A DNA stretch of 33,307 nucleotides from an uncultured Flavobacteriales bacterium (lineage in GTDB: Bacteria; Bacteroidota; Bacteroidia; Flavobacteriales; BACL11): positions 1 to 33,307 of the forward strand of contig CAJQHO010000023.1 in the NCBI GenBank assembly GCA_905478185.1. Reading direction: 5' to 3'. The notes below the pieces were generated by a model. That model saw nothing but the letters and a program-made list of their open reading frames with translations. It ran no database searches and was not told the origin of the DNA. The translations under genes and the position numbers were made by a program. Below are positions 1 through 33,307 of this stretch, in pieces. Every line of letters starts with the position of its first letter. Within the stretch, counting starts at the first letter, position 1.

Positions 1-67
1 CACTAAGATTTCTCTCTCCATCACAGGACATAATCCCACCACTATTTAAATAAACAGTTATCCCATT

Positions 68-274
68 TTAGGAACCGATTGAATCTCCACAATCTTTTAT
101 ATCTAACATAATATTTGAATTTTCTATAGGTTCTTCGAAGATATTAATTGTAATATCTTTAGAAGTTATAGTAGAAATTGATAAGATTTTTTTTTGTATC
201 ACAAAATAAAAAGTAACTAATAGTGAGCATATTAGAATTACTAATAAAACTTTATTTTTAAAGGAAAATTGCAT
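68..274 (-). CDS. small single-pass membrane protein, unknown
   Basis: A 68-residue ORF from an ATG. It begins with a short basic stretch, then one strongly hydrophobic segment (about residues 8-26), then a polar tail that would lie outside the inner membrane. I recognise no family. The TAA stop is followed in the same frame by an open run of at least 22 codons to the window edge, containing a Cys and several Gly. The gene could therefore be a nonsense-truncated version of a longer secreted or anchored protein. It lies in the accessory-looking stretch left of the tRNA remnant at 1345-1375, divergent from the membrane protein at 334. Coding status is uncertain because the ORF is short. Confidence 0.35.
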   Translation of the reverse strand: MQFSFKNKVLLVILICSLLVTFYFVIQKKILSISTITSKDITINIFEEPIENSNIMLDIKDCGDSIGS

Positions 275-333
275 ATAAGATTAACGCCTTTCCAGAACGA
301 AAAGTATATGTTTGTATAATATTTAGAGTAAAA

Positions 334-744
334 ATGAAACGGAAAATACCTTTATTATTGGCAGTGTTTATTTTTGGCCTATTTTGTCTAATGCTATCAG
401 GCTTTATATTTCTTGAATTATGGGAATATGTAAATGGAAAATGGCATGTCTCTAATATTATGAATCATAATTTACAGAGTAGAGTAAATGTTCAAACAAT
501 GATTCAATTATTTGTATTATTCCCTTTCCTTTTTTTTCGGATTTTACGTAAACAAATCGATGAAAATAATTTTAAAAAAGAGCTAGTATTTAACTATACA
601 TATATACTATTATTTATCTTTTTACAAATCTCCTATATTTTCTCATATGCGCCATATGGGATTTTTACTTTTGCAATATTAGTATATATAGTAATATTTA
701 AGTTCAGAAAAATCAAAGAGAAAATATTTACAATAGTTGATTAA
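334..744 (+). CDS. four-helix integral membrane protein, unknown
   Basis: A 136-residue protein from an ATG with no recognisable family. Four hydrophobic stretches are visible, at about residues 7-28, 55-70, 87-104 and 107-123. They are separated by charged loops and followed by a Lys-rich C-terminal tail, so it is very probably an inner-membrane protein. It has no obvious partner: the gene to its left is divergent and the DUF805 gene to its right is convergent. It resembles the small orphan membrane proteins common in Bacteroidota accessory regions. That it is a real gene rests on length, amphipathic organisation and the lack of a better ORF on the other strand. Confidence 0.55.
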   Translation: MKRKIPLLLAVFIFGLFCLMLSGFIFLELWEYVNGKWHVSNIMNHNLQSRVNVQTMIQLFVLFPFLFFRILRKQIDENNFKKELVFNYTYILLFIFLQISYIFSYAPYGIFTFAILVYIVIFKFRKIKEKIFTIVD

Positions 745-813
745 GAATAGTAATCCAAAGAAATGTAGGTGGGGTCACAAGATAAATACTTAAAAATAGT
801 CTTTAGAATATTT

Positions 814-1302
814 TTATTTTAACTTATATTTAATCCCTTTTGGATTGGAACCATACTTATTTTCTCCTTTCTTCCCATCAGCAAATAACATAAATAATGC
901 ATAAAGCGGTATTAATTGCCACCATCCACTATTACCTATATCATGACAACGCTTTGCTCCCTGCGCAAAGACAAACCAATAAACTGGTATAAGCAAAAGA
1001 AACATAATGCCTTGTGGAAGAAAAGCGGCAATAAAAGAGACAATAATAAGAGCTGCATACATAATTAATATACTCAACCCGTATTCAGATCTTCTAATTC
1101 TGCCCTCAAAAGAGAATACTGATTTAAAAAATAATTTTTTACCCGAGAATTCTATATCAACAAAATTATCTGATATTTTTTCATTACAATTTATACATCT
1201 TTCATTTGTAACAAATTGTTTATATCCACATTTACAATCTATTTTATTATCTAGACCTTTATATTCTCCATAGTCACTATTTGTAGTGTCAAATTTTTTC
1301 AT
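814..1302 (-). CDS. DUF805 membrane protein with N-terminal zinc ribbon
   Basis: A 162-residue protein. The N-terminal 40 residues hold a CxC...CxxC pattern (Cys23, Cys25, Cys36, Cys39), which reads as a small zinc ribbon. The rest is a DUF805 domain: an SFEGRIRRSEYG entry motif, three hydrophobic helices, the RCHDIGNSGWW motif, and the usual ending with FADGKKGENKYGSNPKG. DUF805 proteins are inner-membrane proteins of unknown function, often in phage-related or stress contexts. I chose the ATG at 1302; a TTG five codons upstream is in frame but would add only MYYCW. It stands alone, next to the tRNA remnant at 1345-1375, which fits an accessory gene. Confidence 0.85.
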   Translation of the reverse strand: MKKFDTTNSDYGEYKGLDNKIDCKCGYKQFVTNERCINCNEKISDNFVDIEFSGKKLFFKSVFSFEGRIRRSEYGLSILIMYAALIIVSFIAAFLPQGIMFLLLIPVYWFVFAQGAKRCHDIGNSGWWQLIPLYALFMLFADGKKGENKYGSNPKGIKYKLK

Positions 1303-1344
1303 CCAACAATAATACAAAAAATATTATGAAATATAAAAGAAAAA

Positions 1345-1375
1345 GTCGGGGTAGCAAGATTCGAACCTTTGACCC
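1345..1375 (-). other. 3' tRNA remnant, probably tRNA-Pro (possible old att site)
   Basis: Read on the minus strand this stretch has the T-loop GTTCGAATC followed by TTGCTACCCCGAC and then a T-run. It looks like the end of a flavobacterial tRNA-Pro, with T-arm, 3' acceptor strand and C-type ending. The 5' half (D-arm, anticodon arm, 5' acceptor strand) is absent, and the 5' side of the T-stem no longer pairs well. Such 3' fragments are typical att footprints of tyrosine-recombinase elements. The family match is from memory of the consensus, not from a search. Confidence 0.5.
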
Positions 1376-1376
1376 A

Positions 1377-1397
1377 AAAATTCTAAGAAAGAATTTT
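1377..1397 (-). terminator. possible terminator after sucB
   Basis: AAAATTCT (1377-1384) and AGAATTTT (1390-1397) form a perfect 8-bp hairpin with a 5-nt loop, directly after the sucB stop codon. The stem is AT-only and the following T-run is short, so it is a weak candidate. Confidence 0.4.
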
Positions 1398-2585
1398 CTA
1401 CAATCCTAAATGTTTTTTCACATCACCACCCATCAAATGTTCTGTTGGGTTTTCCAAACATTCCTTTACCCTCACTAAGAAACCAACGGATTCTTTTCCA
1501 TCAATAATTCTATGGTCATAGGAAAGTGCCACATACATAATTGGTCTAATTTTTACCTCTCCATCTACCGCCATTGGTCGCTCTACAATATTATGCATTC
1601 CTAAAATTGCAGATTGTGGAGGATTAATAATAGGAGTAGAAAGCATAGAACCAAACACACCTCCATTTGTAATAGTAAAGGTACCACCTAACATTTCATT
1701 AATCGTAATCTTTCCATCTCTGGCTTTAATTGCCAAACGCTTAATATCAGATTCTACTTCTTGGAAATTCATCAATTCTGCATTTCTTACTACAGGAACC
1801 ATCAATCCTTTTGGTGCACTTACCGCAATACCAATATCAGTATAGTTATGGTGGATTACTTCATTACCATCAATCATTGCGTTTACATCCTTAAACTCTT
1901 GCAAAGCAGTAGTAATTGCCTTAGTAAAGAAGGACATGAATCCTAAACCAACTCTATACTTTTCCATAAACTGTTCTTTGTATTGTTTTCTAATATCAAA
2001 TATTGCAGTCATATCTACTTCATTAAAAGTAGTAAGCATTGCTGTTTCGTTTTTAACAGTAACCAATCTGCTCGCAATTTTTCTTCTGAGAGATGACATC
2101 TTCTTTCTGGATGTTCCTCTTGGTCCGTCTGTAGATGTCCCCTTTATTACTCCTAAGACATCACTCTTAGTTATTTTTCCTTTTTCTCCTGTTCCCTTCA
2201 ACTGTTTTGCAGAAATATCAAGTTCGCTAATCATAGCAGATGCCAATGGAGTTGCTTTTGCTCCTACTAAATCTGCTTCAGATTTTACAGACGATTTTGG
2301 AGTTTCTGTAGTTTCTTCTTTAGTTGATTTTACTTTAGCCTCCCCTAATCCAGAAGTATCAATAATACATACTACATCTCCTACAGCAACAGTTTCTCCA
2401 TCACCAACAACAATTTTAATAGTTCCACTTTCTTCAGCTGGTAATTCCAAAGTTGCTTTATCCGAATCTATTTCTGCAATAGATTGATCTTTTTCTACAT
2501 AATCACCATCTTCTACTAGCCATTCTGCAATTTCTACTTCTGATATTGATTCTCCCGGACTTGGGACCCTCATTTCTAATAACAT
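1398..2585 (-). CDS. sucB: 2-oxoglutarate dehydrogenase E2, dihydrolipoamide succinyltransferase
   Basis: E2 of the 2-oxoglutarate dehydrogenase complex: it takes the succinyl group from E1 onto lipoate and passes it to CoA in the TCA cycle (cytoplasm). 395 residues, usual length. Domain order: lipoyl domain (about 1-78) with the lipoylated Lys in [12 protein letters not shown]; a linker rich in Thr, Glu and Ser; a peripheral subunit-binding domain (about 110-147, [14 protein letters not shown]...GKITKSDV); and the catalytic acyltransferase domain (about 165-395) with the active-site HRIIDG motif (His358, Asp362). It starts 3 nt after the sucA stop, so the two are co-transcribed. The succinyl- rather than acetyl-transferase assignment rests on the adjacent sucA. 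Confidence 0.95.
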
Positions 2586-2588
2586 GTC

Positions 2589-5291
2589 TTATTTTTTAAA
2601 AACCTTATTAATTAATTCGTTTTGTTCTGCTGCTGAAGTTTTACTAGAACCGGTAGCAGTTGCTGCTGATGCTTCTCTTGCAATAACATCAATTCCAAGC
2701 GTTCTTAACTCAGATAAGATGAATGTCCAAGCACCCATATTTTCTGGCTCTTCTTGTACCCAAACTACCTCTTTAGCATTGTATTTTTCAACTAACTCTA
2801 TTATACCTTGTTTATCTAAAGGAAACAATTGCTCTACCCTAACTAAAGCTACATTTTCTGCTGCTTCTTTCTCTCTTCTATCCAATAGCTCATAGTAGAT
2901 TTTTCCACTACATAACACTAATCTATCTACTGATTTTGGAGTAATTGTATCATCAATAATTCCTTCAAACTTTCCATCAGCCAAATCCGTAATAGAAGAA
3001 ACGCATTTAGGATGCCTCAATAAACTCTTAGGAGTAAATACAACCAATGGTTTTCTATATTCTCTCTTCAATTGCCTTCTCATTACATGATAAAAGTTTG
3101 CCGGGGTAGTGCAGTTTACAATTTGCATATTGTACTTAGCGCACATTTGCAAATAACGTTCCAACCTTGCAGAAGAATGTTCCGCACCTTGTCCTTCATA
3201 TCCGTGAGGTAATAGCATTACCAATCCACTCATCACTTTCCATTTATCCTCTGCACAAGAAATGAACTGATCCAACATAATTTGCGCTCCATTAGAGAAA
3301 TCTCCAAATTGAGCTTCCCAAATTGTTAAAGTATTGGGTCTGGTTATCGAATATCCATAATCAAAACCTAGCACTCCATATTCTGAAAGTAGAGAATTAT
3401 AGGCTTCAAAATTAGCAGTTGTACTTATACTGTTTAAAGGACAAACTTCTTCTTCCGATTGTTCCACTTTAAGGATAGCATGCCTGTGTGAAAAAGTACC
3501 TCTTTCTACATCCTGTCCGCTTAATCTTATATCATGTCCTTCATCTAACAAAGAGGCATAAGCCAATAATTCCCCCATTGCCCAATCCAAAGAATCAGAC
3601 TCTTCAACCATTTTCTTTCTATCAGCTAATAGCTTTCTAGTTTTCTTAAATAACTTATCTGCCTCTGGAATATCATACAAATGCTTGGCCAATTCCTTTA
3701 GCTTATCCTGACCAATATTAGTTGCATTAGAACCCTTAAATTCAGGGATAAAATTTCTTTTTACTTCACTCCATTCCTCTTTTAAGAAACGCGTGATTTT
3801 TGCCTTTTTAATTTCCTTTGCTTCATCAAATCTATCTTGTAATAAATCCTGGAAATCTTTTTCTAACTCTTTTGCAATTCCTGTTTCAACAACTCCTTCA
3901 TTCATCAATTTCTCCTTATAAATCTCTCTAGGATTTTTATGTTTTGAAATTGCTTCATATAATTTTGGTTGTGTAAACCTTGGCTCATCTCCTTCATTAT
4001 GCCCATATTTTCGGTAACACAACAAATCAATAAATACATCTTTTTGATATTTCTGTCTGTACTCAACTGCCAACTGCAAAGCATGAACAACTGCCTCTAC
4101 ATCATCTCCATTTACATGCAGCACTGGCGACAAAGTTACTTTTGCAACATCTGTACAATAGGTGCTCGACCTAGCATCCAAATAATTGGTAGTAAATCCA
4201 ACTTGGTTATTCACTGCAATATGAATAGTCCCTCCTGTTTGATATCCATCTAACTGAGCCATCTGGATAACTTCATATACTACTCCTTGCCCTGCAAGTG
4301 CAGCATCACCATGTAATAAAATTGGCAAAATCTTCTTTACATCTCCACCATATTTACAATCTAATTTTGCTCTAGTAATTCCTTCAACAACAGGATCAAC
4401 AGCCTCCAAGTGAGAAGGATTAGGAGTTAAGTTTAACTTAATATTATTTCCGTTACTGCATTTCTGCATAGAAGTAAATCCTAAATGATATTTTACATCT
4501 CCAGAAATATTATCATCTTCATATAATTTCCCCTCAAACTCTGAAAAAATTTCTTTGTAAGTCTTATTAAAAATATTAGCCAATACATTCAATCTTCCTC
4601 TATGCGACATACCCATCACAAACTCCTTCACTCCTAGCTCTGAGCTATGTTCAACTAAAGCATCCAATGCTGGAATCAAAGATTCTGCTCCTTCTAATGA
4701 AAATCTTTTTTGCCCTACAAATTTTTTGTGCAAGAAGTTTTCAAAAGCCACAGCTTGGTTTAATTTATGTAGAATATGTTTCTTTTGTTTTGCTTCAAAC
4801 TTTGGCGTGTTCGAGTTTTTATGCAATCTGTTTTTGATCCAATCTATTTCTTTCGGATCACGAACATACATGTATTCCACACCTATAGACTGGCAATATA
4901 CCTGATCAAGATGTTTAATAATTTCAGAGAGTTTTGAAGCTCCAATTCCAACTTGCTCTCCTGCTTGAAACTCAACTTCCAAATCAGAATCCTCTAGCCC
5001 AAAATTCTTATAGTCTAAAGTAGGTGAATATTGTCTTCTTTCTCTGACTGGGTTTGTTTGTGTAAATAAATGACCGCTTTTTCGGTAGGCGTCAATCAGG
5101 TTAAATACCTTAAATTCCTTCTGGAAAATTTGCGGAATATCTTCTTCAGAATATACTTCTTTTGCAAAGTCAAAGCCTTGAAAGAAACTTGACCACTCCT
5201 CACTAATACTTTTAGGGTCTTGAAGATAGTTCTGATACATTTCTTCAATCATTCCTGTATGTAGCGCTCCTAAAAAGGAAAATTTATCCAT
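2589..5291 (-). CDS. sucA: 2-oxoglutarate dehydrogenase E1 component
   Basis: Thiamine-diphosphate E1 subunit that decarboxylates 2-oxoglutarate and succinylates the lipoyl arm of SucB. 900 residues, close to the family length of about 930. Visible landmarks: the N-terminal E2-binding helix (FLGALHTGMIEEMYQNYL), MSHRGRLN (228-235), the ThDP/Mg fold HGDAALAGQG (327-336) followed by NNQ (361-363), YRKYGHNEGDEPRFTQP, and the C-terminal half with EAQFGDFSNGAQ and the HGYEGQGAEHSSAR loop. First gene of the sucAB operon. A TAGTTTTG -7 box lies 23 nt upstream of its ATG. The upstream polyprenyl synthetase is in the same direction but 86 nt away. Confidence 0.97.
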   Translation of the reverse strand: MDKFSFLGALHTGMIEEMYQNYLQDPKSISEEWSSFFQGFDFAKEVYSEEDIPQIFQKEFKVFNLIDAYRKSGHLFTQTNPVRERRQYSPTLDYKNFGLEDSDLEVEFQAGEQVGIGASKLSEIIKHLDQVYCQSIGVEYMYVRDPKEIDWIKNRLHKNSNTPKFEAKQKKHILHKLNQAVAFENFLHKKFVGQKRFSLEGAESLIPALDALVEHSSELGVKEFVMGMSHRGRLNVLANIFNKTYKEIFSEFEGKLYEDDNISGDVKYHLGFTSMQKCSNGNNIKLNLTPNPSHLEAVDPVVEGITRAKLDCKYGGDVKKILPILLHGDAALAGQGVVYEVIQMAQLDGYQTGGTIHIAVNNQVGFTTNYLDARSSTYCTDVAKVTLSPVLHVNGDDVEAVVHALQLAVEYRQKYQKDVFIDLLCYRKYGHNEGDEPRFTQPKLYEAISKHKNPREIYKEKLMNEGVVETGIAKELEKDFQDLLQDRFDEAKEIKKAKITRFLKEEWSEVKRNFIPEFKGSNATNIGQDKLKELAKHLYDIPEADKLFKKTRKLLADRKKMVEESDSLDWAMGELLAYASLLDEGHDIRLSGQDVERGTFSHRHAILKVEQSEEEVCPLNSISTTANFEAYNSLLSEYGVLGFDYGYSITRPNTLTIWEAQFGDFSNGAQIMLDQFISCAEDKWKVMSGLVMLLPHGYEGQGAEHSSARLERYLQMCAKYNMQIVNCTTPANFYHVMRRQLKREYRKPLVVFTPKSLLRHPKCVSSITDLADGKFEGIIDDTITPKSVDRLVLCSGKIYYELLDRREKEAAENVALVRVEQLFPLDKQGIIELVEKYNAKEVVWVQEEPENMGAWTFILSELRTLGIDVIAREASAATATGSSKTSAAEQNELINKVFKK

Positions 5292-5314
5292 TATTTATTG
5301 CTAAATTGAGTATG

Positions 5315-5322
5315 CAAAACTA
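5315..5322 (-). promoter_or_regulatory. -7 box of sucAB
   Basis: TAGTTTTG on the minus strand matches the Bacteroidota -7 consensus TAnnTTTG. It lies 23 nt before the sucA ATG. I see no convincing -33 TTTG at the expected distance. Confidence 0.5.
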
Positions 5323-5377
5323 TCTATTTTAATTAATAAATACTAGTTTTATAAGTTTGATTTTAAGAGAACTAAAA

Positions 5378-6343
5378 TTACGAAATCCTATCCATTAATT
5401 TTTCAGAAAAAGCGATAAGTGGCTCTTTATTTGATGATCTAATTGCATCTAAATGCATCATTGCTCTCATTTGATATTCTTTCATCAAATCAATAATAAA
5501 GGATTGTATTTTTAAATCAATAAATATCTTTTTTACTGCATTCACTTTTTCAGTAGATGCATCTGAAATAGAAAAATATTTTTCAAGTTCATTTTTCTGC
5601 TTATCAGAAGCTGCTTCAAGTGCTTTTAGATACAGATAGGTTTTTTTATTAGACATAATATCTCCACCTACTTGCTTCCCAAATGTATCAGGATTACCAA
5701 ATGCATCCAATAAATCATCTTTAAGCTGGAATGCAATTCCAATATTTCTACCAAATTCATAAAGATTTTCTTGTTCTTGAATAGATGCTCCTCCAGTAAT
5801 TCCACCAAGCTGTAATGATGCTGCTAAAAGTACTGCAGTTTTATATTCTATCATTTTCATATATTCCGATATTTCAACATTGTTTTGGGTTTCAAAATCC
5901 ATATCCCACTGTTGACCTTCACAAACCTCAGTAGCAGCTTTACTAAAAACATCTAAAACTTTTCTCAATTTTTCATCATCTACTTTGCTTAATAATTGAT
6001 AAGCTTGAATCATCATTGTATCACCTGATAAAATAGCTACATTATCATTCCACTTTTCATGAACTGTTGCGTTCCCTCTTCTAAGTGGTGCTTTATCCAT
6101 AATATCATCATGTAGTAAAGTAAAATTATGAAACACCTCAATTGCTAATGCTGGTGAAATTGCTTTGTCTAAATTTTCATCAAAAAGCTGATGAGCCATT
6201 AAAACTAAAATAGGGCGCATGCGCTTCCCTTGCAGGCCCATAATATATTCTATGGGGCTATAAAGTAACTCCGGAGATTGAGGATAAGATAATTTTTCTA
6301 TCTCATTCTCAATTATTGCACCAAGATCAGCTAAATTTCTCAC
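5378..6343 (-). CDS. polyprenyl (isoprenyl) diphosphate synthase
   Basis: Trans-isoprenyl diphosphate synthase that condenses IPP with allylic diphosphates to make farnesyl, geranylgeranyl or longer chains. 321 residues, all-helical IspA/IspB family. The first Asp-rich motif is DDIMD (residues 79-83) followed by RRG; the second is DDLLD (209-213). A KRMRP motif near residue 40 binds IPP. The residues just before the first DDxxD (FTLLH) do not by themselves settle the chain length, so I give no symbol. The start is GTG at 6343: the rmlA stop and this start overlap as TAGTG, which suggests translational coupling. The weaker start may lower its expression relative to rmlA. Confidence 0.92.
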   Translation of the reverse strand: MRNLADLGAIIENEIEKLSYPQSPELLYSPIEYIMGLQGKRMRPILVLMAHQLFDENLDKAISPALAIEVFHNFTLLHDDIMDKAPLRRGNATVHEKWNDNVAILSGDTMMIQAYQLLSKVDDEKLRKVLDVFSKAATEVCEGQQWDMDFETQNNVEISEYMKMIEYKTAVLLAASLQLGGITGGASIQEQENLYEFGRNIGIAFQLKDDLLDAFGNPDTFGKQVGGDIMSNKKTYLYLKALEAASDKQKNELEKYFSISDASTEKVNAVKKIFIDLKIQSFIIDLMKEYQMRAMMHLDAIRSSNKEPLIAFSEKLMDRIS

Positions 6344-7200
6344 TATTTTTTTACCAAATTTACAAGATATTCTCCATAACCACTCTTGCGTAATGGCTCG
6401 GCTATTTCCAAAAGTTTAGCATCATCAATATACCCCATTCTATATGCCGCTTCTTCAATACATCCAATTTTTCTTCCTTGCCTTTCTTCAATTACTTGAA
6501 CATATTGATTGGCTTGCATTAAAGATGCAAATGTACCTGTATCCAACCAAGTTGCACCTCTTCCTAATACTTGAACATCTAATTGTTTTCTTCTCAAATA
6601 CTCTTTATTTACATCAGTAATTTCATATTCTCCTCTTGCTGATGGTTTTATATTTTTTGCTATCTCCACTACTGAATTATCATAATAATAAAGCCCTGGA
6701 ACTGCATAGTTAGATTTTGGATTTTCTGGTTTTTCTTCTAAAGATAGCGCATGGAAATCTTTATCAAATTCAACTACACCATACCTTTCAGGATCATGAA
6801 CATGATATCCAAAAACTATTCCGCCATTAACACCTCTACATTCTTGCAAAGTTTTTACTTTCATTTGGAAAATATTATCTCCCAATATCAAACAGACTTT
6901 ATCATCTCCAATAAATTCTTCTCCCAAAACAAAAGCTTGAGCTAGCCCATTTGGAACTTCCTGTACTTTATACTCAAGTTTACAACCAATGCTACTCCCA
7001 TCACCCAATAATTTTTTAAATAAAGGCAAATCATGTGGAGTTGATATGATTAAAATTTCATTTATCCCTGAATACATCAAAGTAGATAATGGATAATATA
7101 TCATTGGTTTATCATAAATGGGCATCATTTGCTTGCTCATTGCCAATGTAAGTGGGTGTAATCTTGTCCCAGATCCTCCTGCTAAAATTATTCCTTTCAT
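6343..7200 (-). CDS. rmlA: glucose-1-phosphate thymidylyltransferase
   Basis: Makes dTDP-glucose from glucose-1-phosphate and dTTP, the entry step for dTDP-sugars such as dTDP-rhamnose in surface polysaccharides. 285 residues, usual length. The nucleotide-binding signature [14 protein letters not shown] starts at residue 5; KPMIYYPLS, the metal-binding ILGDNIF and [20 protein letters not shown] are all present. It sits 2 nt after the MMPL exporter and overlaps the polyprenyl synthase by 1 nt. The other rml genes are not in this window, so it may serve a dispersed pathway. The dTTP-specific short form is preferred over the longer GlmU-like or GalU-like enzymes because of length and motif spacing. 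Confidence 0.93.
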
Positions 7201-7202
7201 GA

Positions 7203-9587
7203 TTATTTTTCTTTTCGTTTTACTTTAAGTTCATCTAACTCAACATCTTCTTCCTCATCAAATGTGTCTAATAATGGCTCTTGAAACGCCTCATAATTTA
7301 TAATTTTTTCTAATGACAAAAGCAATGCCGGTAACAATAATAAATTTGATAGCATTGCTAACATTAATGTAATTGATACCAATAATCCTAATGCTATTGT
7401 TCCTCCAAAGTCAGAAGCAACAAATATAAAAAAACCAAAGAATAAAACAACTGATGTATAAAACATACTCACGCCCGTTTCATGTAATGCTGAAAAAACT
7501 GATTTTCTGATGTTCCAATTATTCATTAAAAGTTCCTGTCTGTATTTTGCCAAAAAATGGATAGTATCATCAACTGATATTCCAAATGCAATGGAAAATA
7601 CAAGAATTGTTGATGGTTTTAATGCAATCCCAAAATATCCCATAATCGCTCCGGTAAGGAGTAAAGGAATTAAATTTGGGATAATTGAAACTACTACCAT
7701 TCGAAATGAATTAAACATCCATGCCATAAAGATAGAGATAAGAATAATAACTAAAAGCAAGCTCAAAACTAAGTTCTTAATTAAAAATTTAGTCCCATTT
7801 AAAAAAACTATTGAAGTTCCAGTAATAGTCACATCATACTTTTCTGGGTCAAATATTTCATTAATTTTAGGAAGCAAACTGTCAAAAATACTGTCCATTT
7901 TAGAAGTAGAGATGTCTGCTACTCTTAAAGAAATTCTAGCCTCTTGTTTTAAAGAATCCATCAACATATTCCCAAACCCTAAACCTTCAGAGCTGTTTTT
8001 TAAATAACTTAAAATAACCCTTTGCTCTTGACTATTAGGCAAGGAGTAATAGGTTGAATCGCCATTATAAAATGCTTGTTTACCGTACTTTACAGCATCA
8101 ATATATGATGAGGGTTTGGAGAATTCAGGATAAGTTTCTAAAACATCACTTAATTTCTCTATTTTTCTGAGATTATATGATTTTAATAAACCGTTTTTCT
8201 TCTTTGTATTGACTAAAACTTCTAATGGAAGAACGCCACCAAAGTTACTTTCTAAAAATTTTAAATCTTGATACAATGCTTGTTCTTTTGGCAAATCTTC
8301 AGTAATATTTCCTGTTGTTTTCAGTTGAATTATCCCAAAAAATCCTACAACAATCAATACAACAGTAATTACATAAATATGTTTTCTTTTATACTTTACT
8401 AGATATGCTAAATATTGAACTAAATTATTTATCCATTTCTTATCTAAATGATGAGTATGTCTCTTTTTTGGTGCAGATGAAAAACTAAAATAAATTGGGA
8501 TAATAAAAAGAGATAACAGAAAAATAAATAAAATATTTAGTGATGCAATCACACCAAACTCTTGGAGAGTTTCACTATTTGTAAGAATAAAAGCTGCAAA
8601 ACCAGAAGCAGTAGTTACATTGGTTAGTAAAGTTATATTCCCAATCTTTTGAATCATTTTACTTAAAGCGTCTTCCTTATTCTTGGATAATCTAAATTCA
8701 CTATGAAACTTATTGATGAGGAAAATGCAATTCGGGATTCCAATTACGATTAAAACTGGCGGGACTAAGGCCATAAGAATAGAGATATCATATCCTATTA
8801 AGGCAATTGAACCAAAAGAAAAAATTACACCAATTATTACAACAATTATTGAAGAAATTGTTGCTTTAAATGACCTAAAAAATAAATATAAAATAAGAGC
8901 TGTAATTAATAAAGTAAACAAGATAAACATTGAGATTTCATTCTTTACTTTTACAGAATCAACTGTTCTGATATATGGTAGCCCAGAATAATGCGCTTTT
9001 ACACCAAAATCAGTAGAATAATTATCTACTAAATCTTTAATTGAAAAAATTAGAATTTCTCTTTTTGAAGAGCGAATCATTTCTTCATCAAGTGTAATTA
9101 ACAAAGTAGTTACTTTATTGTCTTCTGAATTTATTAATCCTTTAAAAAGGGGTTGAGATTGATAAATTGCTAAGACCTTTTGAAATTCTTCTTCCGTTTG
9201 TATATCCTCAGAAAACCACTTTTTAACAGTAAACTTCTTTTCATCAGCATCCTTTTGAAGAATAGGAAGGGTAGAAAATGAAATTATCTGTTCAATACCA
9301 TTAATTTTTCTAATCGATTCGGAAACTTTATCCCACTTTTTAAGATGACTTAAAGTAGTAATCAAACTATCTTCAACAGCAATTACCAATACATTTTGCG
9401 AACCATACTTGTTGAGGAAATCATTATAATCAATACTTACCTGATGATCGTTAGGCAATAATTTTGCCATAGAATATGACAATTTTGCTTCCCTTCCCTT
9501 CTGTGCCATAAAAACAGTAAGAGCAGTAATCATAATAATAATTACAATTCTGTTTTTTAAAATAAAATTAGAAAGGAACTTCCACAT
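7203..9587 (-). CDS. RND/MMPL-family exporter
   Basis: A 794-residue inner-membrane protein with the classical internal duplication. Each half has one N-terminal helix, a large periplasmic loop (about 30-215 and 420-610) and a five-helix bundle. Each half keeps a conserved membrane motif: [16 protein letters not shown] in the first and [18 protein letters not shown] in the second. The paired Asp of the second motif is the expected proton-relay site. This is the shortened RND class that exports lipids or hydrophobic molecules (MmpL or HpnN-like) without needing an outer-membrane channel. The last 35 residues are strongly acidic then basic and lie in the cytoplasm. It leads the rmlA-polyprenyl synthase group, so a role in envelope lipid traffic is plausible; the substrate is unknown. 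Confidence 0.88.
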
Positions 9588-9603
9588 AGAGCTTAAAATT
9601 TAT

Positions 9604-9625
9604 GCTAAAATACTTGAATTTTAGC
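9604..9625. promoter_or_regulatory. inverted repeat upstream of the exporter (possible operator)
   Basis: GCTAAAAT (9604-9611) and ATTTTAGC (9618-9625) form a perfect 8-bp dyad with a 6-nt spacer. It starts 17 nt before the exporter ATG and is separate from the frr terminator. It has no T-run on the minus strand, so an operator or 5' UTR hairpin fits better than a terminator. Confidence 0.4.
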
Positions 9626-9642
9626 TTAAACAAGATGGTAAC

Positions 9643-9672
9643 GCAAAAAAAATGGAAGCTAAAAGCTCCCAT
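9643..9672 (-). terminator. Rho-independent terminator after frr
   Basis: On the minus strand, ATGGGAGCT pairs with AGCTTCCAT (arms 9664-9672 and 9652-9660, one G-U pair, 3-nt loop), followed by an eight-T run (9644-9651). It lies 24 nt past the frr stop and closes the pyrH-frr unit. Confidence 0.85.
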
Positions 9673-9695
9673 TAATTTATTATTTATTTTACTTA

Positions 9696-10259
9696 TTAAA
9701 CAGTCATTATATCAGCCTCTTTTTTAGCAAATATATAATCTATTTGTTTGGAGTAACTATTTGTCAAATCTTGAACACTAGTTTCTGCATCTCTAGCTAA
9801 ATCCTCTGAAAGCCCATCTTTAGCTAGCTTCTTAATTTCATCATTTGCTTTTTGCCTGATGTTTCTAAGGCTAACTTTAGCATTCTCAATCTCTGCTTTA
9901 GCTTGTTTTACTAAATCCCTTCTTCTATCTTCAGTCAATGGCGGGACATTAATAATAACTTTCTCTCCATTATTAGAAGGATTAAATCCTAGATTTGCAT
10001 CAACAATTGCTTGCTCAATTTCAGCAATTAAGGTTTTATCAAAAGGCTGTACTGAAATAGTTTGAGCATCTGGTGTTGACACATTTGCAGCTTGGGCAAG
10101 TGGAGTTTGAACTCCATAATAATCAACCTTTACAGTTCGTAACATCTGAGGATTAGCTTTTCCTGCTCTAATTTTCCCTAATATATTTTCTAAATGTGAT
10201 AATGCTTCTTGCATTGCTTCTTTTGCAACATCTAAATGAAAATTAACTTCTTCTGTCAT
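9696..10259 (-). CDS. frr: ribosome recycling factor
   Basis: RRF, which with EF-G splits post-termination ribosomes. 187 residues (family about 185). The three-helix bundle with inserted beta domain is visible: N-terminal helix HLDVAKEAMQEALSHLENILGKIRAGKANPQML, the YYGVQTPLAQAANVSTPDAQTI segment of the beta domain, and the C-terminal coiled coil with VPPLTEDRRRDLVKQAK and the conserved NIRQKANDEIKKL. It is 16 nt downstream of pyrH in the same transcript and ends in a strong terminator. The pyrH-frr pairing is nearly universal in bacteria. Confidence 0.97.
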   Translation of the reverse strand: MTEEVNFHLDVAKEAMQEALSHLENILGKIRAGKANPQMLRTVKVDYYGVQTPLAQAANVSTPDAQTISVQPFDKTLIAEIEQAIVDANLGFNPSNNGEKVIINVPPLTEDRRRDLVKQAKAEIENAKVSLRNIRQKANDEIKKLAKDGLSEDLARDAETSVQDLTNSYSKQIDYIFAKKEADIMTV

Positions 10260-10275
10260 TTTATTTTTCTTTAAA

Positions 10276-10983
10276 TTAAAAATTAACTAATGTCCCAACA
10301 TTTTCGCCTTTACATACTTTAATCAAGTTGCCTTTTTCATTCATATTAAATACCTTAATTGGTAAATTATTTTCTTGACAAAGAGTAAAAGCAGTTAAAT
10401 CCATTATATTTAGTTTCTTTTGGAAAACTTCATCAAAAGAAATAGTTTCATATTTAGTAGCTGTTGGGTCTTTTTCAGGGTCAGCTGTGTAAATTCCATC
10501 AACCCTAGTCCCTTTTAAAATTACATCAGCTTCAACTTCAATTGCTCTTAATGTTGCTGCTGTATCGGTAGTAAAATAAGGATTTCCTGTCCCGCCACCA
10601 AAAATGACAACTCTGCCTTTTTGTAAATGCCTCATTGCTTTTCTTCTTATATAAGGCTCTGCAACTTGCTCCATTCTTATAGCAGTAAGCAGTCTAGTCT
10701 GTACATTAATTGATTCTAAAGCTGATTGTAATGCCATGCCATTAATAATAGTAGCAAGCATTCCCATAAAATCACCTTGAACTCTATCAAATCCTGCACC
10801 TTCTGATTGGATCCCTCTGTAAATATTTCCTCCACCAATTACAATTGCTACCTCAATTCCATGCTCAATTATTTCATTAATTTCATTAGCATATTTGGTT
10901 AGCATTTTAGAGTCAATACCATACTCGCCATCTCCCATTAAGGATTCGCCACTTAGTTTTAATAAAATTCTTTTGTATTTCAT
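10276..10983 (-). CDS. pyrH: UMP kinase
   Basis: Phosphorylates UMP to UDP in pyrimidine nucleotide synthesis; the bacterial enzyme is a hexamer of the amino-acid-kinase fold. 235 residues, usual length. The ATP/phosphate motif [10 protein letters not shown] starts at residue 7; [27 protein letters not shown] and [13 protein letters not shown] follow in the expected order. A TATCTTTG box lies upstream and the tsf terminator separates it from the ribosomal gene group, so pyrH-frr appears to be its own transcription unit. Confidence 0.97.
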
Positions 10984-11002
10984 AAAGCTTTTAAAAGTTT
11001 TT

Positions 11003-11010
11003 CAAAGATA
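11003..11010 (-). promoter_or_regulatory. -7 box of pyrH-frr
   Basis: TATCTTTG on the minus strand is a perfect TAnnTTTG -7 box, 19 nt before the pyrH ATG and downstream of the tsf terminator. Confidence 0.6.
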
Positions 11011-11054
11011 GATAAATCAGTTAAAGTAAAAATTAAGATTCTCAGAATTTTTAA

Positions 11055-11087
11055 ACATAAAAAAACCACCCTGAAAAGGGTGGTTTT
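11055..11087 (-). terminator. Rho-independent terminator after tsf
   Basis: AAAACCACCC (11062-11071) and GGGTGGTTTT (11078-11087) form a perfect 10-bp stem with a 6-nt loop. On the minus strand it is followed by more T residues. It lies 21 nt past the tsf stop. Confidence 0.92.
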
Positions 11088-11108
11088 AAGATTCTATATT
11101 TATAAAGA

Positions 11109-12074
11109 TTATCCTAAAGATACTCTTTTGAATGCGCTGACAGCAACATCACCATAAGTAGCAATGTAATCAGCAACATTTTTCTTCTCATCTTTGATGA
11201 AGTCTTGATCTAATAAACACATTTCTTGATCCAAAGTTGTGTTATCAGAAACAAATCTATCCATTTTTCCAGGAACAATTCTATCCCAAATTTGTTCAGG
11301 TTTACCTTCAGATGCTAATTGAGCTTCTACCTCAGCCTTTGCTTTTGACATTACATCATCAGTTAATTGTACCATTGAAATATATTGAGGAACAATTTTT
11401 AATGTCTTCCCTAACCTTCCTAATTCAATATTATCTTTTTCAATAGCAGCAATTCTTGCTTCAGTTTCTGATGCAACAAATGTGGAATCAAAATCCTTGT
11501 AAGATAAAGTAGTTGCACCCATTGATGCTACTTGCATTGATAAATCCTTTGCTAATTCCTCAGCATTATCAACTTTATTGTTTAATCCAACTAAAACTGC
11601 AATTTTTGATCCGTGAGTATATGAACCTACAAAAGCAGCTTCAACTCTTTCAAATCCTGAAATTTCAATTTTTTCTCCAATTACACCTGTTTGCTCAGTT
11701 AATTTTTCAGCAACAGTCATTCCACCAAAGTCTGCAGCAAGAAAACTATCTTTATCAGAATGATTTAAAGCTACATCAACAAAATCAGAAGCCATAGCTT
11801 TAAATGAATCATTAATAGCAACAAAATCAGTTTCACAAGCCAATACAATTGCTATACCAGCAGTGTTATCAGTATTAATTTTAGTAATAGCGATACCTTC
11901 ACTTGCATCTCTATCAGCACGCTTAGCAGCTACTTTTTGTCCTTTTTTTCTTAATACATTAATTGCTGCATCAAAATCTCCATTTGCTTCAACTAGTGCA
12001 TTTTTACAATCCATCATTCCTGCCCCTGATTGCTTTCTTAATTTGGCTACATCAGCCGCTTTAATTGCTCCCAT
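11109..12074 (-). CDS. tsf: elongation factor Ts
   Basis: Guanine-nucleotide exchange factor that recycles EF-Tu-GDP. 321 residues, the longer form seen in Bacteroidota. N-terminal UBA-like domain with RKQSGAGMMDCKNALVEANG, then the TDFVAINDSF motif that contacts EF-Tu, two core subdomains, and a C-terminal module ending AVSAFKRVSLG. It lies 30 nt downstream of rpsB on the same strand, the usual rpsB-tsf pair, and is followed by a strong terminator. Confidence 0.96.
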   Translation of the reverse strand: MGAIKAADVAKLRKQSGAGMMDCKNALVEANGDFDAAINVLRKKGQKVAAKRADRDASEGIAITKINTDNTAGIAIVLACETDFVAINDSFKAMASDFVDVALNHSDKDSFLAADFGGMTVAEKLTEQTGVIGEKIEISGFERVEAAFVGSYTHGSKIAVLVGLNNKVDNAEELAKDLSMQVASMGATTLSYKDFDSTFVASETEARIAAIEKDNIELGRLGKTLKIVPQYISMVQLTDDVMSKAKAEVEAQLASEGKPEQIWDRIVPGKMDRFVSDNTTLDQEMCLLDQDFIKDEKKNVADYIATYGDVAVSAFKRVSLG

Positions 12075-12104
12075 GTTTTATCTTTTTTAAATAAGGTTTA
12101 TGAA

Positions 12105-12857
12105 TTATTTCTCTTCAGTAATTTTCTTTGCTTTTTCTTTCTTCTCAACAGCTTTAGCTTCTTGATCAGCTCCTCTTTCTTCTAATCCTTCAGCAATTGC
12201 AGTTTTTACAATTGACATAATACATTGAATTGATTTTGAAGCATCATCATTAGAAGGAATAGGGAAACTTACCAAGTTAGGATTAGTATTAGTGTCATTC
12301 ATAGCAAAAGAACGAATACCTAATTTATTAGCCTCAGCCAATGCGATATTCTCTTTGCCTGTATCAACAATAAATACCGCTTCTGGCATTCTTGTCATTT
12401 TTACAATACTCCCTAAGTTTAAATCTAGTTTTGCTCTTTGTCTGTCAATTTGTAATCTTTCTCTTTTTGATAATGAATCGAATGTTCCATTCTCTTTCAT
12501 TTTATCAATAGTTTGCATTTTTTTAATTGACTTACGGATAGTAGCAAAGTTAGTTAATAAACCACCAGGCCATCTCTCAGTAATAAAAGGCATATTTAAA
12601 GCTGCAGCAGTTTCAGCAACAATACCTTTAGCTTGTTTTTTTGTAGCAACAAATAATATCTTTTTTCCTGATTTTGCAATTTGTTTCATTGCAGCAGTAG
12701 CATCTTCAAGCATTGCTACTGTTTTATTAAGATCAATAATATGAATCCCATTACGTTCCATAAACACATATGGTCCCATAGCTGGATTATACTTCTTTTT
12801 TAGGTGACCAAAATGTACACCTGCTTCTAATAATTCTTTGAAATTTGTTCTTGACAT
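12105..12857 (-). CDS. rpsB: 30S ribosomal protein S2
   Basis: uS2, needed for assembly of uS1 onto the small subunit. 250 residues. The family signatures LLEAGVHFGHLKKKYNPAM, RNGIHIIDLNKT, FVATKKQAKGIV, ERWPGGLLTNF and EAVFIVDTGKENIALAEANKLGI are all present. The C-terminal 30 residues are a charged Lys/Glu tail. It is 99 nt downstream of rpsI, and that gap holds a structured leader (12884-12933), which is consistent with autogenous control by S2. Confidence 0.97.
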   Translation of the reverse strand: MSRTNFKELLEAGVHFGHLKKKYNPAMGPYVFMERNGIHIIDLNKTVAMLEDATAAMKQIAKSGKKILFVATKKQAKGIVAETAAALNMPFITERWPGGLLTNFATIRKSIKKMQTIDKMKENGTFDSLSKRERLQIDRQRAKLDLNLGSIVKMTRMPEAVFIVDTGKENIALAEANKLGIRSFAMNDTNTNPNLVSFPIPSNDDASKSIQCIMSIVKTAIAEGLEERGADQEAKAVEKKEKAKKITEEK

Positions 12858-12883
12858 GTTTACTTTCTTTTTTTTCGTTAAGC

Positions 12884-12933
12884 AACTGCTAGGTAGAAGT
12901 TATTGACTTGTCCTAACAGTTTAGATGCTAAAC
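12884..12933 (-). ncRNA. structured mRNA leader of rpsB (possible S2 autoregulatory site)
   Basis: On the minus strand two pairings share three bases. GTTTAG/CTAAAC (12919-12924 with 12928-12933) makes a 6-bp hairpin with a 3-nt loop. AACTGTTAGG (12912-12921) pairs with CCTAGCAGTT (12884-12893) over ten base pairs with one G-U. The overlap suggests either stacking of a shortened second stem or a switch between alternatives. No T-run follows, so it is not the rpsI terminator. The regulatory role is inferred from its position. Confidence 0.55.
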
Positions 12934-12956
12934 ATTTATTAATAAATTGATTGTTT

Positions 12957-13343
12957 CTATCTTTTAACCCACTGGAATTTCTTCCTTGCTTTTTTCTGAC
13001 CAGGTTTTTTACGCTCAACAACTCTTGAGTCTCTTGTTAATAAACCATCAGACTTTAAAGCAGGTCTGTTTTCAGCATCTAACTCACATAAAGCTCTTGA
13101 GATAGCTAAACGAATTGCCTCAACTTGACCAGTGTTACCTCCACCATTTACATTAACTTTTACATCAAATTTTCCAACTAAATCAGAAATTTTAAATGGT
13201 TGTTCTAATTTAAACTGCATAGTATCAACTGGAAAATATTCTTTAAAATCTTTACCGTTTACAGTAATATTTCCTTTTCCTTTTGACATGTAGATTCTAG
13301 CAACAGAAGCTTTTCTTCTACCAATTGTGTGAATTGTCTCCAT
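12957..13343 (-). CDS. rpsI: 30S ribosomal protein S9
   Basis: uS9, whose C-terminal tail reaches the P-site tRNA. 128 residues. The signatures [13 protein letters not shown], the [22 protein letters not shown] block and the basic C-terminal [13 protein letters not shown] are present. The last residues are WVKR; most bacteria end in SKR, so the penultimate Ser is replaced while the terminal Lys-Arg remains. It lies 2 nt downstream of rplM in the conserved L13-S9 operon. Confidence 0.96.
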
Positions 13344-13345
13344 AA

Positions 13346-13801
13346 TTATTTTAAGTCGTTTAAGTTAAGAGCTTTTGGTTTTTGAGCTTCTTGGTCGTGC
13401 TCTGCTCCTGCATAGATATAACAGTTTTTTAAGATAGCTGCTCCTAGTTTATTTCCAGGTAACATTCCTTTTACTGCATGTTTTACAACAGAAGTTTCAT
13501 CTTTTGCAAGCATTTGTGCAGGAGAAATTCTCTTTTGCCCTCCAGGATAACCTGTGTGAGAAAAGATTCTTCTATCTTGCATTTTCTTACCTGTCATAAC
13601 AATTTTACCCGCATTGATAACAATAACGTAATCACCACAATCAGCATGAGGAGTAAAGTTTGTTTTGTATTTTCCTCTTAAAACTTTAGCAATTTTTGAT
13701 GCCATTCTTCCTAGAGTTTGTCCTTCAGCATCTACAACAAACCACACTTTGTTGGCTGTTTCTTTATTTGCTGATAATGTTTTGTAACTTAATGTATCCA
13801 C
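13346..13801 (-). CDS. rplM: 50S ribosomal protein L13
   Basis: uL13, an early assembly protein of the large subunit. 151 residues. It opens [15 protein letters not shown], the standard flavobacterial L13 start, which decides the initiation codon: GTG at 13801. Further signatures: [32 protein letters not shown], the HTGYPGG loop and [12 protein letters not shown]. It is first in the rplM-rpsI-rpsB-tsf cluster, with a -7 box and a short hairpin (CCTTT/AAAGG) in its 5' UTR. Confidence 0.97.
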
Positions 13802-13836
13802 TATATATATGTTTTTAGTCCTTTATAAAAGGGCTG

Positions 13837-13844
13837 CAAAATTA
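13837..13844 (-). promoter_or_regulatory. -7 box of the rplM operon
   Basis: TAATTTTG on the minus strand fits TAnnTTTG, 35 nt before the rplM GTG. Between box and start lies CCTTTTATAAAGG, a 5-bp hairpin that could be part of a ribosomal-protein leader. Confidence 0.6.
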
Positions 13845-13872
13845 CACTTTTTTCTATTTCTGCAAAATATTA

Positions 13873-15072
13873 TTACCTATTATTGTTTATAACGTTTAAC
13901 TCTTTTCCAATCTTAGTAAAAGCAGCTATGGCTTTATCCAGATTTTTACGACTGTGTGCTGCAGAAATCTGCACCCTAATTCTTGCTTTATCTTTCGGTA
14001 CAACTGGGTAAAAGAAGCCAATCACATAAATCCCTTCTGCTAATAATTTATCTGACATTAATTGTGACAGTTTTGCATCATACAACATTACAGGAACAAT
14101 TGCATGCACTCCTTCTTTTAAATCAAAACCAGCTTCAGTCATTTTTGCTCTAAAATAACTCGTATTTTCTTGCAGAGTATCTCTTAAGTCAGTATTATCC
14201 GAAAGCAAATCAATCACTTTAGTAGCTGCCCCTACAATAGATGGCGCTAATGAATTAGAGAATAAATACGGACGAGACCTTTGACGCAACATATCTACAA
14301 TTTCCTTTTTACCTGAAGTAAAACCTCCCATTGCACCCCCTAAAGCCTTTCCTAAAGTAGAAGTAATAATATCCACCCTACCCATAACTCCACAATGTTC
14401 GTGTGTTCCTCTACCTGTTTTACCTACAAAACCTGTTGAATGAGAATCATCCACCATAACTAAAGCATCATATTTTTCTGCCAAATCACAAATTTTATCC
14501 AATTGTGCCAAATAACCATCCATAGAAAAAACACCATCAGTAACGATTATTCTATTTCTTTGATCTTGTGCTTTTATCAGTTGTGCTTCCAAATCCTCCA
14601 TGTCATTATTCGCATAACGATAACGAGCTGCCTTGCACAAGCGCACCCCATCAATAATAGAGGCGTGATTTAAAGAGTCAGAAATAATAGCATCTTCCTT
14701 TCCAAACAAAGGCTCAAATACTCCACCATTTGCATCAAAAGCTGCTGCATATAGTATAGTATCCTCCATTCCTAAGAAATTAGAAATTTTTGCTTCTAGG
14801 TTTTTATGAATATCTTGCGTACCACAAATAAATCGCACAGATGACATTCCATAACCATGGGTATCCAAAGCATCTTTAGCAGCCTGTATTACATCAGGAT
14901 GAGAAGATAAACCTAAATAATTGTTTGCACAGAAATTCAACACCTCTTCCCCTGTACTTACACGAATACTTGCCCCTTGAGGATTCGTAATTATTCTTTC
15001 TTTTTTGAACAAACCAGCATCTTCAATACTTGCTAATTCATCTTGTAATTGCTTCTGAAATTTTCCTAACAT
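13873..15072 (-). CDS. kbl: glycine C-acetyltransferase (2-amino-3-ketobutyrate CoA ligase)
   Basis: PLP enzyme of the alpha-oxoamine synthase family. It cleaves 2-amino-3-ketobutyrate with CoA to glycine and acetyl-CoA in threonine breakdown. 399 residues from the ATG at 15072. I reject the in-frame start at 15132 because its 20 extra residues overlap the gdhA terminator and the -7 box, and [16 protein letters not shown] is the usual family start. Landmarks: [15 protein letters not shown], the [16 protein letters not shown] loop that stacks on PLP, and [14 protein letters not shown] with the Schiff-base Lys. No threonine dehydrogenase is adjacent. Related synthases (8-amino-7-oxononanoate, 5-aminolevulinate) are possible but the N-terminus fits Kbl best. 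Confidence 0.92.
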
Positions 15073-15092
15073 AGTTTTATTTTTTGGGAGAG

Positions 15093-15100
15093 CAAAAGTA
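15093..15100 (-). promoter_or_regulatory. -7 box of kbl
   Basis: TACTTTTG on the minus strand fits TAnnTTTG, 20 nt before the kbl ATG and just beyond the gdhA terminator. Confidence 0.5.
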
Positions 15101-15107
15101 CACAAAT

Positions 15108-15130
15108 AAAAAAAGGAGGCAAAAGCCTCC
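15108..15130 (-). terminator. Rho-independent terminator after gdhA
   Basis: GGAGGC (15115-15120) and GCCTCC (15125-15130) form a 6-bp GC-rich stem with a 4-nt loop, followed on the minus strand by seven T. It lies 26 nt past the gdhA stop. Confidence 0.9.
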
Positions 15131-15156
15131 ATTCTAAATATACTGTATAATATAAA

Positions 15157-16518
<1,362 letters not shown>

Positions 16519-16531
16519 TTAAAAATTTTGG

Positions 16532-16561
16532 CAAATGTATAGTATTTTTCTAAAGAGCAAA
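16532..16561 (-). promoter_or_regulatory. promoter of gdhA (-33 and -7 boxes)
   Basis: On the minus strand, TTTG (16558-16561) is followed after 18 nt by TACATTTG (16532-16539). Both match the Bacteroidota consensus TTTG-N17-21-TAnnTTTG. The -7 box is 40 nt before the gdhA ATG. This is the most complete promoter in the window. Confidence 0.7.
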
Positions 16562-16566
16562 AAGTT

Positions 16567-17662
16567 TTATATATTCTTCTTATAAATTTTACCTGGCAAA
16601 GATAATATTAATCCTTTAAATTCAGCTTGTAAAAGCTCATTAGCAACTTTAGAAAAACCCCAACTTAAACCTTCAACTATTACATCAATATGCATTTCAT
16701 TATCTGATAACAAATCAATTATTTTTTGTTCGCTTTTTGATAATTCCAAAAACATGCTTTGTTGCATTGCTTTTTCTTTGATATCCCAATTCAATCCCTT
16801 TATAATATCAGTTGCTGATTCCAACAAAATAGCTTGTTGGGATTAATTAAGTAATTACATCCTTTCGCATTCTTTTCACTTGGATTTCCAGGAACTGCAA
16901 AAACCTCTCTATTATAAGAATTAGCAATATCAGCAGTAATAAGTGAGCCTCCTTTGGCTGCACTTTCAACAACTATAGTTGCGTCCGAAAGTCCTGCCAC
17001 AATTCTATTTCTTGATGCAAAATTTTGCGGCAAAGGTGTGGTGTTACTCAAATAATCAGAAAGCAAACAGCCATTGGCCGTAATTGTTTGAGCAAGATTA
17101 GCATGTGCTGCAGGATAAACCCTATCCAAACCATGCGCAAAAACAGCTATCGTTTTTAATCCGTATTTTAAAGCAGCCTTGTGTGCAGCCCCATCAATAC
17201 CATGTGCCAACCCGCTAACAATAACAGGATTGTAAGGGGCTAAATCTTTTACTAATTTATCTGTAAACGATTTTCCAAAAGGAGTTGCTTTCTTGTCCCT
17301 ACTATACTAATAAATTTATCTTTTCCCCAATCAATATTTCCTTTATAAAACAAATTAAGTGGCGCATCCTCACATCGCTTCAAACGCATTGGATAATTTA
17401 TATCTGCATAAAAAAGATGATTTATTCCTTCTTGCTCTATCCATTTTAACTCTTGCTCTGCTCTTGTTAAAGCATCAGTCGATAAAATTGAGTTTATCAA
17501 GTATTTTCCAATACCATCAATTTTTTCTAGTTCTTTCTTTTTTGCACAAAATACAGCTTTTGCTGTACCAAATTAAATTAAAAGTTTTTTAGCAATGATA
17601 TCACCAACACAATCAATTAAAGTTAAACCTATTTGATATTTTATTTCATCATCAACTCTCAT
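16567..17662 (-). pseudogene. dprA: dprA pseudogene (DNA-processing protein), three lesions
   Basis: DprA loads RecA on incoming single strands in natural transformation. The three reading frames here join into one full-length protein of about 365 residues starting with ATG at 17662 (MRVDDEIKYQIGLTLIDCVG). Lesions: TAA at codon 30 (17573-17575); one lost A after VGTRK near 17289-17291 (AGAAAAGC expected, AGAAAGC present); one lost A after INPN near 16840 (AACAAAGC expected, AACAAGC present). The middle part keeps the Rossmann-fold signatures SGLAHGIDGAAH, GLDRVYPAAH, FASRNRIVAGLSDATIVVE and GGSLITA. The last 86 residues are the winged-helix domain. Apart from the lesions the sequence looks intact, so decay is recent or, for the two indels, could be sequencing error. 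Confidence 0.88.
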
Positions 17663-17671
17663 TCAATTTTT

Positions 17672-17679
17672 TATCTTTG
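17672..17679 (+). promoter_or_regulatory. -7 box of the TonB receptor operon
   Basis: TATCTTTG, a perfect TAnnTTTG box, ends 19 nt before the receptor ATG at 17699. It lies in the short gap between the divergent dprA pseudogene and the receptor. Confidence 0.65.
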
Positions 17680-17698
17680 TAAAAATATCAGTAAAAAT

Positions 17699-20107
17699 AT
17701 GAGAAAAATCTATACTATTATTGTGCTATCATTATTAATTTTTGAAGCAAACGCACAAACAATTAGCGGAACAATAAAGGATGCTAATACAAATGAAAGA
17801 TTAATTGGTGTCAATATTATCCTAAATAATGGAAGTGGTACTGCTACCGATTTTGATGGGAATTATCAAATATTAGGGAAAGTAGGAGAGCAACAAATTA
17901 CTTTTAAATATATTGGATATGAAGAGGTATTAAAAACTATATCCTTAAATAAAAATGAAATAACAACTCTAGATATTGTTTTAGTTCCTTCATCAGAACA
18001 ATTAAGTACAGTTGTTGTTTCTGCTGGTAGATTTGAACAGAAAATTGAGGAAATTACAGTATCAATGGAGGTAATAAAACCTAGCTTAATTGAAAATAAA
18101 AACACTACTGATATCCAAACTGTAATGGATCAAATTCCAGGAGTAAATATTACTGACGGACAAGCGAATATTAGAGGAGGAAGTGGTTGGAGTTTTGGAG
18201 CTGGAACTCGTGTATTAGTAATGGTTGATGATATGCCTTTGATTTCAGGAGATGCTGGGCAAGTGCAATGGAAACTCATAGCAACTGAAAATATCAATCA
18301 AGTAGAGGTTATTAAAGGAGCATCATCTGCACTTTACGGATCATCTGCACTTAATGGAGTGATAAATATAAGAACAGCATTCCCTAGCCAAAAAGACATT
18401 GATAAAAACAAACTTCCTGGCTATACAAAGGTAAATATGCATTTTGGTTTAATTGATATTCCAAAAAGAGAAATCTTACATTGGAATGGGATTCCTTCTA
18501 ACCAAGGAGGAAAACTTGTACATAAAAGAAGAGCATTCAAAGGGATTGAATTCCTACATTCTATGAAATTAGATAATTTAGATTTATCATTAGGGGGAAA
18601 TGTCATTTCAGATGACGGGTTTAGAAAAGGGGAAATAACTGATCGTAAGAGGTTTAATATTAACTCTACTTATAAAAGTAAAAAAATTGAAGGACTTTCA
18701 TATGGATTAAATGGTAATTTCTTATTTCAGACAGCAGGATCTGCAATAATATGGGATGGCTACGATAGAGCATATATCCCTCTTAATGATGAAATAACAA
18801 CTACTTCAGGAGACACATATAATATTGATCCTTTTATAACATATATAAATGGGAATAATAGGCATTCACTAAGAACCAGATATCTAAATGTCATAAATGA
18901 TAATAGCACCAAAGGAAAAGACAATAACCAAGATAATGAATCAGAGTCATATTATGCAGATTATCAATGGCAGAAAAACCTTGAAAAATATAATCTGAGA
19001 ATTACAATGGGATCATCTAATGAAATAGTCTATGCTCGTTCTGATTTATTTAGTGGCTATAATACTAGAAAAAACAATTCATTATACACTCAACTTGACA
19101 AAAAAATTGGTAGAATTAATCTGTCTTTTGGAGCAAGACATGAAAGATTTGAAATTAGTTCAGAGAAGGAGCATATTATAAATGGAGACACAATAAACAG
19201 CTTTGTAGCTGGCAAACCTGTATTTAGAACTGGGATAAACTATCAAGTTGCAAAAGCTACATATATCAGATCTTCTTGGGGCCAAGGGTTTCGTTTTCCG
19301 TCAATGGCAGAGCTATTTATTAGTGCAAATCAAGCGGGAATTGAAATATACCCTAATCCTTCACTTAAACCTGAAGGAGGATGGAGTGCTGAACTAGGAA
19401 TTAAACAAGGGATAAAATTTGGAAATTGGCTAGGTTACCTAGATGCTGCTGCATTTATAATGCGATATGATGATATGATGGAGTTTTCATTTGGAGGATG
19501 GGCTCCAGCTGAATTTGATGAAGAGAACAATACAACAAACTTCTTTGGATTAGGATTCAAATCAATTAATGTTGGTAAAACTCAAATATATGGAAGCGAA
19601 ATCACATTAACCGGGCAAGGAAAAATCAACAAAGACATTAACATTAACTTGCTAGCTGGATATACATACATGAACCCAATAACTCTTGAGCCCAATACAG
19701 TATATGCAAATGATGCCCAAGGAGGCGATGTAACTTATACAAGTAGTAGTTCTGACCCTTCAATTCTTAAATATCGTTACAGTCATATTGCAAAAACAGA
19801 TCTTGAAATTGTATATAAAGATTTTTCTTTTGGTGGAAGCTTCAGATATAATGACTTTATGCAAAATATTGATTCAATATTTGTCACAACTCTTGTAAAT
19901 AATATTTTAATTCCAGGTATTAACGAGGCAAGAGAAGAGCATAAAAATGGGGACTTTGTTGTTGACATGCGAATAGGGTACCAGTTCAATAAAATGATCA
20001 GGTTTGGGTTGGTTGTGAATAATCTATTTAACAGAGAATATATGACAAGACCTGCAACCATGATGCCTCCAAGAACATTTGCATTTCAATTTAGTGTAAA
20101 AATATAA
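17699..20107 (+). CDS. TonB-dependent outer-membrane receptor
   Basis: Outer-membrane gated channel that imports a ligand using TonB energy. 802 residues from the ATG at 17699; an upstream in-frame TTG at 17633 would place the signal peptide internally. Signal peptide about 1-19 (MRKIYTIIVLSLLIFEANAQ), CarboxypepD_reg-like domain about 21-105 (ISGTIKDANTNERLIGVNI...DFDGNYQI), plug domain about 125-235 (IPGVNITDGQANIRGGSG, VEVIKGASSALYGSSALNGVINI), then the 22-strand barrel, ending with aromatic-alternating FAFQFSVKI. There is no adjacent SusD, so it is a solo receptor for a metal chelate, vitamin or similar rather than a glycan pair. The kdsB start overlaps its stop codon. Confidence 0.93.
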   Translation: MRKIYTIIVLSLLIFEANAQTISGTIKDANTNERLIGVNIILNNGSGTATDFDGNYQILGKVGEQQITFKYIGYEEVLKTISLNKNEITTLDIVLVPSSEQLSTVVVSAGRFEQKIEEITVSMEVIKPSLIENKNTTDIQTVMDQIPGVNITDGQANIRGGSGWSFGAGTRVLVMVDDMPLISGDAGQVQWKLIATENINQVEVIKGASSALYGSSALNGVINIRTAFPSQKDIDKNKLPGYTKVNMHFGLIDIPKREILHWNGIPSNQGGKLVHKRRAFKGIEFLHSMKLDNLDLSLGGNVISDDGFRKGEITDRKRFNINSTYKSKKIEGLSYGLNGNFLFQTAGSAIIWDGYDRAYIPLNDEITTTSGDTYNIDPFITYINGNNRHSLRTRYLNVINDNSTKGKDNNQDNESESYYADYQWQKNLEKYNLRITMGSSNEIVYARSDLFSGYNTRKNNSLYTQLDKKIGRINLSFGARHERFEISSEKEHIINGDTINSFVAGKPVFRTGINYQVAKATYIRSSWGQGFRFPSMAELFISANQAGIEIYPNPSLKPEGGWSAELGIKQGIKFGNWLGYLDAAAFIMRYDDMMEFSFGGWAPAEFDEENNTTNFFGLGFKSINVGKTQIYGSEITLTGQGKINKDININLLAGYTYMNPITLEPNTVYANDAQGGDVTYTSSSSDPSILKYRYSHIAKTDLEIVYKDFSFGGSFRYNDFMQNIDSIFVTTLVNNILIPGINEAREEHKNGDFVVDMRIGYQFNKMIRFGLVVNNLFNREYMTRPATMMPPRTFAFQFSVKI

Positions 20108-20820
20108 TGAAAGTAATTGGTGTTATTCCTGCTCGATATGCGTCCAATCGTTTCCCGGGCAAACCCTTAGCTGATATTTTAGGTAAAAGTATGATACAAA
20201 GAGTGTATGAACAATGTAAAAAATGCACTTTACTATCTGATGTTATAGTTGCGACTGATGATGCTAAAATACTAAATCATGTAATTGAATTTGGGGGGAG
20301 GGCAATGATAACTTCAAAAGATCATCAATCCGGAACAGACAGGTGCAATGAAGTGGCCCAGCAATTAAATAAAAATTATGATGTAATTGTAAATATCCAA
20401 GGAGATGAGCCTTACATCAACGCTAAACAAATTGAAGAAATCATAGCTCTTTTTGATGATGAAAAAACTCAAATAGGAACGCTTGCAAAACAAATTTCTG
20501 ACATCAATTTAGTAGCTGACGGAAACAGTCCGAAAGCTTTATTTGACAGCAATAATTATGCTTTAAATTTTTGCAGGGTAATATCAAATATCTCAACTGA
20601 ATGCACTTATTATAAACACATTGGAATTTATGCTTTTAGGATAGATACACTGAAAGATATTTGTAAGCTACCACAAAGCAAAAACGAAATTAGAGAAAGA
20701 TTAGAACAACTAAGATGGCTTGATAATGGCTATAAAATTAAAGTTGGAATTACTACTTTTGAAGCCATCTCAGTTGATACTCCTGAGGATATTGAAAAAA
20801 TTAAGCAACAAATAAGATAA
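20107..20820 (+). CDS. kdsB: 3-deoxy-manno-octulosonate cytidylyltransferase
   Basis: Activates Kdo as CMP-Kdo for the inner core of lipopolysaccharide (cytoplasm). 237 residues, usual length. Signatures: IPARYASNRFPGKPLADILGK near the N-terminus, VATDD, the SGTDRCNEV motif, VNIQGDEPYI, YKHIGIYAFR and LEQLRWLDNGYKIKV. It overlaps the TonB receptor stop as TAATG, so it is translationally coupled to it, a rather unusual partner for an LPS gene. Confidence 0.95.
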   Translation: MKVIGVIPARYASNRFPGKPLADILGKSMIQRVYEQCKKCTLLSDVIVATDDAKILNHVIEFGGRAMITSKDHQSGTDRCNEVAQQLNKNYDVIVNIQGDEPYINAKQIEEIIALFDDEKTQIGTLAKQISDINLVADGNSPKALFDSNNYALNFCRVISNISTECTYYKHIGIYAFRIDTLKDICKLPQSKNEIRERLEQLRWLDNGYKIKVGITTFEAISVDTPEDIEKIKQQIR

Positions 20821-20826
20821 ATTTCT

Positions 20827-20834
20827 TAATTTCG
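20827..20834 (+). promoter_or_regulatory. -7-like box, near-leaderless start of the HU/SPOR gene
   Basis: TAATTTCG followed by CAC lies 4 nt before the ATG at 20839. It resembles TAnnTTTG with one change. At this distance the transcript would start at or very near the ATG. Confidence 0.5.
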
Positions 20835-20838
20835 CACT

Positions 20839-21795
20839 ATGAATAAATCAGTAGCCCATTATATTTCAGAACTACTTTTTTTACACGATTGTGTAATTGT
20901 ACCAGATTTTGGTGGTTTTGTTGGGAACAGACAATCAGCTAAACTAAATAAAACTACTGGGGCCTTAACGCCTCCATCAAAACAGATTTTATTTAATACC
21001 AACTTAAAAACAAATGATGGCTTACTAATCTCTCATATCACAAATCAAGAAGGGATTGCACAAGATATTGCAAAACAGAATGTAACACTATTTTCTGATG
21101 AAAGCAATGTAAAATTAAACACTTCCAAAGTATTAAGAATTGAAAAAATTGGACTTTTTACAGTTGGGAGAGAGGGGAATATCATCTTTTTACAAGACAG
21201 CTCAACTAATTATAGTTTGGATGCTTTTGGGATGAAGCCAACTTACAATAAGTCAGTTGAAAGAAAAACTGAAACTGAAAAGCAAGTTGAAGTAACAGTT
21301 GAAGGCATAAGAACTAAAAGTAGAAATCCTCAGGCTTTGTTTAGAGCTGCAGCAGTAATTATTCCTTTGGTTGCTTTGTCTTATTTAAGTATTTCTCAAC
21401 AAGAAAGCATCAACAATGTTTACACTCAAATGGCGACTTTAAATCCATTTGCAACTAATGAAACAGTAGAAGAAGTTATTGAAATAACCGCTGAAAAAAT
21501 AGTTGAAATAGAAGTTGATCCAGAGATTTTAGAGATTCCTTCAATTGATGAAGTTGAGACTCCAATTATTACAAAAGAACATACTTATTACATAATTGCA
21601 GGAGCTTTTGCTGAGCAAAAAAATGCAAATAAAATGCTTGCTAAATTGAGCAGATGGAATTTCAATGCAGAGATTGTTACTGGAGGAAGCCTACTTAGAG
21701 TAAGCTATGAATCTTACGATAATAGAGAAGATGCTGTTTTAGCACTTAACAAAATCAAGCAAGAAAATTCATCTGCTTGGTTGCTTACAAAATAA
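20839..21795 (+). CDS. HU-CCDC81 / SPOR domain protein
   Basis: A 318-residue Bacteroidota-specific protein. The first ~140 residues form the HU-CCDC81-type pair of IHF/HU-like domains (VAHYISELLFLHDCVIVPDFGGFVG is diagnostic). A Ser/Lys-rich stretch leads to one membrane helix at about residues 171-189 (RAAAVIIPLVALSYLSIS). After a Glu-rich linker, a SPOR domain (about 248-318, YYIIAGAFAEQKNANKMLAKL...LLRVSYESYDNREDAV) binds denuded peptidoglycan glycan strands. It therefore spans the inner membrane with a possible DNA-binding part inside and a septal-wall-binding part outside, a likely division-linked role. The exact function is not established. Confidence 0.9.
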   Translation: MNKSVAHYISELLFLHDCVIVPDFGGFVGNRQSAKLNKTTGALTPPSKQILFNTNLKTNDGLLISHITNQEGIAQDIAKQNVTLFSDESNVKLNTSKVLRIEKIGLFTVGREGNIIFLQDSSTNYSLDAFGMKPTYNKSVERKTETEKQVEVTVEGIRTKSRNPQALFRAAAVIIPLVALSYLSISQQESINNVYTQMATLNPFATNETVEEVIEITAEKIVEIEVDPEILEIPSIDEVETPIITKEHTYYIIAGAFAEQKNANKMLAKLSRWNFNAEIVTGGSLLRVSYESYDNREDAVLALNKIKQENSSAWLLTK

Positions 21796-21799
21796 ACGT

Positions 21800-22309
21800 A
21801 TGAAAGCAAAAACACCCAGCGAGTCACTTTCAATTACAACTGAAATTGTATTGCCAAATGACACTAATAATTTGAACAACCTAATGGGGGGTAGATTATT
21901 GCATTGGATGGATATTGCAACTGCAATTGCAGCACATAGGCACTGTGGAAGGATAGTTGTAACAGCATCTGTAAATAATGTCTCTTTTGCAAAAGCAATT
22001 CCAGCAGGAAGCATAGTGACTTTGGAAGCTAAAGTATCTCGAGCTTTCACCTCATCAATGGAGGTAATTGTTGATGTATGGATGGAGAACAATCAACACA
22101 AAGGAAAAGTAAAATGTAATGAAGCGATTTACACTTTTGTAGCGGTGGATCAACTAGGGAACCCTATTGATGTGCCACAATTAACGCCTGAATCGGAGGA
22201 AGAAAAAAGTCGTTTTGAGGGAGCGTTGAGAAGAAGGCAACTTTCTTTAATATTATCTGGAAGAATGAAACCTAGTGAAGCAACAGAACTTAAAGCTTTA
22301 TTCACTTAA
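21800..22309 (+). CDS. acyl-CoA thioesterase, hotdog fold
   Basis: Hydrolyses acyl-CoA to free fatty acid and CoA (YciA/ACOT-like family). 169 residues with a single hotdog domain: the N-terminal PNDTNNLNNLMGGRLLHWMDIATAIAAHRH contains the catalytic Asp of WMD, followed by the strands VTASVNNVSFAKAIPAGSIVTLEAKVSRAFTSSMEV. A C-terminal extension of about 35 charged residues follows the domain. It begins 4 nt after the HU/SPOR gene, and its last 12 nt overlap the end of the convergent glycosyltransferase. Confidence 0.92.
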   Translation: MKAKTPSESLSITTEIVLPNDTNNLNNLMGGRLLHWMDIATAIAAHRHCGRIVVTASVNNVSFAKAIPAGSIVTLEAKVSRAFTSSMEVIVDVWMENNQHKGKVKCNEAIYTFVAVDQLGNPIDVPQLTPESEEEKSRFEGALRRRQLSLILSGRMKPSEATELKALFT

Positions 22310-23251
22310 AAACTGATTTTCATCAATTTCTTGCATGCATTTAAAGTGTCCTTTTGGGCATTTATCATACCCAATCTTACTACAAGGTCGGCAACTTAAA
22401 TCTTGCACTTCTATCATTTTAGAGTTTTTATCAGAAAGATAAGGATACATTCCAAACTCAGGAATCGTATTTCCCCAAACAGAATAAATTTTCTTTTTGA
22501 AAGCAGCTGCAATATGCATCATTCCAGTATCATGGCTGATTACATATGCTGAGTTTTTAATCAAAAAAGCAGACTGTAAAAGTGAATGGTCACCGCAGGT
22601 ATTTATTGCGCCAGATGCTTTTGAAATTTCATCACCTGCTGATTTATCATCTGGTCCGCCAATGAGTAAAACAGCTTTATTTAACTTTTTGCAAATAGAA
22701 ATAATCTTGGCAGTTGGCAGGATTTTAGTAGCATGTTGCCCTCCAATTACAAAAGCAATATAATCCTTTGGGTATTCTGCAAAATCAAGTTTATCAGCAT
22801 CAGATAAAAAGAAATCTAGGCCTTTATTATCATTAGTAATTCCTAAAAATTTTATCGTATCCAAATACCTATCTACAATATGAACATCTGGTAAAATATT
22901 GGTTTTAAAGTTAGTTAAAAGGAATTTCTCCCAATTCAATTTATTAAAACTTTTAGCACTAACACCCAGTTTTAATTTCAAGATTTGAGTTCTTAAATTA
23001 GAATGTAAATCAATTACATTATCGTAATTTTCCTTTTTTAAATCAGAAATGACTTCATTAATTGATTTATCAATCTGAAAGACTGAATCAACATAAGGAT
23101 TGTTTTTAAAAAGCGAAACGTAAGGGGCTTTAGTAAGAAAATGCACCTCAGTATTTAATTGAGTTTTAAGCATTCTTACTACAGGTGTTGTTAGTACAAT
23201 ATCACCAATTGAAGAAAAACGTACAACTAATATTTTAAGAGTTTTGGACAC
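22298..23251 (-). CDS. glycosyltransferase family 9 (heptosyltransferase-like)
   Basis: A 317-residue GT-B enzyme that adds heptose or a similar sugar to the LPS core, on the cytoplasmic side of the inner membrane. N-terminal ILVVRFSSIGDIVLTTPVVR is the family signature; YIAFVIGGQHATKILP opens the second domain; VISHDTGMMHIAAAFKKKIYSVWG binds the ADP-sugar. The C-terminus has a Cys cluster (CRPCSKIGYDKCPKGHFKC) common in Bacteroidota members. Start is GTG at 23251. It is divergent from tatD and convergent with the thioesterase (12-nt overlap). It sits near kdsB, which makes LPS-core assembly a common theme. Confidence 0.9.
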   Translation of the reverse strand: MSKTLKILVVRFSSIGDIVLTTPVVRMLKTQLNTEVHFLTKAPYVSLFKNNPYVDSVFQIDKSINEVISDLKKENYDNVIDLHSNLRTQILKLKLGVSAKSFNKLNWEKFLLTNFKTNILPDVHIVDRYLDTIKFLGITNDNKGLDFFLSDADKLDFAEYPKDYIAFVIGGQHATKILPTAKIISICKKLNKAVLLIGGPDDKSAGDEISKASGAINTCGDHSLLQSAFLIKNSAYVISHDTGMMHIAAAFKKKIYSVWGNTIPEFGMYPYLSDKNSKMIEVQDLSCRPCSKIGYDKCPKGHFKCMQEIDENQFLSE

Positions 23252-23276
23252 AGGCGTAAAATTATATAAAAAAACC

Positions 23277-23284
23277 TAATTTCG
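23277..23284 (+). promoter_or_regulatory. -7-like box, near-leaderless start of tatD
   Basis: TAATTTCG followed by CAC, the same 11-mer as before the HU/SPOR gene, lies 5 nt before the tatD ATG. The match supports a real promoter class with very short leaders. Confidence 0.5.
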
Positions 23285-23289
23285 CACCC

Positions 23290-24063
23290 ATGAAATTTAT
23301 AGATACTCACAGCCATTTATACAGCAGTCAATTTAATGATGACAGAACACAAGTTGTTATTAATGCTATTGCTAATGGCGTGAGCACAATTCTACTTCCA
23401 AATATTTCTAGCAAATACACAAAAGGAATGTTGGTCTTATGTGCTGAATTTCCTAATAACTGCTACCCTATGATGGGCTTACATCCATGTGATGTGTCAG
23501 AAGAAAATTTCAAGCATGAAATTGCACATGTTGAGAAAGAACTAGAAACAGGAAAATACACTGCAGTTGGAGAAATTGGTTTAGACTTACATTGGGATAA
23601 AAGCACTTTAGAAATTCAGAAAAAGGCCTTTATTCACCAAGTTAAATTAGCCAAAAAATATAAACTTCCCATAGCAATACATGTAAGAGAATCTTTTGCT
23701 GAGGCAATTGAGCTCATTGAAAAACTAAATGATGAAAATTTAAGAGGTGTTTTTCATTGCTTTACTGGAAATATTGAAGATGCTCAAAGAGTAATCAACT
23801 TAGGAGGTTTTTTTTTAGGAATTGGTGGAGTACTTACTTTTAAAAACTCTGGATTAGACAAAACGATTTCTGAAGTTGATTTACAACATTTAATTTTAGA
23901 AACAGATGCGCCTTACCTTGCGCCAACTCCTTTCAGAGGGAAAAGGAACGAAAGCAAATACATTGTGAATATTGCTGAAAAATTAGCAGAAGTGCATCAA
24001 ATTAGCATTGAAAAAGTGGCTGAAATCACGACTGAAAATGCAAAAAAATTATTCGAATTATGA
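23290..24063 (+). CDS. tatD: TatD-family metal-dependent DNase
   Basis: Hydrolase of the amidohydrolase superfamily with 3'-5' exonuclease or related nuclease activity. 257 residues. Metal ligands are visible: HSH in DTHSHLY (His7, His9), Glu in AVGEIGLDLHWD, and His in AIHVRES and FHCFTG; the final Asp lies in ETDAPYLAP. Its stop overlaps the ansA start (ATGA), so the two are translationally coupled. Confidence 0.94.
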   Translation: MKFIDTHSHLYSSQFNDDRTQVVINAIANGVSTILLPNISSKYTKGMLVLCAEFPNNCYPMMGLHPCDVSEENFKHEIAHVEKELETGKYTAVGEIGLDLHWDKSTLEIQKKAFIHQVKLAKKYKLPIAIHVRESFAEAIELIEKLNDENLRGVFHCFTGNIEDAQRVINLGGFFLGIGGVLTFKNSGLDKTISEVDLQHLILETDAPYLAPTPFRGKRNESKYIVNIAEKLAEVHQISIEKVAEITTENAKKLFEL

Positions 24064-25061
24064 TAAATAAAAGAATATTACTCATTTATACCGGTGGGAC
24101 TATCGGAATGATAAAAGACAAAGTAAAAAACACTTTAGTTCCCTTTAATTTTAATGGATTACTTAAAGCAATTCCTGAGCTAAAAAGTGAGGAAGTGGAT
24201 TTGGAGAATATCAGCATTTCCAACCCTATAGATTCTAGTAATATGAATACTGATGTTTGGGTAGAAATTGCAACACTTATTGAAGATAATTATACTAAAT
24301 ATGATGGTTTTGTAATTCTACACGGCTCAGATACTATGGCCTATACGGCATCAGCATTGAGTTTTATGTTAGAGGGTTTGAATAAAGCCGTAATCCTTAC
24401 AGGCTCGCAAATTCCTATTGGAGTTAGAAGAAGTGATGCCAAGGAAAACTTAATAACTGCTGTTGAAATTGCAACTAGCGGAAAAGTACATGAAGTCTGT
24501 ATTTATTTTGAAGATCAACTTTACAAAGGGACCCGAACAGTAAAAGTTAATACGGAACATTTTGAGGCATTTGAATCTCCAAATTATCCAATATTAGCAG
24601 AAGCAGGAGTAAAAATAAAATACAAAAAAACACTACAAAAAAAGGAGGATAAGAAACTTGTAGTTCATAAATCATTATCCAATGATGTGGCAATTTTAAA
24701 GTTTTTTCCAGGGATTACAATTGAAACTATTAAGGCAGTAATTGGTAGCGCGAAAGGAATTGTAATAGAAAGTTTTGGAGCAGGAAATGCTCCTACCTCA
24801 ACTGAGTTAAGTGCTTTGCTTAATACTGCAAATAAAGAAGGGAAAATTATGTTGAATATTACTCAATGCTTGCATGGAAGTGCAGTTGATGGACAATACG
24901 AAACAAGCGAACCTTTCGGGGGGGCAGGTGTTATTTCTGGGAAAGATATGACAACTGAGGCAGCTATTATAAAGCTGATGTTTTTATTAGGACAAGGGCT
25001 GAGTAATGCAGAAATAAAAGAGGCATTACAAAAAAATATAAGTGGCGAGATTACCGTCTAA
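24060..25061 (+). CDS. ansA: type I L-asparaginase
   Basis: Hydrolyses asparagine to aspartate and ammonia. 333 residues, the cytoplasmic type: no signal peptide before the first catalytic motif IYTGGTIGM (Thr14). The second catalytic motif is VILHGSDTMAYTAS; GSQIPIGVRRSDAKENLI and the domain-swap region with NITQCLHG follow. tatD-ansA is a common flavobacterial gene pair. It is the last chromosomal gene before tRNA-Ser. Confidence 0.94.
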   Translation: MINKRILLIYTGGTIGMIKDKVKNTLVPFNFNGLLKAIPELKSEEVDLENISISNPIDSSNMNTDVWVEIATLIEDNYTKYDGFVILHGSDTMAYTASALSFMLEGLNKAVILTGSQIPIGVRRSDAKENLITAVEIATSGKVHEVCIYFEDQLYKGTRTVKVNTEHFEAFESPNYPILAEAGVKIKYKKTLQKKEDKKLVVHKSLSNDVAILKFFPGITIETIKAVIGSAKGIVIESFGAGNAPTSTELSALLNTANKEGKIMLNITQCLHGSAVDGQYETSEPFGGAGVISGKDMTTEAAIIKLMFLLGQGLSNAEIKEALQKNISGEITV

Positions 25062-25066
25062 TTTTT

Positions 25067-25074
25067 TAGATTTG
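25067..25074 (+). promoter_or_regulatory. -7 box of tRNA-Ser
   Basis: TAGATTTG matches TAnnTTTG and ends 10 nt before the tRNA 5' end. Confidence 0.55.
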
Positions 25075-25084
25075 CCAAAAATTT

Positions 25085-25171
25085 GGTGAGGTGGCCGAGT
25101 GGCTTAAGGCGCACGCTTGGAAAGCGTGTAAACGGGAAACTGTTTCGGGGGTTCGAATCCCTTCCTCACCG
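25085..25171 (+). tRNA. tRNA-Ser(GGA)
   Basis: The acceptor stem GGTGAGG pairs with CCTCACC, the discriminator is G at 25171, and the terminal CCA is not encoded. The anticodon loop TTGGAAA in a CACGC/GCGTG stem gives anticodon GGA. The T-loop GTTCGAATC is canonical, and the extended variable arm marks it as class II Ser. Its 3' end serves as the integration target of the element that follows and is kept intact by it. Confidence 0.97.
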
Positions 25172-25173
25172 CA
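25158..25173 (+). repeat. attL, within the tRNA-Ser gene
   Basis: TCCCTTCCTCACCGCA, covering the end of the T-loop through the acceptor and two bases beyond the tRNA. Identical to 31941-31956. The flanking bases differ on both sides, so the identity block is exactly 16 bp. Confidence 0.88.
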
Positions 25174-25219
25174 ACTATTTTAATATTTATATATAGTAAG
25201 ACTATATCTTAGATACTAT

Positions 25220-25240
25220 GGCAGGACAATTGGCAGGACA
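25220..25240 (+). repeat. paired 12-bp-period sites near attL (candidate integrase arm sites)
   Basis: GGCAGGACA occurs twice, at 25220-25228 and 25232-25240, with a 12-bp period. The closely related pair GTAGGACA lies at 31800-31807 and 31812-31819, upstream of the integrase. Paired direct repeats near both ends of such elements commonly bind integrase or excisionase. The binding role is inferred. Confidence 0.5.
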
Positions 25241-25341
25241 GAATTTTACTTTAAACTACTTAAATAGTTAATAAGTATTTTAACTAACTCGCTAAATTTT
25301 TAGTCTTTTTTTACAATTAGAGTTTGGAAAGTTATCCTTAA

Positions 25342-25626
25342 TTAATCCTCTTCCTCAGCTTCAGTATCTACAAAGTTAATGTTAATGCTAATAGGCTCCA
25401 TCTCTTCCACCTCTTCATAAGCTTTTACCTTTCCAATTGAATAAGGAAGTAGTTTAGAGATGGCATTAATATACTCTGTAGGACTGTCTATCTTATCTAG
25501 CATCTCCATTATCTTGTTTCCGTCAATTGCTTGGCTTATATGCTCTCTTATGAGCTTAGTAGTAGCGCTTACTGAACCTTTAGGTCTTCCTATAGGGTTT
25601 CCGCTTGTTCCTTTCTTAAATGGCAT
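25342..25626 (-). CDS. DUF5681-like protein, terminase-small-subunit-like
   Basis: A 94-residue protein beginning MPFKKGTSGNPIGRPKGS, the SGNPxGRPKGS signature of the DUF5681 family of phage-associated proteins. Some of that family are annotated near terminase genes, possibly as DNA-binding small subunits. A helical middle (SATTKLIREHISQAI...LDKIDSPTEYINAISKLLPY) and an acidic tail with SININFVD follow. It is the first gene after attL, and nearly the same gene begins the second module at 32330. It is probably a core rather than a cargo gene of the element. The ATG overlaps a dyad and follows the shared 13-bp motif at 25641. Packaging function is only a hypothesis. Confidence 0.75.
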   Translation of the reverse strand: MPFKKGTSGNPIGRPKGSVSATTKLIREHISQAIDGNKIMEMLDKIDSPTEYINAISKLLPYSIGKVKAYEEVEEMEPISININFVDTEAEEED

Positions 25627-25640
25627 ATTATATTGTTTAG

Positions 25641-25653
25641 TATATAATAGAAA
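25641..25653 (-). promoter_or_regulatory. shared motif TTTCTATTATATA upstream of the DUF5681 gene
   Basis: Identical 13-mers occur at 29713-29725, before the excisionase operon, and at 32333-32345, before the second DUF5681 gene. All are on the minus strand upstream of a minus-strand gene. It could be a promoter or operator of an element-specific regulator. Here it is 14 nt before the ATG. Confidence 0.5.
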
Positions 25654-25678
25654 GTATGCTCTTTTGTTTTAGTTTATT

Positions 25679-26998
25679 CTATTGACAATTGTCACTAAAG
25701 ATGCAGTTTTGAGGTATCATAAACCAAATAGAGGTTCCTTGAGAAGAAGTTAGAAACCCTTCGCCATTATTATTATGACTTTCCCATAAAGTTCCATCAT
25801 CTACACTAATACAGGTAAGTGCTATGCAATTTTGGATATATATTTGAGGTCCACCATAATATGTTACACCCGTCATATTCGAATTGTTTCCATTTCTCAT
25901 ATCTAATTTAACTAAGCTTGGTATTTCACGCAAGATTAATTCTTTTAAGTTTTCGCAAGAGCTAAGCTTTAAATCAGATATATTACAGTCACGTATATGT
26001 AGACACTCTAACTCTATTTTATTCTCTATATTTAAATCTAAGTTAGTTATTGAGGTTACATCAATATGTTTTAACGAGTTAACATTTTCTAAATTAAGAC
26101 TTATACAATTTCTAAGACGCAATTTTTTTAATAATATATTATTACTAATATCTAGATTAAAATCTACTGAATTTATTAATGCTAAATGGCTAATTAAAGG
26201 GTTGTTACTAAGATCTAAATCTGTAAAATTAGAAGAGCCACTTAAATGAGACAGAAGTGGATTATTACTAAGATCTAATGATGTAAGGGTTGAGTTGCCA
26301 ATACTCAAAGTCCTTAATTTTGTATTTTGGGTTAAATCTAATGAATTCACTTTATGATATATATATACATCTTCTGCACTATATATCCATAAATTTGTAG
26401 TATCTGATAATAATAATGTCTCCAAATTAATAAAATATTCTATACCTGTTAAATCAGCAATCTCATAATCAGAAGAACTGCCATTCGTATTTGATAAATC
26501 AACTAAGTTAAGGTGTTTTATATCAATAATATTTTTTGTGTTAACGTAATTATCTAACACATCATCATATCCTAAAGCAATCAAACATCTTTCAAATGCA
26601 TTATCAGGGATATAGGTGCATTCCTGTAAAAATTCTGTAGTAAAGACATAATTAGCGTGTAGATTAGGGTCATTTGTTTCAGCTTTTATTCTTAGTTCTG
26701 TGTCTGTGTAGGAAGTGACTTCTCCAATTAATAAAGTGTATTCTATAGAGTTAACATAAAATCTTAATTTAATCAAGTCACCATCAATAATCCAAGTTCC
26801 CATTAAGCTATCTTCTTTGCACACTTCTAAATAATAGAAATCTCCTTCTTCAGTTAGAAGCATTCCATTTTCTTCAGAAATATCCCACCATTTCTTCCCA
26901 ATGATAGTATCTTCCATTGTTTGCGGCGTTACCCCCGACTTACTACAAGAAGTTAATAGTAAAATAGGGCAAAGTAATATAAGTAGTAGTTTTTTCAT
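25679..26998 (-). CDS. leucine-rich-repeat surface lipoprotein
   Basis: A 439-residue secreted lipoprotein. The signal peptide ends at the lipobox LLTSC (Cys18). Residues about 20-125 form a lipocalin-like or unassigned beta region (GTWIIDGDLIKLRFYV). YIPDNAFERCLIALGYDDVLDNYV is the usual entry to Bacteroidota LRR domains. About ten LRRs of 20-22 residues follow (SLDLSNNPLLSHL, DLDLSNNPLISHL and so on). The last 50 residues include Cys-containing segments ENCxxL, QNCIALTCISVDDG and QNCIFSDNC. It probably binds a protein or glycan ligand outside the cell. It is the second gene in the element, at the variable cargo position. Confidence 0.85.
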   Translation of the reverse strand: MKKLLLILLCPILLLTSCSKSGVTPQTMEDTIIGKKWWDISEENGMLLTEEGDFYYLEVCKEDSLMGTWIIDGDLIKLRFYVNSIEYTLLIGEVTSYTDTELRIKAETNDPNLHANYVFTTEFLQECTYIPDNAFERCLIALGYDDVLDNYVNTKNIIDIKHLNLVDLSNTNGSSSDYEIADLTGIEYFINLETLLLSDTTNLWIYSAEDVYIYHKVNSLDLTQNTKLRTLSIGNSTLTSLDLSNNPLLSHLSGSSNFTDLDLSNNPLISHLALINSVDFNLDISNNILLKKLRLRNCISLNLENVNSLKHIDVTSITNLDLNIENKIELECLHIRDCNISDLKLSSCENLKELILREIPSLVKLDMRNGNNSNMTGVTYYGGPQIYIQNCIALTCISVDDGTLWESHNNNGEGFLTSSQGTSIWFMIPQNCIFSDNCQ

Positions 26999-27016
26999 TG
27001 TTAATCTATTGTTTTA
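26997..27016. repeat. 20-bp direct repeat, copy 1
   Basis: ATTGTTAATCTATTGTTTTA overlaps the start of the LRR gene and the stop codon of the lipoprotein at 27014. It is identical to 27478-27497. Confidence 0.9.
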
Positions 27017-27469
27017 TTCACAAGATAAGTTTGTGTTAAGTGACTTAACATAATAACTAACTAAATTATCCTCTGATATTTTCATTAATCCATTTTCTAA
27101 TAACTCAAATTCTATTTCAAAATAATCTACATTAGACTCTAAAATTATAGTAAATGGCCAAGCGTGATTATGTTGAGTGGTTGTTATGTAAAATTCTTCT
27201 CCTAAATTGTCATAGTTTTTTCCAAATTTATATTCGTTACAAGTAGTAGAGTTTTTTTCAATTAAAAAATAATTAGAATTGTAAAAACCTATTTGGTCAA
27301 GCAACAAAATTGTATCTCCACTATCAAAATTCCATACTGTTTCCTTATGGTACTCTAAAAAATTTCCATTTGAGGTATCTCCTATTTGAGGCGTTTTTTC
27401 ATTATTTTCTTTCTCACAAGAAAACAAGATAATTGATACTGCTAATAATGTGTAAAGTAGTTTTTTCAT
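27014..27469 (-). CDS. small secreted lipoprotein, unknown
   Basis: A 151-residue lipoprotein with signal peptide MKKLLYTLLAVSIILFSC (Cys18), then a mostly beta-strand, Asn/Glu-rich domain with a C-terminal Cys. I recognise no family. It is bracketed by perfect 20-bp direct repeats (copy 1 includes its stop codon), which suggests that it is a cassette gained or lost by recombination between them. Its first residues resemble those of the LRR lipoprotein (both start MKKLL), so the two may share a duplicated 5' region. Confidence 0.7.
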   Translation of the reverse strand: MKKLLYTLLAVSIILFSCEKENNEKTPQIGDTSNGNFLEYHKETVWNFDSGDTILLLDQIGFYNSNYFLIEKNSTTCNEYKFGKNYDNLGEEFYITTTQHNHAWPFTIILESNVDYFEIEFELLENGLMKISEDNLVSYYVKSLNTNLSCE

Positions 27470-27477
27470 CTTAGTTT

Positions 27478-27497
27478 ATTGTTAATCTATTGTTTTA
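27478..27497. repeat. 20-bp direct repeat, copy 2
   Basis: Identical to 26997-27016 and 481 bp away. It lies upstream of the lipoprotein at 27469. Confidence 0.9.
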
Positions 27498-27506
27498 AAG
27501 TCCAAA

Positions 27507-28088
27507 TTAAAATGCATAACCTACAGAGAAATTAAGGTTTGGTAAATATAAGGTATTTCCGTTATTAACTCCCGATAATGCTGTAGCAATGACACCCGCA
27601 TTTAAATCATATACAAAAGAATTAACTATCCATTGATTTCCAAATAATAAACCTGCACCATTATTTATTTCTTTGTAGGCATTGTCTTTGTTAGAGAAAT
27701 ATCTTCTGATTATATTAGGAGCAATATAAAACCCTCTATTTGCTTTCTTCCAACCTAAGTATACTCTGAAATCAGATGTAAAATAAAATGTATTTAAAGA
27801 GGTGTTAGTGAAAGTGTGATAAACTAATGAACCTACTCCTATTCTGCAACTTGTACGATTAGATATTCTCTTTTCAAATGACAAATTAACCTCACCCCAC
27901 AAGTAAGGCAATATGCTTGTTTTAATAATATTATCCTTTTTCTCTAATGTTGGTCTTTGTTTAATTCTTTCTTTTTTAAATGAGAAGTCTGATTCTGTCC
28001 AATTTTCCTTATTTGATTTTATAGTGTCATTCTGTGCAAAAGCCCAAATAGGAAGAAGTAATATAATTAGTATCTTTTTACTCATCAT
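27507..28088 (-). CDS. small outer-membrane beta-barrel protein
   Basis: A 193-residue protein. The signal peptide ends near WAFAQ (residue ~19). A charged linker to about residue 60 is followed by alternating hydrophobic strands (GEVNLSFEKRI, CRIGVGSLVYHTF, TFYFTSDFRVYLGW, FYIAPNIIRRYF, LNFSVGYAF) that end in Phe, as in outer-membrane barrels of about eight strands. It resembles DUF3575-type proteins but I would not assign it. Its start overlaps the end of the lipoprotein gene by 11 nt, so the two are coupled and may act together at the outer membrane. Confidence 0.7.
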   Translation of the reverse strand: MMSKKILIILLLPIWAFAQNDTIKSNKENWTESDFSFKKERIKQRPTLEKKDNIIKTSILPYLWGEVNLSFEKRISNRTSCRIGVGSLVYHTFTNTSLNTFYFTSDFRVYLGWKKANRGFYIAPNIIRRYFSNKDNAYKEINNGAGLLFGNQWIVNSFVYDLNAGVIATALSGVNNGNTLYLPNLNFSVGYAF

Positions 28089-28626
28089 TAGTTTTTAATT
28101 TAGCACCTTTAGAGATAATAGTAACATTTGCCTTATTTGTAAATAGACCGCTTCTAGTATTAATATTATATTTTGGATATACAAATAAATCTATACTAGG
28201 ATTTTCTTCTATTAACTTTTTGTTTGCGTTTCTTAATGCTGCATTTGAACTAGTTTTATGCCAAACAAGATTATTTACTGCACCTCCAACAGCAATACCT
28301 CCCAACAAATTTAAAGCGCCTAAAGGAGGTGTTAAAATTGGTAACATAGCTGAATAAACAAGGAATGTTAATACTCTTAGAGCATTAGACTGACTATAAC
28401 CTAAGTTAGACCCTAAGGAATTAGTAATCACTCCGTCTTTGTGGATTTCTCCACTTCCTATACCAAAGAAAGAATGTCCACTTGCTGACACGCTATTTAA
28501 TTCAACTAATTCATATTTCTCATTTAATTCTCCTGCATAACCTTGTTCTCCTTGTGTAATTAAAAGGGTTTTGCTACAACTGCTTAACAATAGTGCAGCT
28601 GTGATTACTAATAATATTCTTTTCAC
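28078..28626 (-). CDS. lipoprotein with central hydrophobic segment
   Basis: A 182-residue lipoprotein (lipobox LLSSC, Cys17). After the anchor come a beta-rich part (ITQGEQGYAGELNEKYELVELN) and an unusual 40-residue hydrophobic, Gly-rich region (about 88-125, LTFLVYSAMLPILTPPLGALNLLGGIAVGGAVN), which could insert in a membrane. A polar C-terminal part follows. No family recognised. It is the first of the envelope genes after rep and is coupled to the barrel gene (11-nt overlap), so an outer-membrane pair is likely. Confidence 0.68.
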   Translation of the reverse strand: MKRILLVITAALLLSSCSKTLLITQGEQGYAGELNEKYELVELNSVSASGHSFFGIGSGEIHKDGVITNSLGSNLGYSQSNALRVLTFLVYSAMLPILTPPLGALNLLGGIAVGGAVNNLVWHKTSSNAALRNANKKLIEENPSIDLFVYPKYNINTRSGLFTNKANVTIISKGAKLKTNDE

Positions 28627-28662
28627 AATTATATTTTTTTAAGTTAGGCTCAAATCTAATAA

Positions 28663-29052
28663 TTATTTCTTTACTATCCCCCAATTTGTCTTAGTATCAC
28701 AGATAAACTTAGAGACATACATACTTGCACTCTTTTCGTAAGGCAAATGCTTAACATGGTCTCCTATAAGGCTCTTAGACCTTAAATGATAGTTTATATC
28801 CCCTACAATGTCTCCCTTTAATAAGAGGTGGTTATGAGTGTTATAGTCATAGTTAGTGAACTCTGTAACCCAAAACATATTAAAAGGTTTGTCTAAGGTC
28901 TTAAGATACTCTTCTAAGCCTGTCATTACCTTGCGATTTTGCTCAGTTTTAACATCATATCTATAGGTGATTGTAGAGAAAGTATCCCACTTAGTTTCTG
29001 CTAACCAATTAGCATAATTCATTACTGTTTGTCTTTGTTGTTGTGTGTACAT
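28663..29052 (-). CDS. minimal HUH-type Rep-like endonuclease
   Basis: 129 residues. All three landmarks of HUH replication initiators are in order. Motif I region is TFSTITY (residues 24-30). The FWVTEF strand and the motif II site THNHLLLKG (His73, His75 as the metal pair) follow. Motif III is MYVSKF with Tyr112 and Lys115 three residues later. A single Tyr is typical of rolling-circle Reps. It is much shorter than usual Reps (200-350 residues), with no helicase or extra domain. The second residue of the HUH box is Asn rather than hydrophobic, so activity must be tested. It is followed upstream by a nested inverted repeat (29108-29142) that could be its origin. Confidence 0.7.
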   Translation of the reverse strand: MYTQQQRQTVMNYANWLAETKWDTFSTITYRYDVKTEQNRKVMTGLEEYLKTLDKPFNMFWVTEFTNYDYNTHNHLLLKGDIVGDINYHLRSKSLIGDHVKHLPYEKSASMYVSKFICDTKTNWGIVKK

Positions 29053-29107
29053 AATTTATTGATTTTTAGTTAGTTATAATTATTTAATTTACTGATTAGA
29101 TATAGTA

Positions 29108-29142
29108 AGTATTAAAGGGTGAAACACCCAACACTTAATACT
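29108..29142. other. nested inverted repeat beside rep (candidate double-strand origin)
   Basis: Outer arms AGTATTAA (29108-29115) and TTAATACT (29135-29142) enclose inner arms GGGTG (29117-29121) and CACCC (29125-29129) with a 3-nt loop. It lies between the 91-residue gene and rep. A hairpin beside rep is a usual place for a rolling-circle nick site. It could also be a terminator-like element on the rep transcript, but no T-run follows on either strand. Confidence 0.5.
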
Positions 29143-29154
29143 ATTTATGTCCTT

Positions 29155-29430
29155 CTACTCGTTCTCTAATTCATTGAACTTAGCGAGTGCTTTTTCCCAA
29201 TCGCATATTGTCCAAGCAGTCTTTCCAAAGTCTTTATCTTTTGGGAAAACTTCTCTTTCTTCATATTTTTTACCGTTTAACTCCATAGGCGCTAAAACCT
29301 TTAACTTAAACAGTTCAAAACATCTCATATTTGCTACCCCCCTTTGTTCATACAGGGAATATCTCTTACCTTTTAGTACTTGAGTATAGGTGTAGTTATT
29401 TTTATTGATAATTTTATCTAAGGGTATCAT
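29155..29430 (-). CDS. 91-residue conserved-type protein, unknown
   Basis: A 91-residue soluble, mixed-charge protein (NYTYTQVLKGKRYSLYEQR, then ELFKLKVLAPMELNGKKYEEREVFPKDKDFGKTAWTICDWEKALAKFNEL). No family recognised. Its ATG overlaps the stop of the HTH gene by 4 nt, so the two are coupled. Position between the HTH gene and rep suggests a regulatory or replication accessory role in the element. It is not a membrane protein. Confidence 0.6.
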   Translation of the reverse strand: MIPLDKIINKNNYTYTQVLKGKRYSLYEQRGVANMRCFELFKLKVLAPMELNGKKYEEREVFPKDKDFGKTAWTICDWEKALAKFNELENE

Positions 29431-29684
29431 TGCTTATATTTTAAAGTTTCCATCACTTCTTTATAATCATAGCGTATTGTTCTACCTATTTGACTAAAAG
29501 GTATCTTTCCTTGCTTTCGGTATTTGTGTAGGGTTACCTTTGTAATGTTTAGTCGTTTAGACAATTCTTTTTCGGTAATGATGTTGTACTCCAAATTAGG
29601 TTGAGTGCAGGTGGCTTTGTAGATTGCATCTTCAATTAATTGTTTTAATTCTTCTTTGCTGATTGTGATGTTTGTTTTTTCCAT
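29427..29684 (-). CDS. excisionase-like helix-turn-helix protein
   Basis: 85 residues. The C-terminal ~50 form a winged-helix/HTH_17-type DNA-binding unit: IITEKELSKRLNITKVTLHKYRKQGKIPFSQIGRTIRYDYKEVMETL. The N-terminal half is helical. This is the common small DNA-binding protein of integrative elements of Bacteroidota, which acts as excisionase or regulator. It is first in the leftward operon (HTH, 91-residue protein, Rep, envelope genes), with the shared 13-bp motif 28 nt upstream. Confidence 0.8.
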   Translation of the reverse strand: MEKTNITISKEELKQLIEDAIYKATCTQPNLEYNIITEKELSKRLNITKVTLHKYRKQGKIPFSQIGRTIRYDYKEVMETLKYKQ

Positions 29685-29712
29685 TTGTCTATTTTTTAAT
29701 TGGTTTGTCTTA

Positions 29713-29725
29713 TATATAATAGAAA
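29713..29725 (-). promoter_or_regulatory. shared motif TTTCTATTATATA upstream of the excisionase operon
   Basis: One of three identical 13-mers (25641-25653, 32333-32345), here 28 nt before the HTH gene ATG. Occurrence before the lead gene of the operon and before both DUF5681 genes points to coordinated control. Confidence 0.5.
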
Positions 29726-29830
29726 TGGACTATATTCATTTGGGTTATTTTTACTTTATTTTATCAAATGTGATATAAAGCACTGATATACAGTAAGTAA
29801 TGAATGTTAAATGCTAATTAGATATTTTGC

Positions 29831-29838
29831 TATCTTTG
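29831..29838 (+). promoter_or_regulatory. -7 box of the divergent lipoprotein gene
   Basis: TATCTTTG is a perfect TAnnTTTG box ending 21 nt before the ATG at 29860. Confidence 0.6.
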
Positions 29839-29859
29839 GAAAAACTAAAACACACAATT

Positions 29860-30525
29860 ATGAAAAATATTTCTTTACTAGTAATCCTATCAATTATCAT
29901 TATTTCTTGTTCAAGCCCTCTAGATAAAGCATATAAACAAGACACCTTAGAAGAAGATATAGTGGTACTCAAAAAATCGATTTCTGAAGAAGAGCTCAAA
30001 ACATTAACAGGCTATATAGCTCTAAAATCCTTCTCAGGTGATGATATGCTTGGCAAAACTTATAATGACTTACTTGAAGAAGCAAAAAAACTTCAAGAAG
30101 AACTAAGATTACAAGAAGAGGAGCAAAAAATACTAGCTGAAAAAGCAAAAATAGAAGAAGCAGAAAAAATTAAACGATTAGGAGATGCTTTAACTGTTTC
30201 TTTTTTTGATAAAGGATTTTCAGAATATAAGTATCAAAAATATATTACCTATAAATTTGTTTTTGAAAATAAAACAGAAAAAACAATGAAGGCATTTACG
30301 GGTGAGATTAAAATAACTGATTTATTTGATAAAGAGATTAAAAGTTTTAGTCTTACTTATGATGATGGGGTTCCTGCAAATAGCACTAAAAATTGGGATG
30401 CTCAAACTGACTATAATCAATTCATAGATGAAGATGTTTTACTAAAGAATAAAGATATGGAGGACTTAAAAATAAGATGGATACCTGAAAAGATAATATT
30501 TTCAGATAATACTACACTTGAATAA
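29860..30525 (+). CDS. lipoprotein with coiled coil, unknown
   Basis: 221 residues from the ATG at 29860; the longer reading from 29827 uses TTG inside the -7 box and is rejected. Signal peptide ending at the lipobox IISC (Cys17). Then a helical region with a long Glu/Lys coiled coil (about residues 72-108, LLEEAKKLQEELRLQEEEQ...EEAEKIKRL). The C-terminal ~110 residues are beta-rich and may be an Ig-like or FxLYD-like fold (YKFVFENKTEKTMKAFTGEIKITDLF). It has its own promoter and is the only plus-strand gene of the element, placed between the HTH operon and the integrase; an immunity or surface-exclusion role is possible but speculative. Confidence 0.72.
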   Translation: MKNISLLVILSIIIISCSSPLDKAYKQDTLEEDIVVLKKSISEEELKTLTGYIALKSFSGDDMLGKTYNDLLEEAKKLQEELRLQEEEQKILAEKAKIEEAEKIKRLGDALTVSFFDKGFSEYKYQKYITYKFVFENKTEKTMKAFTGEIKITDLFDKEIKSFSLTYDDGVPANSTKNWDAQTDYNQFIDEDVLLKNKDMEDLKIRWIPEKIIFSDNTTLE

Positions 30526-30530
30526 TATTT

Positions 30531-31790
30531 TTAACTAGCCTTCTTTTTATAATTCATAGTTATAATCTTCTCTGTTGAGGTTAAAGCTATATTTATTGCA
30601 ATCATACTTTCTTCTGCAGTATGTTGAACATAGTTTAAAAAATCACTTTCTTTAATATGCCCTGTGGCTTTCATTATATGAGTAATTGGTATTCCCCTTT
30701 TATATAAATTAGTGGCAAATGACCTTCTTCCTGTGTGAGATGCTATGAATTTATATTTTGGCTTAGTTATAAGTATCGGCAATCCTTTTTTATACCCATC
30801 AACTGTAAAATCCTCAATAAGTCCTGCAAGCTGACCTAATTCTTTTAAGTACAAATTATAGTTCTGTGATGATATTTTTGGAAATTGATAATTATACTTT
30901 TTAAATAAAAATACTGCATCTTTTCTGAGTATTGTTACAATCTCTTTATCTACTTTTTTTGAATAATATCTTAGAATTATTGTTCCATCTCTTAACGTTT
31001 CAATATTTTGTTTATTAACACTTAAATAATCAGAAAATCTTACTCCTGTTAAGCAAGAAAAGATAAAGATATCTCTAACTCTCTCAAGCTTTTTTTTGTG
31101 AGTTAAATTTATTCTATAAAGCAGCTCTACCTCATTGTCATTCAAATATAACTTCTTAGTTTTTGTTCTTATAATTACGAACTTCTTATAATCCATATAC
31201 TTATTAACTCCTACTTTAGTCGCATCATTAATAATTGCCTTAATATCTGTAATTCTTCTTCCAAATAAATTAGGGTTATTTTCTAATACTGTATATTGAA
31301 AGACCTGATATTCTTTATAGAATTTCATATCTAAGGTATCCCAATCTATTTTACGTTTAGAATGTTTTTCAAATTTCCTTAAACTATCTATAGAATACCT
31401 ATAGCCATCTACAGTAGATGGTTTTTTTGTTTTCTCGCTATTAGATAAAAATATTTCACAATACTCAAAAAAGGATTGACAACTACTTACACCTTTTATA
31501 CTCTCATTAAGTTTCTCTGACAATATCCCATTAGAAATAGGTTGATTATTATTTAACAAATCATAATATATGTCTATTACTTTTTTTGATAATATCTCTA
31601 ATCTTTTATTTACGACTAGAGCATCCCCACAACTTGCTTTTAGTCTTTGCTTATTGATATTCCAATGATGATTTAAAACTTTTATGCCAATAAATTTTCT
31701 AAACCTTTTTCCATTGTAGGTAAAGTCAAGCCTAATATTACTTGATGTGTCTTTTGGATGTTTCTTTTCAATTCTAAAATTTACTTTCAT
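30531..31790 (-). CDS. int: tyrosine integrase
   Basis: Site-specific recombinase that integrates and excises the element at the tRNA-Ser end. 419 residues from the ATG at 31790; the in-frame TTG at 31808 is rejected. N-terminal arm-binding domain, SAM-like core-binding domain (about 100-200), catalytic domain with Arg251 (TGVRFSD), the His352-x-x-Arg355 box (SHTGRRSFAT), His378 (TGHIK) and the nucleophile Tyr387 (FLNYVQ). All catalytic residues are in place, so it is probably active. It belongs to the Bacteroidota phage/CTn-type integrases. It lies at the far end from tRNA-Ser, transcribed away from attR, and its upstream region holds paired 12-bp-period sites. Confidence 0.95.
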   Translation of the reverse strand: MKVNFRIEKKHPKDTSSNIRLDFTYNGKRFRKFIGIKVLNHHWNINKQRLKASCGDALVVNKRLEILSKKVIDIYYDLLNNNQPISNGILSEKLNESIKGVSSCQSFFEYCEIFLSNSEKTKKPSTVDGYRYSIDSLRKFEKHSKRKIDWDTLDMKFYKEYQVFQYTVLENNPNLFGRRITDIKAIINDATKVGVNKYMDYKKFVIIRTKTKKLYLNDNEVELLYRINLTHKKKLERVRDIFIFSCLTGVRFSDYLSVNKQNIETLRDGTIILRYYSKKVDKEIVTILRKDAVFLFKKYNYQFPKISSQNYNLYLKELGQLAGLIEDFTVDGYKKGLPILITKPKYKFIASHTGRRSFATNLYKRGIPITHIMKATGHIKESDFLNYVQHTAEESMIAINIALTSTEKIITMNYKKKAS

Positions 31791-31799
31791 AATATGATG

Positions 31800-31819
31800 G
31801 TAGGACAATCTGTAGGACA
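31800..31819 (+). repeat. paired 12-bp-period sites near attR (candidate integrase arm sites)
   Basis: GTAGGACA at 31800-31807 and 31812-31819, 12-bp period, same orientation and nearly the same sequence as the pair at 25220-25240. It also lies directly upstream of the integrase start, where it could serve for autoregulation. Confidence 0.5.
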
Positions 31820-31940
31820 GATTTTGGTTAATTCAGTTTAATCAATATTTATCAATATTAAACAACTTGAATATTAACCCTATCATAAAAAGGGTGATAT
31901 TTTTAAACTTGTTGAAAAGTGAAGATATTCTAAATTGCGG

Positions 31941-31956
31941 TCCCTTCCTCACCGCA
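31941..31956 (+). repeat. attR of element 1 / likely attL of element 2
   Basis: TCCCTTCCTCACCGCA, identical to the end of tRNA-Ser at 25158-25173. The rest of the tRNA is missing. A related element begins immediately to its right. Confidence 0.88.
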
Positions 31957-31965
31957 TACTAAACC

Positions 31966-32009
31966 AAGAAAACTTTGTTTATCAATAATTTACAAGGGTT
32001 TTCTTTTTT
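31966..32009 (+). terminator. long hairpin with T-run beyond attR
   Basis: AAGAAAAC (31966-31973) pairs with GTTTTCTT (31998-32005); inner TTGT/ACAA (31975-31978 with 31992-31995) also pair. A six-T run follows. It would suit the terminator of the tRNA or of a plus-strand transcript; it could be the original tRNA-Ser terminator displaced by element 1. Confidence 0.5.
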
Positions 32010-32010
32010 A

Positions 32011-32029
32011 TGTTGTCATATTTGTTGTC
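32011..32029 (+). repeat. paired 12-bp-period sites at the left end of element 2
   Basis: TGTTGTC at 32011-32017 and 32023-32029, again two copies 12 bp apart, 55-73 nt from the att site. Sequence differs from the element 1 pair but the spacing is the same, as expected for a related integrase with changed specificity. Binding role inferred. Confidence 0.4.
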
Positions 32030-32051
32030 GGTTTAGGGCGAATACATAGCT

Positions 32052-32330
32052 TTATTCCTCTTCTTTAGTATCTACAAAGTTAATGTTAATGCTAATAGGC
32101 TCTATCTCCTCAACATCTTCATAAGGCTTTATCTTTCCAATAGAATAAGGAAGAAGCTTTGCTATTGCATTAATATACTCTGTAGGAGACTCTATCTTAT
32201 CTAGCATTTCCTTTATCTTATTTCCATCAATAGCGTTGCTTATATGCTCTCTTATGAGCTTTGAAGCAGTGCTTACTGAACCTTTAGGTCTTCCTGTAGG
32301 GTTTCCGCTTGTTCCTTTCTTAAATGGCAT
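32052..32330 (-). CDS. DUF5681-like protein, second copy
   Basis: A 92-residue paralogue of the protein at 25342-25626, with 12 differences in the first 88 residues. It has the same MPFKKGTSGNPxGRPKGS start, the same helical core and the same SININFVD end. Most differences are conservative (V/I, D/E, S/A). It is the first gene of the second module. Its ATG lies inside a perfect 8-bp dyad and only 2 nt downstream of the shared 13-bp motif, so it would be almost leaderless if that motif is the promoter. Confidence 0.75.
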   Translation of the reverse strand: MPFKKGTSGNPTGRPKGSVSTASKLIREHISNAIDGNKIKEMLDKIESPTEYINAIAKLLPYSIGKIKPYEDVEEIEPISININFVDTKEEE

Positions 32331-32352
32331 ATTATATAATAGAAAATATGCC
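32326..32352. promoter_or_regulatory. dyad over the DUF5681 start codon
   Basis: GGCATATT (32326-32333) and AATATGCC (32345-32352) form a perfect 8-bp inverted repeat that includes the ATG and overlaps the shared 13-bp motif. The element 1 gene has a shorter version (GCATA at 25623-25627, TATGC at 25655-25659) plus ATTATAT/ATATAAT. Either a repressor operator, or a hairpin that would hide the start codon in read-through transcripts. Confidence 0.45.
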
Positions 32353-32396
32353 TTTTTATTTTGATTTGAAGATGTAGCGGTTATTTTTTAAAATAA

Positions 32397-33307
32397 TTAG
32401 TAACTATTTATAGTTATGAAGCCACTAGTAGAAAATGAAACCCCACCTCCATATTGCCAAGCGTGACAACAATGTTGTCCACTAAGGGAACTGTAGATTA
32501 TAATTGTTGTAGCATTAGAAAAGAACTTCTTCATTACATACATTCCATCTCCGTTTGGAATAATGGATGATGAAAGATTATTGCTAGAAAACCCAGATGA
32601 ACTAACTGTTAAGAAACTTAAAGAATTTCCAGTTAAATCTGTAAAATAAATTTGAGAATCTGTATTACTGGCATATGAAGAACCACTTCGGTTATAAAAC
32701 CCATTAATATCCACCATAGAGTTTGCTGGAATTTCTAATGTGTCAATGACAACATTTGTTGAAAAACTACTTCCGACACCTAAAGTTCCACTACTAAGAT
32801 TTGAGTTAAACTCAATTGATGTGGAAATCATAGAGGAACTAGAATTACTTGATGAAGAACCACCTCCACCACAACCTGCAAAGTAATTCTCATCTACTAA
32901 GTAGCCATTAAAATTAAGAAAATAATTTCCACCAGGCGCATTATTTGTAAGCACATCACCTTCTCCAAAAATTAAATAGTTTTCATCTGCTAATACATTT
33001 GCTGAATGTATTAAAAGTCCATCAGCATATATGCCATAACCTCCAACTCCATTTGTAGAAACAATATATAAGTTTTTTCCTGTTGGAACAGTGTATGGAT
33101 TTGAACTTGTTAATGAAAAGGAGATTGGCTCAATAATCTTATCCACTAGAAATCCATTAAAATTAAGAAAATAATTTCCGCCAGGCGCATTATTTGTAAG
33201 CACATCACCTTCTCCAAAAATTAAATAGTTTTCATCTGCTAATACATTTGCTGAATGTATTAAAAGTCCATCAGCATATATGCCATAACCTCCAACTCCA
33301 TTTGTAG
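32397..33307 (-). CDS. repeat-containing secreted/surface protein, 5' end outside the window
   Basis: Partial: the frame stays open to the window edge, so the apparent GTG start at 33203 is an internal Val. At least 303 residues are visible. The N-terminal visible part consists of 83-residue repeats (GGYGIYADGLLIHSANVL, then GEGDVLTNNAPGGNYFLNFNG, then SLTSSNPYTVPTGKNLYIVSTN), a beta-rich unit seen in Bacteroidota secreted proteins. A Gly/Ser-rich linker (CGGGGSSSSNSSSS) leads to a ~140-residue C-terminal beta domain ending ISFSTSGFITINSY-like. It could be a surface adhesin or a tail-fibre-like receptor-binding protein. It is in the position taken by the LRR lipoprotein in element 1. No signal peptide can be judged. 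Confidence 0.65.
   Translation of the reverse strand, partial: TNGVGGYGIYADGLLIHSANVLADENYLIFGEGDVLTNNAPGGNYFLNFNGFLVDKIIEPISFSLTSSNPYTVPTGKNLYIVSTNGVGGYGIYADGLLIHSANVLADENYLIFGEGDVLTNNAPGGNYFLNFNGYLVDENYFAGCGGGGSSSSNSSSSMISTSIEFNSNLSSGTLGVGSSFSTNVVIDTLEIPANSMVDINGFYNRSGSSYASNTDSQIYFTDLTGNSLSFLTVSSSGFSSNNLSSSIIPNGDGMYVMKKFFSNATTIIIYSSLSGQHCCHAWQYGGGVSFSTSGFITINSY
32905..33307. repeat. 249-bp tandem repeat inside the surface protein gene
   Basis: Positions 32905-33058 and 33154-33307 (154 bp visible) are the same except for one base (32931 versus 33180), at an offset of 249 bp, that is 83 codons. The second copy runs out of the window, so more copies may follow. The near-identity implies a recent duplication and possible copy-number variation. 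Confidence 0.92.

Follow-up and report, generated by a model that had tools for sequence, protein, structure and literature searches.

The closest described counterparts of the gene analysed here are Lcl of Legionella and other bacterial collagen-like adhesins, and Lcl homologues have been reported in the phyla around Bacteroidota (PMC11162425). Relatives of our gene resemble these adhesins in having a signal peptide, a Gly-X-Y stretch and a C-terminal head, and one of them (L022) ends in the Lcl_C domain (PF07603) above the curated cut-off, a second (L026) falling below it. In contrast to Lcl, however, the relatives carry a pair of units, predicted to be jelly rolls, between the collagen stretch and the tip, and the visible part of our gene has an orphan tip, with no Lcl_C-type hit to the window protein in a Pfam search up to E 1. 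The second comparison is with tycheposon-type elements, which, as passages of PMC10872708 describe them, combine a tyrosine recombinase, a tRNA gene with a repeated 3' end and flexible cargo. Element 1 of the window and the L022 element, both described below, share these features. The cargo here consists largely of genes for secreted proteins, in many cases with a DUF5681 ORF behind them; we draw a likeness and do not assign membership. A literature search of open-licence full texts found no description of the paired module or of DUF5681 cassettes.

The window, i.e., the whole stretch of DNA analysed, is the entire contig C23 (33307 bp) of a draft genome of 1.66 Mb in 66 contigs, from an uncultured Flavobacteriales bacterium that, like the relatives found, is probably marine, to judge by record titles and small genome sizes. 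At its right end, a minus-strand frame remains open through two copies of a 249-bp repeat and has its 5' end beyond the end of the contig (Table 1). The first-pass annotation had described two near-identical in-frame copies that differ by one base over 154 bp, and we find the same: 32905-33058 and 33154-33307 agree at 153 of 154 bases, in frame and at a spacing of 249 bp, with the single mismatch at 32931/33180, a degree of identity that rules out a chance repeat. When the comparison is extended to 171 nt (32888-33058 versus 33137-33307), identity is 96%, and six of the seven differences cluster at 32891-32904; within the unit, the differences lie almost all at the 3' edge. The encoded pair is 98% identical over 55 comparable residues. 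A search for direct repeats of at least 30 nt between 28000 and 33307 returned the 249-bp repeat as the sole family, and the repeat is absent from the output of a Tandem Repeats Finder run, probably because fewer than two full copies are in view.

Table 1 Features of the window, with positions on the forward strand
Feature	Position	Strand	Basis
tRNA-Ser (gga)	25085..25172	+	3' end plus one further base forms the first att-like copy (25158-25173)
Integrated element 1: integrase, lipoprotein-like genes, DUF5681, Rep-like ORF	25174..31956		att-like copies 6783 bp apart; Pfam
Tyrosine integrase of element 1	30531..31808	-	PF00589, PF17293, PF13102
Second copy of the 16-bp tRNA-Ser 3' end, att-like	31941..31956	+	repeat search
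Likely element end, conserved with the copy beside tRNA-Val on C65, not with C20	31957..32051	-	alignment
ORF with DUF5681 (PF18932), immediately downstream of the surface gene	32052..32330	-	Pfam 1.1e-8; same layout on C65 and C20
Surface/fibre gene of collagen-like type, 3' part	32397..33307	-	open frame of 302 codons; fuller relatives; start beyond contig end
C-terminal (tip) domain, no relatives among the searched genomes	32397..32840	-	order-wide search
Unit B, second of the pair, complete	32892..33125	-	249-bp repeat; profile hit; pair identity comparison
127-bp stretch that recurs as the contig's final bases (33181-33307)	32932..33058	-	exact match
Unit A, first of the pair, 5'-incomplete	33141..33307	-	249-bp repeat; profile hit

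The window ends at 33307 because the contig ends there, and the terminal 127 bases of C23 are an exact copy of a stretch further inside. Testing eight contig ends against stretches of six contigs, rather than the whole genome, we observe an exact terminal repeat at two of them, on the right of C23 and on the left of C7, each exactly 127 bases long; the C7 repeat has a period of 135 and lies within collagen-like codons. The other six ends, among which are those of C65 and C20 where a surface gene is broken, have no 20 bases in common with the six-contig stretches. That two unrelated repeats are of this same length suggests a de Bruijn-graph assembly whose word size was 127, a common maximum in SPAdes. 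The end of C23 is best read as an assembly-graph break, in which the repeat itself probably cut the contig, so that the assembly leaves the unit number of this genome unsettled, two being the copies in view. The repeat thereby offers an explanation of how collagen-like fibre genes can break in fixed-length-word assemblies. The same genome contains more collagen-type surface-gene fragments, each broken at a contig end: L037:2-739 (C7), L038 (C65) and L040 (C20). The sole N-terminal piece detected in this genome is on C7, which encodes the signal peptide and the beginning of the collagen part of a surface gene that breaks off at the end of C7; C23, C65 and C20 are candidate continuations into C7, and the data do not discriminate among them.

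The first-pass annotation had also asked for a check on collapse at 33307 and named an assembly artefact as the refutation of its claim. A contig that stops exactly 127 bases into a repeat would be compatible with a single genomic copy doubled by the assembler. For the duplication itself, however, an artefact is unlikely: the seven differences over 171 nt and the different neighbours of the two copies (FLVDKIIEPI versus YLVDENYFAG) are unlikely to be an assembler's invention, and pairs occur in the separate assemblies of other genomes, one of them within a 1.06-Mb contig. Doubling by the assembler, rejected on the differences and the neighbours, is thus highly improbable, and we take it as very likely that the genome holds a true duplication.

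Relatives of the window protein were found in six of 100 genomes searched, its own genome included, and at five loci of a named-genome collection, in MAGs assigned to Flavobacteriales by title. Unit-bearing genomes number seven of the 52 of the family and nine of 395 sampled from the order, the window's own genome being counted in both; this is a small sample and consists mostly of draft assemblies, in which longer identical arrays may be collapsed or lost. The fuller relatives have a signal-peptide-like start (judged by eye in the full-length proteins), followed by an N-terminal domain and, in most cases, Gly-X-Y repeats; behind a linker come between one and three paired blocks and lastly a varied tip, which can be Lcl_C, phage Collar, Fib_succ_major, or none known. 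Gly-X-Y runs of 15-112 triplets are present in eight of the 11 bacterial relatives, with PF01391 in those scanned; the other three are without a collagen run, and two of these (L023, L082) are uncut at the start. The collagen part varies in length from 0 to 112 triplets, some of the proteins being cut by contig ends, and the number of paired blocks per protein varies from one to three. Units are about 83 residues long and are bordered by mostly conserved sequence, with PxGLxG leading in and DENYFxxCGGG at the end. In L021 and L022, the gene directly upstream of the surface gene is small and encodes a type IX sorting domain (PF18962).

The visible part of the window gene contains no Gly-X-Y repeats, its 5' end being beyond the contig. 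Its tip domain, searched at E <= 0.001, matches one of the 395 genomes sampled from the order, which is the window's own, and the window sequence found no match among solved structures. The earlier description of the gene as surface-type is supported by its relatives, with their signal-peptide-like starts, mostly collagen repeats, and adhesin- or fibre-type tip domains. Surface display of the fibre, and a role in binding or adhesion, would be in keeping with this architecture.

To count units, we used a profile whose 36 constituent units came from 18 arrays that are themselves in the count, and searched 395 distinct ORFs of at least 120 codons, from fetched loci chosen at or near relatives. 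The search found 24 arrays, 22 with exactly two units and two with a single C-terminal hit; one of the two-unit arrays (L008) is cut by a frame break. Arrays of three or more units were absent (0 of 24 among the 395 ORFs), and no single unit stood between the usual flanks, both single hits being C-terminal. These counts bear on the expectation of the first-pass annotation that length variation of the protein is likely. On such a reading, the gene would be a variable-number repeat adhesin, with slippage or unequal crossing-over altering the number of 249-bp units among clones. The repeat is fresh and in frame, the contig ends within it and so leaves the true number in the genome unsettled, and variation in repeat number is on record for collagen-like adhesins (PMC6460258). 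In that study, however, it is the Gly-X-Y part that varies and not the head domain, and across species the expected variation did not appear: 22 of the 24 arrays have exactly two units, among them alike pairs with marked synonymous divergence, and a unit number that differs between related genes was not found. We thus consider copy-number variation of the unit unlikely, and propose that two is the working number of units per block.

The two units of a block are either very similar or much less so. In the 21 of 22 pairs measured (L008 was left out), nine are 80-100% identical in amino acids and 12 are 22-52% identical, the latter including both viral pairs, and none falls between 52 and 80%. 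Units of different pairs share a mean identity of 37% and a maximum of 57%. Accordingly, the nearest neighbour is the own partner for all 18 units of the nine alike pairs versus two of 18 units of unlike pairs in the same comparison, and alike pairs occur in eight different genes whose units are otherwise dissimilar. Outside the unit, the sequence of the two slots diverges at once in all nine alike pairs. Between genes, the slot that a unit of an unlike pair occupies makes almost no difference (35.6% identity for the same slot versus 33.8% for the other slot), which counts against the reading favoured below.

Within the alike pairs, the synonymous difference ranges from 0 to 0.48 per site and the amino-acid-changing difference from 0 to 0.117. 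As the synonymous difference reaches 0.48, the alike state does not reflect fresh duplication only; some alike pairs are fresh, and some are old but held. In several of them (L021, L024, both pairs of L025, and L082) the differences are spread across the unit and not confined to its edge, so that clean conversion tracts are not seen there. The L024 pair (L024:8998-9594), with about 21 amino-acid-changing versus six synonymous changes (0.117 versus 0.105 per site), is the only alike pair in which the amino-acid-changing rate exceeds the synonymous one, and judged by these counts is possibly under diversifying selection.

A simpler history would have each alike pair arise by a recent tandem duplication of one unit, with the unlike pairs as old duplications and no recurrent homogenisation. 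The window pair and the L022 pair, which show little or no divergence, are what such a history predicts. But a one-unit block between the usual flanks, from which the duplication would start, was not among the 24 arrays, the alike pairs are scattered over eight genes with otherwise dissimilar units, and steady ageing would be expected to fill the empty range between 52 and 80% identity. We regard recent duplication as somewhat unlikely, if the least so of the alternatives to our reading.

The reading that we favour, with reasonable though far from full confidence and on comparisons of sequence, is that the repeat is the paired two-slot head of a secreted, usually collagen-like Flavobacteriales fibre, recurrently made alike by recombination, and not a length-variable array. 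Recombination between the slots, either by gene conversion or by loss and re-duplication, would keep or re-make the slot sequences alike, giving copies that are near-identical within a block and much less similar between blocks, and purifying selection would hold the older alike pairs. The data do not tell gene conversion, loss and re-duplication, and purifying selection apart, and it is from the pattern of identities that we infer a recombination mechanism.

Structure prediction is consistent with a paired module. AlphaFold2 on the pair of relative L018, with ten sequences, gave beta strands only (mean pLDDT 78.9, pTM 0.77), and the single units of this kind match nucleoplasmin-type jelly rolls with Z up to 9.2. 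The whole pair aligns with the two tandem jelly rolls of peptidylglycine alpha-hydroxylating monooxygenase (PHM) at Z 7.9 over 159-160 residues and 3.5-3.6 A, a score that common arrangements can come near; the sequences are 7% identical, and the similarity to PHM is one of arrangement only. We predict a small beta jelly roll for each unit, and a tandem pair would form a double jelly roll between the mostly conserved flanks. The model of the window's own 302 residues was poor (mean pLDDT 57.4). Foldseek searches against the PDB were led by matches with low TM-scores, to PKA regulatory subunits (0.21-0.23) and PA5104 (0.34-0.36).

Among predicted viral proteins, a structure search with the pair reached phage proteins, its hits including the uncultured Caudovirales protein A0A6J5LX31 (TM by query 0.51) and tail-fibre-like proteins of the cyanophages S-CAM1 (0.45) and P-SSM2 (0.46). 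At the sequence level, two IMG/VR contigs carry a unit pair, and in the one of the two covered by a family scan (L072) the neighbouring ORFs match tail-fibre and baseplate families. Searches with the whole window protein against viral contigs returned no match, and the two IMG/VR pairs used as queries found no relatives beyond themselves.

Could the window gene then itself be a tail-fibre gene of a prophage? The unit pair on the two viral contigs, in one case beside tail-fibre and baseplate families, and an integrase only 0.6 kb away from the gene would suit such an origin. However, the gene has no match in 50,697 phage records at the DNA or protein level, and in a PHROGs scan of six window proteins the integrase is the only strong match, with no recognised phage structural genes beside the gene and the side beyond the contig end out of view. 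Moreover, unlike the tail-fibre-like proteins, the full-length relatives start with signal-peptide-like stretches, and two of them follow the gene with the type IX sorting domain. On the phage-record search and the PHROGs scan, we rejected a prophage tail fibre as the main reading, and consider it very unlikely; a secreted fibre with a two-slot head remains our preferred reading.

The integrase belongs to an element of about 6.8 kb at a tRNA-Ser gene (element 1 in Table 1), where a tyrosine recombinase is found together with a 16-bp repeat of the tRNA 3' end. An ORF of this element (28663-29052) has weak similarity to PF23343 (REP_ORF2-G2P; E 4e-6, just below the curated cut-off). Behind the second att-like copy lie a stretch of about 95 bp and the DUF5681 ORF, both closely conserved beside a tRNA-Val gene on C65, where the copy likewise adjoins the end of a surface gene of collagen type; of the two, C20 shares the DUF5681 ORF alone. 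Genome G008 (L022) has a 13.5-kb element at a tRNA-Val with the same neighbour gene as the tRNA-Val of C65, and this element contains 18-bp att-like copies, an integrase, and a surface gene with two identical units. A second att-like copy was found for two of seven tRNA genes tested (window and L022) and, in the stretch examined, for none of the five other tRNA genes near surface genes. Six of 15 gene clusters have a tRNA within about 5 kb versus a rough chance expectation of 22% (P 0.09), which is weak alone, the 22%, the 15 and the six being our own estimate and counts. Two other family genomes have a surface gene near the counterpart of the window's tRNA-Ser/asparaginase locus (L083:2875-2962 and L027:4347-4434).

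For the window surface gene, a left att-like copy and a conserved element end are present, and the right end is beyond the contig. The gene is probably the cargo of a second element, in tandem behind element 1; because its far end lies off the contig, we infer this second element from att-like repeats, integrases and the shared element end.

DUF5681 ORFs tend to be located just downstream of secreted cargo genes, as in the window (32052-32330 and, within element 1, 25516-25623), L022 and L021:9509, and the L022 element has three (at about 4837, 7079 and 8378), as if closing cassettes. The family gave 27 DUF5681 hits from 12 of 52 genomes, ten of them above the curated cut-off. An upstream same-strand ORF of at least 90 codons is listed for 21 of the 27, and 20 of these 21 end within about 200 bp of the DUF5681 start; 14 of the 20 have a signal or lipoprotein peptide start or are surface genes, as judged by eye and without a random-ORF control. 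Two (C20, C65) of the six hits that have no listed upstream ORF follow surface-gene fragments.

Different secreted genes in several genera of the family have a near-identical DNA leader in common, ATGAAAAAACTACTACTTATATTACTTTGCTTGCC, examples being window 26998 (a minus-strand start), L020:2494, L037:2929 and L106:3203. Of the 52 family genomes, 37 contain a degenerate pattern for MKKLLLILLCLP and none a backward control pattern, and many of the matches across several genera have one DNA spelling. Conservation across 24 leader contexts stays at 0.9 or higher for the initial 30 nt, drops to 0.73 and then 0.69 over the following two decades, and is close to background past +50; a first-eight-codon pattern served to select these contexts, so that conservation is partly built in, and at least six of the 24 start the same kind of gene. 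As a lead, this leader pattern suggests that the bodies of secreted genes may be exchanged behind a shared leader. A more far-reaching model would join these observations: a two-slot recognition head kept symmetric by slot recombination would be carried on tRNA-integrating elements that exchange secreted-gene cassettes (each with a leader of some 35-50 nt, then a variable body, closed by a DUF5681 ORF), which together would form a distributed surface-diversification system. We put this forward as a doubtful proposition.

Near-identical tandem domains are usually read as copy-number variation; here, the number stays at two and the content is kept or re-made alike, and this steady number with a re-made likeness is the unexpected part. 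A pattern of concerted evolution in a surface fibre raises a testable question, namely why the two halves must match. The finding also connects the collagen-like fibres of Flavobacteriales with fibre modules of phage type and with tRNA-integrating elements; if the more far-reaching model were true, these elements would be a distributed means of surface diversification for fibres in contact with phages, algae or other cells.
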